Assembly: GCF_900111585.1 (NCBI RefSeq)
Contig: NZ_FOHI01000004.1
Location: 62,001 to 126,000, forward strand
Direction: 5' to 3'
Origin: Nitrosospira multiformis
GTDB taxonomy: Bacteria > Pseudomonadota > Gammaproteobacteria > Burkholderiales > Nitrosomonadaceae
Length of the DNA stretch: 64,000 bases
Position numbers and translations under genes: made by a program. Position 1 is the stretch's first letter; each line of letters starts with the position of its first letter. Under the pieces are notes generated by a model. The model had not been told where the DNA came from and ran no database searches. It was given only the letters and a program-made list of their open reading frames with translations. Below, in pieces: positions 1 through 64,000 of this stretch.

Positions 1-324
1 TCATCATTGGCCCAGTTGCGCGACATCCCTTTTGATGAACTCAAGATCGATCAGGGCTTCGTGCACCGCGCCGGCACCGACGAGACGCTGCGGGCGATTT
101 ATGATGCAAGCCTCTCTCTGGCGCGGCAATTAAATATGGAAGTCGTGGCGGAAGGTGTCCAGGACCGGGAGGATTGGGATCTTCTGCGCCGCACGGGATG
201 CGATCTGGCGCAGGGGGCTTTCCTTTCGGGTCCCATGTTGCCGGAGGATGTGCCGGGCTGGATGAAACTGTGGCGGGAACGGGTTCGTACCGAGCTTTTC
301 CTGACGGAAGACGTAAGGAAATAA
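1..324 (+). CDS. EAL-domain c-di-GMP phosphodiesterase, C-terminal fragment
   Basis: The reading frame is open from the first base, so the gene begins outside the window and only about 107 residues are visible. They match the last third of an EAL domain. DELKIDQGFV is the conserved strand carrying the KID segment, VVAEGVQ is the EGV(E/Q) motif, and GCDLAQGAFLSGPM is the usual G-x4-QG-x4-P signature near the domain end. EAL domains hydrolyse cyclic di-GMP to pGpG in the cytoplasm. The N-terminal part, including the EAL motif itself and any sensor or GGDEF domain, is out of view, so catalytic competence cannot be judged. Confidence 0.85.
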   Translation, partial: SSLAQLRDIPFDELKIDQGFVHRAGTDETLRAIYDASLSLARQLNMEVVAEGVQDREDWDLLRRTGCDLAQGAFLSGPMLPEDVPGWMKLWRERVRTELFLTEDVRK

Positions 325-557
325 TCGGCAGAGCGAGGGACAGAAGCAATCTCTGCGGGAATGACGGAAGCGTCCGCAGTTTTCGAGTCTTTCATTCCAT
401 TCGCCCTGTCCTTCGAATCCGTTTGTTTGGCCCTGGCAACGATCTCTACGCTGCTAAAGGGGTTTTTTCACTCAAGTTGCGAACTGAGTGGGGAAGGTAG
501 CGGGAGTTACTATGAATACGAGATAGTCTGCTTTCTGGATGAAGCGGATGAATGAGC

Positions 558-929
558 TTATTGCATGGAATGTAATCCGATCATATTGCCCTCGGTGTCG
601 AGGACCAGGGCGATGAAACCATATTTGCCGATGGGCATTTTTTCCTTGAAAAGGCGCCCTCCATGCTCGGCAGCACGAGCGGCCTCTACCGCACAGTCTT
701 CACACTTGAAATAAACCAAGGTGCTGCTTCCGCCGGACGGGCAACCCTCCATTTTCGCTAGCGCGCCCGCTGCGCCATAGCCTTCCTCCGACATGGGGAA
801 GGCCCATAGTTCTATATCGGGGCTTGGTATCTGCTCGAGCTTTCCTTGCAGAACCCCTTCGTAGAACGTTTTTGCGCGTTCCATGTCCTGTACATAAATT
901 TCAAACCAGACGACTGGATTGGATTTCAT
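558..929 (-). CDS. VOC (glyoxalase/bleomycin-resistance fold) protein
   Basis: A 123-residue protein that begins MKSNPVVWFEIYVQDMERAKTF, the usual opening of a single VOC domain. It has the paired beta-alpha-beta-beta-beta modules (about residues 5-60 and 65-120) and ends GFIALVLDTEGNMIGLHS, where the second metal-binding Glu or its substitute normally lies. VOC proteins of this short type bind small ligands or a divalent metal in the cytoplasm; the substrate cannot be told from sequence. It is separated by about 30 bp from the next leftward gene and may be cotranscribed with it. Confidence 0.8.
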   Translation of the reverse strand: MKSNPVVWFEIYVQDMERAKTFYEGVLQGKLEQIPSPDIELWAFPMSEEGYGAAGALAKMEGCPSGGSSTLVYFKCEDCAVEAARAAEHGGRLFKEKMPIGKYGFIALVLDTEGNMIGLHSMQ

Positions 930-958
930 GGCGTTGCTCCTCGATGTTTATCATCCGG

Positions 959-1339
959 TTAAATCAATAATGCAGCCGCTACCCGTCGTTCTTCCGCCGA
1001 TAATATGTTGTAAGTGCGACAGGCGGCAGCGGTATCCATCACTTCTATGCCAATGCCGGACTCGATCAAGCTTCTGGTAAGTTGCGGATGGGGAAAACGC
1101 AATGTGGCGCCCGTTCCGAAGAGGACCATTTCCGGCTGCAGCGAGAGAATGAACTGAAAGTGTTCGGTATTGAGTTCCTCGAACGTTTTTGCCTCCCACT
1201 CTTCGATCAGGCGATCGGGTAACACGATCAGGCTATGATCGTAGCGTACGTGATTGATCATGACGTGGTCGGTTCCGTAACCGGTAAACAGGTTGTGCCC
1301 GGTAGGACCGGAAAGATGCAGTTTCACACGAGACTCCAT
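959..1339 (-). CDS. Mth938-like domain protein (DUF498/NDUFAF3 family)
   Basis: About 126 residues starting MESRVKLHLSGPTGHNLFTG. The frame can be extended 35 codons upstream, but the longer form adds a basic, low-complexity N-terminus unlike the family, so the internal ATG is preferred. The core (TFEELNTEHFQFILSLQPEMVLFGTGATLRFP) matches Mth938-like proteins, which include the mitochondrial complex I assembly factor NDUFAF3. In bacteria the biochemical role is not established. It is divergent from alaA, so the roughly 215-bp gap should carry both promoters. Confidence 0.75.
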   Translation of the reverse strand: MESRVKLHLSGPTGHNLFTGYGTDHVMINHVRYDHSLIVLPDRLIEEWEAKTFEELNTEHFQFILSLQPEMVLFGTGATLRFPHPQLTRSLIESGIGIEVMDTAAACRTYNILSAEERRVAAALLI

Positions 1340-1555
1340 TTGCGGCAGTTTAGCGGGTCGGGTAACATTACATCTTTTTCCCGTTGCGATAAAGGTTTTG
1401 CGTCGAATAAAGCGGGAACGACAGAATCTCTTGATTTTCCACACTCAACACTCGCAGGCGCTTCCGGTTACGTACTTCCATCTGAACCCGGCTTTGCACA
1501 GAGCCTTCGCTGATCTTTGCCGTAAGGCTTTTGCCACCCATCCGTCCCCTATCTG

Positions 1556-2785
1556 ATGCAGCCCATTCTCAAATCCAGCAAATTGGCCAATGTATGCTAT
1601 GACATTCGCGGACCGGTGCTTGACCGGGCGCGGCAAATGGAAGAGGAAGGGCACCGCATCATCAAGCTCAATATCGGGAATCCGGCATCATTCGGTTTCG
1701 AAGCTCCCGAAGAAATCCTGCAGGATGTGATGCATAACCTTTCCGCTGCATCCGGTTATTGCGATTCGAAAGGATTATTTGCGGCACGCAAGGCCATCAT
1801 GCATTACACGCAGGAGAAGCGTATCGAGGATGTCCGGTTGGAGGATATCTATATTGGCAACGGCGTTTCCGAACTGATCGTGATGGCGATGCAGGCGTTG
1901 TTGAATACGGGCGATGAGGTTTTGATTCCTTCACCCGATTACCCGTTGTGGACAGCAGCGGTGGTGCTGGCAGGCGGGACTCCGCGTCATTATGTGTGTG
2001 ACGAGCAATCGGGCTGGTTGCCTGATCTGGAGGATATTCGCTCGAAGGTGACCTCGAACACCCGTGCGATCGTTGTCATCAATCCGAATAATCCGACAGG
2101 CGCACTTTATCCAGACGAAGTGTTGCGTGAAATCATCGAGATTGCACGTCAGCATCAACTCATCGTCTACGCCGACGAAATCTACGACAAAGTCTTGTAC
2201 GACGATGCGACCCACACTTCGATTGCTTCCCTGGCGGATGACGTGCTGTTCGTTACATTGAACGGGTTGTCCAAGAATTATCGTGCCGCAGGATTTCGCT
2301 CGGGGTGGGCAGTGGTCTCCGGAACAAAACACTATGCCAGTGACTATATCGCTGGTCTGACCATGCTGGCCTCCATGCGGCTGTGTGCAAATGTTCCTTC
2401 GCAGTTTGGTATTCAAACGGCGTTGGGGGGGTATCAAAGCATCAAGGATCTGGTCCTGCCCACTGGTCGGCTTATGCGGCAACGCGATCTCGCCTGGAAA
2501 CTGTTGACGGAGATTCCGGGTGTATCGTGCTACAAGCCGCGGGCGGCAATGTATCTGTTCCCGCGTCTGGACCCCGCAATCTACCCGATCGAGGATGACG
2601 AGCAATTTGTGCTGGATTTGCTGCTGGAAGAGAAGGTGCTGCTGGTGCAGGGTAGCGGTTTCAACTGGCCGTATCCGGATCATTTCCGTGTTGTATTTCT
2701 ACCTAATAGTGACGACCTGACCGAAGCCATTCGCCGCGTTGGAGGTTTTTTGGCCCGCTACCGCAGGCAGCACGGAACCGGGTGA
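1556..2785 (+). CDS. alaA: Alanine aminotransferase, AlaA type
   Basis: A fold-type I PLP aminotransferase of 409 residues, close to the usual length of E. coli AlaA. The N-terminus (KSSKLANVCYDIRGPVLDRA) is strongly AlaA-like. The PLP site is complete: NPNNPTG at 176-182, the cofactor-nitrogen Asp in YADEIYD at about 207, the Schiff-base lysine K240 in GLSKNYR, and the phosphate-binding Arg in GFRSGW. It should transfer an amino group from glutamate to pyruvate in the cytosol. The gene leads a same-strand block with hom and thrC, an order I recall from Nitrosomonadaceae. No strong Shine-Dalgarno sequence precedes the ATG. Confidence 0.9.
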   Translation: MQPILKSSKLANVCYDIRGPVLDRARQMEEEGHRIIKLNIGNPASFGFEAPEEILQDVMHNLSAASGYCDSKGLFAARKAIMHYTQEKRIEDVRLEDIYIGNGVSELIVMAMQALLNTGDEVLIPSPDYPLWTAAVVLAGGTPRHYVCDEQSGWLPDLEDIRSKVTSNTRAIVVINPNNPTGALYPDEVLREIIEIARQHQLIVYADEIYDKVLYDDATHTSIASLADDVLFVTLNGLSKNYRAAGFRSGWAVVSGTKHYASDYIAGLTMLASMRLCANVPSQFGIQTALGGYQSIKDLVLPTGRLMRQRDLAWKLLTEIPGVSCYKPRAAMYLFPRLDPAIYPIEDDEQFVLDLLLEEKVLLVQGSGFNWPYPDHFRVVFLPNSDDLTEAIRRVGGFLARYRRQHGTG

Positions 2786-2885
2786 GGCGAACCCAACTTC
2801 TGTAAACGAGAACGCTGCGTACGAACAAAAGTCCCTTTCAGCAAATATGGCAAATATGTCCGAAAAATTCATCATTACCGAAGAT

Positions 2886-4205
2886 ATGAAACCTATCAAC
2901 GTGGGCCTGTTGGGGGCAGGCACTGTCGGCAGCGGTACGTTCGCCGTGCTCAAACGCAACCAGGAAGAGATCACTCGGCGCGCCGGCCGCAGTATCGTCG
3001 TTCGCATGATTGCTGATCGAGAGGAAGAGAAGGCCCGCCAGATCGCAGGCGACGATGATGTCATCGTCACGCGCGATGCGAATGAAGTAGTGATGAATCC
3101 CGATATCGATATCGTGGTCGAACTGATCGGCGGCTACACCGCGGCCAAGGACCTGATACTGAAGGCCATCGAGAATGGCAAGCATGTCATTACCGCCAAC
3201 AAGGCATTACTTGCTTCACATGGGACCGAAATCTTCGCCGCGGCGCAGAAAAAAGGCGTGATGGTGGCATTCGAAGCAGCGGTGGCCGGGGGCATTCCTA
3301 TCATCAAGGCTCTGCGTGAGGGGCTGACTGCCAACCGCATCGAGTGGATTGCCGGCATCATCAATGGCACGAGCAACTTCATCCTCTCGGAAATGCGGGA
3401 TAAGGGGTTGACGTTCGAAACCGTATTGAAGCAGGCGCAAAAACTGGGCTATGCCGAGGCCGATCCCACTTTTGACATCGAAGGTATCGATGCGGCGCAT
3501 AAACTCACGATCATGGCCTCGATTGCTTTTGGCATTCCGATGCAATTTGACAAGGTATATACCGAGGGTATAACGAAATTGACCCGCGAGGATATCCGGT
3601 ATGCGGAGGAGCTGGGTTATCGCATCAAGCTGTTGGGCATTACGAAACGTACGTCCGGAGGAATTGAGTTGCGTGTGCATCCGACACTCATCCCTGCTCG
3701 CAGGCTGATCGCCAATGTCGAGGGTGTCATGAATGCCATCGTGGTGAGAGGCGATGCAGTAGGCTCTACCCTCTATTATGGTCCGGGAGCGGGCGCTGAA
3801 CCTACAGGGAGTTCAGTCGTGGCAGACCTGGTGGATGTAACTCGCATGCACACAGCCGATCCCAAGCACCGCGTTCCTCATCTCGCCTTCCAGCCAGGCC
3901 GCCTGTCGGATACGCCGATCCTCACGATGGACGAGGTGGAAACGTCTTATTACCTGCGGCTGCGGGTCATGGACAAACCCGGCGCCCTGGCCGATATCAC
4001 GCGTGTGCTTGCCGACCTCGGCATTTCCATCGAAGCCATGATGCAGAAAGAGCCAAGCGAAGGCGAAGATCAGGTGGATATCATTATGCTCACGCATTTG
4101 GCGGTGGAAAGAAACGTTAACGATGCTATTGCCCGAATAAAGCGATTGTCCATAACGACCGGCAAGGTGACACGCATCCGACTGGAGCATCTGGGCAGCA
4201 AATGA
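2886..4205 (+). CDS. hom: Homoserine dehydrogenase
   Basis: A 439-residue NAD(P)-dependent enzyme that reduces aspartate semialdehyde to homoserine, the branch point to threonine and methionine. The Rossmann motif GAGTVG lies at 10-15. ITANKALLASHG, GIINGTSNFIL and the YAEADPTFDIEGIDAAHKL catalytic segment (Asp and Lys) follow. The last 90 residues form an ACT domain (YYLRLRVMDKPGALADITRVL), the usual threonine-sensing module. The frame is open 49 codons upstream, but family members start at MKPINVGLLGAG. It lies 100 bp after alaA and 158 bp before thrC, consistent with one operon for threonine synthesis. Confidence 0.93.
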   Translation: MKPINVGLLGAGTVGSGTFAVLKRNQEEITRRAGRSIVVRMIADREEEKARQIAGDDDVIVTRDANEVVMNPDIDIVVELIGGYTAAKDLILKAIENGKHVITANKALLASHGTEIFAAAQKKGVMVAFEAAVAGGIPIIKALREGLTANRIEWIAGIINGTSNFILSEMRDKGLTFETVLKQAQKLGYAEADPTFDIEGIDAAHKLTIMASIAFGIPMQFDKVYTEGITKLTREDIRYAEELGYRIKLLGITKRTSGGIELRVHPTLIPARRLIANVEGVMNAIVVRGDAVGSTLYYGPGAGAEPTGSSVVADLVDVTRMHTADPKHRVPHLAFQPGRLSDTPILTMDEVETSYYLRLRVMDKPGALADITRVLADLGISIEAMMQKEPSEGEDQVDIIMLTHLAVERNVNDAIARIKRLSITTGKVTRIRLEHLGSK

Positions 4206-4363
4206 TTGACGATTGCCATTTCCGATCGTGGCTAATATCCGCTATTGTCCGGGATAAGATCACTGACATTTCCAGAGCAAACTCATCAGTCACATGGCGG
4301 ATAGCGAGATGAATTGCTTCACTTTTACCTTTTTGCGAGTTTGTACAAGGCGGATTTAGGATA

Positions 4364-5797
4364 ATGCTCTATATTTCCACTCGTGGCGGCATGCCGCCTA
4401 AAAAGTTCTCCAGGATTCTTCTGGGTGGCCTTGCTCCGGATGGTGGTCTGACGATGCCGGAAACCTATTCCAGGTTCGATGACGCAGAATTGCAGGAACT
4501 GCGGGGCATGGGTTACCCGGAACTTGCGTTCGAGATCCTTTCGCGTTTTGCGGATGACATTCCTGCTCCGGACCTGCGCGCCATCATTGCGCGAACCTAT
4601 ACCGCCCAGTCGTTTCAAAACGATGAAATCACGCCGCTTAAAACCCTGGAACCGGGGCTGCACATACTCGGTTTGTCGAATGGCCCGACGCTGGCCTTCA
4701 AGGATATCGCCCTGCAATTGCTGGGCAACCTGTTCGAGTACGCGTTGGACAAGAGTGGTGAGCAACTGAATATCCTCGGTGCAACTTCCGGCGATACCGG
4801 GCCGAGCGCAGAGTATGCCATGCGGGGCAAGCGCGGCATTCGTGTGTTCATGCTTTCGCCGCATGGAAAAATGAGCCCGTTCCAGACAGCTCAAATGTTT
4901 TCCCTGCATGATCCGAATATTTTCAATATCGCCATTCGTGGCGTGTTCGACGATTGCCAGGACATTATCAAGGCTGTCAGTAATGATTATGCGTTCAAGC
5001 AGAAATACCGCATTGGTACGGTTAATTCCATAAACTGGGCGCGCATTGCGGCTCAGATCGTTTATTACTTCAAAGGTTATTTTGCCGCTACCCGCTCGAA
5101 TACAGAGCAGGTATCTTTCGCCGTCCCATCGGGAAATTTCGGCAACATTTGCGCAGGGCATGTGGCGCGCATGATGGGTCTGCCTATCAAAAAGCTGATA
5201 CTTGCCACCAATGAAAATGATGTGCTGGACGAATTTTTCCGGACGGGACATTATCGCCCGCGCACAACCACCGAGACCGTCCAGACCAGTAGCCCTTCAA
5301 TGGATATCTCCAAGGCCTCGAACTTCGAGCGCTTCATTTTCGACTTGACTGGAAGGGATGCCGCCAAAGTGAAGGAATTATGGCAGGCAGTAGATGAGGG
5401 CGGGGCCTTTGATCTCGCCAATACGTCTCTGTGGGAGAGAATCGAAGACTTCGGTCTTGTGTCAGGGACCAGCAGTCATGCAGATCGAATCGCAACCATC
5501 CGTCAGGTGCATGACCGGTATGGCTTGGTTATAGACCCGCATACAGCTGATGGTGTGAAAGCGGGATTGGAACATCGTGACGCCAATGTGCCGCTGATCT
5601 GCCTTGAAACGGCATTGCCCGTCAAATTCTCGGCAAGTATTGTCGAGGCGATCGGACATGAGCCTGCGCGTCCGGCAGGGTATGAAAATATTGAAGAAAA
5701 AGCGCAGCGTTATGTAGTCATGGATGCTGACGCAGGGGCGGTCAAGGCGTTTATTGTGGAGCAGGCGGGGCAGACCCAAACCGCGGCTGCGGTATAA
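4364..5797 (+). CDS. thrC: Threonine synthase
   Basis: A 477-residue PLP enzyme that converts O-phosphohomoserine to threonine. The start MLYISTRGG is the characteristic opening of the bacterial ThrC family. The Schiff-base lysine is K113 in NGPTLAFKDIA, followed by the phosphate-binding GATSGDTGPSAEYAM loop and the conserved VPSGNFGNICAG segment. Length is normal for the long proteobacterial type. It completes the alaA-hom-thrC block. A hairpin with a T-rich tail about 105 bp downstream is a plausible terminator. Confidence 0.94.
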   Translation: MLYISTRGGMPPKKFSRILLGGLAPDGGLTMPETYSRFDDAELQELRGMGYPELAFEILSRFADDIPAPDLRAIIARTYTAQSFQNDEITPLKTLEPGLHILGLSNGPTLAFKDIALQLLGNLFEYALDKSGEQLNILGATSGDTGPSAEYAMRGKRGIRVFMLSPHGKMSPFQTAQMFSLHDPNIFNIAIRGVFDDCQDIIKAVSNDYAFKQKYRIGTVNSINWARIAAQIVYYFKGYFAATRSNTEQVSFAVPSGNFGNICAGHVARMMGLPIKKLILATNENDVLDEFFRTGHYRPRTTTETVQTSSPSMDISKASNFERFIFDLTGRDAAKVKELWQAVDEGGAFDLANTSLWERIEDFGLVSGTSSHADRIATIRQVHDRYGLVIDPHTADGVKAGLEHRDANVPLICLETALPVKFSASIVEAIGHEPARPAGYENIEEKAQRYVVMDADAGAVKAFIVEQAGQTQTAAAV

Positions 5798-5902
5798 ATT
5801 AGCGATGAGACGGGAGGGGGAGCGCCAGTAAATATAAGCGCGGGCGACAGCATCGCCCTCTATTCCACCTTCCTTCGGCAGATTCAGGACGAACAACGAC
5901 AG

Positions 5903-5927
5903 GAAGGGGCTGCCCTTCTTATTATTC
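5903..5927 (+). terminator. Candidate intrinsic terminator of thrC
   Basis: The stem GAAGGG / CCCTTC with a 4-base loop is followed by TTATTATT on the plus strand. It overlaps the stop codon of the convergent gene. A second hairpin (GGGCGA/TCGCCC, 5842-5858) lies just upstream. Confidence 0.55.
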
Positions 5928-6698
5928 ACGCTGCTTTTCGGCTGCAGCAAGAAAATCATCCAGTATGGGACCGGAATCGAGCAGGTCTGTGGCGGGGCCA
6001 TGAAATTCGGGATGCCATTGGAATCCCGTCACGTAGCTATCTCCATGCATACGTATTGCTTCGATGATGCCGTCAGACTCGGACACTGCCTCGACCATGG
6101 AATCCCGTCCCAGTTCCTTGATTGCCTGATGATGTATGCTGTTGACAAGATGTTGGTAGCGATTGCCGTAGAGCTTCGCCAACCGGGAATTTTCTTCAAT
6201 CAGCAATGCATGCCGATGCTGGTCATACAACACTGCATCCACGTGTATGATGCATTCCGGGCGATCCGTCGCGATATCCTGGTACAGGCTTCCACCCAAT
6301 GCGACATTGATGAGCTGGAGCCCGCGGCAGATACCCAATACGGGTTTTCTTTGTACCACACATTCCCAGAAAAGCTCCATTTCGTAAAGATCACGCACCC
6401 GGTCGCCGGACCACTCCGGCCGCTGAGGTGTTTCACCGTAGGAAACGGGAGATACGTCCGCACCACCTTGCAGCACCAGGCCGTCGATTTCCCGGACGTA
6501 GTCGCTTATGCGCACATGAGAACGCTCGACGCCACCGGTTTCTATTGCTGGCAACATGAATGCCAGCGCTCGTCGGCGCATGATCCAGTGGGCCACGGTC
6601 TGTTCAAGGTATTGCAGGGTTTTATTGCGAAAACCCAGTTCAAGGGGCGGTTGATGCAGGATACGGGGTGACAGGCCGATACGCAACGGGCGGGGCAT
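5922..6698 (-). CDS. Class I glutamine amidotransferase-like gamma-glutamyl hydrolase (peptidase C26, PuuD type)
   Basis: A 258-residue C26 hydrolase with a visible triad. The nucleophile is C124 in LGICRGLQ, and H229 and E231 lie in GFQWHPEF. The oxyanion segment LVLQGGADVSP is at about 74-84. The family cleaves gamma-glutamyl bonds, for example gamma-glutamyl-GABA in putrescine breakdown, in the cytoplasm. It lies 205 bp after ybdK on the same strand, so a gamma-glutamyl-forming ligase and a gamma-glutamyl hydrolase are neighbours. No other puu genes are nearby, so the putrescine role is uncertain. Confidence 0.85.
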   Translation of the reverse strand: MPRPLRIGLSPRILHQPPLELGFRNKTLQYLEQTVAHWIMRRRALAFMLPAIETGGVERSHVRISDYVREIDGLVLQGGADVSPVSYGETPQRPEWSGDRVRDLYEMELFWECVVQRKPVLGICRGLQLINVALGGSLYQDIATDRPECIIHVDAVLYDQHRHALLIEENSRLAKLYGNRYQHLVNSIHHQAIKELGRDSMVEAVSESDGIIEAIRMHGDSYVTGFQWHPEFHGPATDLLDSGPILDDFLAAAEKQRE

Positions 6699-6903
6699 CT
6701 CAGGTAACGAATAAGTCCTCAGAAATATAAATGTAATTAGATTTTGGAATTTCCGCGGTGTTCTTCGTTACATATAAGATACCTGAATAACTTTGCGTCC
6801 TCCTTTGCCTGGGGGCAATCGAGCCGACGTTGCGCTACTTTGTTCCGCTGGTTTTTCTCAGCGATCCATATCTAACTGACAGTTTAGACATTCCTCACGG
6901 AAA

Positions 6904-8019
6904 TCAGTTTCCCATCCATAATTCGGCTTGCAATTGCATGACGTCGGCAAGGTTGTGCTCGCTTGCATAAGCCCTGCGCTGCCAGCTTGTGCCGTTACCG
7001 ACGATGAGTATTTCGCGGATGCGTTCCATCGCTTCCACCGCGTGCAGTTCTCTTGCATGGTCGGAAATGTGTTCAAGCATCTCCATTATATCTTCCCGGA
7101 TACTACGTTGTTGATGGGTACGAGGATCGATAAAGACGCCTTCCAGGCCAAAGCGGCATGCCTGGAAGCGATTGAACGTATACACCAGATAGTCATCCTC
7201 TTCGGGCGCCATACGCTGCTCCACCATGATGTATCTGGACATTGCCTGAATATAGCAGGCAATGGAGGCCGCAATCTCGACTGTAAGGGGCGTGTCGCAC
7301 ACTCTCACCTCAATGGTACCGAACTCGGGCTTTGGCCTTATATCCCAGTAAAAATCTTTCATGGATTCGACCACTCCCGTTCCCGTCATTTTGGCGAAAA
7401 ATTTTTCGAAATCGTTCCAGCGCAATACGAACGGAGCCCGCCCACTTAATGGGAAGGAAAAAACGGAGTTCAATCGCGCAGAGGCAAAACCGGTATCATG
7501 TCCCTGCACGAACGGCGAACTGGCTGACAGAGCAATAAAATGCGGAATGTAGCGCGAGAGCATGTGCATCAGATGCAGCGCTTCGTCCGGCCCGGGACAG
7601 CCGATGTGTACATGCTGCCCGAATATCGTGAATTGTTTTGCGAGGTAGCCGTACAGCTCCGAGAGGTAATGAAAGCGCGGCGCATCGAAAATCTTCTGCT
7701 CACTCCAATGCTGGAACGGGTGGGTGCCTCCACCTGCAACAGCGACGTTGAGAAAACATCCGGCCTCGGAAACCACATCCCGCAGGGCACGCAGTTCCGT
7801 CACCAGTCCAGCATATTCCTGCTGCACCGAGGTGTTGATCTCTATCATGCTGCGCGTCATCTCCGGTTTGATTTCCCCGGGATGAGTGCGTTTTGCTACG
7901 CGGCGCAAAATCTCGGGTGCAGAGGGGGCAAGGTTGTAATCGTTGCAGCCGAGCAATTGCAGTTCAAGCTCCACTCCTATGCTCAGGGGACGGGAGGGCG
8001 CGAAGGGCATCAGGCTCAT
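6904..8019 (-). CDS. ybdK: Putative glutamate-cysteine ligase 2 / carboxylate-amine ligase, YbdK family
   Basis: About 371 residues, the usual YbdK length, beginning MSLMPFAPSRPLSIGVELELQ. The conserved IGVE(L/E)E strand carries metal-binding glutamates, followed by EINTSVQ, FGQHVHIGCPGPDEAL and the WDIRPKPEFGTIEVRVCDTP segment typical of GCS2 ligases. YbdK has weak glutamate-cysteine ligase activity in vitro; its natural substrate is unknown. The frame is open 28 codons further upstream into the antiporter gene, but a 14-bp duplication at the junction favours this ATG. It is the second gene of a leftward pair with the antiporter and is probably translationally coupled to it. Confidence 0.88.
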   Translation of the reverse strand: MSLMPFAPSRPLSIGVELELQLLGCNDYNLAPSAPEILRRVAKRTHPGEIKPEMTRSMIEINTSVQQEYAGLVTELRALRDVVSEAGCFLNVAVAGGGTHPFQHWSEQKIFDAPRFHYLSELYGYLAKQFTIFGQHVHIGCPGPDEALHLMHMLSRYIPHFIALSASSPFVQGHDTGFASARLNSVFSFPLSGRAPFVLRWNDFEKFFAKMTGTGVVESMKDFYWDIRPKPEFGTIEVRVCDTPLTVEIAASIACYIQAMSRYIMVEQRMAPEEDDYLVYTFNRFQACRFGLEGVFIDPRTHQQRSIREDIMEMLEHISDHARELHAVEAMERIREILIVGNGTSWQRRAYASEHNLADVMQLQAELWMGN

Positions 8020-8034
8020 GGCATCAGGCTCATG
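8007..8034. repeat. 14-bp perfect tandem duplication at the antiporter/ybdK junction
   Basis: GCATCAGGCTCATG occurs twice head to tail. Each copy contains TCAT, which reads ATGA on the minus strand. The right copy holds the antiporter stop and the left copy holds the ybdK start. Confidence 0.95.
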
Positions 8035-9238
8035 TTTTCTTTTCCGGTGTTTCTCCGGCTCTTCGCAGGGCAACTTGCACCAGAACAGGTCCGGCCAATT
8101 CAAGTATGACGATCCAGTTCATCAGCACCATTCCAAGGCCGAACGCGAATTCGGGAAAATCGATTGCAGTATCCATTGTCAGCAGAAGCGCCACACTTGA
8201 CATGGGGACTAGTGCAATACCGAGGGATATCGCCTGACGCCAGCCAATGCCGCTATGGGTTGCCAGCGGTAGCACGGCCAGCAGTTTGGCTATGATTCGT
8301 ACGACGATAAGTAGCAGAACCAGTAAGAAGCCATCCCGCAAGCCTCTGAGATCAGCTGCAAGACCATTCGCGATAAACATCAATACCACCAGAACAGCGC
8401 CCGCGGAGCCGAAGTGCGGTGGGAACGTACGGGTGTGTTTGCGCTGGTAGCGGGTGATTAATCCGGCAGCAAGCAGGACAAGGATCGGGCTAAGCCTGAG
8501 CGTCGAGGCCATGATGGTGGCAAAGGCGATCATGCCGAACAGGATGAAGGAAAAAGTTTCCTCGTGCTGCCCCAAGTGGTGATGGATGCGTTCGAAGGTA
8601 ATACCGAACAACCATGCCAGCAACGCGGAGCCGCCGAGGAGATAGAGTGGAGCGAATATGGTATGTACGAAGCTCGTGCCCGCCTGACCGTGCATGACAG
8701 CAACCGCCAGCTTGTGGAAAATCACCGCATAGATGGTGTTGAGCGCTGTCATGAGCAAGAGCCGATCGGTTACCTGACCCTGAGCGCGAGATTCCGTTAC
8801 CGTGCGTACTATGATAGCGGGCGAGGTTGCGATTGCGATGGTTGCAACGATGGCAGCGGCAGTGCTGGTAACATTAACCCATACCAACACCGAGAAGACA
8901 ACCGCAAAAGTAGTGATGGCTTCGAGAAGGCTGGTGCCTGCAAGCCATGGGTTGGCTTTCAGCCAGCGCAGATTGACCTTGCTGCCCAACTCAAACAGGA
9001 GAATCCCAAGTGCGAGATCAACCACCAGACGCCACTCGTTCACAGGGAGTTGAGGGATAAATCCCAATCCACCTGGTCCCAATACCACACCAATGCCGAT
9101 ATAGCCAACTATCCGGGGGAGCCTCAGATGACGTACCATCGCTTCGCCCAGAAGTACGGCGACAACGAGTGTGAGCGCCAGCCACAGCGCTGGACTGATT
9201 TGAAGCGGCCAGGCTGGAAGATAATCAGACCAGGTCAT
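8030..9238 (-). CDS. Cation:proton antiporter, CPA2 (KefB/Na+-H+ exchanger) family
   Basis: A 402-residue integral inner-membrane protein with about 12 hydrophobic helices and no cytoplasmic TrkA domain. The N-terminal HLRLPRIVGYIGIGVVLGPGGLG segment is the classic CPA2 motif. The later helix IATSPAIIVRTVTES corresponds to the ion-binding unwound helix, although the usual paired acidic residue there is not obvious. Members exchange Na+ or K+ for H+. The ATG lies next to a TTATGATCA context with only a weak ribosome site. It is the first gene of the pair with ybdK. The ion specificity is not readable from sequence. Confidence 0.82.
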   Translation of the reverse strand: MTWSDYLPAWPLQISPALWLALTLVVAVLLGEAMVRHLRLPRIVGYIGIGVVLGPGGLGFIPQLPVNEWRLVVDLALGILLFELGSKVNLRWLKANPWLAGTSLLEAITTFAVVFSVLVWVNVTSTAAAIVATIAIATSPAIIVRTVTESRAQGQVTDRLLLMTALNTIYAVIFHKLAVAVMHGQAGTSFVHTIFAPLYLLGGSALLAWLFGITFERIHHHLGQHEETFSFILFGMIAFATIMASTLRLSPILVLLAAGLITRYQRKHTRTFPPHFGSAGAVLVVLMFIANGLAADLRGLRDGFLLVLLLIVVRIIAKLLAVLPLATHSGIGWRQAISLGIALVPMSSVALLLTMDTAIDFPEFAFGLGMVLMNWIVILELAGPVLVQVALRRAGETPEKKT

Positions 9239-9349
9239 GCGTTATGATCAAATACTCCTGAGAATGAAGAATCAGCATGAGATTCATCCGACCGTTGTAA
9301 ACGTTACTGTAAGCCACATCGATGCCTCCTTCGGGCAAATGCGGGTATT

Positions 9350-9400
9350 GGATCTGTTCAGATCCCGGTAAAAACCGGGCTAGACCCGAAACCGGCTCCA
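9350..9400. other. Cluster of short hairpins upstream of putA
   Basis: Within the 480-bp gap between the divergent antiporter gene and putA are GGATCT-gttc-AGATCC (9350-9365), CCCGGT-aaaa-ACCGGG (9364-9379) and an overlapping CGGG-ctaga-CCCG. No T-tract follows, so a terminator is not supported. They could be protein sites or leader structure. Nothing else in the gap is recognisable, and no putA promoter could be fixed. Confidence 0.4.
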
Positions 9401-9717
9401 GAAAGCGTTGTATTTTCTACTGCTTTTGCGGGAGTGTGAATGAGGTACTGAGTCAATATTGGGAGAGATGCCCGGATTATAAACCATGAATCGAAACAGG
9501 GATAACTCTTCGAAGCTGACGAATAGGGGATAGACCGCAGTTTTTCTCATGAAAGTGACTCTCACGGAGTTTCAGTTGCGCAGCAATCTGGGGTATGTGA
9601 TGGGTCGAACAGACAGGCTCGCGTCCAGCATTCTATGATTTTCAAGCCCCTTTTTCAGCGAGGGATGATGAAGGTCAGAGTCAGATCAAGTAAATTGCTT
9701 CGTTCATAAGGAAAAAT

Positions 9718-12700
9718 GTGGGAAAAACGGCCATCTGTCCTCGCTTCTTGCGCTCGGCAATTACCCACGCGTATCGGCACAATGAGACTGAAAGCGTGAA
9801 TGGTTTGTTGAAGCAGATCGATTGGCCGCCATGCAGTCGTGCGCGAGCTGAGGAACTCTCTCGTAAGCTGGTGACTTCGATACGAGGCAAATACAGCCAT
9901 AGGGGAGGCGTGGATGCGTTGATGCACGAATTTTCCCTGTCGAGTCAGGAGGGTATAGCTCTGATGTGCCTGGCCGAGGCGCTGCTGCGCATTCCGGATC
10001 GGGAAACTGCCGATCGTCTCATACGAGACAAGATCAGCAAGGGTGACTGGCGCGCACATGTGGGACACAGCCCTTCGCTTTTCGTAAATGCGGCGGCCTG
10101 GGGCCTTCTGATCTCTCGCAAGCTGGTTTCGACCCACGGAGAAGATGGACTGTCAGCCGCATTATCCGGATTGATGGAAAAGGGGGGCGAGCCGCTGATT
10201 CGAAAAGGAATGGATCTGGCAATGCGTATGTTGGGCCACCAGTTCGTGATTGGCGAAACCATCGAGGAAGCGCTGGAGCGTAGCCGGGAGCGCGAGATGC
10301 GGGGATATCGTTATTCATACGATATGCTGGGGGAGGCGGCAATAACGGAGGCTGACGCCCAGCGCTACTGGACTTCCTACGCCTCGGCTATCCATGCTAT
10401 CGGCAAGTCGAGCGGCAAGAGTGGTATTAAGAGCGGTATTTATAAAGGACCAGGAATTTCAGTAAAGCTCTCCGCGCTGCATCCCCGTTATGTACGCTCC
10501 CAGCGCGAGCGAGTGATGGCTGAGCTGTTGCCACGTCTTAAATCACTGCTGCTGCTTGCCAAGCACTATGACATGGGCTTCAACATGGATGCGGAGGAAG
10601 CCGATCGGCTCGATCTCTCGCTCGATCTCCTGGAAGCGCTCGTGTTCGACCCGGATCTTGCGGGTTGGGATGGCATCGGCTTTGTCGTCCAGGCCTATCA
10701 GAAGCGATGCCCGTTCATTGTCGATTGGCTCATCGATCTTGGGCGGCGCAGCGGTCATCGCATCATGGTTCGGCTTGTGAAGGGCGCATACTGGGATGCG
10801 GAAATCAAGCGTGCACAGGTAGAGGGGCTGGATGGCTATCCCGTTTATACGCGCAAGATTCACACCGACATATGCTATATGGTTTGTGCACAGAAACTTC
10901 TTTGCGCCGCGGAGGCGGTCTTTCCCCAGTTCGCCACCCATAATGCACACACATTATCAGTCGTATGCCAAATAGCAGAGGATGCGGGTGTCGAAGATTA
11001 CGAGTTCCAGTACTTGCATGGGATGGGCGAGACGCTGTATGACCAGGTCGAACTCCTGAAGGAGGATCGGTTCGCAAAGTCGTGCCGCATCTATGCGCCC
11101 GTAGGCAGCTATGAGACGCTGCTTGCTTACCTCGTGCGCCGCCTGCTTGAAAATGGCGCAAATTCGTCATTCATCAACCGTATTCTCGACGACGATATCA
11201 GTATAGAAGAGCTGGTTGCGGATCCGATCAGTCAGATCGAGCAGGAGGGGGTGCATCCTCATCCGGCGATTCCCTTACCTGGCGATTTGTACGGTCACAA
11301 GCGCAGGAATTCCGCAGGCTTTGATTTCAGCGATGAGCAGGCGCTGGCTACATTGGCTGCTGAGTTAGCTGGAATGGAAAGGCGTGAATGGCGGGCTGAG
11401 CCTGTGCTTGCAGAGGGTGGGAATGCCGGAAGTGCAGGAAATGTGGGTTCATGGGTTCTCAATCCGGCTGATCGCAATGATTGCGTCGGGACAGTGATAG
11501 AGGCGACCGAGCATGATGTCGAAGTGGCGATCGCTGCCGCGCACGCGTTCGTGGCCGAATGGCAAAGTGTGTCGCATGAAGCCAGAGCCGCGATGCTTGA
11601 ACGGGCAGCGGATGCACTGGAAGCGCACCGTACGGAACTGATAGGGCTTGCGGTACGCGAAGGCGGCAAGTCGTTACCGGATGCAGTCGCGGAAGTGCGT
11701 GAAGCGGTTGATTTCTGCCGTTATTACGGGCAACAGATACGCGATTGGTCCAATACGAGTCCACCTTCAGCGCTGGGACCCGTGGTCTGCATCAGCCCCT
11801 GGAATTTCCCGCTGGCAATATTCATTGGGCAGGTAAGTGCCGCGCTTGCTGCCGGCAATCCCGTACTCGCGAAGCCAGCCGAGCAGACGCCCTTGATTGC
11901 CGCCGTTGCCGTCAGGCTGCTGCACGAGGCTGGCATTCCACGGCCAGCGTTGCAGCTTTTGCCCGGACAGGGTGAGAGGGTTGGAGAGCAGCTTGTCAAA
12001 GATGTCCGTGTACGTGGAGTTATTTTCACTGGCTCTACCGAAGTCGCGCAACTCATTTGCCGTACACTCGCTCTTCGTTCGCAGAAAGGTGAGATCCTCT
12101 TCATCGCCGAGACCGGAGGTCAGAATGCGATGATCGTCGATTCATCCGCTCGTATCCAGCAGGTGGTGCAGGATGCGCTGACCTCGGCGTTCGATAGTGC
12201 GGGGCAGCGCTGCTCGGCCCTGCGGATATTGTGCTTGCAGAAAGATATCGCTGAACAGGTGCTGGAGGTTCTGAGAGGCGCAATGATGGAACTCACGGTG
12301 GGTGATCCCCGGCGGCTTACTACCGATGTCGGCCCGATAATTGATGCAGATGCTCAGCACGCGTTGCTCGATCATATCGAAAAAATGCGCGCAGCAGGTC
12401 ATACCGTGTTACAACCGGTGCTGCCGTCGGTTTGTGCGAACGGCACTTTCCTTGCACCCACCCTGATCGAGATTGATCATATAGATGAGCTAGAGCGTGA
12501 GGTGTTCGGGCCGGTGCTGCATGTCGTGCGTTTTGCCCGCGAACGGCTGGACGAGCTTATTAATCAGATCAACGCGACTGGTTACGGTCTGACCCATGGC
12601 ATTCACAGTCGGGTCGATGAGACTATTGATTTCATTACTAAGCATGTGCATGCCGGCAACATCTATGTCAATCGCAATATGATCGGGGCCGTGGTCGGTG

Positions 12701-13380
12701 TGCAACCCTTTGGCGGGGAGGGCAAATCGGGTACCGGCCCCAAGGCCGGAGGGCCGCTCTACCTGCATCGGCTGATGCCTCAGACGCCTCTCTTGCTGGC
12801 GGATAACGGCGGCCTGCAGGTAAATGATGCGCTTGCTGAGCTGCAAGCTCTTACCGATTGGGCCCGGCAAGCCGGACGGGACGTACTCGCCTCGTTGTGC
12901 GAGGATTATGCGAAACGCACACCGCTCGCATTCAGCATTCCGCTACCGGGACCGACAGGCGAGAGCAATACATTAAGATTCGCCCCACGGGGAGCGGTAG
13001 CCTGTATTGCCGTAGACGAAGATGCATTGCTTGAGCAGATGGCGGCGGCGCTTGCAACCGGCAACCAGATTATTTTGGCTGATAACCCGCCTTTACACGC
13101 GTTACTGGATAAGCTGCCGCCGCAAGTGCGGGATCGATTGCGCGCCGAGCGGGACTGGGTCCACGCACCAGTTTCTGCGGTGCTCTATTCAGGCTCTGAA
13201 GATGAGGCGTACCGGCTCCGAAACGAGCTGGTGGGACGCGAAGGCGCTCTAGTCGCATTCATTACTGCCTCCGGCACCGATTTTCCTTTATACCGTTTGA
13301 CGGCTGAGCGGGTGGTTAGCGTGAATACCACTGCTGCTGGCGGCAATCCTGGCTTGCTGGGACTTGATTTCAATGGGTGA
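9718..13380 (+). CDS. putA: Bifunctional proline dehydrogenase / L-glutamate gamma-semialdehyde dehydrogenase
   Basis: A 1220-residue enzyme that oxidises proline to glutamate in two steps with substrate channelling, passing electrons through FAD to the quinone pool. The FAD-dependent PRODH barrel spans roughly 90-520 (GPGISVKLSALHPRY; LRxRRLLE-like LVRRLLENGANSSF). The P5C dehydrogenase domain follows, with E798 in IAETGGQN and catalytic C832 in SAGQRCSALR, then the VGVQPFGGEGKSGTGPKAGG segment. A C-terminal extension from about 1030 is present. There is no N-terminal ribbon-helix-helix domain, so it is not a self-regulating PutA repressor. The start is a GTG preceded by AAGGA. It is flanked by unrelated genes. 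Confidence 0.94.
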   Translation: MGKTAICPRFLRSAITHAYRHNETESVNGLLKQIDWPPCSRARAEELSRKLVTSIRGKYSHRGGVDALMHEFSLSSQEGIALMCLAEALLRIPDRETADRLIRDKISKGDWRAHVGHSPSLFVNAAAWGLLISRKLVSTHGEDGLSAALSGLMEKGGEPLIRKGMDLAMRMLGHQFVIGETIEEALERSREREMRGYRYSYDMLGEAAITEADAQRYWTSYASAIHAIGKSSGKSGIKSGIYKGPGISVKLSALHPRYVRSQRERVMAELLPRLKSLLLLAKHYDMGFNMDAEEADRLDLSLDLLEALVFDPDLAGWDGIGFVVQAYQKRCPFIVDWLIDLGRRSGHRIMVRLVKGAYWDAEIKRAQVEGLDGYPVYTRKIHTDICYMVCAQKLLCAAEAVFPQFATHNAHTLSVVCQIAEDAGVEDYEFQYLHGMGETLYDQVELLKEDRFAKSCRIYAPVGSYETLLAYLVRRLLENGANSSFINRILDDDISIEELVADPISQIEQEGVHPHPAIPLPGDLYGHKRRNSAGFDFSDEQALATLAAELAGMERREWRAEPVLAEGGNAGSAGNVGSWVLNPADRNDCVGTVIEATEHDVEVAIAAAHAFVAEWQSVSHEARAAMLERAADALEAHRTELIGLAVREGGKSLPDAVAEVREAVDFCRYYGQQIRDWSNTSPPSALGPVVCISPWNFPLAIFIGQVSAALAAGNPVLAKPAEQTPLIAAVAVRLLHEAGIPRPALQLLPGQGERVGEQLVKDVRVRGVIFTGSTEVAQLICRTLALRSQKGEILFIAETGGQNAMIVDSSARIQQVVQDALTSAFDSAGQRCSALRILCLQKDIAEQVLEVLRGAMMELTVGDPRRLTTDVGPIIDADAQHALLDHIEKMRAAGHTVLQPVLPSVCANGTFLAPTLIEIDHIDELEREVFGPVLHVVRFARERLDELINQINATGYGLTHGIHSRVDETIDFITKHVHAGNIYVNRNMIGAVVGVQPFGGEGKSGTGPKAGGPLYLHRLMPQTPLLLADNGGLQVNDALAELQALTDWARQAGRDVLASLCEDYAKRTPLAFSIPLPGPTGESNTLRFAPRGAVACIAVDEDALLEQMAAALATGNQIILADNPPLHALLDKLPPQVRDRLRAERDWVHAPVSAVLYSGSEDEAYRLRNELVGREGALVAFITASGTDFPLYRLTAERVVSVNTTAAGGNPGLLGLDFNG

Positions 13381-13565
13381 GACTATTAATTTTGAAACTT
13401 CAAGCGCCCGCCCACGAGAACTGCATGTTCAACGCTAAAGTTTTCAACAATTATTGCTGACGTGTATTTCAATCTCGAACCTGTTCCCGCAATTCTTATC
13501 TAAAGGCAACAACGATTCAGGCGCAATGCCAATGCATTCCCGCCTGCCGGAACTATTTCATACCG

Positions 13566-14693
13566 ATGCATATCACTCCAGATCGGCTATTTGTTATGAC
13601 GACCCGCAATAGCACAATCGACGTGGCAAAAGGAATCGGCATATTTTTTGTCGTACTCGGACATAATTGGCTGTCAACTCATGAGAAAAACGAACTCCAT
13701 ATAGTTATTTTCTCATTTCACATGCCTTTGTTTTTCTTCCTGGCAGGAATATTCTTGAGAGCACCGGACGGAATCCTGCGTTTCGCAATAGGCCGGACAG
13801 GATCGCTACTGAAACCCTATTTCGTTGTCCTGACAGCCTTGGGCGTACTCAAGATGCTAAGGGCCGCATTGGGTGGGAGCGGCGAAGCTGGTATGAGCGG
13901 CACCAGTTATTTTATAGGCTTGCTTTATGGTACCGGCGATACGATTGAGTGGATTGCCCTATGGTTTTTACCGCATCTTTTTATCTCGTTGATCGCGTCC
14001 CTGATCATTTTGAGGGCAATTGAAGCTTGCACGGACAACAAGGTATGGATAGTGTCAGCTGCCCTCCTGCTCTTAGGGATTGGCATAAGTTCTATCGATG
14101 CTTATCATCACCCTACGGCAATAGCCGCAAGCCTTATGGGACCAGGACGATTCCTGGGGCTTCCCTGGGGCGCTGATCTTATTCCGATAACATCTTCCTT
14201 CATTATCTTCGGATATCTGCTCGCCGAGCCTGCGAAATCGATGAAATTCAGCCTGCCCGGCTTATTTATATCTGCCGTGGTGTTTGTTGCTCTGCACTTT
14301 TATTTTGATGACACCATTGATCTTAATGAAAGGGTATACGATAGTGCGGTTGTATCGACCCTGGAGGCGGCGACAGGAATATATATAACGTTCAGTATCG
14401 CTTCGTTACTGCAAAATTTTCCATCCTTCAGAAAACCGCTGGCATACCTGGGATCAGGGACACTTTTTATCCTGATCTTTCACGGCTTCCTGCAAGTCCA
14501 GGCGTTTGTCGCGCTGCACCATATCAGTCCTTATATGTATCTAAACAGCATTGTGAGTCTTGCATGGAGTATCGGGATGTCTTTGCTCCTGTGGGAGATG
14601 GCGAAGCGTCAGCGATGGTTGTCAAAGTTGCTATTACCACAAAAACCACAAAAGGCAATTGTTCGCGACGAGTTGGAGCGGAGTGCCGGCTAA
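13566..14693 (+). CDS. Acyltransferase 3 family membrane protein
   Basis: A 375-residue protein with about ten hydrophobic helices. The N-terminal TIDVAKGIGIFFVVLGHNW contains the catalytic-type His of acyltransferase-3 (OafA/NodX-like) proteins, and FSFHMPLFFFLAGIF is the second family signature. Such proteins O-acetylate or otherwise acylate surface sugars or lipids across the inner membrane. The start is uncertain: an in-frame ATG 30 bp later (MTTRNSTIDVAKG) fits the family better, while the first ATG has a weak GGAA upstream. No polysaccharide genes adjoin, so the substrate is unknown. Confidence 0.8.
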   Translation: MHITPDRLFVMTTRNSTIDVAKGIGIFFVVLGHNWLSTHEKNELHIVIFSFHMPLFFFLAGIFLRAPDGILRFAIGRTGSLLKPYFVVLTALGVLKMLRAALGGSGEAGMSGTSYFIGLLYGTGDTIEWIALWFLPHLFISLIASLIILRAIEACTDNKVWIVSAALLLLGIGISSIDAYHHPTAIAASLMGPGRFLGLPWGADLIPITSSFIIFGYLLAEPAKSMKFSLPGLFISAVVFVALHFYFDDTIDLNERVYDSAVVSTLEAATGIYITFSIASLLQNFPSFRKPLAYLGSGTLFILIFHGFLQVQAFVALHHISPYMYLNSIVSLAWSIGMSLLLWEMAKRQRWLSKLLLPQKPQKAIVRDELERSAG

Positions 14694-14821
14694 TCTGTCG
14701 CTTAAAGACCCTCGAGATCCTCAAAAAACGCATGAATGGACGTTGCACTTCCTCCACTTTCCCTATTTTCTTTCACCCATGCGTTGATATACGGGCGACT
14801 GCACTTGTTGAGGGAGCCATG

Positions 14822-15667
14822 TCAGGTACGCGAAGAAAACCGCATCGACAAGTCTATGGCCTTTATATCTTTGGTAAGACTGCCAATGGAGATACGGTCT
14901 ACACCGGTTTTGGCTACTGCGCGGACATTGTCGAGCGTGATTCCACCGGAGGCTTCCAGCATTGCGCCTTTATTGGTCAGCCGCGCGTTCAATACTACTG
15001 CTTCCCTCAGTTCTTCCAGATCGAAGTTATCCAGCAGAATCAGCGTCGCTCCGGCATTCAAAGCGGTACGAAGATCTTGAAGTGTTTCCACTTCGATCTG
15101 AATGAATATTCCCCGGGCGGCAATTTTCCTCGCTGCACGCAGTGCCGGTTCAATACCGCCGCTAGCTATGATATGGTTTTCCTTGATCAGAATGCCATCA
15201 TATAAACCGATCCGGTGGTTTGTTCCCCCGCCGCATTTAACCCCATATTTTTGTGCCAGCCGTAATCCGGGCAAGGTCTTGCGGGTGTCGACAATGACTG
15301 CGTCCGTTCCGGATATTGCATTCACGTAACACCGGGTCTGGGTGGCGACAGCCGAGAGCAGTTGCAGAAAGTTGAGAGCTGTCCGTTCACCTGTCAGCAG
15401 TGCCCTGGCAGTACCCTTCACTTCACAAAGTTTCTGTCCGGCGCTGACTGTTTCGCCGTCCTGCGCATGCCAGCGCACTTCGACTTGCGGTTCCAGTTGC
15501 CGAAAACATTCGTCAAACCAGCGCCCTCCACACATCACAGCCTCTTGACGACTGATCACAGTAGCGGCCGCAGTTTCATCACAAGGAACAAGGCCGGCGG
15601 TGAGATCACCCGCACCCACATCTTCGAGCAGCGCCTGGCTGACGTTATTCTTGATTTCGGTTTCCAT
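14822..15667 (-). CDS. nadC: Nicotinate-nucleotide pyrophosphorylase (carboxylating)
   Basis: About 281 residues forming the quinolinate phosphoribosyltransferase fold. It converts quinolinate and PRPP to nicotinate mononucleotide in NAD synthesis. Diagnostic segments are LLEDVGAGDLT near the start, GERTALNFLQ, VDTRKTLPGLRLAQKYGVKCGGGTNHR, and EVETL with the LLDNF strand. The start at METEIKNNVSQALLEDVG is chosen because a further 13 upstream codons are unlike the family. It is divergent from the frameshifted glutamate-synthase-domain gene 84 bp away. Confidence 0.93.
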   Translation of the reverse strand: METEIKNNVSQALLEDVGAGDLTAGLVPCDETAAATVISRQEAVMCGGRWFDECFRQLEPQVEVRWHAQDGETVSAGQKLCEVKGTARALLTGERTALNFLQLLSAVATQTRCYVNAISGTDAVIVDTRKTLPGLRLAQKYGVKCGGGTNHRIGLYDGILIKENHIIASGGIEPALRAARKIAARGIFIQIEVETLQDLRTALNAGATLILLDNFDLEELREAVVLNARLTNKGAMLEASGGITLDNVRAVAKTGVDRISIGSLTKDIKAIDLSMRFSSRT

Positions 15668-15750
15668 ATACGTGAAATGATCGTAAAACATTTTTATTAT
15701 GTTCACCGGAACGAATGGAGTATTTTAGCTGAATGTGATACGGAGGCATC

Positions 15751-17231
15751 ATGTCTGATGCATTGAAAGTAATCTCATACGGTTTCAGCACGATTGCCGG
15801 TCTGATCGTGATAGGGATAGTCGTATTCTGGTTCATTCACGATGTAACCCAGAAGAAGCATTCCATCCTGCGTAACTATCCAGTAATCGGGCGCCTGCGA
15901 TTTTTCCTGGAGAAACAGGGAGAGTATTTCCGACAGTACTTCTTTTCCAGCGATCGGGACGAAATGCCCTTTAATCGCGCTACCCGCTCATGGGTGTACA
16001 GGAATGCAAAGAATGAGGGTGGTATCGTCGGTTTCGGCTCGACCAATGATCTGCGGGAGCCAGGCTCTATTTTTTTCGTCAATGTCGCTTTCCCGTATTG
16101 GAGAGCGACCGGTTGCCCACTCCGCCACTGGTGATTGGCGAGGACTATTGCGAGCATCCTTTCCATGCGAAATCCATTATCAATATCAGTGGAATGAGTT
16201 ACGGCGCGATTTCAGCACCCGCAGTACGCGCATTGTCGCTTGGAGCGGCGGAGGCGGGATGCTGGCTGAACACGGGGGAAGGTGGGCTCTCACCTTATCA
16301 TCTTGAGGGGGGTGGCGATATTGTCATGCAAATCGGTACTGCAAAGTATGGTATTCGCGACCAGGAGGGTAATTTTTCACCGGAGCGGGCAAAGGAACTT
16401 GCGAAGGTGGTCAAGGCATTTGAAATAAAGCTCTCTCAGGGCGCGAAGCCGGGTAAGGGAGGGTTGCTTCCCGGAACCAAGGTAACCAATGAAATCTCAG
16501 CTATTCGCGGTATTCCTGCTCATCGTGATTCAATCAGCCCTAATCGTCATCGCGATATCGGGAATGTGGATGAACTGCTCGACAAGATTGCTCATATCCG
16601 CGATCTCACCGGGCGGCCCGTGGGTGTCAAGGCTGCCATCGGCGGGTGGCACTTTATTAACGACCTGTGCGATGCAGTGAATCGCAGGGGTTCCGAATAC
16701 GCGCCGGATTTTCTCACCATTGATGGGGGCGAAGGGGGCAGCGGCGCTGCGCCCCAGACTCTGTTCGATCATATGAGCCTGCCCATTGCGGAAGCGTTAC
16801 CACGGGTGGTGGATGCGTTACTGGAATCCGGCTTGAGAGACCGCGTACGTGTGGTTGCAGCAGGTAAGCTGGTGACAGCGGCACGGGCGGCGTGGGCGTT
16901 GTGTGCGGGTGCGGACTATGTCAATACCGCGCGCGGCTTCATGTTTTCACTCGGCTGTATCCAGGCCATGCGATGTCACACGAATACCTGCCCTACTGGT
17001 ATCACCACCCATAATCGGCGTTTGCAGCGGGGTCTGGTGGTGCAGGAGAAATACTTGCGCGTTGCCAATTATGCCAAAAACATGAACAGGGAAATCGATA
17101 TGATTGCCTACTCCTGCGGCTTGCGCCACGCCCGCCAATTGAAGCGCGAGCATGTGCGCATCGTGGAAACGGCGGGCAAAAGCGTGGCTCTCAACATTTT
17201 GTATCCTTATCCGGAAATACTTTCGCTTTGA
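15751..17231 (+). pseudogene. FMN-binding glutamate synthase-domain protein, frameshifted
   Basis: Two frames together encode one protein. The first, 15751-16134, has an N-terminal membrane helix (about 8-30) and ends after FFVNVAFP. The second runs from about 16095 to 17231 and continues with VLESDRLPTPPLVIGEDY, SIINISGMSYGAIS, LNTGEGGLSPYH, SQGAKPGKGG and CHTNTCPTGITTH, all signatures of GltB-like FMN domains. One missing base in the CCC run at 16092-16094 explains the break. Restoring it gives 494 codons including the stop. These stand-alone domains are often annotated as ferredoxin-type glutamate synthases, but their reaction is not settled. This could be a real null mutation or a sequencing error. 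Confidence 0.88.
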
Positions 17232-17323
17232 TATGGCATGTCATACTGGATCATGCGATACAGCAATGGCTTTGCTTATTGCATCCTCCATCTCGCCGGA
17301 GGATTTGGACGCATGAGGGATAT

Positions 17324-17349
17324 CTTGAAAATTCTACCGTATCCCATAT
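17324..17349 (+). promoter_or_regulatory. Sigma-32 (RpoH) heat-shock promoter of clpB
   Basis: CTTGAAA at 17324-17330 is followed by 11 bases and TCCCATAT at 17342-17349. This compares with the RpoH consensus CTTGAAA-N11-16-CCCCATnT, with one mismatch. It sits 37 bp before the clpB ATG. Confidence 0.85.
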
Positions 17350-17385
17350 ATATAAGAATCATTCACTACCCATAAAGGGCTTCTC

Positions 17386-19995
17386 ATGCGTTTCGACAAA
17401 TTAACCACAAAATTCCAGCAGGCGTTGTCCGACGCGCAGAGCATTGCTGTGGGTCAGGACAATCCTTATATTGAACCGCAGCATTTACTGCTTGCACTCT
17501 TGCAGCAGCAAGATGCAGGCACGGTTTCGTTGTTGCAGCGCGCAGGTGCGAATGTGCCGCCCCTGCGCGAGGCACTGAAAAAATCGATCGAGCGCCTTCC
17601 TAAGGTAGAGGGTACAGGTGGAGAGATCAACGTCTCGCGCGATCTGGGTAATCTGCTCAATCTGGCCGACAAGGAGGCGCAAAAACGGGGTGATCAATTC
17701 ATTGCGTCGGAAATGTTCCTGGTGGCGGCGCTTCAGGACAAAGGCGAGACCGGCAATCTGCTGAGGCAGAATGGGGCCAATCGCAATGCGCTCGAACAAG
17801 CGATCAACGAGGTGCGCGGTGGCGAGAATGTCAGCAATCCTGAGGCTGAAGCCAGTCGGGAAGCATTGAAAAAATACACGCTCGATCTGACGGAACGCGC
17901 GCGCGCGGGAAAGCTTGATCCAGTTATCGGGCGCGATGATGAAATTCGGCGTACTGTTCAGGTATTGCAACGCCGTACCAAGAACAATCCCGTGCTGATC
18001 GGCGAACCGGGCGTGGGCAAGACTGCTATTGTCGAAGGTTTGGCTCAGCGCATCGTCAATGGCGAAGTGCCGGAAACCCTCAAGGACAAGAAAGTACTCT
18101 CGCTGGATATGGCCGCGCTGCTCGCGGGAGCTAAATACCGGGGCGAATTCGAGGAGCGCCTCAAGTCTGTCCTCAAGGAGATTGCACAGGCCGGGGGCAG
18201 CGTTATTGTCTTCATAGACGAGCTTCATACCATGGTAGGGGCGGGCAAGGCCGAGGGCGCGATCGATGCGGGCAACATGCTCAAACCCGCGCTGGCGCGC
18301 GGCGAATTGCATTGCGTGGGTGCCACCACTCTGGACGAATACCGCAAATACATCGAGAAAGATGCTGCGCTGGAGCGGCGTTTCCAGAAAGTGTTCGTGG
18401 AAGAACCCACGGTCGAGGCGACTATCGCCATCCTGCGTGGCTTGCAGGAAAGATACGAACTGCATCATGGCGTGGATATCACCGATCCGGCTATCGTCGC
18501 AGCGGCCGAACTGTCGCATCGTTATATCACCGACCGCTTTCTGCCCGATAAGGCCATCGATCTGATCGATGAAGCTGCGGCACGCATTCGGATGGAAATC
18601 GATTCCAAGCCGGAAGCAATGGACAGGCTCGACCGGCGTCTGATACAGCTCAAGATCGAGCGCGAGGCGGTGAAGAAGGAAAAGGATGAGGCGTCGCAGA
18701 AACGTCTTGCATTACTGGAAGATGAGATAGCCAAACTCGAGCGCGAATACGCCGACCTGGAAGAAATCTGGAAAGCCGAAAAATCTCAGGTGCAGGGTAC
18801 GCAGCATATCAAGGAAGAGATGGAAAAGGTCAAGCTCGAAATCGAAGCGGCGACGCGTAAAGGAGATTGGCAGAAAGTTTCAGAGTTGCAATATGGACGC
18901 CTTCCGCAACTGGAGGCACAACTTCAGGTGCAGGATCGGCAGGCTGAGAAGGAGACCGTGGAGCAAAACAAGCCGAAGCTGCTTCGAACTCAGGTTGGGG
19001 CGGAAGAAATCGCAGAAGTGGTTTCGCGCGCTACCGGCATTCCTGTTTCCAAGATGATGCAGGGTGAACGGGAGAAACTCCTGCACATGGAGGAGAAGCT
19101 GCACGAGCGCGTAGTGGGGCAGGACGAAGCAGTACGACTGGTGTCGGATGCCATTCGTCGTTCGCGCGCAGGTCTGGCTGATCCGAACCGCCCTTATGGC
19201 TCTTTTCTGTTCCTGGGGCCGACAGGGGTGGGTAAGACCGAGTTATGCAGGGCGTTGGCAGGATTTCTGTTCGATTCGGAAGAGCACATGATCCGCATCG
19301 ACATGTCGGAGTTCATGGAAAAACATTCGGTTGCGCGGCTTATTGGCGCTCCACCGGGGTATGTGGGCTACGAGGAGGGCGGTTACCTGACGGAAGCCGT
19401 ACGACGGAAACCCTACGCGGTTATTCTGCTGGATGAAGTGGAGAAGGCGCATCCCGATGTATTCAACGTCTTATTGCAGGTGCTGGATGATGGCCGCATG
19501 ACAGACGGACAGGGCCGCACGGTGGACTTCAAGAACACCGTTATCGTCATGACTTCAAACCTCGGTTCGCAAATGATCCAGCAGATGGCAGGAGATGATT
19601 ACCAAGTCATCAAGCTGGCGGTCATGGGCGAGGTGAAGGCATATTTTCGCCCGGAGTTCATCAACCGGATTGACGAGGTGGTGGTATTCCATGCGCTGGA
19701 TGAGAAGCATATCAAATCCATCGCGCGGATACAGCTGCAGCAACTGGAAAGGCGCCTGGCAAAACTTGAGATGCATCTTAAGGTGACGGATGCTGCCCTT
19801 GCAGAGGTGGCCCAGGCGGGATTCGATCCGGTGTTCGGTGCACGGCCCCTCAAGCGCGCGATACAGGGCCAGCTCGAGAACCCCTTGGCAAAGGAAATTC
19901 TCGAAGGTCACTTCGCTGCGAAGGATACCATCACAGTCGATTCGAAAAATGGCGTGATCACCTTCTCGAAGGCAAGGGAATCCGTACCGGTTTGA
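17386..19995 (+). CDS. clpB: ATP-dependent disaggregase ClpB
   Basis: An 869-residue Hsp100 chaperone that extracts polypeptides from aggregates together with DnaK/DnaJ/GrpE. In order it shows the N-terminal repeat domain (1-145), the first AAA+ module with Walker A GEPGVGKT (206-213) and [12 protein letters not shown], the coiled-coil middle domain (about 405-530, highly charged), the second AAA+ module with GPTGVGKT (611-618) and [14 protein letters not shown], and the C-terminal small domain with [10 protein letters not shown]. Length is typical. AAAGGG gives a good ribosome site. The RpoH promoter directly upstream indicates heat-shock control. Confidence 0.97.
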
Positions 19996-20031
19996 GGATA
20001 TTTCCCGGAAGCCAAGGGCTCTCTCCCCGAT

Positions 20032-20062
20032 CCTCTCCCGCCTGTTTGGCCTGTGGGAGAGG
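20032..20062. repeat. CCTCTCCC...GGGAGAGG hairpin element after clpB
   Basis: An 8-bp perfect stem with a 15-base spacer, flanked by further C-rich and G-rich arms. It resembles the dispersed CCCTCTCCC palindromes common in betaproteobacterial intergenic gaps. It may end clpB transcription; there is no T-tract. Confidence 0.5.
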
Positions 20063-20234
20063 GGGAGGGAAGGGAGCAGCTTTACAGTATCATCGTCTCG
20101 ACTCTCATCGGATTCATCTAAGGTGTCGGGAACCCGCTCCTCCTGGCGTTGTCTGACAACGCGACCTGTACCGTCGCGAATATATTTTGCGGGTGCCGGA
20201 TTCAGGTAAAATAGGAGTTTTTTCGAGTCGCGTC

Positions 20235-21137
20235 ATGGATAACGTCGCAATAAAAGGCAGTCTGGTCGCCATTGTCACACCGATGCATGAAAATGGCGAA
20301 CTGAATCTGGAGCGTTTCCAATCCTTGATCGACTTTCATGTGACGGAAGGGACCGACGGTATCGTGGTGGTAGGAACCACCGGCGAATCACCGACCGTGG
20401 ATTTCGAAGAGCACCATTTGCTGATCAAAACCGCGGTGGAGCAAGCGGCAGGACGGGTACCGGTAATTGCGGGAACCGGAGCCAATTCCACACGCGAAGC
20501 AATTGACCTTTCCATCTATGCGAAGAATGCGGGAGCGGATGCAAGTCTGTCAGTCGTACCGTATTACAACAAGCCCACGCAGGAGGGTTTATACCAGCAT
20601 TTCAGAGCGGTGGCGGAGGCTGTGGATATCCCGCAGATACTATACAACGTGCCCGGCAGGACGGTGGCAGATATCGCCAACGATACAGTCCTTCGTCTTG
20701 CGCAAATTCCCAACATTGTCGGAATCAAGGATGCAACGGGTGACATCGGTCGCGGATTCGATCTGTTGTGCCGTGCCCCCGAAGATTTTGCAATTTATAG
20801 CGGCGATGATGCCAGTGCCCTGGCTTTATTGTTGCTCGGCGGGCATGGCGTTATTTCCGTCACCGCCAACGTGGCGCCGAAGCTCATGCATGAGATGTGT
20901 GCTGCGGCATTTGCCGGTGACCTGGCTGCTGCCCGCGCTGCAAACAGAAAGCTTTTGAGATTGCATCTGGATTTATTCATAGAGGCCAATCCTATTCCTG
21001 TGAAATGGGCTGTTGCACAAATGGGATTGATAGGCGAGGGACTGCGGTTGCCACTCACACCGTTGTCAAATCGATATCATCAGACTGTCAGGGAAGCGAT
21101 GAGCGAGGCAGGAATTGATTTGGCGATATCTGTTTAA
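20235..21137 (+). CDS. dapA: 4-hydroxy-tetrahydrodipicolinate synthase
   Basis: A 300-residue class I aldolase that condenses pyruvate with aspartate semialdehyde, the first step of the lysine/diaminopimelate branch. The Schiff-base lysine is K165 in VGIKDATGD, the catalytic tyrosine is Y137 in LYNVPGRT, and GTTGESPT forms the active-site loop near 45. The start [17 protein letters not shown] matches the family; a longer in-frame extension is not family-like. It precedes bamC by 56 bp, the same arrangement as dapA-nlpB in E. coli. It draws on the same aspartate semialdehyde as Hom, encoded earlier in the window. Confidence 0.95.
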
Positions 21138-21193
21138 ATGACTGCCCGAATTCGAGAGCCGGGAGCAGGATTTTCAGGAATCAAGTATTACAC

Positions 21194-22318
21194 ATGAGAT
21201 CGCAGATAATGGCTGCGCTGTGCCTGGCGGCGGCCGTTGCAGGATGCAGTGTTTTCTCGGACATTTTGCCGGAAGCTAAAAAGATCAATTATAAATCGGC
21301 GGGCAAACTTCCCCCTCTGGAAATTCCACCCGACCTGACGGCGCCGGGTTCGGATGAGCGTTATCATGTTCCGGATATCAGTCCCACCGGGGTTGCGACT
21401 TTTTCGGCTTATAACAAGGAGCGCAGCAAGACGGCAGGTATCACCACCGGAGGAACCTCCATCCTGCCCTCGATGGATGAGGCCGCGGTACGGATGGAAC
21501 GTTCGGGCACGCAGCGCTGGCTTGTTGTAAATGGCGAACCGGAGGAAATATGGCCGATCGTCAGGGATTTCTGGCAGGAACTGGGCTTTCTCATCAAGAT
21601 CGAAATGCCGGAAGCCGGCGTGATGGAAACGGACTGGGCGGAAAATCGCGCCAAAATTCCCGAAGATATTCTTCGGAATACGCTCGGCAAGCTTCTGGAC
21701 AGCCTGTATTCAACGGGCGAGCGTGACAAGTTTCGCACGCGCCTGGAGCGCGGTGAAAATGGCACTACGGAGATCTATATCAGCCATCGCGGCATGGATG
21801 AAGTGATCGAGGGCGCTAACGTACGTACTGTATGGCAACCTCGTCCCTCTGATCCTGACCTGGAAGCGGAGATGCTCTCCCGCCTGATGATGCGCTTTGG
21901 CGTGACGGAGGAGCGCGTCAGAAGCGCGGTGGCGAGTACAGGCGTTCAAGAGCGTGCGCGCCTCAATAGTGAAAAAGGCGGGATACTGACCGTAACCGAA
22001 GCATTTGACCGATCATGGCGACGCGTCGGACTGGCATTGGATCGTATCGGATTTACCGTCGAAGACCGAAACCGCTCTCAGGGCATTTACTTTGTGCGCT
22101 ATGTAAATCCGGATGCAGAAAGCGGCACAGGGACCGGTTTGCTTTCGAAGCTTGCATTCTGGCGCGACGAAGATAGCGATAAGCCGGATCAATACCGCAT
22201 CCAGCTAAGCGAAGCGGGGACCAATACCGACGTCACCGTGTTGAACAAGGATGGGGTGGCGGAGGATTCCGGTGACGCAAAGCGCATATTGAAGCTGCTG
22301 TATGAGCAGTTGAAGTAA
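21194..22318 (+). CDS. bamC: Outer-membrane assembly lipoprotein BamC (NlpB)
   Basis: A 374-residue lipoprotein of the BAM complex. The signal peptide MRSQIMAALCLAAAVAGC ends in a lipobox with the acylated Cys at 18. Next comes the unstructured, proline-rich stretch (KLPPLEIPPDLTAPGSDERY) that in E. coli binds BamD, then two helix-grip domains (about 100-210 and 260-374). It would sit at the periplasmic face of the outer membrane. The position just after dapA supports the call. Confidence 0.9.
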   Translation: MRSQIMAALCLAAAVAGCSVFSDILPEAKKINYKSAGKLPPLEIPPDLTAPGSDERYHVPDISPTGVATFSAYNKERSKTAGITTGGTSILPSMDEAAVRMERSGTQRWLVVNGEPEEIWPIVRDFWQELGFLIKIEMPEAGVMETDWAENRAKIPEDILRNTLGKLLDSLYSTGERDKFRTRLERGENGTTEIYISHRGMDEVIEGANVRTVWQPRPSDPDLEAEMLSRLMMRFGVTEERVRSAVASTGVQERARLNSEKGGILTVTEAFDRSWRRVGLALDRIGFTVEDRNRSQGIYFVRYVNPDAESGTGTGLLSKLAFWRDEDSDKPDQYRIQLSEAGTNTDVTVLNKDGVAEDSGDAKRILKLLYEQLK

Positions 22319-22427
22319 TCACCTTCGGTTGCTATTGCCCAGATAGCTGTACGTCTGATTCGTGCCCGATGCGACCCGATCCAGTCGCATGAGCGTTGCA
22401 GCGAGCCTCATGCATTGAAGTATCGTG

Positions 22428-22486
22428 CTTCGCTCCAACGATCCAGCAGTACTATCGGTACTGCCGCCAGGTATCTTGGAGCGAAG
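22428..22486. repeat. Nested palindrome between bamC and osmC
   Basis: An outer perfect 11-bp inverted repeat, CTTCGCTCCAA (22428-22438) and TTGGAGCGAAG (22476-22486), encloses an inner GCAGTAC-tatcg-GTACTGC hairpin (22446-22464). It lies in the 270-bp gap between two convergent genes. There is no T-tract. Confidence 0.75.
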
Positions 22487-22591
22487 GTGATATGCTTTCT
22501 TCCTGCTATCAGGCAAGTTCCGGATAAATCCGAATTATCCGTCGTGTAATATGTCGGTGAATGGCGCTCCACTCGCGTTATCGGACAATAA

Positions 22592-23020
22592 CTACGTTTC
22601 CAGTCTTGCTTCCATTGTTATTTTTGCCTTGAATAGTTTGGATACGGGGCAGCCTTCCTTTGCCTTGTTGGCAATCTCTTCGAATTTCGCCTGATCTGCC
22701 CCCGGTATTTTGGCGGCAACGTCAAGGTGGATAGTGGTAATCTCGAAACCTTCTCCAACTTTATCGAGCGTGACGGCAGCGTGCGTCTCGATCTTCTCCG
22801 GCGTCAAACCAGCTTCTCCGAGCATCAGGGAGAGCGCCATCGAAAAGCAGCCTGCGTGCGCGGCGCCGATGAGTTCTTCCGGATTGGTGCCCTTGCCATT
22901 TTCAAATCTCGATTTGAAACCGTAAGGTGCTTCGCTCAGTACACCTGTTTCCGTGGAAATCGTTCCGCCCCCGTCCTTGATTCCACCTTTCCAAACTGCC
23001 CACGCCTTCTTTGTAGTCAT
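22592..23020 (-). CDS. osmC: OsmC family peroxiredoxin
   Basis: A 142-residue thiol peroxidase of the OsmC subfamily that reduces organic hydroperoxides. The two redox cysteines are C58 in AAHAGCFSMAL and C124 in KEGCPVSKLF, the same spacing as E. coli OsmC. The N-terminal KKAWAVWKGGIKDGGGTISTETG is also OsmC rather than Ohr. GAGGAGGG just upstream is a strong ribosome site. A CTATAC -10 element upstream suggests sigma-S control. Confidence 0.93.
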   Translation of the reverse strand: MTTKKAWAVWKGGIKDGGGTISTETGVLSEAPYGFKSRFENGKGTNPEELIGAAHAGCFSMALSLMLGEAGLTPEKIETHAAVTLDKVGEGFEITTIHLDVAAKIPGADQAKFEEIANKAKEGCPVSKLFKAKITMEARLET

Positions 23021-23060
23021 ATTCCCTCCTCATATAGAAAAGTTATCGTTTACTTCTGCC

Positions 23061-23066
23061 GTATAG
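23061..23066 (-). promoter_or_regulatory. Sigma-S-like -10 element of osmC
   Basis: The minus strand reads AGCTATACGG about 40 bp before the osmC ATG, matching the CTATAC core favoured by sigma-S. No clear -35 was seen. Confidence 0.45.
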
Positions 23067-23127
23067 CTTGATTATCAACAAGTGTTTCGGAAAATAGTTT
23101 TACCATCTGCTCCATTTTTATTCACGC

Positions 23128-25002
23128 TCATGGATTTTTTTCTCCTTCTGGCTGTGCATTCCAGAGTATGGCGACGCCGATGATCGCCGAGAGGACCGAT
23201 CCACCGAAAATTGCGATTTTGGCGGCCGCATAATCGCTTACCTCGGGGAAGGCTTGGCTGGCTATGAAAAGCGACATGGTAAAACCGATTCCGGCGAGCG
23301 CTCCCGCTCCTCCAAGCTGTCGCCAGGAGTAGGCATCTGGTTTGGTGGCAAAACCTAGTTGAACAGCGGTTACGGTGGCAGTGATAAATCCGAGGGGTTT
23401 GCCGATGACCAATGCTGTTGCGGTGCCGAGCATTAACGGTACGTGCTCGCTGAGTACGCTTGTCTCTACAACCACTCCTGCATTCGCGAACGCAAACACC
23501 GGCAATACCAGAAAGCTCGATCTTGGCGCCAGATGCCGGAGCATGCGATCAGCGGGAGATTCCAAACGGTCATGAATGGCATCCAGTGCCTCCAGTGCAG
23601 GCTCGGAAGGGCCGTAATGCATGACTTCCCTCCCGCGTCGGGTTTCGGCGGTCAGAATGGCATCAGCTTGCAGCATGAGTGCGCGAAGATTAGGCGGCGG
23701 GCGTGTAGGAATGAACAACGCGAGAATGATGCCAGCCAGGGTGGCATGTATCCCGCTTGCATACACGCAGACCCACAGGACGATTCCGAGAATCACATAC
23801 GGAGATGCCCGATACACGCCACCCTTATTGAGCAGCGCCAATAAGCCCGTAATCGCGGCCGCGCTGCCCAGATAACCGATATGCAGTTCACCTGAATAAA
23901 AAATTGCAACGACAATGATTGCTCCAATATCATCGACAATGGCAGCCGCGGTAAGAAAGACACGTAGCTCGACAGGAACGCGTCTGCCCATCATGGCAAT
24001 CAGCGCAATTGCAAACGCTGTATCCGTTGCCATTGGGATACCCCATCCATATGCCCATGCACCATCAGCTCCCTCCGATCCCGGAGCCATTGGTGGTCCT
24101 GACGGTACCAGAATCAGATAAAGCAAGGCGGGGACAGCCATGCCTCCAGTCGCTGCGGCGATTGGCAACATTGCGGATTGCCGCGCTGCAAGATGCCCCA
24201 CGGTGAACTCGCGCTTGATTTCGAGGCCGACAACCAGGAAAAAGATCACCAGCAATCCGTCATTTATCCAATGACGCAATGAAAGCTCAAAAGCGCTATG
24301 CTGGAACGTAATCCCCAGGTGCTGCTCCCATATTTCATTGAAATCCGGGCCAAGCGCGGAGTTGCTCAGAACAACTGCGAGCCCGGTCGCAAGCAACAGC
24401 ATGATTCCGGTCGAAGGCGCCCATTTGGCAAAATCCAGTGCGGCAGCATGCACAACGTGGCCAAGCGAGCCAAGCATTGCTTCAGAGAGTGAACGCACAT
24501 CCCAAGGGCCATCGTAACGACGGTCGTTGATGAAGAATGTCGGCGTGACGGTGACACCGCTCGCGTCTGCGCTGACTATATCCGCTTCTACGCGATCTCT
24601 TGCTCTTGCTGCTGTTTCTTCCTGTGCGGCTCCTTTATTCCCGTCCAGCTTCAAATCAGAAATAATGGTGCACAGATCGTCTGCGTTCAGCTTGTCAGAG
24701 CGGCTCATCAGTGCGACATGCAGATCCCAGAATCGAGCGGGATCGTTGTGTGATTCCACCAGCTCAGCTGCACGGCGCGCAATTTTGCTTCCTGCCAATG
24801 GACGATGGCGAAATACATAGCGCATCCGGTTGCCAAACCGGCTTCGCAGCTCGGCAACGCGCTCGTGTGCGGAACGTGAGGGCGCATCTGCGTAACTACC
24901 GTATTCGACCAGGGTAATTTCGGCATCAGCCGGTCCCAACGTATGGTCATACGCTTCGTCGACCGGTTTATCGAGGTGATTTGGTGGCAGTTCAGGATTC
25001 AT
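23128..25002 (-). CDS. nhaA: NhaA Na+/H+ antiporter with N-terminal DsbA-like domain
   Basis: A 624-residue fusion. Residues 20-185 form a DsbA/thioredoxin-like domain with the cis-Pro loop TPTFFIN (153-159), but the CxxC position (39-42 after EYGSYA) reads DAPS, so no disulfide chemistry is expected. From about 190 on is a full NhaA with roughly 12 helices. D327 in GIPMATDTAFA and D357/D358 in AAIVDDIGA have the same 30-residue spacing as the ion-binding aspartates of E. coli NhaA. It exchanges Na+ for H+ across the inner membrane. With no signal sequence, the extra domain should be cytoplasmic. The nhaA symbol refers to the antiporter part. Confidence 0.9.
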   Translation of the reverse strand: MNPELPPNHLDKPVDEAYDHTLGPADAEITLVEYGSYADAPSRSAHERVAELRSRFGNRMRYVFRHRPLAGSKIARRAAELVESHNDPARFWDLHVALMSRSDKLNADDLCTIISDLKLDGNKGAAQEETAARARDRVEADIVSADASGVTVTPTFFINDRRYDGPWDVRSLSEAMLGSLGHVVHAAALDFAKWAPSTGIMLLLATGLAVVLSNSALGPDFNEIWEQHLGITFQHSAFELSLRHWINDGLLVIFFLVVGLEIKREFTVGHLAARQSAMLPIAAATGGMAVPALLYLILVPSGPPMAPGSEGADGAWAYGWGIPMATDTAFAIALIAMMGRRVPVELRVFLTAAAIVDDIGAIIVVAIFYSGELHIGYLGSAAAITGLLALLNKGGVYRASPYVILGIVLWVCVYASGIHATLAGIILALFIPTRPPPNLRALMLQADAILTAETRRGREVMHYGPSEPALEALDAIHDRLESPADRMLRHLAPRSSFLVLPVFAFANAGVVVETSVLSEHVPLMLGTATALVIGKPLGFITATVTAVQLGFATKPDAYSWRQLGGAGALAGIGFTMSLFIASQAFPEVSDYAAAKIAIFGGSVLSAIIGVAILWNAQPEGEKNP

Positions 25003-25123
25003 CAGAGATCGAGCGTATCAAATATATTCGCTCACTCCTGGCAATGGCGCCGGGAGGTTCCTGCTTTTTGCTATCTATCCCGCTTGATGAATTGGGACTG
25101 AGAAGCGAGCTGCTGCGCTTCGC

Positions 25124-25390
25124 TTAATAGATGAGAAATCGCTTGTATGTTTCCGCCACCACGGGGGTTGCAAGCTCTTGGTCCTCAAGGCGTTCGATTG
25201 CTCTCGACAATGCGTCTCGAAGCTCCCGAGCCTGTTCAGTTTGCATCACGTAGGGTCTGCCGGGATCTGCCTCGGCAAGCTTTTGCTGCTCGTGGGATAA
25301 AAATGGAAACCGGACCGAGAGCGAGCCATCGACAGGTTCTGTTTTTATTTCCCATCCCGTGATCGGGAATTGAAAAAGATCGTCACCCAT
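25124..25390 (-). CDS. BssS-like small protein
   Basis: A predicted 88-residue protein that starts at MGDDLFQF because CAGGAG lies 8 bases before that ATG; two further in-frame ATGs upstream lack such a site. The layout FPITGWEIKTEPVDGSLSVRFPF, then a hydrophilic loop, then MQTEQARELRDALSRAIERLED resembles E. coli BssS (84 residues; LVGWDIST ... LTTDVARQFISILEAGIAKIES). BssS influences biofilm formation and indole response in E. coli by an unknown mechanism. The match is from memory of the family pattern and needs a profile search. Confidence 0.5.
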   Translation of the reverse strand: MGDDLFQFPITGWEIKTEPVDGSLSVRFPFLSHEQQKLAEADPGRPYVMQTEQARELRDALSRAIERLEDQELATPVVAETYKRFLIY

Positions 25391-25539
25391 TACACCAACT
25401 CCTGTCATTCTCTGAAACCCGAAGCCTAGCAAAAGGAGCAATTCTTATTCGTTGGATAGCGCACATATAGGAACATTTGGCATGCAACATGACCTGTTTC
25501 CCGCCCCCCCGGAATTTACCCATCAGACTTATGGCCTCC

Positions 25540-26739
25540 TTAGATATAAGGCGTCCACCAGCTGCCCCGATGGCGGGACTTTAATGCCGCGAACCGCCGG
25601 CAGATGGGATAGAGCGCTGTAGTGACCACCACCCATACCAGGTAAACAACTGGAAGGCTGAATCCCCACCAGGGTGGGAATTCCCAGGAAGAGGTCAGGA
25701 AGGAGCGAATATTCGTTCCCATTGCAAACGCAATGAGCAGGGCGAGCCCGTGAATAAAATACAGATGAATGAGATAGAAAAACAGGGGCACGCGTCCAAA
25801 GGTGATCAGAAAACGCCCTACGACACCTTGCGGACCATGCGCCTCATGCCACCATTCAAATGCAGATATCAACAGGAACATGAGTCCGAGTGTCATCAGC
25901 AGATAGAGTAATGAGGGCGGGTATTTTGTCGTATTCAGGAAGGAAAGTAGTGTAAACACCGAGGTTTCCTGCAAAACCCATGGATCGGGATCGCCATAGA
26001 TATTCAGGGTTCGGAGAATGAGGAAGCCTGCGACAAGAATAGCGCCGCATTCAAACACTACCTTTATTCTTGTCCTCGATGCCAGCAGCATGAGAGGACC
26101 AAATGCATAACCTGCGGCCATTACCCCGATCCAGGGGATGAGGGGGTACACCACCGGGAAATGGGGGATATGGAGCACGCTTAGCAGCCACCCTTTCCAG
26201 GTGAGCGAGCCGCCCACTGCCTGAAAATCCTCAAGCTGTATGCCATCGAGCAGATTGTGAGCCAGGATCATGCCGATGCCAAAGCAGGCGATCGCCCATA
26301 ACGGCAGATAGACGAGCGCCGCGAGAACAATCATGGACCAGCCCAACGCCCAGATCACCTGCAGGTCCATCAAGCTGTAATCCAGATTGAAGAACCAGGC
26401 AAAACGCACCACAGTCAGTTCAAGAAATACCAGCCACAACCCCCGCAGGAATAATCGTTTCGCCAACTGGGAGTGCTTCATGCCCCGCGATGCAGACAGA
26501 TAAGCACTGGTGCCTGCCAGAAACACAAAGGTCGGCGCGCACAGGTGAGTGATCCAGCGTGTCAGGAAAATGGCGGGAGTGGTGCGCGCAAGATCAGTGG
26601 AGCTGAAATCCGCATCGGTGAAAAATCCCCGCACATGGTCAAGCGCCATGAGAACCATGACCAGCCCACGCATGAGGTCGACAGAGGTAATATAGGGTGG
26701 AGGAGTTGAGGAAGGTGTAGGAGCGGGTTTGTTGGCCAT
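25540..26739 (-). CDS. DUF1624 heparan-alpha-glucosaminide N-acetyltransferase-like membrane protein
   Basis: About 399 residues with some ten transmembrane helices. ITSVDLMRGLVMVLMALDHVRGFF near the N-terminus is the DUF1624 signature. Its DH pair corresponds to the catalytic His region of the lysosomal HGSNAT family, and RWITHLCAPTFVFLAGTSAYL is the second conserved helix. Such proteins probably acylate sugars across the inner membrane. The frame can begin 14 codons earlier at TTG, but the internal ATG follows GGGGAAAG at good spacing. It is the last core gene before the accessory island. Confidence 0.8.
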   Translation of the reverse strand: MANKPAPTPSSTPPPYITSVDLMRGLVMVLMALDHVRGFFTDADFSSTDLARTTPAIFLTRWITHLCAPTFVFLAGTSAYLSASRGMKHSQLAKRLFLRGLWLVFLELTVVRFAWFFNLDYSLMDLQVIWALGWSMIVLAALVYLPLWAIACFGIGMILAHNLLDGIQLEDFQAVGGSLTWKGWLLSVLHIPHFPVVYPLIPWIGVMAAGYAFGPLMLLASRTRIKVVFECGAILVAGFLILRTLNIYGDPDPWVLQETSVFTLLSFLNTTKYPPSLLYLLMTLGLMFLLISAFEWWHEAHGPQGVVGRFLITFGRVPLFFYLIHLYFIHGLALLIAFAMGTNIRSFLTSSWEFPPWWGFSLPVVYLVWVVVTTALYPICRRFAALKSRHRGSWWTPYI

Positions 26740-26837
26740 GGTTGAACTTTCCCCATCGTGTTCCGTCAGCTCACCTGCCAAGACTGTATTAAAGTTTTTG
26801 GATATTGCGATCAGATAGTGCCAGTACCAGAAAACGT

Positions 26838-27095
26838 CTAATCATTTGCTTCCCTCCACTTCGCCGCCGCGAGACAAACTGCTTCCCGCAATGTGGAGGC
26901 GCTGCTTCTGATTTCATCGCAATAGAGAGTGAAGCCGCCACAAGATTGCGATGTCGGACGATTATAGACGGCTTGGTCGCAGTATTCGCTTAACCAGTCA
27001 AGTATCTCGGTATCCGAGAGATCAAGGGGGGTGGGACGATGTTCGGTCCACGCTGCCATCCAGTTCATCCATTGTCCCACCCCGTTTCCCATCAC
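26838..27095 (-). CDS. Small protein of unknown function in the island
   Basis: An 85-residue protein starting MMGNGVGQWMNWMAAW and ending LREAVCLAAAKWREAND. I do not recognise a family. The last segment resembles the short C-terminal helix of several phage-encoded conserved small proteins. AGGGAGAGCG just before the ATG provides a ribosome site. About 220 bp upstream is a strong promoter overlapped by two operator copies, so this is the apparent target of the second repressor site. Three cysteines are present but form no zinc motif. Confidence 0.5.
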   Translation of the reverse strand: MMGNGVGQWMNWMAAWTEHRPTPLDLSDTEILDWLSEYCDQAVYNRPTSQSCGGFTLYCDEIRSSASTLREAVCLAAAKWREAND

Positions 27096-27149
27096 GCTCT
27101 CCCTCGCTCTACCCTAGTTTACCCTTTCAAATCGGGTTCAATTTCCGCG

Positions 27150-27164
27150 CCAGGCACAGCCTGG
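27150..27164 (-). other. Leader hairpin CCAGGC-tgt-GCCTGG
   Basis: A perfect 6-bp stem with a 3-base loop in the predicted 215-nt leader between the repressed promoter and the 85-residue gene. No function can be assigned. Confidence 0.35.
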
Positions 27165-27319
27165 ATATTTCTTTGTGCCTTTCCCTTCCCTGACCGCTTG
27201 TCTTTCGACGCCCTGAGGGTCTTACTCGATCGAGGCTATGCCTGAGGCAGGCTGCACGTCTGTTTCACGGATGTTGCAACACCGGGACCGATCAACTGTG
27301 ACGTTGCAACATGGAGAGC

Positions 27320-27348
27320 ATAATACAAGTATTACTTGTAATTGTCAA
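27320..27348 (-). promoter_or_regulatory. Strong leftward sigma-70 promoter overlapped by operators
   Basis: On the minus strand it reads TTGACA, a 17-base spacer and TATTAT. The spacer holds one operator palindrome and the -35 lies in a second. It is nearly identical, in the same register, to the rightward promoter at 28910. Confidence 0.75.
27324..27340. promoter_or_regulatory. Operator copy, perfect (left array, site 1)
   Basis: TACAAGT-att-ACTTGTA, two perfect 7-bp arms. The same arms recur beside the repressor gene 1.6 kb away. Confidence 0.75.
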
Positions 27349-27360
27349 GATAAACTTGTA
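27344..27360. promoter_or_regulatory. Operator copy, 11 of 14 arm bases (left array, site 2)
   Basis: GTCAAGA-taa-ACTTGTA, centred 20 bp (two helical turns) from site 1. A further half-site ACAAGTA follows at 27362-27368. Confidence 0.6.
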
Positions 27361-27452
27361 AACAAGTATCGGATGGAAGGGAAGGGGTTGGGTTTTGAAA
27401 GATCGGGATCGGGCAATCGCTGGAAGTCTTGGGAAATACGGATAAATGCAAG

Positions 27453-27779
27453 TTAACGGGCGGGAATCCTGACGAAAGGAACTTCAGCCTGGCGCTCGTG
27501 TGTTCTGCCTGGGCCGAACTCCATCACCTGATCATCACGAAGGATGACCGAATAATCGACAGCATCCCGATAGGGTCCACCAAATAAGGACCAGGAGTGC
27601 CGACGATCGATATAAAGCAACGCCTCATAATCGCCACTGCGCTGATAGCCATCCGGATTACCCGCAATGCTTATCACTTGCTCTTTTGTCATGCCTTCCC
27701 GAATGCCTGACATTTTTCCCGTGATAACACACGAAGAAAGCACCAACATGCTGAGCAAGGCAACAATAAGATTTTTCAT
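27453..27779 (-). CDS. Small BamE/SmpA-like lipoprotein
   Basis: A 108-residue protein starting MKNLIVALLSMLVLSSC, a short signal peptide with lipobox LSSC (acylated Cys at 17). The region IREGMTKEQVISIAGNPDGYQ, followed by YEALLYIDR, has the layout of the SmpA/OmlA (BamE) fold. AGGAATTCAT before the ATG is the ribosome site; a 33-codon extension upstream is not signal-like and was dropped. As an extra BamE-like lipoprotein in an accessory region it is more likely a small envelope protein than the housekeeping BamE. Confidence 0.65.
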   Translation of the reverse strand: MKNLIVALLSMLVLSSCVITGKMSGIREGMTKEQVISIAGNPDGYQRSGDYEALLYIDRRHSWSLFGGPYRDAVDYSVILRDDQVMEFGPGRTHERQAEVPFVRIPAR

Positions 27780-27879
27780 ATGAATTCCTGATCGATAAAA
27801 AGGTGAAAAGGGAAGAGGATATAAAATTCCAAAGAAATCAGTATGTTCTCTCGTACAGAACTTCGGCCTTCCGGACAAA

Positions 27880-28101
27880 TCAGCTCTCCAGTTCCCGGAT
27901 AAGCAATGCGACTTCCGCTACTTCACCCAGCACTTCCTTTACTGCCTGCTCAAGTGTATACCTCCTTTTTTCCAGTTCCCGCGACTCCTCGGGGAATTGC
28001 ATAATGTATCTGTCACGTTTTGCACGTGCCTTTTCTGATACATGAAAAGCGAGCAGCATCTCCGTGCTGTCATACGGCAGTCTATTTGCTAATGGTCTCA
28101 T
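27880..28101 (-). CDS. Hypothetical charged helical protein
   Basis: A possible 73-residue protein rich in Glu, Arg and Lys. The second half (ESRELEKRRYTLEQAVKEVLGEVAEVALLIREL) predicts one long amphipathic helix. No family is recognised. No Shine-Dalgarno sequence precedes the first ATG, and a shorter form starting MLLAFHVSEKARAKR is possible. It lies between the lipoprotein and the repressor on the same strand. Confidence 0.4.
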   Translation of the reverse strand: MRPLANRLPYDSTEMLLAFHVSEKARAKRDRYIMQFPEESRELEKRRYTLEQAVKEVLGEVAEVALLIRELES

Positions 28102-28308
28102 GATGGCAGGAGGTACTGGCGTATTACTGGTCCAGATTATTATAAGGCACCAACTCTTCTATTATTCGATGATATTCATGAGTAAGTGACGCAAATATAT
28201 TCTGTATTTCCTTATGTATCTTTTCTTTTTATAAACATACTACAACAGCGTCAGCTGCGGCGTCTGTCATTTTTGCGGCGATCCATTCCATGCCTGGAAA
28301 GCCGTCGT

Positions 28309-28863
28309 CTATCTGATTGCCGTCTTTCCCCTGACCTTCGTTCTACTCTCGGGCATCCGACGCGGAGGAAAAGCTGGAGGTGGATGAGGAGGCAGATCCG
28401 GTACCGGTAGCGGTTTCAGATCTACCGAAGGAACCACCTCAACCACTTCGGCAGCTGTTTCACCCACCAGCGCCTTGCTTATTGTTACCAGTCGTGCTGC
28501 ATCTTCTTTAGACATGCGTCGCATTGCTTCGACAACCTGATTGATAAGTGCATCGTTCTCCGAAACCGGTTTCTCAGCGACGCGGGGAGAAGTACCTCGA
28601 GTTCCACGTGCCGGATTCTCCGGTTGACGCGATACTGTAGCATCAGGCGCAGCCGGAACTTCCAGTGACATCCCGAAATGCATCATCGCCGGGGGCAGCT
28701 TGAGCACTTCCGCGATCCTGTTCAGTCTTTTCCCGCGAGGTTGCGTAGCCCCAGATTCCCACTGCTGAACCGCTTGTGGAGATACGCCCACAAGCTCGGC
28801 CAGCTCCGACTGGTTCAATTTAAGCTTTTCGCGCCCCTCGCGAATTATCCGCGCAATGTCCAT
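28309..28863 (-). CDS. Xre-family phage-type repressor
   Basis: A 184-residue protein with an N-terminal Cro/CI helix-turn-helix (residues 1-58: IIREGREKLKLNQSELAELVGVSPQAVQQWESG; recognition helix SPQAVQQWE). A linker of about 40 residues is followed by a short helical segment (ENDALINQVVEAMRRMSKEDAARLVTISKAL) and a Pro-rich basic tail. There is no S24 peptidase domain, so RecA-induced self-cleavage is not expected. The ATG at 28863 is preferred over an upstream TTG because TATTAT is placed so that transcription would start at about this ATG. Three operator copies lie immediately upstream, implying autoregulation. Confidence 0.85.
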   Translation of the reverse strand: MDIARIIREGREKLKLNQSELAELVGVSPQAVQQWESGATQPRGKRLNRIAEVLKLPPAMMHFGMSLEVPAAPDATVSRQPENPARGTRGTSPRVAEKPVSENDALINQVVEAMRRMSKEDAARLVTISKALVGETAAEVVEVVPSVDLKPLPVPDLPPHPPPAFPPRRMPESRTKVRGKTAIR

Positions 28864-28869
28864 GCCATC

Positions 28870-28875
28870 ATAATA
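28870..28875 (-). promoter_or_regulatory. -10 element of the repressor maintenance promoter
   Basis: TATTAT on the minus strand ends 6 bases before the repressor ATG, so the predicted start site is the ATG itself (leaderless). The -35 position (AAGCGG) is poor, as in promoters that need activation. Confidence 0.5.
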
Positions 28876-28890
28876 CAAGCAATTCTTGCA
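28874..28890. promoter_or_regulatory. Operator copy, 11 of 14 (right array, site 3)
   Basis: TACAAGC-aat-TCTTGCA, lying across the repressor's own -10, the place expected for negative autoregulation. Confidence 0.6.
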
Positions 28891-28897
28891 CCCCGCT

Positions 28898-28914
28898 TAC
28901 AAGTTTCACTTGAC
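28898..28914. promoter_or_regulatory. Operator copy, 12 of 14 (right array, site 2)
   Basis: TACAAGT-ttc-ACTTGAC, overlapping the -35 of the rightward promoter and lying just upstream of the repressor promoter. Confidence 0.7.
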
Positions 28915-28938
28915 ATATACAAGTAAAACTTGTAATAA
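28910..28938 (+). promoter_or_regulatory. Rightward sigma-70 promoter overlapped by operators
   Basis: TTGACA, 17 bases, TAATAA. The spacer contains the perfect operator copy. Register and sequence match the leftward promoter at 27320-27348. Confidence 0.65.
28918..28934. promoter_or_regulatory. Operator copy, perfect (right array, site 1)
   Basis: TACAAGT-aaa-ACTTGTA, both arms perfect, centred 20 bp from site 2. Confidence 0.8.
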
Positions 28939-28990
28939 TACCCCTCATTAGAAATCTTCAAGCAAAAAAGGTTCATTTCACCAAGGAATC

Positions 28991-29059
28991 ATGAAGCAAT
29001 GCGATTTACCGTCGAGCAAATGGCTTCGCGCTCTGAATGACTACAGACGTATCGGGTAA
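28991..29059 (+). CDS. Tiny 22-residue leader or cro-position peptide
   Basis: It starts MKQCDLPSSKWLRALNDYRR and is preceded by AAGGA at 4-5 bases. It is the first possible gene after the rightward promoter. It is basic and has no known motif. It could be a leader peptide or simply chance; there is only a ribosome site and its position to support it. Confidence 0.35.
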   Translation: MKQCDLPSSKWLRALNDYRRIG

Positions 29060-29144
29060 CTATCAACAACAACCTGTGCCACAGGCATTCATACAAGGAA
29101 AACCACAACCATAGTGGAAATTTTAAGGAACTGGAGCGTAACCA

Positions 29145-29381
29145 ATGAGAACTGGTATCAGAAGATCAGACATCGAGAAGAACGATATGTGCTTGCCTCT
29201 TGAGCGTTGGGAGTATGGAAATCCGGAAGCGGTTGCAGAGCGTAGGCAGACTCGATCATGTCACGGCTGCCGGCATGAATCGAAAATCCGAATGGGGTGG
29301 AATAACCTGGAGTTCTGTGAAAAAGGGCAAAAACACGGCGTTCGTTGTACATTTTTTCAAAAAAAGGGATATGACAAATGA
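29145..29381 (+). CDS. Small Cys-containing island protein
   Basis: A 78-residue protein with a GGAG ribosome site 8 bases before its ATG. Residues 35-70 hold four of its five cysteines (SCHGCRHES ... LEFCEKGQKHGVRCTFF), a possible C-x2-C...C-x8-C metal site. No family is recognised. It overlaps the next gene through ATGA, so the two are translationally coupled. It lies 200 bp after the repressed promoter, the usual place for early lytic genes. Confidence 0.6.
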   Translation: MRTGIRRSDIEKNDMCLPLERWEYGNPEAVAERRQTRSCHGCRHESKIRMGWNNLEFCEKGQKHGVRCTFFQKKGYDK

Positions 29382-29902
29382 AATTTAATGATCCGCAGCA
29401 TGCATTGAGCTGGGCGTATGAAACCACTAGCCGTCCAATCGTGAAAATCTCATCCGTTAACGCGATGCGTGGACCTGACAGAGCAGGGGAGAGCGGCGCA
29501 AATGGTGAATTGACCGCGCACGATCTTCACGCACAGGCAGCGCTGATTCTAAGCCTATGCAACCGCATATTATCCGATCTGCATATAGCGTATATTAATG
29601 TTCAGTTTGGCCGGGAAGCGAGCGGCTTCGATCTGCTCAGTCGGCACCTTGCTGCAAATTTTGGGACAGGAATTCATCACCGCAGGGGTATCGAGCAGAT
29701 AATCCGCGCTTACTGTGGCCAAAAGATCGGATTGCGTGAAATCAGGAAAACTATGGCCTGTGGAATGCTCAAGGCGGCCTCATTGCGTAATCGTGGTTAT
29801 GACGCGCTCGATCTGATTCATGATCAGGCGATGGATATGTTGCAAAGGGAGATGGAAAGCCGCGGCCTACTGCGGAGCCCTGTGGTCAGTGAAATGGCGT
29901 AA
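29378..29902 (+). CDS. Phage-type protein of unknown function, possible helix-turn-helix
   Basis: A 174-residue protein beginning MKFNDPQHALSWAYETTSRP. The middle (LTAHDLHAQAALILSLCNRI) and the C-terminal stretch (QKIGLREIRKTMACGMLKAASLRNRGYDALDLIHDQA) are helical. The latter has the spacing of a helix-turn-helix. I recall similar proteins from the early regions of betaproteobacterial prophages, but cannot name one. Its place after a repressed promoter suggests a transcriptional regulator or antiterminator; this is inference. The start overlaps the preceding stop by 4 bases. Confidence 0.65.
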   Translation: MKFNDPQHALSWAYETTSRPIVKISSVNAMRGPDRAGESGANGELTAHDLHAQAALILSLCNRILSDLHIAYINVQFGREASGFDLLSRHLAANFGTGIHHRRGIEQIIRAYCGQKIGLREIRKTMACGMLKAASLRNRGYDALDLIHDQAMDMLQREMESRGLLRSPVVSEMA

Positions 29903-30022
29903 TTGGATCAGACCAGAAGAAGGTCGAGCTGGTGTGGCGTAGACGTCTTGCCCCGGCTCGATCCTGGTTTTCGCCGGTTTCGTTGATTACTTCTTTTCTT
30001 TTAAAAAATTTTCCTATGCACT

Positions 30023-30053
30023 CGTTCAGCTCTCGACAAGCTCAGAGAGAACG
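30023..30053. repeat. REP-like palindrome
   Basis: CGTTC...GAACG arms enclose CTCTCGACAAGCTCAGAGAG. This resembles the dispersed CGTTCGTGCTGAGCTTGTCGAA elements found in many proteobacteria. It sits in the 620-bp gene-free stretch 29903-30523. Confidence 0.6.
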
Positions 30054-30116
30054 GGGACGAAGACTCAGGGTAAGCGGAAGGTGAAGTGTTTCGGGTGAAT
30101 GAAGATCTGCTAGAGT

Positions 30117-30242
30117 CTGTTTACACTTGTTTCACATCCAGACGACCTTATCAGCACGAGGCCTGAGCCGCGCCGGTGAGCAGGCCTCTGTAAGCAGCAA
30201 ATAACGATAGATTGGATAAAACCATTCCATTCCTTCGAGTAA
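30117..30242. repeat. MITE-like repeat, degenerate copy
   Basis: The left end CTGTTTACACTTGTTT matches the ends of the copy at 34921-35065 at 15 of 16 bases. Internal blocks also correspond (GAGGC..GAGCCGCG, TGTAAGC, TAACGAT, CCTTCGA). The right terminal repeat has decayed. The rest of the gap up to 30523 holds nothing recognisable. Confidence 0.6.
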
Positions 30243-30523
30243 GCGGATGCGCAACTCTACTCTCAAAACATGCGCCATTATCCCGTGAATCGGTGAAATA
30301 TCCAGGTTAAACGTCGGCTTGTGCCCCCATCAACACTGCGTATTGTGGAAGATTCAAATCCTCAGAATGAAGTTCTGTAACGATTCTGCCTTCCTTGGTT
30401 GGGTACGCCACCGCACAGAATTAGCCCGCCGATTTATGCAATTCTCAAGCGGCATGAACCCAGACAGAACGGTGAGTACCGGGTCTGTTTTATCACAGAT
30501 AATCTACCCCGAAGAATTTAAAT

Positions 30524-30808
30524 ATGAGAAAGTCTATTATTTCAGTAGGAATGAGCGGATTCGTGATAGCAATGCTTGCCGGATGCGGTACCCGCACCGC
30601 GCAGGAAGACGTCAGATCCGTTGATTGGTATGAGTCGCATGAAACGGAACGAACTGCAAAGCTAAAAGATTGCATGACCAGTCCGCGCACGCTGGATGCA
30701 ACGCCCGATTGTGTCAATGCGAGCCGTGCTGAAAATAATATTAAAGCAGCGACTAAGTGGGCTACGCCAGACGAAGGTGTGCGGACTGAGCCATCTATCA
30801 GAAATTAA
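30524..30808 (+). CDS. EexN-family lipoprotein
   Basis: A 94-residue lipoprotein. The signal peptide MRKSIISVGMSGFVIAMLAGC ends in a perfect lipobox (Cys 21). The mature part has the EexN pattern VDWYESHETERTAKLKDCMTSP ... TPDCVNASRAENNIKAATKW, with two cysteines that could form a disulfide. EexN and TrbK-like proteins act in entry exclusion on conjugative plasmids, but chromosomal relatives occur widely without known role. No conjugation genes are in the window. It is convergent with the P-type ATPase. Confidence 0.75.
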   Translation: MRKSIISVGMSGFVIAMLAGCGTRTAQEDVRSVDWYESHETERTAKLKDCMTSPRTLDATPDCVNASRAENNIKAATKWATPDEGVRTEPSIRN

Positions 30809-30886
30809 GAACGAACAGGAGAATGCTGCCTTTCCGCGACGTAAAATAAAACACGAAGTAACTAAAGCTGGCGCGGGCGCTGCGCT

Positions 30887-33796
30887 CTATGGCTGCTGAA
30901 CTACTGGGGAATGTGAAGTCTGGCTTGTTGTACGGTACATCATACGGTACATCAATTTGCTCAATTCACGCAACCACAGCACGGAACTTGCTACCCCTGC
31001 GCAAAGCAACCAGTCCCGCAGACTCAGGCTGACAGTAGAGAATGCGTGCTGTAGAAATGGCACGTAAATTACAGCGACCTGCAGCAGGAGCGAAAGCAGG
31101 ATCGCGCTCCACAGCCATTTATTGGAGAATAAACCGATAAATGCACTCTGTTTATCAGAACGCGCATTCAGGACATTAAAGAGGGAAAACAATACCAGGG
31201 TATTGAAAGCCATTGTTTGCGCATAGGGTATGCCGCCCGAGCCTTCTATAAGGCCTTGCGGAAGGCAGGCGTCGATCACCAGCAGCGTTCCCACTGCCGT
31301 GATTACACCTACAAAGGCGATGCCGAACCACATTTCAGATGTTATTACACGTTCTCCCTTTACCCGGGGAGGTCCGCGCATGACATGGGCTCCTGCCGGA
31401 TCGACGCCCAGCGCAAGGGCGGGAGCTCCATCGGTTACGAAATTAATCCACAGGAGTTGCGTTGCCAGCAGGGGCAGCACAATAAGTCCGTCCTCTATCT
31501 GCAATCCGATGATATTTGCGAGTAGAACGCCGAAAAACATCACGAGCACTTCTCCTATGTTGGACGAGAGCAGATAGCGTAAAAATTTTCGAATATTGGA
31601 AAAGATGGTGCGGCCTTCTTCCACCGCTGCCACGATCGACGCAAAATTGTCATCCGTGAGAACCATGTCAGCCGCTTCCCTGGAGACATCTGTCCCTGTG
31701 ATTCCCATAGCCACTCCAATATCCGAAGTTTTCAGGGCGGGCGCGTCGTTTACGCCGTCCCCCGTCATTGCAGTGACTTCACCCCCTCTCTGTAGCGCTT
31801 TGACAATCCGAAGCTTATGCTCGGGGTTTACGCGCGCATACACGGAAACTTCCTTTACAGTGCGATCAAGCTCCTCATCCGAGAGTTGCTCAAGTTTTGC
31901 ACCTGTAACAACCTGCCTGTCTTCAGTTATTCCCAACTGGGCGGCAATAACGGTTGCAGTTACAGGATGATCGCCTGTGATCATTATCGGCCTGATACCG
32001 GCGGCCTTTGCCCGGCTAACGGCATTTTTCGCTTCCTCGCGTGGAGGATCGAGCATGCCAATCAGCCCAACAAATACCAGGTTGTACTCGATGCTTTCAT
32101 CCGCTCTATCGGCTTCGAACGCGTCAGCGGGGACGGATCGGAACGCAACACCGAGAGAACGTAATGCCTCAGCTGCCAATTCCTCATTCAGCTTCAGGAT
32201 CTCGCTGCGTCGCTCCGGAGTTAGCGACCTGGTTTCTTCCCCCACCAGTTCAAAGGAGCATCGGGCGAGTAATGCATCGGGCGCTCCCTTGGTAAAGACA
32301 AGCAGGCATTCGCGTTTTTTTGCATTGGCATGCAGCGTCGTCATCAATTTACGCTCCGAGGAGAAGGGAAGCTCGCCTACACGCCCGAATCGTGCATCCA
32401 GTGCATCAGCCTCCAGTCCTGCCTTGCGCGCCGCGACTATAAGTGCCCCCTCGGTCGGATCGCCCTGCACCCTCCATCCATCCGCATCATGCTGCAATAC
32501 AGCGTTACTGGCTCTGTCGGCGATGGTCAGGGCCCGCTCAAGCTCATGTCGCAACGCGCCTTCAATCCTGCCACTCGCTTTATCTTCTTCTATGAAACTT
32601 AGATCAGTTTGAAGCAGATTATCCGGATATTTATTATTCCCAGGACTGCAGCGGCGCACCTCGCCTTTGGGTGAATAGCCGGTACCAGTCATTTCGATGC
32701 GTCCACTTGTCGTAATAACTACCCGCACTGTCATTTCATTTTTTGTCAGGGTGCCTGTTTTGTCGGAAGCGATAATGGTTGCGGAACCAAGCGTTTCGAC
32801 TGCGGGGAGATGACGTACTATTGCATTTCTGCGCGCCATGCGTTGGACGCCTAGGGCAAGTACAGCTGTTACCACGGCAGGTAAACCTTCGGGTATGGCG
32901 GCAACAGCGAGGGCTACTCCCAGTATAAGGACGTCCATAAGCACAGCCGGACTGCTTACATTCCCTATGAGAATAATCGTGGTAATCATTATGACGGCAA
33001 TTGCCACCACGATTATTCCCAGTAGTTTGCCGACACGCGCAAGTTCTTGCTGCAACAACGTTGTCTCTGGCGGCATCGTTGCCAACATTCCTGCGATATG
33101 TCCCATCTGGGTTTGCGCGCCGATTGCCACCACCAGTGCATGCGCGTGGCCGAAAGTAACGGCGGTTCCACTAAAGATCATATTATGGCGGTCCCCAAGC
33201 TCGGCCGGTTCCATGAGGAGCCCGGTATCCTTGGACACAGGCAAACTCTCGCCAGTGAGTGCCGCTTCAGTCGTTTGTAGTGCGGTGGTTTGAATGAGCC
33301 GTGCGTCCGCAGGGATGGTATCGCCTTCTTCAACGAGAATGATATCGCCAGGCACCAGTTCTGCTGCAACGACAGAGCGCTGTACACCGCCGCGGATGAC
33401 CTTGGCACGTGCAGCTGACATCTGACGTAAGGCAGCGACTGCTTCTTCCGCCCTGGATTCCTGAATGTAACCCATGAGTGCGTTGAGCAGCACCACCGCA
33501 AAGATAGCGATTGCCTCGTAAGGTAAAGTGGATTCGCGTTCATAAAGCCACAGGCCTGCCGAAATTGCCGTTGCAATCAGCAGAAGCATAACCAGTACAT
33601 TCTGGAACTGAGCGAGAAACTTTTGCCAGCGGGGAACAACTTTTCCGGCCGGCAGTTCATTTCTCCCGTATCTCTCCAGTCGGGCCAGTGCTTCTGTCTC
33701 GCTCAAGCCGAGCTGGGTATCCGTTTCGTAGGCGGAGGCCAGTTCTTGAATGGATTGCTGATATGAGTCTTTCTTATTTTGCTCGGATGTATGCAA
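30887..33796 (-). CDS. P-type cation-transporting ATPase (P2A, Ca2+-type)
   Basis: A 969-residue inner-membrane pump. The N-terminal cation-ATPase domain is followed by two helices, the actuator domain with TGES (AALTGESLPV), the ion-binding helix with AAIPEGLPAVV, the phosphorylation motif SDKTGTLT (Asp 345), the nucleotide domain with KGAPDALL, the MTGDGVNDAPALK hinge and six C-terminal helices. The PEGLP motif and NFVTDGAPALALG in the sixth helix region point to the P2 (Ca2+, Mg2+ or Na+) type rather than heavy-metal pumps, though it lacks the full set of SERCA site-I acids. It is a single gene. The ion is not certain. Confidence 0.93.
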   Translation of the reverse strand: MHTSEQNKKDSYQQSIQELASAYETDTQLGLSETEALARLERYGRNELPAGKVVPRWQKFLAQFQNVLVMLLLIATAISAGLWLYERESTLPYEAIAIFAVVLLNALMGYIQESRAEEAVAALRQMSAARAKVIRGGVQRSVVAAELVPGDIILVEEGDTIPADARLIQTTALQTTEAALTGESLPVSKDTGLLMEPAELGDRHNMIFSGTAVTFGHAHALVVAIGAQTQMGHIAGMLATMPPETTLLQQELARVGKLLGIIVVAIAVIMITTIILIGNVSSPAVLMDVLILGVALAVAAIPEGLPAVVTAVLALGVQRMARRNAIVRHLPAVETLGSATIIASDKTGTLTKNEMTVRVVITTSGRIEMTGTGYSPKGEVRRCSPGNNKYPDNLLQTDLSFIEEDKASGRIEGALRHELERALTIADRASNAVLQHDADGWRVQGDPTEGALIVAARKAGLEADALDARFGRVGELPFSSERKLMTTLHANAKKRECLLVFTKGAPDALLARCSFELVGEETRSLTPERRSEILKLNEELAAEALRSLGVAFRSVPADAFEADRADESIEYNLVFVGLIGMLDPPREEAKNAVSRAKAAGIRPIMITGDHPVTATVIAAQLGITEDRQVVTGAKLEQLSDEELDRTVKEVSVYARVNPEHKLRIVKALQRGGEVTAMTGDGVNDAPALKTSDIGVAMGITGTDVSREAADMVLTDDNFASIVAAVEEGRTIFSNIRKFLRYLLSSNIGEVLVMFFGVLLANIIGLQIEDGLIVLPLLATQLLWINFVTDGAPALALGVDPAGAHVMRGPPRVKGERVITSEMWFGIAFVGVITAVGTLLVIDACLPQGLIEGSGGIPYAQTMAFNTLVLFSLFNVLNARSDKQSAFIGLFSNKWLWSAILLSLLLQVAVIYVPFLQHAFSTVSLSLRDWLLCAGVASSVLWLRELSKLMYRMMYRTTSQTSHSPVVQQP

Positions 33797-34161
33797 TGTT
33801 CATCTGCCTGCTTCTTGTTTTCCTTGTTTGTTCTGTAACATAGGGGGCGTTGAACAGATATTACTGGCGCAACTGGATACCGGAATGCTGCCGAAAAGGC
33901 GGTGATAATCGGTACATGGACCTTGGGACGATCGATTTTAACTGCAATTCGTTCACTCAGGACTGCCAGGATTGTTCAAGAGTTTCTTGTACTGAAGATA
34001 GGCTGGAAAAAACAACAGTAGGGGTAGTGGAAGTAGAGCTTACCTAGATAACCGACAAAAGATCGGTGGATCAGGTGTTCCAGAGATGAGTCTCTCTAAT
34101 CGAGAGCTTTTTGAATTTTCTTTGAAGAAAGCGGCCTGCCAAAATGGCGACAGAGTGCTTT

Positions 34162-34192
34162 GATCGTACCAAGGGGAGGAGTTGGTACGATC
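34162..34192. repeat. 11-bp perfect inverted repeat
   Basis: GATCGTACCAA-ggggaggag-TTGGTACGATC, 18 bp beyond the stop of the SRPBCC gene. It may be a transcript-end stem, but no T-tract follows in either direction. The rest of the 33797-34209 gap shows no credible gene. Confidence 0.6.
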
Positions 34193-34209
34193 TTTGAGTT
34201 TGAGAAGTG

Positions 34210-34755
34210 CTAATGTTGTCCGACCGAACCGCGCCACGCTCCGGTTTCCTTTCCCCGGCTTTCGAGAAATTCCTTGAAGCACCGGAGATCTTCGCTCGTA
34301 CGTGCCTTTACTGCCCCCAAAGCGTCTCCCAGTCCTTCAAGGAAGGTCCGCGGTCCATAATCCATCTTCAGCACCACTCGGGTTTTTGAGTCGGAGATTC
34401 CATAGAAGCTCACAACACCCGAATTTCTGGCACCATTCGTGCTATGCCAGGCGATCCGCTGATCGGGAACCTGTTCCGTAATCTCGGCATCCCATTCTTC
34501 TTCCTTGCCTGCAATCTCTGCCCGCCAATGCAGATGGGTATCATCGATCTGTCGTACTTCGCGTACACCTTTCATGAACCTGGGAAATTCTTCAAATTGG
34601 GTCCATTGGTTATATGCAGTACTAACCGGTACATTGACTTCGATAAAGTTCTCCACGGTCGATGTGTATCCGAAGTCCCTCGATTTCCTGAATGTTTTCG
34701 ATAACATCATTCCCCCTGCAGCAACTGCGGCGAGTGCCACTATTCTTCCTAGCAT
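34210..34755 (-). CDS. SRPBCC (polyketide cyclase/dehydrase-like) protein with membrane anchor
   Basis: A 181-residue protein starting MLGRIVALAAVAAGGMML, an uncleaved N-terminal hydrophobic helix. An SRPBCC domain follows: VENFIEVNVPVSTAYNQWTQFEEFPRFM, the typical opening of the cyclase/dehydrase Pfam family, through DYGPRTFLEGLGDALG. AGGAGGT at 6 bases makes this ATG certain against an 11-codon extension. Proteins with this exact arrangement often sit in stress or desiccation gene groups; the ligand is unknown. Confidence 0.82.
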   Translation of the reverse strand: MLGRIVALAAVAAGGMMLSKTFRKSRDFGYTSTVENFIEVNVPVSTAYNQWTQFEEFPRFMKGVREVRQIDDTHLHWRAEIAGKEEEWDAEITEQVPDQRIAWHSTNGARNSGVVSFYGISDSKTRVVLKMDYGPRTFLEGLGDALGAVKARTSEDLRCFKEFLESRGKETGAWRGSVGQH

Positions 34756-34920
34756 TTTTACCTCCTGTAGACTTGATTTCATTGGCACGATGCCGGATTT
34801 TCCAGGCGAGAAAGCCTCTCGGTTTTATGAAAAATTATTTGCTGATACCCGCGATAATAGGTTTTTCGGGGTGGAATTCTGTGCGGTTGTGCACGTAATC
34901 GCAGTTTCGCGGACTATGAT

Positions 34921-35065
34921 CTGTTAACACTTGTTTTACGCTCGCGAAGGTGACGGATTTAACCGGGGCGAGGCGGGAGCCGCGTAGCAGAGTAAATTTT
35001 GTAAGCGGTGAGTAACGATGGACTGGCGAGATTCCGTCCCGTCCCTTCGAAACAAGTGTCAACAG
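34921..35065. mobile_element. MITE-like element, 145 bp with 16-bp terminal inverted repeats
   Basis: The ends CTGTTAACACTTGTTT and AAACAAGTGTCAACAG are inverted copies with one mismatch. No ORF lies inside and no target duplication is obvious. A second, decayed copy lies at 30117. Confidence 0.65.
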
Positions 35066-35248
35066 GCTCTAAAATCAAGCAGCTGCAGAGGCTGCATGTA
35101 TCCAAGGACACCCTTATACACTCTTATCCAAGGTGCGCTATCGCACCGATGACCGGATATCGGACAAATATCATTCAGTCAACCTGCCAACTGAAATATG
35201 CAAAAAGCAGATTGCAGGAAAATCATCTCCCCAAGGGCGGATTGAAAA

Positions 35249-35671
35249 ATGAATATGCCAGGGTTTACTGCCGAAGCAGCAATATATAGAACGAGTTCAC
35301 GATATACAGTCAGCTATAAAGTCCAACACCTCGGCTCAGGCCTCAACGAGAGCCTTGTCATTTTCCCTCAAGCATGCAGTTTTGGTAGAAACATTATTTG
35401 TAATGGCTGGATTCTTGGCTGCATCGGGTGCACTGCATTTTTTCCGTCAGTTCCCGCCATGATTGCATGCTATGCGGCCTGCATGGGGTCGATGTTCACC
35501 TATTGCCGTGATTGTCTGGACTTTATCGATATACCGGAGAATGGTAGTGGTGGCGGTGGCGGCGGGGGAGGGCCCCCTGCCGGAGGTACCTGTTTCCCGA
35601 ATAAATGCTGCGAGTGGGGTGAAAACGCCGAGTGTACGTTGTGCATTCCCCGGAACGCTGCCTGTCCCTAA
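35249..35671 (+). CDS. Cysteine- and glycine-rich peptide with PGFTAE leader-like N-terminus
   Basis: A 140-residue protein beginning MNMPGFTAEAAIYRTSSRY. I recall this M-x-x-PGFTAE-x-x-(L/I)Y opening from many otherwise unrelated small Cys- or Gly-rich proteins in soil proteobacteria, which suggests a shared leader. The body has 14 cysteines: a hydrophobic Cys-rich block (about 40-85), a linker with eight consecutive glycines (about 99-110), then a compact block with GTCFPNKCCEW and ECTLCIP. There is no standard signal peptide. A modified or secreted peptide is possible, but no maturation gene adjoins. The function is unknown. Confidence 0.65.
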   Translation: MNMPGFTAEAAIYRTSSRYTVSYKVQHLGSGLNESLVIFPQACSFGRNIICNGWILGCIGCTAFFPSVPAMIACYAACMGSMFTYCRDCLDFIDIPENGSGGGGGGGGPPAGGTCFPNKCCEWGENAECTLCIPRNAACP

Positions 35672-35764
35672 CGGGTCAAAGTAACTGAATAGAAAGATAA
35701 TTCCTGACAGGGATGGATGAACTTGCCATAAATCCCGATTGCACAGATATCCTGGAGCAACCGG

Positions 35765-36451
35765 TCAGATTTCTATTATGGCTTTCAGGGGCAGGTGATC
35801 CGATGCAATCCGCGCGAGGCCGCTGCTATGAGCTTCGAGGCTTTTCAGTCGGCGGCGCGGATGCACCCATAGACGGTCCAGTGCCATGAAAGGTCTTCGC
35901 GCGGGAAATGTGGCGCAGTGAGGAGGACGCTTGAAGTGAGCGTGCAACCAGTGAAGAGGGCGTCCCCACAGAAACCATTCATTGAGGTCGCCCATTAACA
36001 CATAGATCTCTGTAAGACGGATTTCAAACAGCTTAAGCAAGTGGCGTACCTGTTCCCGTCGTTCCCAAGGTCGCAGACCGAGGTGGGTTGCAACCACATG
36101 CACCCGTCGCTCGTTCCAGGCAAGAGTGACATCGAGCGCTCCGCGCGGCTCCCGCCCAGGCAGGGTGAGATCTATCCGATTTACCGCCACGACCGGAAGC
36201 CTCGTCAACAGGGCGTTTCCATAGTGATGTGTGCGGCGTACCAGGGTTGGTCCGGCAATGGCGGTGAGCCCGGTCTTCGCTGCGAAATAATCCAGCAGGT
36301 CATAACCTTCAACCTGGTGATGCTCTACTTCCTGCAGAGCAATTACATCCGCATTCATCTCCTGCAGAACGTCTATGATGCGGTCAGGTTTAAAGCTTCC
36401 GTCGGCGCCGATACAGCCGTGTATATTGTAGGTAGCCAGTGTCATTTGCAT
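35765..36451 (-). CDS. Endonuclease/exonuclease/phosphatase (EEP) family protein
   Basis: A 228-residue EEP-fold protein. It shows TYNIHGCIG at the start, ALQEVE with the metal-binding Glu, the THLGLR strand with its His, MGDLNEW with the catalytic Asp/Asn pair, and a final SDHLPLKA with the general-base His. The fold serves DNases, inositol phosphatases and sphingomyelinases. No signal peptide is seen. It lies 92 bp after a phospholipase D-type gene on the same strand, a pairing I recall from other proteobacteria, so a phospholipid or headgroup phosphodiesterase role is inferred. Confidence 0.85.
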   Translation of the reverse strand: MQMTLATYNIHGCIGADGSFKPDRIIDVLQEMNADVIALQEVEHHQVEGYDLLDYFAAKTGLTAIAGPTLVRRTHHYGNALLTRLPVVAVNRIDLTLPGREPRGALDVTLAWNERRVHVVATHLGLRPWERREQVRHLLKLFEIRLTEIYVLMGDLNEWFLWGRPLHWLHAHFKRPPHCATFPARRPFMALDRLWVHPRRRLKSLEAHSSGLARIASDHLPLKAIIEI

Positions 36452-36543
36452 AGAATTTCATGAACTCCGGTTTTCCTGTCCGAACAGGCGTTTAAACTGA
36501 AAGCTGCCGGGCGGAAAGCAGGAAGCCGGCGCCTGGCTAAACT

Positions 36544-38715
36544 TCAGTCAGATTGAGTAACTGGCGAAGCCTCCATTGTCTCGGGCCGTCGGGTCGCCCA
36601 TCTCCAACATGCCCATGCGATAACGATTATGATCCCAGCAACGGCAACCAATGCTGTAAACGCTGGCAGGTCAGGTTTCTGGATGGTGGCAGCCAGCTGA
36701 TCCGTAAAAACCGATATGCTGATTATCCCTGGCAGCAAGCCTACTGAGCTTCCCAGCATGAAATCCCGGAAACGAATCCGCGATGCTCCCGCAACGAGAT
36801 TGACAACCGTGAATGGAGCGAACGGTATGATCCTGAGAGCGATGATTGTCATTAGACCGCGTCGGGCCAAACGTTTGTTCAGTTCCCGGATTTTTTTCCC
36901 GGCAAAGCGCCAAACTGTATGGCGTCCTACCAAGTGGCCGATACCGTAGCTGGAGGCCGCGCTCAATAGCGCACCCCCCATCGAATAGAGAAAACCGTAC
37001 CAGGAACCAAATACCAGCGCGCATACCACAATAAGCACAGTGAGTGGAAATGCAACCAAACCACCGAGAAGGAATATAGCGAGCGTAATGAATGGAGCAG
37101 TTGGAGCGTGCTCCAATTCGGCGGCAAGCGTTACCAGGGTACTGACGTCTATCCATTCCTTGAGAGGCGACCAGCGCCATGCGGCGGCGAGCGTCAATAC
37201 ACTGATCAGTATCGATACGATGAGACCAATGTGACTTCGCACAGGTGCGCGTTCTTCCTCGGGAATAAGCTTCGCCATCAGTAGGCTTGCATCGAGCGGT
37301 TTGCCCGGGTCCACGATATCTTCGTCCGGCACGAGGGCATCCACATCGGCAGCGACTCGAAACTGCCACGGTCGTACGGTACGGCCATAACCTCGCAACG
37401 CTTCGATCGTATGTATCAACGACCCTTCCCGTGCCATGCGTTCTTCGATTATGTTGGCGTCCATGCCTAAATGTTCGGCAAGCAGACGGGCTCTAAAACC
37501 AGCTATTGCCCGGCCTACATTCTCTCTCCCATTCGCTTCAAGCATAAGATCGCATTCGGTATCCAGTCCCATGGAGCGATTATTGAGATTGGCTGATCCG
37601 ATACGCAACCGCTCATTATCAATGATGATAATTTTGGAGTGGACGTTGACGCATTCGTTGACAAGCCCGGGTATGCACGGCTCGTAAAGGGCCAGGCGGT
37701 GATGCCGATCTGCGGTGACCAAGCGCTTGAGCGAGCGCTCGCGCAGCACATCCATCGTATATTGCGATAACCAACCGACTGTTTGTTCCGCCAGCAGCAC
37801 GACGACCTCCGGACCGCTTTCTTCTTCCAGCCGCCGAACCAGTGCATCCGTTATGATGTGGGAAGTAAAATACTGCGCCTCTATGTAGATGTTATGGCGC
37901 GCGGAAGCGATCAGGTCCAGCACCAGCCGTTCCACCTCGCGCACTTCTTTCTGGTTTTCATATTCGGGAACAGTGCGGGCGATCGCAACCTCGATGTTCT
38001 CAACGTCGGGTGCAAGATAATCGGGCCAGTAGTTTGTTTCTCTCCTGACCCTGGGAGCAGAAAGTTTCTGTCCCGTTGCAAGGAACCATCGCTCACGCGC
38101 CAATTCTCCCAGTGCGGTGGCGATCGGGCCGGAAACCATCATCTGGATATCATGATAAGGCTGCGGTATGGGTTCTGTCAGCAAATCCCTGCGCCGCTCG
38201 TCACACGCCGCGTGCTCAGTTGTGTCCCAGCGACCCAGCGTCAGGTCCAGCCCCCCCACAAACGCCACTTGATCGTCAACTACCACGACTTTCTGGTGAT
38301 GAGAGCCCCCGGTGGGATGATGATCATCAAGATGAAAATGCAAGCGTCGGTGGCCATTCCATCGTTGTTTATAGAGAGGAAGCCATTCTCGGTCAGCTGC
38401 AAACAGCATGACGAAATCCCAGTCAAGGACATGAACATGGAGATTTCTGTTACGTTTGACGAGGCTGTTGAGAAAATCCCCGAGGGTGATCGGCCAGCCA
38501 TCGGGTTCTTCATCCCGTACCAGTTTCAACCTGCTGTCGATATCCCAGGCCATGATCAATACGGAACGGCGGGCGTGTTTTACCGTTTCCCGGAAAGCAC
38601 GAAAAAAATCCGCTCCATCAACGATAAAAGCAGCCTTGTCCGCATGCTCGATGCGCCAGCAGTTATTCCCCGGCTTCAGGATGGATGATCCGTTCATTGC
38701 TTTTAAGGTTTGCAC
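36544..38715 (-). CDS. Phospholipase D-like protein fused to a VTT (DedA/SNARE-associated) membrane domain
   Basis: A 723-residue protein in two parts. The PLD half has both HKD motifs: H140-x-K142-x4-D147 in SHHQKVVVVDD, and H359-x-K361-x4-D366 in VHSKIIIIDN followed by GSANLNNRS. From about 500 onward are six hydrophobic segments of a VTT/TVP38 domain, with FGSWYGFLYSMGGALLSA and LRIIPFAPFTVVN as its signatures. PLD enzymes make or cleave phospholipids, as in cardiolipin synthase; VTT proteins are now linked to lipid scrambling or transport. The fusion could couple synthesis with movement. The start is uncertain: GTG here or ATG 18 bp later. The 5' end overlaps the previous gene. Confidence 0.88.
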   Translation of the reverse strand: MQTLKAMNGSSILKPGNNCWRIEHADKAAFIVDGADFFRAFRETVKHARRSVLIMAWDIDSRLKLVRDEEPDGWPITLGDFLNSLVKRNRNLHVHVLDWDFVMLFAADREWLPLYKQRWNGHRRLHFHLDDHHPTGGSHHQKVVVVDDQVAFVGGLDLTLGRWDTTEHAACDERRRDLLTEPIPQPYHDIQMMVSGPIATALGELARERWFLATGQKLSAPRVRRETNYWPDYLAPDVENIEVAIARTVPEYENQKEVREVERLVLDLIASARHNIYIEAQYFTSHIITDALVRRLEEESGPEVVVLLAEQTVGWLSQYTMDVLRERSLKRLVTADRHHRLALYEPCIPGLVNECVNVHSKIIIIDNERLRIGSANLNNRSMGLDTECDLMLEANGRENVGRAIAGFRARLLAEHLGMDANIIEERMAREGSLIHTIEALRGYGRTVRPWQFRVAADVDALVPDEDIVDPGKPLDASLLMAKLIPEEERAPVRSHIGLIVSILISVLTLAAAWRWSPLKEWIDVSTLVTLAAELEHAPTAPFITLAIFLLGGLVAFPLTVLIVVCALVFGSWYGFLYSMGGALLSAASSYGIGHLVGRHTVWRFAGKKIRELNKRLARRGLMTIIALRIIPFAPFTVVNLVAGASRIRFRDFMLGSSVGLLPGIISISVFTDQLAATIQKPDLPAFTALVAVAGIIIVIAWACWRWATRRPETMEASPVTQSD

Positions 38716-39118
38716 CGGGAAGTATGATAAAGACTTTTGCAGGACTTAAAACTTGCACTCTCGCACGGGCGGCGGTTAACGGTCCTGTGAGCAAGTTGAA
38801 TTCTTCCAGACCGCTGACGGCTGCAATATGCGCAAGCAATTCCGGTCCACCTGCTGCGTCAATCTCTTCAAGTTGAGCCGCGGGTTCTCCGGGATGGAGC
38901 GTTTCAAACAGGGCATGGTTATAGTTGGAGGGGAGGGTTATTTCTATTCGCTGCGCCCCTTCCAGTAGCGGGGGTATTGATTCAATCGTTTCCCGCCCGC
39001 GCCAAGGCAATTTGATCAGCGGTTCTTTTTCCATTTCAAAGTTATCCCTATGACTGAGAAACTGCTTCGCCCCTAAAAATAATTCAAAACCGGGCGTGAT
39101 TCGCGGTCTGCTGAGCAT
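38663..39118 (-). CDS. Hypothetical protein overlapping the PLD gene
   Basis: A possible 151-residue soluble protein of unknown family. An internal ATG (MEKEPLIKLPWRGRE, 39034) has AGGG 11 bases upstream and may be the true start. The 3' end overlaps the PLD-VTT gene by up to 53 bp, which suggests translational coupling and a three-gene leftward set with the PLD and EEP genes. No motif is recognised. The 330 bp upstream to 39448 hold no gene I can support. Confidence 0.5.
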   Translation of the reverse strand: MLSRPRITPGFELFLGAKQFLSHRDNFEMEKEPLIKLPWRGRETIESIPPLLEGAQRIEITLPSNYNHALFETLHPGEPAAQLEEIDAAGGPELLAHIAAVSGLEEFNLLTGPLTAARARVQVLSPAKVFIILPGANLKSNERIIHPEAGE

Positions 39119-39448
39119 CCTGTTATACCCGTTCGTTGCGCACGGTGAAACCCCGGATGGGGATGGGCGGATGAGCCGGTTCTGGAAGGCCGAGCTTATA
39201 CTACGGGCGATAAGACGATAATGCCTGAGCTACCGCTTTGTGTTCCGTTCGTTTTCGTACATAAAGAGGGCACGGACTTGATAATGGAGGGATGAAGCGC
39301 TCGATGTGAATGGGGAGCGAAGTGCTGGGGTCGAACCGGGATGAGGAGAGAGGGCTACAGGTCTGAGCGTAAAGACATGGCTTCCGGGATCGAAGTGGAA
39401 GCTACCAGCGCGTGATTCGAGGGGTCGAATGATGCAGCCGGGTAACAG

Positions 39449-39805
39449 CTACCAGTTATCCAGTACATTCAATCGCATTTGCAAGGCCTCAATTTCATCC
39501 AGTAACTGCAGGGCAAGCGCAACTCCCGCAAGATTGATACCAAGATCGCTTTGCAGCCGAAGTGCCATTCTGGTGCGACGTATCTGGGCTCCGGTGAAGC
39601 GCCAGCAATGCGGTTCATGCTCTTCCGCCATAATTTGCGGGGTAATCAACCCTTCATCCACCAATTCGATGATATAGCCACTTTGTACCGAGCAGGCGTG
39701 ACTGAGCTCCGCCAGCGTCAATGCGTTCTGTTCATCGACAAGCGTTACCGATAGTTCCGGCGGTGGCGAAGGCGCGTTCTTTCGATGATCGTTTTCGTCG
39801 CTCAT
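39449..39805 (-). CDS. cbpM: Chaperone modulator CbpM
   Basis: A 118-residue MerR-like helical protein. The stretch [29 protein letters not shown] is the winged-helix-like start, and [28 protein letters not shown] is the characteristic second half. CbpM binds the J-domain of CbpA and inhibits its co-chaperone activity. The start overlaps the cbpA stop by four bases (ATGA), which gives coupled synthesis of inhibitor and target. Confidence 0.88.
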
Positions 39806-40785
39806 GCCTGCACTCCCAGTTTGGCTCGCGGGTTGAACGATTTGAATTGCTCCGCCATGCTGCGGTAAAAAGCCTTGTCTCTTTCATCGGTGGCAGGGGG
39901 CGGTGCAATGCGCAATACGACGTAGAAATCCCCCGGCGTTTTACCGGGAATACCGCGCCCTTTCAATCGCAGCTTCCGTCCGGTAGTGGAATCAGCGGGT
40001 ATTTTCAAGTCAACCATTCCTTCCGGGGTGGGAACAGTGACCGTTGCGCCCAGGGCTGCTTCCCACGGGGCTACGGGCAGGTCAAGATAGACATCGTGCT
40101 CATCCATTCGATAGATGGGATGGGAGCGGAACTCGACTTCCAGATACAGGTCGCCCGCTTTTCCCTGACCGTGCCCAGGTGCACCTTTACCCGTAAGGCG
40201 AATGTATTGTCTGGGCCGAATACCACGGGGGATAACCACGTTCAACTTATGTTCGCGGGTCGATACATGTCCTTCTGCATCGACCTCTGGTACTTGCAGT
40301 GAGATGGTACGGGTAGCGCCGTGATATGAATCTTCCAGATCGATCATTATCTTGGCGTACCGATCCTCGCCAGGGGCATGAAAGAAAGCTCCACCGGGAC
40401 CCCTATGGGTTTCTCCTCCGCGTCTCGCTTGCCCGGCACGAAAACTGCGTCCAAACAGGGATTCGAAAAATTCGCTGAACTGGGCGGCATCTGCTCCTGT
40501 AAATCCCTGTTGCGAAAACTCAAAGCCGGCATTCCAATCGGGGGGAGGACGAAATTCCTGATCGGCTTTCCAGTTTGTGCCAAGGCGGTCATATGCTACG
40601 CGCTTCTCCGGATCCTTGAGGACTTCATAGGCTTCACCCAATTCCTTGAAGCGGGCTTCCGCTTGCGGATCCTTGCTGACATCCGGATGATATTTGCGTG
40701 CCAGTTTCCGGTAGGCGCGCTTGATGTCATCCTGAGAGGCATCGCGGGGGACGCCCATGATTTTGTAGTAATCCTTGAATTCCAT
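39802..40785 (-). CDS. cbpA: DnaJ-like co-chaperone CbpA
   Basis: A 327-residue type II J-protein. The J-domain (1-70) carries the HPD tripeptide in [12 protein letters not shown] Gly/Phe-rich linker follows (about 80-135), then two C-terminal beta domains ([37 protein letters not shown]). There is no zinc finger, as expected for CbpA rather than DnaJ. It stimulates DnaK and binds curved DNA in E. coli. A perfect-looking sigma-S -10 lies 41-51 bp upstream, which fits stationary-phase expression of cbpAM. Confidence 0.93.
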
Positions 40786-40825
40786 TGCAATTACAGCGAA
40801 AAGAGGCTGTTATGGGATTGAGACT

Positions 40826-40836
40826 TCAAGCATAGC
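40826..40836 (-). promoter_or_regulatory. Sigma-S-like extended -10 of cbpA
   Basis: The minus strand reads GCTATGCTTGA, against the sigma-S consensus KCTAYRCTTAA (one mismatch). No -35 is evident. Confidence 0.6.
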
Positions 40837-41029
40837 CAATCCCGTGGGAGAATGTAACTACCTCCGCACCAAACTTTAGCCGAGGTGATTGGTTTAATAG
40901 CGACCTGAAGCAGGATCACCAGCAAGGTCGATGTTGCCGATTCAGAAGAAACCCTACCAGCCGTAGCGCAGCCGGCTGACGCCGGCAGGTATGCGCTCGG
41001 ACATTGGATTACCGCCTCTCATATCCTTG

Positions 41030-41608
41030 TTATAAAGACTTGTGGGTTAACCCATGAGGCCATTCTTCATAATCGGTGCCCCATTTTTTGGCCCGCCAGG
41101 CGAGCGCCAGGAGTAATAATCCCGAAACGATAGCGTATATGGCGATCATCCAAACCAGCGCAAGTGCCCCGGCGCCAGGGAAGAAGAACACGAACATACC
41201 GAACGCAATGGAGATGATGCCATTGAGAATCAGGAATCCTTCCCCACGGATGACTTTGCGTAACCGGATGGCCATTGCAATATCCACAATTCCGCTTGCC
41301 AGTGCGGTAGCCCCTATTATCAGCACGAGCACTACAGCCGTCAGATTGGGAAGCATGAACGCCGTTACGCCCGCTCCAATCCCTACCACCCCCCACAACA
41401 GCATCAGCCACCAGTCATGATAGGTTTTCCGGCTTTTGAATGCTGCCACAGCGGATGCTACGCCCTGGATGAGGGCATAAGCAGCGAACATGACGAGCAG
41501 CCATAGGAGCGTTATTTCTGGCCAGAATGCGGCGAGTATACCAAACACTAACGATATGAAGCCGCGTAGTGCCAGAGAGCGCCAGGATTTCGAAAGTAGT
41601 TCATTCAT
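41030..41608 (-). CDS. HdeD-like membrane protein (DUF308)
   Basis: A 192-residue protein with six transmembrane helices in three similar pairs, typical of HdeD/DUF308: RGFISLVFGILAAFWPEITL opens the first and GEGFLILNGIISIAFGMFVFFFPGAGALAL the third. In E. coli HdeD contributes to acid resistance at high cell density; its mechanism is unknown. GAGAGGTGAT upstream is a ribosome site. It stands alone within the stress-related region. Confidence 0.85.
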   Translation of the reverse strand: MNELLSKSWRSLALRGFISLVFGILAAFWPEITLLWLLVMFAAYALIQGVASAVAAFKSRKTYHDWWLMLLWGVVGIGAGVTAFMLPNLTAVVLVLIIGATALASGIVDIAMAIRLRKVIRGEGFLILNGIISIAFGMFVFFFPGAGALALVWMIAIYAIVSGLLLLALAWRAKKWGTDYEEWPHGLTHKSL

Positions 41609-41874
41609 GATATCACCTCTCTTTTTCGAGTGATGTTATGAAGAGTGGAATCCGCAGCGGTTGGCGTTCCAGACTTCGTTACCAGATTTCATCCCAATTT
41701 TGGAAGTTCTGAAAGTTCTCGTGGATGCGCCCGCAGTTTCCATATTGTCGCCATTCTCGGGGCATTCAATTGCTTTTGCTGTGCGTTAACCGACATAAGG
41801 CGAATGGGTACAAGAATAAAGTTAGGGGTTATGTGCGTTGGGGCACAGCCCGAGGACAGTAGATGCGATAAGGT

Positions 41875-41916
41875 AAGGATGATTTTATAAGAATGATTTT
41901 ATAAGAATGATTTTAA
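41875..41916. repeat. Three tandem copies of a 14-bp AT-rich unit
   Basis: AAGRATGATTTTAT is repeated three times in register, followed by a partial TTTTATAAGGATG. It lies in the 400-bp gap between the divergent DUF308 gene and the next small gene, which shows nothing else. Confidence 0.85.
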
Positions 41917-42011
41917 TTTTATAAGGATGCTCCTGGTTTGAAGTGGCGTTTCAATTTTCACCTTTCCTTTCAGTAAGTATCTTTCAATGTATTGACGCTA
42001 CGGGTGATATG

Positions 42012-42365
42012 ATGACTACAGAAAACAAGCCCCCTTCCAAGCGAATGGAACGCGAGGAAAACGGGGTGCTGACGGAACGGGTGGATCTGCCCAATTCGAA
42101 ACCGCGTGCCAAGGATAAGGAAGAGCCTCAGACGTTGCTACCGCATGAGCGCGACGAGACAACGAGGCCGACGGGTACGAGCCACCCCGGGAATGCACAT
42201 TCACGCGAGGTAATCGAACAGGCGCATGAAGATACGAAGCAGGGTCTGAAGGATACAGACCGGCGTGGAATACCATCGGATATTGTTGATTCTGATATCC
42301 CGGCTGCAGATGATATTCCTGGGGTCTCCCGCGACAGAAACGTAAAGAAACATGAGAAACCTTGA
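42012..42365 (+). CDS. Hydrophilic hypothetical protein
   Basis: A roughly 117-residue, strongly charged, Pro/Asp/Lys/Glu-rich protein with almost no hydrophobic core, probably intrinsically disordered. The tail SDIVDSDIPAADDIPGVSRDRNVKKHEKP contains repeated D-I-P. GGGTGAT lies just upstream of two adjacent ATGs; the second is used here. No family is recognised. Disordered hydrophilic proteins are common near stress genes such as katE, but no role is shown. Confidence 0.55.
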   Translation: MTTENKPPSKRMEREENGVLTERVDLPNSKPRAKDKEEPQTLLPHERDETTRPTGTSHPGNAHSREVIEQAHEDTKQGLKDTDRRGIPSDIVDSDIPAADDIPGVSRDRNVKKHEKP

Positions 42366-42479
42366 TGATGTCCTTGCATTTTGTGCTCATGCAACAGCGG
42401 ATGAGCGGAATAGGTAAGCTAAAAAGCTATTCATTTCAGTGTTCTCCATCAGAAGCTGAGGCAAGCCTGAGGCAGATTA

Positions 42480-42971
42480 ATGAAAACTGTTAAACGCGTT
42501 CTTACAGGTGCAATCGCAATTGCATTTGTATTTGTCCTGGCAGGTATTGTGTCCAGTCCTGGTTTTGCTCAATCAGGATCAGATCCATTCTCTACTATTG
42601 CTGCGCTTCCAGCGGTGCAATCACAAGGGCAGACCGAGTTTTTAACGGGAGGTATCGGGGTGGATGAGTCGGAGGCAATATTGAAGGAAGCACGCACCTG
42701 GCCCCTCGTGCTCCAACTTGTCCAGAATGCCCCGACTCATGCTGCCTATATCAGTGACGTTCGCGTTACCATTAAAGATGGGTCTGGCAAGATACTTCTG
42801 GACACGATTACCGAAGGCCCTTTTCTGCTCGTCAAGCTCGCGCCTGGAAAATATTCGATCGATGCTTCGTATGAATCGAAGACGCTTCATCGTGATGTGA
42901 GCATAGGGAAAGGGGGCAGTAACAAAATAATGTTGCTATGGCCTGCTCCAGGGAACGAGGAAGACAGGTAA
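42480..42971 (+). CDS. Exported beta-sandwich hypothetical protein
   Basis: A 163-residue protein with a signal peptide (MKTVKRVLTGAIAIAFVFVLAGIVSSPGFAQS; cleavage likely after GFA). The mature part YISDVRVTIKDGSGKILLDTITEGPFLLVKLAPGKYSIDASYESKTLHRDVSIGKG looks like a carboxypeptidase-regulatory/transthyretin-like beta-sandwich. It should be periplasmic. A 20-bp tandem duplication covers the stop codon. The function is unknown. Confidence 0.7.
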   Translation: MKTVKRVLTGAIAIAFVFVLAGIVSSPGFAQSGSDPFSTIAALPAVQSQGQTEFLTGGIGVDESEAILKEARTWPLVLQLVQNAPTHAAYISDVRVTIKDGSGKILLDTITEGPFLLVKLAPGKYSIDASYESKTLHRDVSIGKGGSNKIMLLWPAPGNEEDR

Positions 42972-43000
42972 TGGTAAGTTAAGACAGGTAATGGTAAGTT
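42961..43000. repeat. 20-bp perfect tandem duplication at a gene end
   Basis: AAGACAGGTAATGGTAAGTT occurs twice head to tail. The first copy supplies the stop codon of the exported protein. Confidence 0.95.
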
Positions 43001-43072
43001 CAGAGGATACCATTAGAGATTTATCACGAAGGATCCTGGAGAGTACACCCCTTAACCCATGAACGGCAGAAG

Positions 43073-44056
43073 CTACGGGCAAAGCCTATAACCCAGCTTG
43101 TTCAAGCGGTTCTGAATGTCGGTAGAGGCAATGGCGGCATGTGCCGCGGCAACACTGATCTGATTGAGTCCATCAACCACATCTCCCACCGCATATACAC
43201 CGGCCACAGTGGTACGCTGGTGCCGGTCGACAATCAGCTTCCCCTCTCTATTACAGCGTGCGCCAAGCTGAACCGCCAGTTGGGATCTGGGGCTCTCGCC
43301 CAGCATCGGGTAGATTACATCGAACTGAAGCTCTTCTCCCTTTGAAAGGCGTATCGAAGGTTTCGATTCTCCCCTTATATGGAGGCTACCGAGCGCGTCC
43401 TCAATCACCTCGACATTGACCTGACGAAGCCTTCTTTTTTCGGCACTCGTCAGTTCAGCCTTGGCCTGATAGATCAATGTCACGTTCTGGCTGTATGTTC
43501 GCAGAAACAGCGCATGCTTTACACCCTCTCGAGGAGATGAGGATATCAGGGCGATGTTCTGATCCGTGGCTTCATAGGCATCACAGATGGGGCATAACCG
43601 GATAAGTCCTTTCCTTATACACGTCTTCCAGTCGCGGGTATCCAGTCTCGAGTCCGCAGTTCCCGTTGCCAGCAATATCGTAATGGCACGGATTATTGAC
43701 ATTTCGCCACCGCCGCCCCCATCCCTACCCCTATGGCGGCTAGTTCCGCTGCCGCCACTATTGCTCACGTGAGCCTCAAAAAAATTTTCAACCTGCTTGA
43801 GTCGCATGACCTCACCAGCCTGTATTTCAACGCCGTACTGCGCCGCCTGGAAGCGCAGGCGCTTCAGAAATTCCTTTCCCGAGATACCCATGGGAAAGCC
43901 GGGGCAGTTATGGGTGGTAGGGATGAGCGCTGCGCGGCTGAATCCACTGTCAACAATTGCAATATTGCGCCGAAAGCGAGCGAGATAGATTGCTGCGGTA
44001 AGTCCACCGGGGCCAGCCCCGATGATCAAGCAGTCGACTACTCCAGTTGATTTCAC
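43073..44056 (-). CDS. Thioredoxin reductase-like FAD/NAD(P) oxidoreductase
   Basis: A 327-residue two-domain flavoprotein. The FAD Rossmann motif [15 protein letters not shown] is at 13-27, CPICD occupies the place of the TrxR redox CxxC, and [25 protein letters not shown] is the second FAD motif near the C-terminus. The NAD(P) Rossmann motif in the middle is weak: [18 protein letters not shown] lacks GxGxxG. A Gly/Arg-rich insert ([21 protein letters not shown]) lies at about 98-118. Its partner is unknown. It is divergent from katE, which suggests a redox-stress role. Confidence 0.82.
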
Positions 44057-44291
44057 ATTGCTAACTCCATGGCACGTTTTAGCGAAAACCCAGACCGCTA
44101 TTTATGGGTGTGGAGAAGAACAGCATTTCAATGCTTTCAAAACATTACCGCTGGATTCTTTTCGGTTCGGTTCGTGACAACACATAGCGGACGCAAATGA
44201 AGGGGGCTTGACCGTTGCTGCGACATTCTGCAATGGAAGAAAAATTAGCTTATGTATGATGGCGTACCGAAAAAAGCCTCTTGAGGTCTCA

Positions 44292-44299
44292 CTATACTT
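44292..44299 (+). promoter_or_regulatory. Sigma-S-like -10 of katE within an inverted repeat
   Basis: CTATACTT about 45 bp before the katE start matches the sigma-S core. It is framed by CTCTTGA (44278-44284) and TCAAGAG (44303-44309), a 7-bp inverted repeat that could be a regulator site. Confidence 0.55.
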
Positions 44300-44342
44300 G
44301 TTTCAAGAGTGAAGATCATCCGTCTAATTCAGGGGAGCAGTG

Positions 44343-46706
44343 ATGGGAACGGCTAACGAAAAGGACAATAAATCCACCATTGGGGGACCGGCTAACCCGA
44401 CTGGCTCCCCGGCAAACGAATTCACCAGAAAGCTCTCCACTACTGACGAACTCGCAGCGGCAATGCCGTACAACGCCAAAGCCGGAGAGTATGGAGAAGC
44501 CTCCACTTCTCCCGAGGAGGGGCAAACGGTGGCGCCTCCCGATCCCTTTGTTACAGGCAGTACATTAACGGAGACCGTTGCTTCGCCAAAGGTCGGTTCG
44601 GGCGAACCTCGGCTGCGTTTCAACGCCGGCAGCGAACCGCTGGACAGGGTTAGGGCGGATGCAAGCAGCCAAGCGCTCACAACTAACCAAGGCGTTCCCG
44701 TCGGCGATAATCAGAATTCCCTAAAGGCGGGTTATCGCGGACCGGCGCTGCTGGAAGACTTTATCCTGCGTGAAAAGATCACGCATTTCGATCACGAACG
44801 GATACCCGAGCGTGTGGTGCACGCCCGTGGATCAGCCGCGCACGGTCATTTCGAATGCTATGAATCGCTCGCTGAATATACGCGAGCCTCCTTGTTTGCT
44901 GAAGCGGGGAAACGCACTCCTGTTTTCGTACGCTTCTCCACTGTCTTTGGGGAACGCGGGTCTGCCGATACAGCCCGGGATGCGCGGGGTTTCGCGGTGA
45001 AATTCTATACGGACGAAGGCAATTGGGATCTGGTAGGAAACAACATTCCCGTATTTTTTATACAGGATGCCATTAAGTTCCCCGATCTGGTACATGCGGC
45101 CAAGCCTGAGCCCCACTTCGGTATTCCACAGGCTTCGACGGCTCATGATACGTTTTGGGATTTTGTTTCACTCATGCCGGAATCGGCGCATATGCTGCTG
45201 TGGGTAATGTCCGATCGAGCCATTCCCCGCAGCTTTCGCATGATGCAAGGTTTTGGTGTGAACACTTTCAGGCTGGTGACGGCTGAGGGGGAATCCCGAT
45301 TCGTGAAGTTTCACTGGCAGCCGCTTGCCGGGACTTATTCGCTCGATTGGGATGAGGCGGTCAGAATTGCGGGGGCCGATCCCGACTTTCACCGACGGGA
45401 TTTGTGGGAAGCAATAGAGTGTGGCATGTACCCTGAATACGAGTTGGGCATGCAGATTTTTACCGAAGAACAAGCGGAACAATTCAGTTTTGACGTGCTC
45501 GATGCGACGAAGATTGTTCCGGAGGAGTTGGTCCCGATCAAGCCGGTGGGACGGATGATTCTCAATCGAAATCCGGACAATTTTTTTGCAGAAACGGAGC
45601 AGGTGGCTTTTTGCGCGGCGCATGTCGTTCCCGGGTTGGATTTCAGTAATGACCCCCTCCTTGCTGGGCGCATTCATTCCTATGTCGACACCCAATTGAC
45701 ACGCTTGGGCGGGCCGAATTTTCACGAGATTCCAATCAATTCGCCCATTGCACAAGTTCACAATAATCAGCGGGACGGAATGCATCGCCAGAGCATCAAT
45801 AGAGGCCGAGTTTCATACGAGCCGAATTCCCTTGCGGGAGGTTGCCCCTTTCAAGCGGGTGCAGCCGGCTTCAGGTCATTTTCCGAACCTGTGAAGGGAG
45901 ATAAGGTGCGCGGTAAACCTGAGCGGTTTGCGGACCACTACACGCAGGCGACCCTGTTCTGGAACAGCCAAAGCGCTGTGGAAAAGGCTCATATCATTCG
46001 TGCCTTTCGTTTCGAACTCACTCGCGTCCAATCTCCCGCCATTAGGCAGCGGGTAGTGGCAATGCTCGAAAATGTTGCAAGCGATCTGGCCGAGTCTGTT
46101 GCTCGTGGTTTGGGCATGGATGCTTTGCCGCCACCCCTACCCAAAGCCCTGAAGAAAGATGTTATGCCGGAGGTTTCTTCATCTCCCGCTCTGTCACTTT
46201 TTGCTCGTCCCGGCGATGGTGGCATCCGTATGAGAAGAATAGCGATTCTCGTTGCGGATGGTATAGATGGAAGGATTGCGACATTGCGTGCCGGACTGCT
46301 GGGAGAACAAGCGGTGCCGCGCTTCGTTGGGGCACGTCTGGGTTCAATCCGGACCACAGAGGGAAAAATCGAGGTTGACGTAACGCTGGAGGCCATGCCC
46401 TCAGTCCTTTTCGACGCTTTGGTAGTGCCCGGTGGAAGCGAGGGTATAGACGCGCTCACTCGTCTGGGCCAGGCGCTGGAATTCGTCAAGGAGCAATATC
46501 GCCATTGTAAACCCATACTGGTGCTGGGCGATGGCAGGAAACTGATCGAAGCTTCCGGTATAAAATGGACATTGCGATCAGGCGGACAGGATAGCGGACT
46601 TCTCCACTTCGAAGATGAAGATATCGGAAACGCGTCAACCCGCTTCATTGAGGCTATAGCAGCGCACCGTCATTTTGAAAGGGAAATGGACCCTTCGCCT
46701 GTTTAG
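44343..46706 (+). CDS. katE: Large-subunit monofunctional catalase (HPII type)
   Basis: A 787-residue clade 2 heme catalase that dismutates hydrogen peroxide. An unusually long hydrophilic N-terminus (about 120 residues) precedes the core. The core has the distal His in [16 protein letters not shown], Asn in [15 protein letters not shown], and the proximal heme Tyr in [24 protein letters not shown]. From about 640 is the flavodoxin/DJ-1-like C-terminal domain of large-subunit catalases ([13 protein letters not shown] ... [11 protein letters not shown]). AGGGGAG precedes the ATG; a GTG one codon earlier is also possible. A sigma-S-like promoter fits the family's known stationary-phase control. 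Confidence 0.95.
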
Positions 46707-46722
46707 AGCGCTTATTTATTTT

Positions 46723-46745
46723 ATTTCGGCCGGGAAGGCCGAAAT
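46723..46745 (+). terminator. Hairpin after katE
   Basis: ATTTCGGCC-gggaa-GGCCGAAAT is a perfect 9-bp stem 16 bp after the katE stop. No T-tract follows, so termination is likely but not certain. Confidence 0.5.
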
Positions 46746-46793
46746 CCTTGGATTATTACGGCGAGTCTTGTAGCTTTATAGAATGTCGTCCTT

Positions 46794-46820
46794 GGAACAA
46801 ACAATTCGAATTGTTGTTCC
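46794..46820. promoter_or_regulatory. Long palindrome upstream of the MscS-type channel gene
   Basis: A perfect 16-bp core (AACAATTCGAATTGTT, 46800-46815) is extended by GGAACA/TGTTCC arms shifted by one base. It is a good candidate binding site for a dimeric repressor. Confidence 0.45.
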
Positions 46821-46904
46821 TGCCTCCCTGCATCAACAATTGTATCCATACCCGACCAATGTTCGATCGACTTGATCGACCTGGCAAACCAACACCGTTT
46901 TCCC

Positions 46905-49421
46905 ATGTCACTGAACAAAATCCTTACCTTTGTGGCAATCGGCATGCTGTTGCCGATTATTTCAGTAAATCAGGCTGGGGCGGAAGAACAAGCAACCCAA
47001 TCCACACTTACTCCCGCTCAAGCCAAGCGGACGTTATCGATTCTTCAGGACGATGCAAAGCGTGCGGAGCTCGAACAGACGTTAAGGGCAATCGCACAAG
47101 CCACGGCGGAAGCGCCACTGGCAAATACGTCAGACGAAGTTTCCGCGCCCGCTGCAACTTCTGATTCTGACCAATCTCCTGCTGCCGTACAAACCAATGG
47201 AGCCTCGTCATCCGGCGGCGCTTCACCGGCAGGAGGTGTTCCTATCGAAATCGCCAAGGGTGGACTTGTCGCCCAGGTATTCGATCTCATCGGCGAGCGG
47301 CTGCATGTCGTTGTGAATCAGTTACGGGCAGCCGTTCAAACACTTCTCCAAATAAGAACGGTGGGCGATTGGTGGCAGCACAATCTGGGTGTGCCGGAAC
47401 GCCGTGCCATTGTCCTGGAGGCATTATTGGAGGTTGCTCTCATACTTGGCGGGGGGCTAATTACCGAATGGGTACTGAGACGAACCTTGCGGCACCCGCG
47501 AAGAATGATCGAAGACCGTGCGGCAGTTCGCCAAAACGCGATTGACCGCCAAAAGGACGAGGAGGAAAGGGCGAAAGAAAAAGTAGGGCCGGAGAAGGAG
47601 GTGAACCAGGTCGCTCCTCATCTTCAATCCGCAACGAGCATGAGCATGCATGTTGCCCCTGGTACACGCAAGGCAACGGCTGTCGACAGGCATTGGAGCC
47701 TGTTGCGTCGCTTTCCATTTGCTCTGGGTTACTGGTTGCTCGAATTGGTTCCAGTGGGGGGGTTCGTGGCGGGAGCCACTCTGCTCCTGACTGCCTTCGG
47801 CGGAAGATCGTCAATATTCTACACAACCACGATTCCGCTCATCAGTGCTTATGCCACTACGCGAATCGCATTGAGTATCGGTCACCTCATGGCATCGCCA
47901 ATCGGCCAGCGCTTGCGCCTGATGCATATCAGTGACGAGGCGGCAAATTTCCTGAATCTCTGGCTGCGGCGCATTGTTATCGTCGCTGTTTTTGGTACTG
48001 CCATTGCCGATATCGCCCTTGAAACCGGAGCGACCCCCGACACTCATGACGCGCTTTCCAAACTGGTGGCTCTCGTTGTCCATATCATGCTGCTGATAAT
48101 GATTTTTCGCAGCCGCAAGGAAGTGGCAGCCGCGATCCGTGGTTCCGCCGAAAACAGCCAAGGCCTGGCCGGACTGCGGAGGCTGCTGGCTGATAGCTGG
48201 CTTTTCGTGGCAACGTTTTTTATCGTAGGCGCTTGGCTGTTGGGGTCGATGGGAACGGAAAATGGGTTTCAGCAGGTGCTCCACATCTTTGCGCTATCAG
48301 CCGTGGTTATTATCAGCGCGAGCCTTGCGTCGATTTTTGTTCTTGGCGCGCTCGACCGCGCATTCATTGCCGACCGGAAAAATACGCCGGAGCAGCAAGG
48401 ACAGCAGTTGTTCGAAGGATCAGCCGAAGCTGGAACAAAAAGCCCCTATCATCTGCTGATACATCGTGCGGTCTCATTGTTGATCGCTGTTGTTACCGGG
48501 CTCGTATTGCTTCGGGTTTGGGGGGTGGATACTTTATCCTGGTTTGAAAGTGGATCAGTTGGCCGGCGTGTGGCTTCGGCGGTTGTTACAATCACGGTTA
48601 CCTGTGCTTTGGCACTGGCGGCATGGGAGTCATTGAATACTGCAATCTGCCGACGCATCGATCGTTGGGGGAAGGCTGGCGATATTGCTCGTGCTGCCCG
48701 CCTGCGTACCCTCCTGCCTATGCTGCGCACAACCATGTCCGCTGTCTTTATCATGATAGTGCTGCTTGCAGCACTGGATGAACTCGGCATTACCATTGCG
48801 CCCCTGTTGGCCGGTGCGAGTATCATCGGAGTTGCATTGGGTTTTGGTTCACAGAAGCTGGTGCAGGATTTCATCACCGGAATTTTCCTGCTCATGGAAA
48901 ATGCCATCCAGGTTGGCGACTTCATCACAGTGGCTGATCTTTCAGGATCGGTCGAGCATTTGTCGATTCGCACTGTCCGGTTGCGCGCCCCGGACGGGTC
49001 ACTGCATGTGGTTCCGTTCAGCTCGGTTTCAACCGTTACCAATACCAATCGCGGTCTTGGGAATGCTTCGATCAGGGTCAGCGTGACCGCTGATTCAGAT
49101 GTGGAAAAGGTATTTGCTGCTATCAGGAGTGTGGTCGATGATATGCGAACCGATCCACGTTTCAACGACCTCATCCTGTCGGAAGCCGATATCTGGGGTG
49201 TCGACCAGATGGATGGGTTCATGATTACCATTCTTGGGCAGATACGGACTCTGGATAAAGGCCGATGGCCAGTACAGCGCGGCTTCAACTTACGGATTCT
49301 GGAGCGTTTCCGTGAATCGAACATCCGGTTCGTCAATCCTCAGGAGCGGCAGGTAGTGATGGAGAGTAACGAAATCCAAGGTGGCAGCGAGTCATCTAAG
49401 CCCGGCATTCAAACCCCGTAA
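46905..49421 (+). CDS. MscS-family mechanosensitive channel (YbiO-like)
   Basis: An 838-residue membrane protein with a signal peptide (MSLNKILTFVAIGMLLPIISVNQAGAEE), a periplasmic helical region and about ten transmembrane segments. The last membrane segment and beta domain are classic MscS: ITIAPLLAGASIIGVALGFGSQKLVQDFITGIFLLMENAIQVGDFI, then LRAPDGSLHVVPFSSVSTVTN. It would release solutes on hypo-osmotic shock. The ATG is chosen because it begins the signal peptide; the frame extends 11 codons to a TTG. Size and layout resemble E. coli YbiO more than YggB. Confidence 0.9.
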   Translation: MSLNKILTFVAIGMLLPIISVNQAGAEEQATQSTLTPAQAKRTLSILQDDAKRAELEQTLRAIAQATAEAPLANTSDEVSAPAATSDSDQSPAAVQTNGASSSGGASPAGGVPIEIAKGGLVAQVFDLIGERLHVVVNQLRAAVQTLLQIRTVGDWWQHNLGVPERRAIVLEALLEVALILGGGLITEWVLRRTLRHPRRMIEDRAAVRQNAIDRQKDEEERAKEKVGPEKEVNQVAPHLQSATSMSMHVAPGTRKATAVDRHWSLLRRFPFALGYWLLELVPVGGFVAGATLLLTAFGGRSSIFYTTTIPLISAYATTRIALSIGHLMASPIGQRLRLMHISDEAANFLNLWLRRIVIVAVFGTAIADIALETGATPDTHDALSKLVALVVHIMLLIMIFRSRKEVAAAIRGSAENSQGLAGLRRLLADSWLFVATFFIVGAWLLGSMGTENGFQQVLHIFALSAVVIISASLASIFVLGALDRAFIADRKNTPEQQGQQLFEGSAEAGTKSPYHLLIHRAVSLLIAVVTGLVLLRVWGVDTLSWFESGSVGRRVASAVVTITVTCALALAAWESLNTAICRRIDRWGKAGDIARAARLRTLLPMLRTTMSAVFIMIVLLAALDELGITIAPLLAGASIIGVALGFGSQKLVQDFITGIFLLMENAIQVGDFITVADLSGSVEHLSIRTVRLRAPDGSLHVVPFSSVSTVTNTNRGLGNASIRVSVTADSDVEKVFAAIRSVVDDMRTDPRFNDLILSEADIWGVDQMDGFMITILGQIRTLDKGRWPVQRGFNLRILERFRESNIRFVNPQERQVVMESNEIQGGSESSKPGIQTP

Positions 49422-49630
49422 ACATTCGATTGCTTTCAATTTTAGAACGACTGCATGGAAATAAAGAGAACAAAGGGAATTCTTCCAGGGAAGGGGCATG
49501 ACAGGCAAGGGATAGTTCAGCATGAGTGCGTTAGCGAACAGAGAGGAATGCCTGTTGTTTTTAAAATAACTTCTAAATTGATTAAGTTGAGAAAGATGCA
49601 AGAGAGATATTAATCTAGCAGGAGAATAGC

Positions 49631-50047
49631 ATGAGGTATGAACGATATGAACATAACGCGCAGGGGTTGGACAAAGTTATAGATGGGACGGGCCCTATGC
49701 CCCGGTTTATGGGTGCGACATGGCCAATAGGAGAGGGCGTCTACAATAACAAAGGCGAGAAACTGGGTGACATCAAGGAAGTCATGCTGGACGTGGAAGA
49801 GGGCTGCGTGGCCTACGCTGTATTATCTTTTGGAGGATTCCTCGGAGTCGGCGACAAGCTCTTCGCAGTGCCTTGGAAGATGCTGACATTGAAGCTGGAA
49901 GCGCTGGATAAGCGTTTCATACTCGACGTGGAGAAGGAACGTCTGGAATCAGCACCCGGTTTCGACAAGGACAACTGGCCCGATATGGCTGATGAATCGT
50001 GGAACAACCAGGTTAACGCATATTATGATAACCAGCGCGTTGGATGA
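49631..50047 (+). CDS. PRC-barrel domain protein
   Basis: A 138-residue protein. The PRC barrel covers about 33-105: PIGEGVYNNKGEKLGDIKEVMLDVEEGCVAYAVLSFGGFLGVGDKLFAVPWKML is the usual signature. The tail is acidic and Trp/Asn-rich. PRC-barrel proteins of this free-standing type accompany stress genes in many proteobacteria; the molecular role is unknown. GCAGGAG gives a clear ribosome site. The 200 bp upstream hold no gene. Confidence 0.85.
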   Translation: MRYERYEHNAQGLDKVIDGTGPMPRFMGATWPIGEGVYNNKGEKLGDIKEVMLDVEEGCVAYAVLSFGGFLGVGDKLFAVPWKMLTLKLEALDKRFILDVEKERLESAPGFDKDNWPDMADESWNNQVNAYYDNQRVG

Positions 50048-50103
50048 TGGAAATCCTGGCAGCGTTTGCTCTTCACTTGCAGCAGTAAATAGTGAGGGAC
50101 TAC

Positions 50104-50631
50104 ATGGAGAATAATAGAGGTATCCTGAAGCGGGCCGTAATATCCGGAACGGTGAGCAGTTTTGCAACAGCAGGTGTCGCTTCGTTCGCCGGAAAACATG
50201 AAAATGGCTCTTATGCGGCACCTCTAAACGCAACGAGCCATATTATCTGGGGGGAGGAGGCCGCTTACCATGACCGCCCATCGCTAAAATATACCCTGAC
50301 GGGTTTTCTCTTGAATCACGCGTCCACCATTTTCTGGGCTTCATTTTACGAGAAACTGTTTGGCCGACACGGTACCAGGCAGCGCATGCGAACGCTTCCT
50401 TTCACTGTATCCCCTGGACCGGTGTCTCTCGTCAAACCCGTTTGCCGCGGAGCCGCAGTAGCAGCTGCGGCTTACATTATTGATTATCACCTCATTCCAA
50501 AGCGGTTTACGCCAGGATTCGAAAAGCGTGTTTCAGGAAAATCTTTAACCGCAATTTTCGCCGCGCTTGCAGTCGGCCTTGCTGCGCGCGACATGATCGA
50601 TGCGGGAGTCGAATTTCATAAACGGCGCTGA
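50104..50631 (+). CDS. Hypothetical membrane protein
   Basis: A 175-residue protein starting MENNRGILKRAVISGTVSSFATAGVASF, chosen because GAGGGA lies 7 bases before this ATG; a GTG four codons earlier is possible. It has three or four hydrophobic segments (about 10-30, 60-85, 120-140, 155-172). ATSHIIWGEEA and LLNHASTIFWASFYEKLFG look like conserved membrane-edge motifs, but I do not recognise the family. It lies 56 bp after the PRC-barrel gene and is likely cotranscribed. Confidence 0.65.
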   Translation: MENNRGILKRAVISGTVSSFATAGVASFAGKHENGSYAAPLNATSHIIWGEEAAYHDRPSLKYTLTGFLLNHASTIFWASFYEKLFGRHGTRQRMRTLPFTVSPGPVSLVKPVCRGAAVAAAAYIIDYHLIPKRFTPGFEKRVSGKSLTAIFAALAVGLAARDMIDAGVEFHKRR

Positions 50632-50650
50632 TTTAAGAATCTCTTAAATC
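50630..50650. terminator. Bidirectional hairpin between convergent genes
   Basis: GATTTAAGA-atc-TCTTAAATC is a perfect 9-bp stem whose arms contain the stop codons of both convergent genes. Confidence 0.55.
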
Positions 50651-51931
50651 TCTCGCAAGACGAATTCCGGAAAACTGCCAGCATGTATCCGCAGGGAAGA
50701 AATTACGAAAACTTGCCCGTATCCGCTCTTTTGGAATCGCGCATGATCCACCGCGCAGCACATACTGGTTCACCATAGACCGGCTGTTATATTCGCCTAC
50801 CGCCTCATCCCAGACAAAGGACATCGGTTCGTTCTCGTTTGGTTTTGCAGGATTGTAACCCGGATAAGGGGAGTAGCTCGACTGCGTCCATTCCCAGGCA
50901 TCACCATAGAGTTGAGCGAGGTCCCCGGTATTTGCAGATGGCGTAGCCCCGCCTGCGGAGGAGGGATGAAAACGGTTGTTATCAGCGAAGCACCCTTCTA
51001 TTTCCTGTTGAGAAGCAGCATTTTCCCATTCAGCTTCCGTGGGGAGCCTGGCGCCTGCCCATCGCCCGAAGGCATCGGCTTCGTAGAAGGACACATGAAT
51101 GACCGGCAGATTCAGGTCCAGTGGCATGGCACCGCTGAGGGTGAATTCCTCCCATCCCTGATCGCTTTCCCGCCAGTAAAGAGGATGCGGCCGGCGGTTG
51201 GCTTTCATCCAGTCCCATCCTTCGGAAAGCCACAGGCCAGGATTGTCATATCCGCCGGCCTTCATGAATTCGAGGTATTCGCGATTGGTGACAAGCCGGG
51301 ATGCGAGCTGGTAGGGTTCCAGGTATTGCTTGTGACGGGGGGATTCATTGTCGTAGCTGAACTCGTCTCCCTTATAGCCTATTTCAACGAGACCTCCGTC
51401 AAAACGACACCATTCGAGGGGCGGAGGGACAGGGGAATCAAGGAGCGGATGGCTATTATAGGTAGGGTTCAAAGGGCTTTGGGAAAGCAGATGCTTGACA
51501 TCGGCCAGCATAAGTTCCTGGTGCTGCTGCTCATGATGCATTCCCAGCACCGCGAGCATGCGCAGCATTTCGTCTTCTTCCGAGCGTTTCAGGACCTGCT
51601 TCATACGTTCGTTGACGTTATTGCGGTATTCTCGAGTCAAGGACAAGGACGGGCGGGTGAACAGCCCGCGTTTCGGATCAGGGTGGGTCTGACCTGATTT
51701 ATTGTACGAGCTGAACATCGTGAGAAAAGCCGGGTGAAAAGGCGTGAAGGACTTTTCGTAGTGCTGCAATACAAACTTCTCAAAAAACCATGAAGCATGC
51801 CCCAGATGCCACTTTACCGGACTTGCCTCGGGCATGGATTGTACACAGCAGTCCTCGTCGATCAGTGGCTCGATCAGACTCAAGGTCCGGTCGCGGATCG
51901 AGGAATATTTTACGTACAACGGCGTTGTCAT
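50633..51931 (-). CDS. egtB: Ergothioneine biosynthesis sulfoxide synthase EgtB
   Basis: A 432-residue non-heme iron enzyme that joins cysteine or gamma-glutamylcysteine to hercynine with O2. The N-terminal DinB-like domain supplies the iron ligands: His in KWHLGHASWFFE (42/45) and the HxxxHxE set H133-EQQ-H137-Q-E139. The formylglycine-generating-enzyme-like domain follows from about 175 (LPTEAEWENAA; GDAWEWTQSSY; VLRGGSCAIPKERIRASFRNF). EgtD, which makes the hercynine substrate, is not in the window. The nearest downstream gene is convergent, so egtB is monocistronic here. Confidence 0.92.
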   Translation of the reverse strand: MTTPLYVKYSSIRDRTLSLIEPLIDEDCCVQSMPEASPVKWHLGHASWFFEKFVLQHYEKSFTPFHPAFLTMFSSYNKSGQTHPDPKRGLFTRPSLSLTREYRNNVNERMKQVLKRSEEDEMLRMLAVLGMHHEQQHQELMLADVKHLLSQSPLNPTYNSHPLLDSPVPPPLEWCRFDGGLVEIGYKGDEFSYDNESPRHKQYLEPYQLASRLVTNREYLEFMKAGGYDNPGLWLSEGWDWMKANRRPHPLYWRESDQGWEEFTLSGAMPLDLNLPVIHVSFYEADAFGRWAGARLPTEAEWENAASQQEIEGCFADNNRFHPSSAGGATPSANTGDLAQLYGDAWEWTQSSYSPYPGYNPAKPNENEPMSFVWDEAVGEYNSRSMVNQYVLRGGSCAIPKERIRASFRNFFPADTCWQFSGIRLARDLRDS

Positions 51932-52124
51932 GGCAGTCCTCCGAAGGATAGCGATCTACACCCAGAACACTTGGACAGTTCGATGTTCTAATCAGGATGA
52001 AAGGGCTTTATTCCCGGCAAGCTTACAAGGGGGATGCTGTAATAGCAACGAGCCAGTTTGTGCAGCTTGCTTGTGAAGTCGCCAAGTCGTTTGATGTCAA
52101 TCTGCTTCCAGCATAAGGAAATAA

Positions 52125-53822
52125 ATGAGCCAAAGCAATCTTCAGAGGAGTATGCCGATCGTCACGCTGTTAGATCTGTCCGATGCACGGTTCGATAACC
52201 GCTTTGTGCGCGAGCTACCGGGCGATCCGGAAACGCGGAATGTTCCCCGTCAGGTGCTCAATGCCGGTTATACACGTGTGAGTCCTACGCCTGTTCGCTC
52301 ACCGCGACTCCTCGCCTGGGCGGATGCAGTCGGCGAAATGCTGGGTATTGCCCGGCCGGCATCTCCAGTTTCGCCAGCAGTGGAAGTGCTTGCCGGTAAC
52401 AGAATCCTTCCGTGTATGCAGCCTTATGCAGCACGTTATGGCGGACACCAGTTCGGACACTGGGCAGGGCAGCTTGGCGATGGGCGTGCCATCACTTTGG
52501 GGGAATTGATCAGCCCAAACGATAAGCGCTACGAGCTACAACTCAAGGGTGCAGGGAAAACACCCTATTCGCGCACCGCGGATGGACGTGCGGTCCTGCG
52601 TTCTTCCGTACGCGAGTTTCTGTGCAGTGAGGCGATGCACTCCCTCGGGGTGCCTACTACGCGGGCATTGAGCCTGGTTGCGACAGGGGAACCGGTGATA
52701 CGAGATATGTTTTACGATGGGCATCCGGAAGCGGAACCTGGCGCGATCGTCTGCCGCGTCTCGCCCTCGTTCCTGCGCTTTGGCAATTTCGAGATACTTG
52801 CTGCCCAGAAGGAGCCAGAACTTCTCAGGCAACTCGCCGACTTCGTGATAGGCGAACATTTTCCGGAACTGGCCTCGTCCTATAGGGCACCTGAAGTTTA
52901 TGCGAAATGGTTCGAGGAGATTTGTCGTCGCACAGGTCTCCTCACCGCGCACTGGATGCGGGTCGGTTTCGTCCACGGCGTGATGAATACGGACAATATG
53001 TCCATATTGGGGCTGACGATAGACTATGGTCCTTATGGGTGGCTCGAAGGTTTCGATCTGCACTGGACGCCTAATACCACCGACGCACAGGGGCGGCGTT
53101 ATTGCTATGGTAACCAGCCCAAGATTGCGCAATGGAATTTAACTCGCCTGGCCGGCGCGTTGACGCCACTGATCGAGGATGACGCTGCGCTGGAGCATGG
53201 ATTGGCAGTCTTTGGTGAAACATTCAATAACACATGGAGTGCCATGCTGGCCGCCAAGCTCGGGTTGGCTTCACTCGAACACTCCGACGATGACTCGCTT
53301 TTGAGCGACCTATTCGAAACGCTGCAGCAGGTTGAGACGGATATGACGTTGTTCTTTCGTTGCCTGATGAACATTCCCCTGAATCCGATTTCCGGAGACA
53401 GGGCAGCAACTTCCCATGCTCCAGAGAGCCTGGAAAGTGTGGATCAAATGAACGACCATGGACTGGTCGAGCTCTTCCGCCCGGCATTTTACGACGCGCA
53501 CCAGGCATTTTCCCATGCGCACCTCACACGACTGGCTGGCTGGCTGCGACGCTATATCGCAAGGGTGCGCCAGGAAGGAGAACCCGAGGGTCTGCGTTAC
53601 CATCGCATGAGCCGTGCAAATCCCAAATATGTACTACGCAACTATCTCGCACAGCAGGCAATAGAAGCACTGGAGCGGGGGGACGATTCCGTGATAATAC
53701 GGTTGATGGAAGTACTGAAGCACCCCTATGACGAACAGCCCGAGCAGGAAGATCTTGCAGCAAGACGCCCAGAGTGGGCGCGTAATAAGCCCGGCTGTTC
53801 CGCTTTGTCGTGCAGCTCCTGA
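52125..53822 (+). CDS. selO: Protein adenylyltransferase SelO (YdiU)
   Basis: A 565-residue pseudokinase-fold enzyme that transfers AMP to Ser, Thr or Tyr of redox-linked proteins. The pieces RYGGHQFGHWAGQLGDGRA, LKGAGKTPYSRTADGRAVLRSSVREFL, and VHGVMNTDNMSILGLTIDYGP (with the metal-binding Asp residues) are all intact. The C-terminus is RPEWARNKPGCSALSCSS. The penultimate-region Cys corresponds to the redox residue that is selenocysteine in animal SelO. Length is slightly above the usual 480-550. AAGGAAAT lies before the ATG. It is divergent from egtB. Confidence 0.93.
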   Translation: MSQSNLQRSMPIVTLLDLSDARFDNRFVRELPGDPETRNVPRQVLNAGYTRVSPTPVRSPRLLAWADAVGEMLGIARPASPVSPAVEVLAGNRILPCMQPYAARYGGHQFGHWAGQLGDGRAITLGELISPNDKRYELQLKGAGKTPYSRTADGRAVLRSSVREFLCSEAMHSLGVPTTRALSLVATGEPVIRDMFYDGHPEAEPGAIVCRVSPSFLRFGNFEILAAQKEPELLRQLADFVIGEHFPELASSYRAPEVYAKWFEEICRRTGLLTAHWMRVGFVHGVMNTDNMSILGLTIDYGPYGWLEGFDLHWTPNTTDAQGRRYCYGNQPKIAQWNLTRLAGALTPLIEDDAALEHGLAVFGETFNNTWSAMLAAKLGLASLEHSDDDSLLSDLFETLQQVETDMTLFFRCLMNIPLNPISGDRAATSHAPESLESVDQMNDHGLVELFRPAFYDAHQAFSHAHLTRLAGWLRRYIARVRQEGEPEGLRYHRMSRANPKYVLRNYLAQQAIEALERGDDSVIIRLMEVLKHPYDEQPEQEDLAARRPEWARNKPGCSALSCSS

Positions 53823-54019
53823 GCATGTTTATTGGATGACGACGTGCTTCTGATGTAGGACCGGGAGTTGCAGTGGAAAGAAGGACATGTGCGCTTCTTT
53901 TTTATAAAAAGCACGAAAACCAATGGGAAGCTTGCGATGTGGCTCGAAGACCGGTTTCCATACCTGCTCAACATTTGGTGCTAACGCTCCTCTCATCTGA
54001 AATAAATAACAACTAGATC

Positions 54020-55219
54020 ATGAGTGCTGTGCCCGAAAAGCTGCTTCCTGAAAGACTGGAAGGGGGATCAGAGGAAGGTTCTCCCGGCACTTCCACTCAG
54101 GCGATAGATGAGGAAGCTGCGGCGCTTCGCGCTTTACCTCGTTTTGGGACAGCTATCGCACTCTGGATAATCGCACTGGTTGCACTGCTAGGAGGTCTGC
54201 ATTTTGCGCAGACCTTTTTTGTTCCCTTGCTGTTCGGCATTCTCGTGAGTAACGCGTTAAGTCCTGTGGTTGATTGGCTTGAGCGCTGCCGTATCCCTCG
54301 CGTACTCGGGGCTGCGCTTGTGCTTGTTGTTCTGCTTGGCGGCGTTTCATGGGTAACTCTATCCTTGAGCGGTGATGCAGGTCTCATAGTGGAAAAGCTT
54401 CCTGAGGTTGCGCACAAATTGCGGCATAGTCTGAGAACTCTGCGAGCCGACGGTCCAACCGTATTGCAGCAGGTCGAGAAAGCGGCGAAAGAGCTTGAGA
54501 AAGCGGCGGTAGATGCGGGGTTGAAATCGCCCGCGGCGGCGGTGGTTATTACAAGCCAGCCGGAAGATGGCGCATGGGTGAAGGATTTTCTACTCAAGCA
54601 GTCCGCGTTGTTGGTTTCGTTTGCCGCGCAAATGCCGGTCGTGTTGCTGCTGACCTATTTCCTGTTGGCGGCAGGAACACATTTTCGCCGTAAGCTCATA
54701 AAACTGGTCGGGCCATCGCTGACACGCAAGAAGGATGCAGTTCGAATACTGGAGGAAGTGCATTTACAGGTCCAGCGCTACCTGCTTGTCTTGATCATAT
54801 CGAATACTTTGATCGCCGTACTCACCTGGGGGGCATTCGAATTGTATGGATTGGAACACGCCGGAGTGTGGGGGGTCGCTGCCGGGGTATTACGTTTTGT
54901 TCCTTACCTCGGGACGATCATTATCCTGCTGGCAAGCGGTATAGCAGGCTTGCAGCAATTTGGTTCCCTTCCGCTTGCGCTCGCGATAGCGGCGACAACA
55001 GTTTTCATTTCCGGCTCCATTGGAATGTTGTTCGGCACTTGGGTGCAGGGAAGATTTGCGCGGGTGAATGAGGCGGTGCTGTTCATCGTGCTGTTATTTT
55101 TTGGCTGGCTGTGGGGAGTGGCTGGCTTGCTTCTGGGGGCGCCGCTATTGGCCGTCGCAAAAGTGGTTTGCGACCGCATCGAATCGCTCAAACCTGTGGG
55201 TGAAATGCTGGGGCGATAG
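54020..55219 (+). CDS. AI-2E family (PerM/YhhT-like) transporter
   Basis: A 399-residue membrane protein with about eight helices. FVPLLFGILVSNALSPVVDWLER near residue 70 and LRFVPYLGTIIILLASGIAGL near 293 are the family signatures. A soluble helical segment (about 130-190, rich in KAAKELEKAA) lies between helices 3 and 4. The family is named for TqsA/AI-2 export, but many members are Na+/H+ antiporters or have no assigned substrate. The first 38 residues are acidic and disordered. It is a single gene; no luxS or lsr context is present. Confidence 0.85.
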   Translation: MSAVPEKLLPERLEGGSEEGSPGTSTQAIDEEAAALRALPRFGTAIALWIIALVALLGGLHFAQTFFVPLLFGILVSNALSPVVDWLERCRIPRVLGAALVLVVLLGGVSWVTLSLSGDAGLIVEKLPEVAHKLRHSLRTLRADGPTVLQQVEKAAKELEKAAVDAGLKSPAAAVVITSQPEDGAWVKDFLLKQSALLVSFAAQMPVVLLLTYFLLAAGTHFRRKLIKLVGPSLTRKKDAVRILEEVHLQVQRYLLVLIISNTLIAVLTWGAFELYGLEHAGVWGVAAGVLRFVPYLGTIIILLASGIAGLQQFGSLPLALAIAATTVFISGSIGMLFGTWVQGRFARVNEAVLFIVLLFFGWLWGVAGLLLGAPLLAVAKVVCDRIESLKPVGEMLGR

Positions 55220-55386
55220 CGTTGAGTATCCCCTTTGGAGTTGTTATGACGGAGGGTGGCAAGAAATATATAAAACGATAGTATTGCCGCTTTCCGATAT
55301 TTTACATCTCGCGCCTGAAATCCAGCCAAAAGGTGTACGGCATCAGGAGACTGCGTGAACCAGATCGATCGGAATATACCATCGTG

Positions 55387-56892
55387 ATGCCATGGCATCG
55401 AACCAAGATTGTTTGTACGCTGGGTCCTGCAACGGATGCGCCCGGAGTTATCGAAGGTCTGATCAGCGGGGGAATGGATGTCGCTCGCGTCAATGCCTCG
55501 CATAGTGATCACATCACACATTCGCGTCGCATCGAACAAGTTCGCCAGGTGGCAAGTGAGGCTGGGCAACCGGTAGCTATTCTTGTCGATCTACCCGGTC
55601 CAAAGTTTCGTCTTGGCAGTCTGCCCGATGACTGTTGCAGACTGGCTGAAGGCGCTATCGTTACGCTTGTGGAAGAGGGCAGGGCGCTAGAGGCGGGTAC
55701 TGATGATATGGACGGCAGCAGGTTGCCAGTGCGCAACCCCGAATTACTCCAGGCGCTGCGTGCAGGGGAGCGGGTATTTCTGGCTGACGGATCGGTCGAG
55801 CTTTGTGTAGAGGGCAGTGCGACGGCTCAGTCGGGATTCGACGCCCCCCGAGTCCGATGTGAAGTTCTTATCGGCGGCGTCGTGCGCTCCGGGTCTGGCA
55901 TCAATATTCCTGAATCGGCACTGCTTGAGCTCGTTCCGACTGACGATGACCGGCAACATCTTGCCTTTGCGCTTTCCCGGCAGGTGGAATGGATAGGAGT
56001 TTCCTTTGTTCAGTCAGTTGATGATATCCACCGCGTGCGTGCGTTGCTTCCTTCCACTCGGGGACCGCTCGTGATGGCAAAGATAGAAAAACGCAAGGCA
56101 CTCGTCAATCTGGAGGAGATTGTGGAGGCAGCCGATGGGGTAATGGTGGCACGGGGAGATCTGGGTGTGGAAACCGATCTTGCCGAAATTGCGCTGATAC
56201 AGAAGCGAATTATATCGGTGGCGAACGCTCGGGCACGTCCCGTAATTACCGCTACCCAGATGCTCGAATCCATGGTGGCGTACGAGCATCCGACACGTGC
56301 CGAGGTAACCGATGTGGCCAATGCGGTGCTGGATGGCACAGACGCGGTAATGCTTTCCGCTGAAACGGCAATCGGACAGTTTCCCGTCACGGCTGTGAGG
56401 ATTCTTCACCGGGTGATTGCTGCTACCGAAGCAAGGCATAACAGATCCGCCAAACTCGAAAATGCGGGCTTGTATGACAGGCGCGCGCTGGATGAGATGC
56501 AGTCTGTGAGCATATCGGGCTCGAAACAGGATAATCTTGGCTTTTCGGCATGTGAACTTGCAGTACGTATGGGCGCGCGGGCTGTCGTTGTTTTCGTTCA
56601 ATCCGTGGCAGCAGCGCTGGAAGTCGCGCGTTTCCGCCCGCAAGTGCCCATAGTCGCCATCACCGATTCTGCCGCGTTATATCGCAGCATGGCGCTCGCT
56701 CACGCGATTGCACCGCTTTTATGCGACGCATGCAACACTACTGCCGAGCCTCGAAGTTTGATAACGAAGGCACGGGCCTGGTTGCTGGCACAAGGATTGG
56801 CGCGACCGGAGGACGAAATCGTTCTTCTGACCGCCTCACAGATGATTGACGGAAAACTCGATACCTTGCAGATCGTTCAGTTGGCTTCCTGA
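55387..56892 (+). CDS. pyk: Pyruvate kinase, divergent potassium-independent type
   Basis: About 501 residues with the full PK layout. RTKIVCTLGPAT opens the barrel, RVNASHSDH replaces the usual RxNFSHG, VDLPGPKFRLG replaces LDTKGPEIRTG, then come MAKIEKRKAL with the catalytic Lys, VMVARGDLGVE with the metal Asp, VITATQMLESM, and PTRAEVTDVANAVLDGTDAVMLSAETA. The C-terminal allosteric domain (about 370-500) is present. It makes pyruvate and ATP from PEP. The Thr113-to-Leu and Glu117-to-Lys changes (muscle numbering) match enzymes that do not need K+. A GTG start 18 codons earlier is possible. Confidence 0.88.
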   Translation: MPWHRTKIVCTLGPATDAPGVIEGLISGGMDVARVNASHSDHITHSRRIEQVRQVASEAGQPVAILVDLPGPKFRLGSLPDDCCRLAEGAIVTLVEEGRALEAGTDDMDGSRLPVRNPELLQALRAGERVFLADGSVELCVEGSATAQSGFDAPRVRCEVLIGGVVRSGSGINIPESALLELVPTDDDRQHLAFALSRQVEWIGVSFVQSVDDIHRVRALLPSTRGPLVMAKIEKRKALVNLEEIVEAADGVMVARGDLGVETDLAEIALIQKRIISVANARARPVITATQMLESMVAYEHPTRAEVTDVANAVLDGTDAVMLSAETAIGQFPVTAVRILHRVIAATEARHNRSAKLENAGLYDRRALDEMQSVSISGSKQDNLGFSACELAVRMGARAVVVFVQSVAAALEVARFRPQVPIVAITDSAALYRSMALAHAIAPLLCDACNTTAEPRSLITKARAWLLAQGLARPEDEIVLLTASQMIDGKLDTLQIVQLAS

Positions 56893-56921
56893 TTCAGTTC
56901 ATTTGGCATCCTACGCTTTGC

Positions 56922-58016
56922 TTATGGACGCTCCACCATGTCGTCCGTTGTCACTACACGATTACGGCCTCCTCTTTTCGCCTCATACATTGCCGCATCT
57001 GCCCGCTCAAGCAGTGATTCTTTGGATTCCCCAGGCTTCAGCATTGCCACGCCCAGGCTGATGGTAACGTGGATGTTAAATTTTTTTATATGAAATGGCG
57101 TACTCATGACTCCCATGCGTATGCGTTCGGCAATTACCTTCGCCAATTCGAGGTCAGTGTCCGCCATAATGACGACGAACTCCTCCCCGCCGAACCGGCC
57201 GATCATGTCGAAGTCGCGCGTGGCGGATTTTATACGCCTCGCCAAATGCTGTAGCACCAGATCGCCGACCATATGGCCGTAGGTATCATTGATTTTCTTG
57301 AAGAAATCGAGATCCGACATGATGAGGCACAAAGGGCTGCGTTCTTGGCCTCTACGCATTGCTCGTTCGACATGGTGTTCGAGAGACTCCATGAGCTTTC
57401 TGTAGTTCATCACACCTGTCAGCTCGTCAGTCCAGGTTCTTTGCTGCAAGCGCGATGCTTCTGCGCGCAGCTTGTCCAGCTTTCCTTCCAGCTCATCGAG
57501 CTCCGGAAGGTGATAACCTTCGGCGGCAAGGTACAAGTCAAGTGCAGTGAGTTTCAGGATAACGCTTAGGAGTATTCTGGTTTTATCCGCATCAAGATCA
57601 GACTTGTCCGACAGATTGTCTATCAAAGCCTGCTGTATGAGAAAAGAAGGAAGCTGCAAGGCTCCCAGTGGGATGTTTGCACGCGCGAAAGCAGCAGCCA
57701 GCGCCAGCCGCTCTTCAAAATAACCTGGAGTAGCAAAATTTTTGCCAAAGGATTGCAAGCGATATTTCCATTCCTGTCGGAAGGCTTCGGTACCGATATC
57801 CCTCTCGATCAGTTCAAAACTATCGCTGCCCACAATCACGGCAAAGCAGGAATTGATTATTTCATCGACCCTTTCAGCGATGACTTCGGTCAGCAGGCTG
57901 ATTGCCGCCGCTTCTTCTTCATGATCCGCAGCCAGTCCCAGCAAGGAAAGTGCCTGCTGGATTCGGCCTTTGTCGAACCCAAGCGCTGCACAATACGGCG
58001 TTGCTTCGGTATTCAC
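56922..58016 (-). CDS. Diguanylate cyclase with globin-like sensor domain
   Basis: A 364-residue cytoplasmic protein. Residues 200-355 are a GGDEF domain with SDLDFFKKINDTYGH and the active-site loop RFGGEEF (276-280). An RxxD inhibitory site (R267-D270) lies five residues ahead, so product inhibition is likely. Residues 15-160 are all helical and have the layout of a globin-coupled sensor (FRQEWKYRLQSFGKNFATPGYFEERLALAAAFARANIPLGALQLPSFLIQQAL), but the proximal-His position lacks His. A coiled-coil linker (about 172-192) joins the two. It makes cyclic di-GMP; the signal is unknown. Confidence 0.88.
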   Translation of the reverse strand: MNTEATPYCAALGFDKGRIQQALSLLGLAADHEEEAAAISLLTEVIAERVDEIINSCFAVIVGSDSFELIERDIGTEAFRQEWKYRLQSFGKNFATPGYFEERLALAAAFARANIPLGALQLPSFLIQQALIDNLSDKSDLDADKTRILLSVILKLTALDLYLAAEGYHLPELDELEGKLDKLRAEASRLQQRTWTDELTGVMNYRKLMESLEHHVERAMRRGQERSPLCLIMSDLDFFKKINDTYGHMVGDLVLQHLARRIKSATRDFDMIGRFGGEEFVVIMADTDLELAKVIAERIRMGVMSTPFHIKKFNIHVTISLGVAMLKPGESKESLLERADAAMYEAKRGGRNRVVTTDDMVERP

Positions 58017-58161
58017 TTATTCGCGGACGATTGATATGTAGAAAATCCTGCGGTTGAGCGGTTGCGACATAAAGGATAACGCATTATTCTCCTTCATTGT
58101 ATTCTTACTATTGGTCCCCTTGTCTGGCGAGGAGCCAAACGCGGCCCCTTCTGGAGTTTCT

Positions 58162-58821
58162 ATGAATATCAGCCGTAGAATAGTACTCGGCTCTGTTATT
58201 GCTTCTTTTGCACTGGCCGGCTGTACTTCGCCAAAAAAGTCTTTTCTGGGTGCGTCTTTTCCCAGAGTTACCTATAGGGACATCGCGGAGCGAAATGTGC
58301 CGCTTCGGTTAAAGCTCAATGTTGAATTTCAGCGCAATGGCAAACACTTTCCCAAAGGCGATATCCCCTTGAAGGATTATGCAAATGCGATACTCAGGGA
58401 TACGCGGGTAGTAGTGCCGGTGATTGATCGGGCGGAGGGAGAGGTCAGAGTGGTCTTGAACAACATCGCCGATAGCGGAACAGTCGCATCGGAGGCTGCA
58501 CGCACGAGATACCCGTTGTGGGTGATTGGCAAGACCATTACTGATGCGTATGAATTATCCATGTTCATCACGACCAAGGAGGGGACGATCAGCCGGACAG
58601 GAATAAAACAGGCCGTCCATACCGCGATTGGCAATATGAGCATACCGGAGGAAATACCGAGTTTTCCTCAGGACCAGGCCTTCGGAAAAGTGCTGGAACA
58701 GATGATTCTACAGGCGCTGGTGGAGATGCAGCAAAGTGGAGAACTTGTATGGATGAGCTTGCCAGTCGTTGTTTTATCGGGAGAAACAACGCATAGGTAT
58801 TGTAGGTCAGGCTGTGCCTGA
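58162..58821 (+). CDS. Hypothetical lipoprotein
   Basis: A 219-residue lipoprotein. The signal peptide MNISRRIVLGSVIASFALAGC has a perfect lipobox. The mature region has alternating beta strands (PLRLKLNVEFQRNGKHF; TRVVVPVIDRAEGEVRVVLNNI) and a Gln-rich helical end. No family is recognised. The ATG follows GGAG; a 36-codon upstream extension is not signal-like. The stop codon lies in a hairpin, GTCAGGC-tgt-GCCTGAC. Confidence 0.65.
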   Translation: MNISRRIVLGSVIASFALAGCTSPKKSFLGASFPRVTYRDIAERNVPLRLKLNVEFQRNGKHFPKGDIPLKDYANAILRDTRVVVPVIDRAEGEVRVVLNNIADSGTVASEAARTRYPLWVIGKTITDAYELSMFITTKEGTISRTGIKQAVHTAIGNMSIPEEIPSFPQDQAFGKVLEQMILQALVEMQQSGELVWMSLPVVVLSGETTHRYCRSGCA

Positions 58822-58822
58822 C
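58806..58822 (+). terminator. Hairpin over the lipoprotein stop codon
   Basis: GTCAGGC-tgt-GCCTGAC, a perfect 7-bp stem followed by AAAACC rather than T. It resembles a dispersed palindrome and may define the transcript end. Confidence 0.4.
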
Positions 58823-58909
58823 AAAACCGGGGAGGTGGGGGAAATTGACTTCCGATGGTTTACCGGACTATTGTGATATCTGGAGAAATTGCGGCAACTG
58901 TTGGTGAAT

Positions 58910-58941
58910 CAAGGCTGGATAAAAACAAGGCTGGACAAAAC
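58910..58941. repeat. Imperfect 16-bp tandem repeat
   Basis: CAAGGCTGGATAAAAA is followed by CAAGGCTGGACAAAAC (14 of 16). It lies in the 240-bp gap between convergent genes, which holds nothing else. Confidence 0.8.
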
Positions 58942-59062
58942 CGAGATGTCCGGTCAGACTGACAACCTGCAATAAACCAGGTCGGCAAAGATAACGAGCG
59001 GAGAGTTTTCCGTTCCAGATGGACGAAATTGGCTTGTTTCTTCTGATTTCGCTTAGTTTCGT

Positions 59063-60562
59063 TTAGTGCCCCGGTAGAACATGTCTTCGAAGCGGCTCGG
59101 TGGCCGGTCCCTCGATGACTGCGCCATCAGGCGCGAAGCGGCTTCCGTGACAGGGGCAATCCCAGCTTTTTTCCACCGCATTCCAATGCACCTTGCACTT
59201 CATATGGGTGCATACAGGTGAAACAGCAAATAACGTACCCTCAGCATCCCTGTAAGCAGCAAGCGATTCGCTCTCGAATTTGACTATCGCAGCTTTTCCT
59301 GGAGTGAGTTGGGACAGCGGTATAGCCTCCCGATCCGTGATGTAGTCCTTGATGAACGACTTCATTACCGAGATATTTTCCTCGACTATCCCCTTTACGC
59401 CTTTCACCGGTTCAAAACGGCTTGCCTTGACAAGCGGGGCAAAGACGTTGTCGCGCCCCGCAATCTGGTCAGCAATGAGTGAGGCCGCAAGAGTTCCATA
59501 GGTCAGGCCATCGGTTTCAAATCCGGTTGCGATGAAGCAATCCGTTGCGTCACGGCCGATGTATGGCAGACCATCGGCAGCGCTATAATTCTGGGCTGAC
59601 CACCGGTAATCAATTTCCTTCATGCCAAGATATTCGCTTGCTGCTGTTTCCAGCCGGTCGATGCTGGTCCTGGTATCCTGCTGTCCGGTTTTATGCTCTT
59701 CGCCGACACAGATGAGGTATGTCGCATCCTCGACATCCAGAGTCCGAACCGAAAGCCTCTCCAGGCCGCTGCTCCAGAAGATTCCGGCGGGATATGTATC
59801 CTTGGTGATGCGCTTGGCAAGTCCGTATTCTCGGTTCACCACCATTTCGGTCTGCACGAGGTGAACACCCTTGGGCGAGTGAGTTGCAAGCACGATTTCC
59901 CTGGCAGTTACTTTGCCATTGGCGGTACGTACGACACGCTGATCCGCATCCACTTCCAGGACCATGGAATTTTCGAAGATGCGGCAACCCTGGTTTGCTG
60001 CCTGCTGCGCGAGTTCACGGACATATGTCTGCGGATGGAACTGAGCTTGGTTATCCAGAACCAGCACTCGTCCATGTGGAGCAGGAAAAGGATGGGGAAG
60101 CTTGTCTTCCAGACGCACCGATAATCCCGCGGTTAGCGAACCTTCGTATTCCTGTTGCACGCTATCCTTTCCCCCTGCTGAGGTAGCATAGCGGTGTAAT
60201 GGGCAACGCCAGAACCCGCAGGTAATATTATATTTTCGCACCCGCTCCTCGATCTGATCCACTGCCTGGCGTCGGGCAGTGGTGACAGCATGAGCCACAT
60301 CCTTGCCCCATCGCTCGACGATGGGATGAATACCACGGCTTAGGGTTTCGTAAAGATTGCCAGTGGAATTTCCTGTGCTGCCAAAACCGCAATCATGCGC
60401 TTCCAGCAATACCACTCCGATGCCTTGCTCAGCCAGGTTCAAGGCCAGGGATACGCCGGTTATTCCGCCGCCCACAATCACGATATCCGTAGTGAGTTCT
60501 TCCTGTAACATCGGGAAACCGGCAGAAGGCGCTGTGGCGCGCCAGACAGAAGTTGTGTTCAT
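59063..60562 (-). CDS. FAD-dependent oxidoreductase with C-terminal Rieske domain
   Basis: A 499-residue fusion. The DAO-type FAD domain begins with DIVIVGGGITGVSLALNLAEQGIGVVLLEA and ends near residue 395 with YIGRDATDCFIATGFETDGLTYG. The last 90 residues are a Rieske [2Fe-2S] domain with both ligand boxes, CTHMKC and CPCHGSRF. Such fusions oxidise amines or related substrates in the cytoplasm and pass electrons through the cluster; the substrate is not known. AAGGA 8 bases before this ATG decides the start against one 10 codons earlier. Confidence 0.88.
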   Translation of the reverse strand: MNTTSVWRATAPSAGFPMLQEELTTDIVIVGGGITGVSLALNLAEQGIGVVLLEAHDCGFGSTGNSTGNLYETLSRGIHPIVERWGKDVAHAVTTARRQAVDQIEERVRKYNITCGFWRCPLHRYATSAGGKDSVQQEYEGSLTAGLSVRLEDKLPHPFPAPHGRVLVLDNQAQFHPQTYVRELAQQAANQGCRIFENSMVLEVDADQRVVRTANGKVTAREIVLATHSPKGVHLVQTEMVVNREYGLAKRITKDTYPAGIFWSSGLERLSVRTLDVEDATYLICVGEEHKTGQQDTRTSIDRLETAASEYLGMKEIDYRWSAQNYSAADGLPYIGRDATDCFIATGFETDGLTYGTLAASLIADQIAGRDNVFAPLVKASRFEPVKGVKGIVEENISVMKSFIKDYITDREAIPLSQLTPGKAAIVKFESESLAAYRDAEGTLFAVSPVCTHMKCKVHWNAVEKSWDCPCHGSRFAPDGAVIEGPATEPLRRHVLPGH

Positions 60563-60805
60563 CACGTATTCCTTTTTGTTTGACATTCTCAAGCTATGGG
60601 GGTCGGCTTCAAGGAATCACCCGACACGTGCCGAACTCGCTCAGGCATTGGCAGCGGCTTTTAAGAAGTTCTCCTCCCACGGAATAACAGGATTGCGGAA
60701 GATTGCTCGTTAGCATTAACGATTCTCCGGGATCTTTCTGTACGCTACGGCACAAAGCGCCTGCCAGAAACCGGTGGGGTTGGAGCACTCCGCCCCATTG
60801 ATTGA

Positions 60806-62188
60806 TTAGGTGATGATCTTGTGAACTCTGTAGAGCATTTTGTCGAGTCTATGCGGCAGTTTGATTTTTTGTACCAGTGACTCGGCAATGGCAGGGGTAA
60901 ATTGATTGGCCAACAATGCAGCGAGAGGCCCTGCGGCGGCGGCTGCGGCAAGCCAGGGCATGCTAATGCCCAGCCCGAAGTAAATTCCCACCCCGGGTAG
61001 GGCAGCGAGTGCACTCGTGCCGGCAGTGAACAGTTTTGCCAGTTTCTTCTCCTTTGCGATAAGGTCAAAGGACTCAGATTCAATGGCATTGTATTGGCTG
61101 ATCAAATCCTGCAATTCGAGCTTCCTGCCATCCACATGTGAAGCAGGGCCTAGTTGGCGCAGAATTTCCGCTGCTGCTTTGAGCCTGGAATGGTTGCGCT
61201 CCAGAACATCGATGAGTGAATCGATCATTTCATCGGTGAAGACAATCTGTGCCGGGTCCTGGTTGAGGTGTATTTTCAGGGACGCGATGCTGTCCGGGTT
61301 CAGAGGCGAATTTTTGTCGAACAGGCAATAAAGCAGCTGGTCGATGAGCTCATCATATTGCGGATCGTCATGAACAGGATCCGAGGGGTAGGCGCGCAGC
61401 CGCGTCAGCTCCTTGTATTCGTCTGGCATAATATTGTAAGTGGTGCCGAACGACGCGGTGATCGGTGCGGTAAAATTGAGATGGCATATGCGGGCCAGAT
61501 GCATGAATTTCGCCATATCCTCAACCGAGTGGGCCGCACGTCCATATGCTTCCGTGAGCTGCTGATTGATCTGGTAAGGGAGATAACCTTCCACGGAACG
61601 AAGATATGCGTAGTGCCAGAAAGTGGCAGTTTGCGCTGCCTCGGCATGATAGTTTTCGTATTGCAACGGCTGGCTGGTTTTATTGCCAGAGCCGGTACGC
61701 TGGGGGGTTTTGGTAATGGCCGCGTCAAAGATGCTTTTGCGTATCGCGCTGCCGAAATACACCGCGTTCGGGGCTTGGGTAAAGAGCTGTTCAAGCCTGA
61801 GTTGACAGGCGTGATGACCGGCGAGACCATTCTGCAGGTCGGAATCGTAGTCCCGCAGATTCAGGTAAATGAATCCTTTCCGTGCGAGCTTGCATAGAGA
61901 AGCTAGAGACAAACCGAAAGGCGCGGGGGATTTCAGGGTTTCCAGCGTAAGATCGACCGTCAGTTTCGACTGAGTCATCAATTGCAGCGGGAGCGGAAGG
62001 GAATCGATCCAGCTTCCCGTTTCGTTGGCAATCGTTCCAAACTCCTTGATCACCGCCGCCATCGTGTCCCGGGAAAAGTCAGCGAGGTCGGAAATATTCG
62101 GGTTTGCAGGCAGTTTTCGAGCCATGGCTGCCTGCGCAGCTTCATGCTGCTGCTGATCATGGCGTTTTATGAGATCATCGGGTGTCAT
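60806..62188 (-). CDS. Large hypothetical protein with C-terminal membrane hairpin
   Basis: A 460-residue protein with no family I recognise. Most of it is predicted helical and soluble, with Tyr/His-rich stretches (YENYHAEAAQTATFWHYAYLRSVEGYLPYQINQQL) and an acidic middle. Two Ala/Gly/Leu-rich hydrophobic segments (about 390-435) near the C-terminus could form a membrane hairpin, followed by a basic tail. The ATG overlaps a TCATGAG context with weak ribosome-site support. It is divergent from metY 45 bp away, so their promoters must overlap. Confidence 0.7.
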   Translation of the reverse strand: MTPDDLIKRHDQQQHEAAQAAMARKLPANPNISDLADFSRDTMAAVIKEFGTIANETGSWIDSLPLPLQLMTQSKLTVDLTLETLKSPAPFGLSLASLCKLARKGFIYLNLRDYDSDLQNGLAGHHACQLRLEQLFTQAPNAVYFGSAIRKSIFDAAITKTPQRTGSGNKTSQPLQYENYHAEAAQTATFWHYAYLRSVEGYLPYQINQQLTEAYGRAAHSVEDMAKFMHLARICHLNFTAPITASFGTTYNIMPDEYKELTRLRAYPSDPVHDDPQYDELIDQLLYCLFDKNSPLNPDSIASLKIHLNQDPAQIVFTDEMIDSLIDVLERNHSRLKAAAEILRQLGPASHVDGRKLELQDLISQYNAIESESFDLIAKEKKLAKLFTAGTSALAALPGVGIYFGLGISMPWLAAAAAAGPLAALLANQFTPAIAESLVQKIKLPHRLDKMLYRVHKIIT

Positions 62189-62232
62189 GAGAAGCTCGGC
62201 GAAGATATTTATTGTAGTTGGGATGAATCATT

Positions 62233-63522
62233 ATGGAAAAGAATCGCATGAAACTGGAATCTCTGGCATTGCATTACGGATATAAATCAGAAGCTTCGAC
62301 GAAGGCCGCGGCAGTACCGATTTATCAGACGACTTCCTATACATTTGACAATACGCAGCATGGGGCCGACCTGTTTGACCTGAAGGTGGCGGGAAATATT
62401 TATACCCGGATAATGAATCCGACCAATGCAGTGCTGGAGCAGCGTCTGGCAGAGATGGAGGGTGGAGTGGGTGGGCTGGCAGTTGCTTCAGGTATGGCGG
62501 CAATCACTTACGCCATCCAGTGCATCGCCAATGCCGGCGACAACATTGTGAGCACCAGCCAACTGTATGGAGGTACATATAATCTGTTTGCGCATACTTT
62601 TCCCAGGCAGGGGATCGAGGTGCGTATGGCCTCACATGAGGATTTTGATGGGATCGAGCAGCGTATAGATGCCAAGACCCGGGCAGTTTTTTGTGAATCC
62701 ATCGGAAACCCCTCGGGAAATGTTGTCGATATCGAGAAGATCGCTGGCATCGCTCATCGGCACGGCGTGCCCCTCATCGTCGACAGTACGGTTTCCACCC
62801 CCTATCTATGCCAACCTTTCAAGCTTGGTGCGGATATTGTTGTGCATTCCCTGACTAAATATATCGGTGGACATGGTACGACAGTCGGAGGAATGATTAT
62901 CGATTCCGGGCAATTCGACTGGGTAAAGCATAAGGATCGCTTTCCCTTGTTGAATGAACCTGATCCTTCATATCATGACGTTGTTTATACAGAAGCATTT
63001 GAAGCTGCGGCCTTTATCGGTCGCTGTCGGGTTGTGCCATTGCGCAACACGGGTGCAGCGCTGGCGCCCCACAGCGCATTTTTGATACTGCAGGGACTGG
63101 AAACACTGGGCTTGAGAATGGAGCGGCACTGCGACAATACCTTGAAGGTAGCGCAGTATCTGGAAGAGCACCCCATCGTCGAACGCGTCAATTACGCGGG
63201 TTTGCCCAGCAGTAAATATCATGATCTGTGCAACAGGATCAGCAAAGGGAAAGCATCCGGCCTGTTGAGCTTTGAGATCAAGGGTGGAGCGGTAGCTGGC
63301 AGCCAGTTTATCGATGCTCTGAAGATGATCCTGCGGCTGGTCAATATCGGCGATGCCAAATCGCTTGCCTGTCATCCTGCATCAACCACTCACAGACAGT
63401 TGAGCCCCGACGAATTGAAGGCTGCGGGAGTTTCACCGGGTCTCGTGAGGATATCGGTTGGAATTGAGCATATTGACGACATCATCGGGGATATCGCGCA
63501 GGCGCTTGATGAAATCACCTGA
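62233..63522 (+). CDS. metY: O-acetylhomoserine aminocarboxypropyltransferase (sulfhydrylase)
   Basis: A 429-residue Cys/Met-metabolism PLP enzyme that makes homocysteine (or methionine from methanethiol) from O-acetylhomoserine. Key features are YTRIMNPTNAVLEQRLAEMEGG, SGMAAITYAI, the cofactor Asp in LIVDSTVSTPYLCQP, and Schiff-base K209 in HSLTKYIGGHGTT. Length (about 430) and the TRIMNPT motif point to MetY rather than MetZ or MetB. It uses the homoserine branch started by hom. Starts five codons apart are both possible. It is convergent with a MarR-like gene. Confidence 0.92.
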   Translation: MEKNRMKLESLALHYGYKSEASTKAAAVPIYQTTSYTFDNTQHGADLFDLKVAGNIYTRIMNPTNAVLEQRLAEMEGGVGGLAVASGMAAITYAIQCIANAGDNIVSTSQLYGGTYNLFAHTFPRQGIEVRMASHEDFDGIEQRIDAKTRAVFCESIGNPSGNVVDIEKIAGIAHRHGVPLIVDSTVSTPYLCQPFKLGADIVVHSLTKYIGGHGTTVGGMIIDSGQFDWVKHKDRFPLLNEPDPSYHDVVYTEAFEAAAFIGRCRVVPLRNTGAALAPHSAFLILQGLETLGLRMERHCDNTLKVAQYLEEHPIVERVNYAGLPSSKYHDLCNRISKGKASGLLSFEIKGGAVAGSQFIDALKMILRLVNIGDAKSLACHPASTTHRQLSPDELKAAGVSPGLVRISVGIEHIDDIIGDIAQALDEIT

Positions 63523-63535
63523 CTTTACGCCGAGT

Positions 63536-63934
63536 TCAACCAGCCTGCCAGGATGCCTCCTGAAGCATCGAGACGGAGTGGTCCAGGAAAAGTTCGATTT
63601 TTCGCTTGAGATCGACTGCCATCGTGATTTGCCGGGATCGCTGATCCTGGGGGTCCATGCGTTCGATGAGCAAACCGTGATCAATGGCTGTCTGGATATA
63701 TTTGATTGCTGTCCGCTGGCTGATGTGCGGCATGAGCTTATATAACTCGGATTTGCGGAAGGTATCGTCCTCCGAACTGTCAATCTTGAGCCACATCTGC
63801 GTGAAAAGGTCGTAGTAGTTCAAGTCATGGAAAAGCTTGTTCCCCAGAACCTCTATCCAGTACTCGTCGAGATCTGTCAGCAGTTGAACGAACTGGCGCC
63901 GCCGGGCGTTTGACTGCTTATAAAGTCCGGTCAT
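63536..63934 (-). CDS. MarR-like winged-helix regulator
   Basis: A 132-residue protein. The core FRKSELYKLMPHISQRTAIKYIQTAIDHGLLIERMDPQDQRSRQITMAVDLKRKIELFL is a MarR-type winged helix: the recognition helix is at ISQRTAIKYIQ and the wing at DPQDQRSRQI. The N-terminal helices would form the dimer interface. Members repress nearby genes and respond to small ligands; the target is unknown. It ends 14 bp from the metY stop. AAGGAAAAATG gives a ribosome site. Confidence 0.75.
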   Translation of the reverse strand: MTGLYKQSNARRRQFVQLLTDLDEYWIEVLGNKLFHDLNYYDLFTQMWLKIDSSEDDTFRKSELYKLMPHISQRTAIKYIQTAIDHGLLIERMDPQDQRSRQITMAVDLKRKIELFLDHSVSMLQEASWQAG

Positions 63935-64000
63935 TTTTCCTTTCTCTTCCTTCCCTTTGTTTTGGAATCCGTGAACTTGATTATAGCGCCAAAATAGTGC

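Follow-up and report, generated by a model that had tools for sequence, protein, structure and literature searches.

The locus lies in a window of 64,000 nucleotides from Nitrosospira multiformis and is organized around a gene for an Xre/CI-type repressor of 184 amino acids (28309..28863, minus strand). From left to right, the layout is p85, which would be transcribed leftward from PL/OL, a lipoprotein gene, p73, the repressor gene, and OR/PR, which would direct transcription rightward into p174. This layout is common to 22 of 23 genomes of the genus, and its five core genes are in the same order in 22 of 22 loci. The logic of lambda OL/OR, a repressor between two outward promoters covered by operators, had been proposed in a sequence-only reading and is borne out for the predicted promoters.

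Operators and promoters

All five copies of the 17-bp site reported in that reading are present; those starting at 27324 and 28918 have no mismatches, that at 28898 has 2 in 14 arm bases, and those at 27344 and 28874 have 3 in 14. Center spacings are also as reported, 24 and 20 bp in the right array and 20 bp in the left. The suggestion that the sites lie on one face of the DNA holds only in part: 20 bp is ∼1.9 turns and 24 bp is ∼2.3 turns. A 12-bp core, TACAAG-N5-CTTGTA, describes the operators better than the 17-mer.

OL1 (27324..27340; operators are given without strand) is inside the spacer of PL (27320..27348, minus strand; TTGACA-17-TATTAT), and its 12-bp core has zero mismatches in 22 of 22 loci. 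OL2 (27344..27360) overlaps the PL −35 hexamer and is in register, with at most three core mismatches, in 10 of 22 loci including that of the window. All 22 loci keep TTGACA and the 17-bp spacer of PL; the OL+PL stretch overall is 67% identical, no better than the genes. In the right array, OR1 (28918..28934) is inside the spacer of PR (28910..28939, plus strand; TTGACA-18-AATAAT, with TTGAC in 22 of 22 loci) and has zero or one core mismatch in 22 of 22. OR2 (28898..28914) overlaps the PR −35 hexamer, has two core mismatches in each of the 22 loci, and is centered about −43 from the predicted transcription start of the repressor. OR3 (28874..28890) covers the −10 element and spacer of PRM, the putative repressor promoter, with one or two core mismatches in 22 of 22. 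All 22 loci retain the tripartite OR and its spacing. In the sites at 28898 and 27344, the "imperfect" arm, CTTGAC, doubles as a promoter −35 hexamer (TTGAC), as the OR2 arm does in 22 of 22 loci.

Six sites in the window match the motif with three or fewer mismatches, relative to a mean of 0.83 in 100 shuffles (largest 5; none reached 6). The sixth, at 33975, is an isolated site with three mismatches. A background frequency of the motif across the genome would have spoken against the operators; sites with at most two mismatches are those at 27324, 28918, and 28898 only, all at the locus. At three or fewer mismatches, the whole genome has 51 sites, below the 184 of a reversed control. Three-mismatch sites are therefore meaningless alone, and those at 27344 and 28874 count solely through their position within the arrays. 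The idea that the repressor governs a regulon beyond the locus was rejected because perfect 12-bp matches are confined to the locus in the genomes listed, which run up to G111.

Repressor and leftward genes

The repressor gene starts at ATG 28863, encodes an HTH_3 domain at residues 7–58, and is present in 22 of 23 genus genomes. Residues 29–36, the recognition helix, are invariant in an alignment (A1) of 18 of 22 loci (without L066, L068, L072, and L077). The predicted structure (pLDDT 71) has an HTH and a helix hairpin only; the repressor-fold alignment (A4) is without L089 and L094. Profile searches gave no match to a peptidase family, in agreement with the earlier reading, and RecA-stimulated self-cleavage is disfavored because the repressor has no recognizable peptidase domain. 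The "new induction route" of that reading is not supported as it stands, being deduced from the missing peptidase only. A toxin–antitoxin or anti-phage defense interpretation was rejected, because only the HTH part of the repressor matched, below NCBIfam cut-offs. The repressor mRNA may be leaderless, because the ATG is only 7 nt downstream of the PRM −10 element (TATTAT; 28870..28875, minus strand) assigned from sequence.

Between the repressor and OL, where lambda has rexAB, a 108-aa lipoprotein-like gene (27453..27779, minus strand) is found in 22 of 22 loci; its product has weak BamE/LPAM similarity below cut-offs and matches phrog_3135 (E 7.7e-5). The 73-aa p73 (27880..28101, minus strand; 22 of 22 loci) has no Pfam match. 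An 84-aa phage-type protein, p85 (26838..27092, minus strand; 22 of 22 loci), is encoded by the first gene of the predicted PL transcript. It shares 54% identity with a protein encoded by viral contig L189, and L213, which is without the operators, matches it at 66% over residues 25–83.

Structured RNA under PL

The head of the predicted PL transcript is a structured RNA with a core of 125–127 nt (27145..27271, minus strand). It is present in 21 of 23 genus genomes, as a single copy in each, and is lost in G112. It surpasses every other part of the locus in conservation, with a mean pairwise identity of 86% over 21 loci (without L085). Its alignment has covariation and compensatory changes (A5 is without L085, which is degenerate; A6 is also without L072, which is nearly identical to L071). 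Further pair types are not above shuffles (14 vs. 12.9; 83/500), and the stability of the single-sequence fold is unremarkable (z −0.89). The possibility of a small protein gene was rejected, because no frame is open across all 21 sequences. Rfam 15 covariance models have no match to the RNA; three sub-threshold matches at E 2–4 do not overlap it. When applied to 44 sequence sources, 33 of them viral repressor loci, a model of the RNA identified the window, the degenerate L085, and otherwise chance-level matches. Neither OL nor the RNA had any match when viral contigs were scanned for exact patterns. The RNA is undescribed and so far found solely in this genus, and any function proposed for it is hypothetical.

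Rightward genes

PR is predicted to transcribe p78 (29145..29381, plus strand), which encodes a small Cys/His-rich protein with a tblastn match in 18 of 22 loci. Its stop overlaps the start of p174 (29378..29902, plus strand), which is present in 22 of 23 genus genomes. In Foldseek searches with the AlphaFold2 model of p174 (pLDDT 83.8), the first match is AlpA (7xyb_G; E 3.7e-4, probability 1.00, TM 0.66/0.69), the second is also AlpA (7xya_G; E 1.0e-3), both with modest E-values, and the third, Q21 (6p18_Q), is weak (E 1.5, probability 0.33). There is no PDB sequence match to p174 and no Pfam or NCBIfam family. The predicted fold suggests that p174 is probably an antiterminator. The p174 alignment (A2) covers 15 of 22 loci and the fold alignment (A3) covers the window, 14 of 17 named loci (without L089, L094, and L100), and 4 of 5 viral contigs (L185 duplicates L104).

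In viral contigs, p174 homologues are upstream of lysis-, terminase-, or portal-like ORFs (labels assigned in this analysis). By eye, a late-type promoter followed by a terminator is just after the homologue in 3 of 5 viral loci, and the near-identical L188 and L189 are without them. An automated scan flagged a promoter in L104 and L186 and a terminator in L104 and L187. In the module, neither a cognate late promoter downstream of p174 nor a plus-strand promoter in the scan was found, and the target of p174 is thus hypothetical. The element GGTTCGCTAGCGCACAGA downstream of p174 was rejected as a target because it also accompanies EexN copies and other genes. The gene of an EexN-family lipoprotein (30524..30808, plus strand; NF033894, 59.4 bits, cut-off 33) is probably outside the module. 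Two phage-type genes under PR, with DUF1376 and DUF6475 domains, are present in 17 of 22 loci and absent in the window clade (5 of 22). Genome G109 has a further p174 paralogue 8 kb from an HK97 capsid gene.

Conservation across the genus

The proposal to search for the repressor and operators together in other Nitrosospira genomes was followed, and they are present in 22 of 23 genus genomes. The sole genome lacking the module, G108, is 80% complete; all 22 genomes that are at least 90% complete carry the repressor and p174. A strain-specific prophage remnant was rejected because each of these two genes is in 22 of 23 genomes. In 13 chosen pairs, dN/dS, uncorrected for saturation or phylogeny, is 0.03–0.20 for p174 and 0.10–0.30 for the repressor, with one near-identical pair at 0.68. 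These values indicate that module genes are under purifying selection. In G112, the repressor match has an in-frame TGA.

Distances of the module and of host ThrC are correlated (Mantel r 0.93; 0/9999 permutations; uncorrected for phylogeny). Their trees, each of 22 of 23 genomes (G108 has no module), have 10 of 19 splits in common, and three strongly supported splits conflict. Within the DNA fetched, NhaA is the left flank in 9 of 22 loci and a P-type ATPase the right flank in 8 of 22. The sequence-only reading did not pick up the vertical retention throughout the genus, the AlpA/Q-fold p174 under PR, or the structured RNA under PL.

Relation to phages

Among viral relatives of the repressor (the best 80 of 86, many near-identical), 54 of 80 have at least two such operators near the repressor match, whereas none of five control palindromes gives such a cluster in any of the 80. 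A distal operator pair is found in 11 of 80 viral loci, and 10 of the 11 have both arrays. Judged by these sequences, the operator class belongs to phages, and the repressor class, p85, and p174 have phage kin. Searches of p174 and p85 against a phage record collection gave no match. At locus L087 of a sister genus, these operators again form two arrays, accompanied by a Cro-like ORF and an antirepressor-like gene.

An ORF-plus-motif test found a Cro-like ORF in 0 of 22 loci and in 50 of 54 viral relatives. The likeness to a phage OL/OR switch holds in part: OR and OL1 are conserved, but OL2 is poorly so (10 of 22), and the module is not a complete lambda switch because no Cro-like ORF was found. 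As had been noted, no integrase or structural genes were found at the locus; no integrase is within 100 kb among the matches listed. The nine flanking window genes scanned belong to ordinary chromosomal Pfam families. HK97 capsid matches in 13 of 23 genomes are scattered and away from the locus. The idea of a gene-transfer agent was dropped, since Terminase_6N is in 1 of 23 genomes, HK97 capsid matches are scattered, and searches with two models gave no genus-wide packaging cluster. No description of the locus was found in the open-access literature.

A likely domesticated phage switch

We consider it likely that the locus is a domesticated phage switch. It would be the region that governed immunity and early control in a temperate tailed phage, fixed in the genus ancestor and passed on vertically since then, and the bacterium has probably found a use for it. 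This supports the earlier reading of a retained or reused immunity module. Integrase, packaging, lysis, and virion genes would have been lost from the site. Repressor dimers are predicted to bind OR and OL, where they would shut PR, and with it p174 and, in 17 of 22 loci, the DUF1376 and DUF6475 proteins, as well as PL, and with it the structured RNA and then p85. The repressor would probably tune its own leftward promoter through OR2 and OR3, possibly by activating PRM. Once repression is lifted, p174 would load on RNA polymerase at a promoter outside the locus and enable it to read through a terminator, in the manner of AlpA at alpBCDE. More tentatively, and with confidence short of even, we suggest that the captured switch is a host regulator in which an SOS-independent repressor gates a Q/AlpA-type antiterminator that acts on host genes in trans, and in which the structured RNA, representing a new class, either detects the inducing signal or is itself regulatory.

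Alternatively, the locus could be a retained superinfection-immunity cassette in which incoming phages with TACAAG operators are silenced by the repressor, possibly together with the lipoprotein and p73, and the lytic arm is a by-product. The operator class is common in phages, the sister-genus locus adds a Cro-like ORF and an antirepressor-like gene, and the lipoprotein gene is in the position of rexAB. However, the conservation of p174, p85, and the RNA is left unexplained, p174 and the RNA being conserved most, and no Nitrosospira phage with TACAAG operators was identified in this analysis; we regard this explanation as unlikely. Less probable still, and already disfavored, is a cryptic prophage remnant in decay, which would serve no present function and survive by chance. 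Such decay fits the failure to find an integrase, virion, or Cro-like gene at the site, the missing DUF1376 and DUF6475 genes of the window clade (5 of 22), and the loss of the RNA in G112. It does not fit the low dN/dS of core genes, the retention of operators in all 22 loci, the compensatory RNA changes, or the presence in every genus genome at least 90% complete (22). A mobile satellite or small replicon that integrated repeatedly in the genus is very improbable. Replication-type genes (DUF1376, primosomal-protein PHROGs) are under PR in 17 of 22 loci, no virion genes were seen, and flanks vary between species, yet the tree and distances of the module agree with those of host ThrC, part of the loci have flanks in common, and no integrase is within 100 kb among the matches listed.

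Domesticated prophages are usually recognized through retained tails, lysins, or toxins. If the locus is a domesticated switch, selection has kept across the genus a decision circuit and its operators, plus a probable antiterminator without a late operon, making it a clean case for asking what role a phage switch has after phage loss. The 125-nt RNA, covarying and with no Rfam family, is directly testable. If p174 antiterminates at host promoters, ammonia oxidizers would have another host-domesticated Q-type system beside AlpA.

Comparison with known systems

Lambda has three OR sites with the best within PR, OR2 near −42 of the repressor promoter, and a leaderless repressor mRNA. The module likewise has a CI-type repressor, an OR of three sites whose best match is inside PR, an outward PL covered by operators, OR2 centered near −42 of the putative repressor promoter, a possibly leaderless repressor mRNA, and two genes between repressor and OL. 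It differs in having no Cro-like ORF or peptidase domain found, spacings of 24 and 20 bp, a weak OL2, no integration or virion genes on site, vertical fixation in the genus, and a structured RNA under PL. Phage 21 Q is the third Foldseek match of p174, and a p174 homologue precedes a late promoter in three viral loci; however, the structural score is weak and the module has no adjacent late promoter.

As described in two papers, the Alp programmed cell death system of Pseudomonas aeruginosa is AlpR-AlpA-alpBCDE, in which AlpR self-cleaves upon DNA damage (PMC7969949, PMC9371919). In both Alp, as described there, and the module, a repressor is predicted to control an antiterminator of the same predicted fold, with eight helices and a flexible stretch between helices 2 and 3 (PMC7969949, PMC9371919). 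In the repressor of the module, unlike in AlpR, no self-cleaving domain was found, and those accounts of Alp include neither an OL/PL arm nor the RNA and phage gene set (PMC7969949, PMC9371919). Also unlike Alp, the locus yielded no alpBCDE-like target or target promoter, and p174 does not match AlpA in sequence. Defective prophages called "grounded" or domesticated are described as immobile prophage-derived genes kept by the host, as here, whereas the part conserved genus-wide in Nitrosospira is a control circuit with its cis-sites (PMC6379469, PMC8987985).

Conservation and descent of the module

The locus is best read as a domesticated phage control region that has persisted in the genus. 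The repressor and p174 (the AlpA/Q21-fold gene under the promoter PR) each have orthologues in 22 of 23 genus genomes; the sole genome without them, G108, is 80% complete. Named copies are from Nitrosospira and Nitrosovibrio. Across the window locus and 21 further loci, the gene order p85 (the first gene under the opposing promoter, PL), lipoprotein, p73 (a small gene), repressor, and p174 is identical and complete (22 of 22). DUF1376 and DUF6475 genes lie between the right operators (OR) and p174 in 17 of the 22 and are absent from the window locus and its four nearest relatives. A secreted-looking gene of ∼225 aa (L071, 12315-12995), for which family searches found no confident family, separates the DUF6475 gene from p174 in that locus and eight more (9 of 22). 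NhaA is the left flank in nine loci and a P-type ATPase the right flank in eight, with other flanks elsewhere; the left flank of the window locus has a BssS-family protein (25124-25441, minus strand; PF13991 match).

In 13 chosen pairs (Nei-Gojobori), p174 has dN/dS values of 0.03-0.20 and the repressor values of 0.10-0.30, except for 0.68 in one near-identical pair; values for the remaining module genes are below 0.5, with the small gene p78 the loosest. Of 19 splits, 10 are common to the concatenated module tree and the ThrC tree. The trees conflict strongly at three places, near G112 and G096/G099/G102, and the two distance matrices are correlated (r 0.93; 0 of 9,999 permutations). The simplest reading is vertical descent from the genus ancestor. 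The most diverged module, that of G112 (L085), has a degenerate PL RNA, a second left operator (OL2) out of register, and a repressor match with an in-frame TGA; it may be decaying.

Operators and promoters

The five operators proposed in the sequence-only reading are present at 27324 and 27344 (left array, OL) and at 28874, 28898, and 28918 (right array, OR). Six matches with up to 3 mismatches occur in the window, a number reached by none of 100 shuffles (mean 0.83), and a scan of the 3.2-Mb genome found only three sites with up to 2 mismatches, all inside the locus. O3 and O2 are 24 bp apart in all 22 loci; O2 and O1 are 20 bp apart in 18 loci and 19 bp apart in 4. OL1 matches perfectly in every one of the 22. 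OL2 is in register with up to 3 core mismatches in only 10, and in L069, L070, L075, and L076 it seems, by eye, to be a variant whose spacer has one extra base.

As also proposed, the arrays overlie outward promoter-pattern matches: PL (TTGACA-17-TATTAT, minus strand) under the left and PR (TTGACA-18-AATAAT, plus strand) under the right. The scanned stretch has three promoter-like matches, no more than shuffled sequence gives (3.2), but the two that coincide with the arrays each score 11/12. The CTTGAC arm of the operators at 28898 and 27344, "imperfect" as an operator arm, also serves as a -35 hexamer. These comparisons establish operator conservation and the coverage of the predicted promoters. 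The repressor (start 28863, 184 aa, HTH_3 domain) has its own -10, TATTAT, at 28870-28875, and because this is only 7 nt ahead of the ATG, its mRNA may be leaderless. The same geometry occurs in 17 of 22 loci; in the remaining five the distance is 45-53 nt. The centre of OR2 is at about -43 relative to the inferred transcription start; in lambda, OR2 is at -42 and cI mRNA is leaderless. The repressor is predicted to keep PR and PL shut and to adjust its own promoter. Neither family searches nor the structure model revealed a recognisable peptidase domain, so self-cleavage is unlikely and induction would therefore require an antirepressor, proteolysis, or a signal.

A structured RNA at the head of the PL transcript

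Between PL and p85 lies an RNA core of 125-127 nt (27145-27271, minus strand) with a mean pairwise identity of 0.86 in 21 loci, compared with 0.48 in the leader flanking it on both sides, 0.63-0.73 in gene DNA, 0.79 in the repressor HTH, 0.81 in OR plus PR, and 0.67 in OL plus PL. Its consensus fold has 30 pairs with 99.5% of cells paired (slid controls, 31-39%). At six pairs both partners have changed (mean of 1.3 in shuffles; 0 of 500), although the structure came from the alignment on which it was tested and relatedness may inflate the covariation figures; further pair types (14 versus 12.9) are not above shuffles, and the single-sequence fold is no better than shuffles (z -0.89). No frame is open end to end in all 21 sequences, and Rfam yielded no match. 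A model search found one copy per genome in 21 of 23 genus genomes (absent from G108 and G112) and, under stricter filters that may miss weak matches, in 2 of 399 genomes sampled across the order, each a member of the genus. So far, the RNA has been found in this genus only. Lifting of repression would switch on p174 from one arm and, from the opposite arm, the RNA together with p85; the RNA could sense a ligand or protein as part of the p85 leader, or act in trans.

Kinship with phages

Among the best 80 of 86 viral loci with related repressors, many of them near-identical, 54 carry, no more than 250 bp from the repressor match, at least two TACAAG-N5-CTTGTA operators (up to 2 mismatches). 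A distal pair is present in 11, and all but one of these have the proximal cluster as well; five control palindromes gave no proximal clusters and no distal pairs. A divergent Cro-like ORF is present in 50 of the 54 operator-bearing viral loci and in none of the 22 module loci. In a sister genus, L087 (9335-16635) has the same operators in both arrays and a Cro-like ORF, with an antirepressor-like gene at 5827-6588 (gene labels are our reading), and is possibly a relative of the ancestral phage switch. Viral contig L189 encodes a protein with 54% identity to p85, and five viral contigs carry p174 homologues, with ORFs that we label spanin-, terminase-, or portal-like downstream. In G109, a further p174 paralogue and an HK97 capsid gene are 8 kb apart. 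What the genus retained is unusual: not virion or lysis genes but the cis-sites, together with a probable antiterminator and a new RNA. We found no earlier report of this locus in the open-access literature.

p174 as a candidate antiterminator

The AlphaFold2 model of p174 (pLDDT 83.8) has eight helices and low confidence over segment 24-41. Its top two PDB matches are AlpA cryo-EM chains (E 3.7e-4 and 1.0e-3; probability 1.00) and the third is Q21 (E 1.5), while a sequence search of the PDB gave no match; in a viral structure library, "Antitermination protein Q" ranks fourth, below three uncharacterised phage proteins. Published work describes AlpA as an eight-helix protein in which the loop joining helices 2 and 3 was too weak to be modelled and the C-terminal HTH binds DNA at a site lying between the -35 and -10 elements (PMC9371919), and describes alpA as derepressed from AlpR, with terminator read-through (PMC7969949). 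The p174 protein is probably an antiterminator.

In three viral contigs (L104, L186, and L187), the p174 homologue is followed, by eye, by a TTGAC-N17 promoter and a hairpin-T terminator; scans back both elements in L104, the late-type promoter in L186, and the terminator in L187. Two near-identical contigs, L188 and L189, do not have this arrangement. No such promoter was found 3' of p174 in the module, which leaves this candidate antiterminator with no local target; it would work in trans. L104, the second p174 copy in Nitrosospira sp. Nsp11, belongs to the same provirus as L185, one of the five viral contigs. Its p174 homologue is 70% identical to that of the module and has its own late-type promoter, and module p174 might cross-act on this provirus. 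Separately, a GGTTCGCTAGCGCACAGA-like element occurs at 30402-30419 and elsewhere in the genome, where it precedes EexN copies and further flanking genes. With up to 1 mismatch on both strands, it has 21 genome matches (two overlapping pairs) versus 3 for the reversed control, and it resembles a promoter or a regulator site belonging to a larger regulon.
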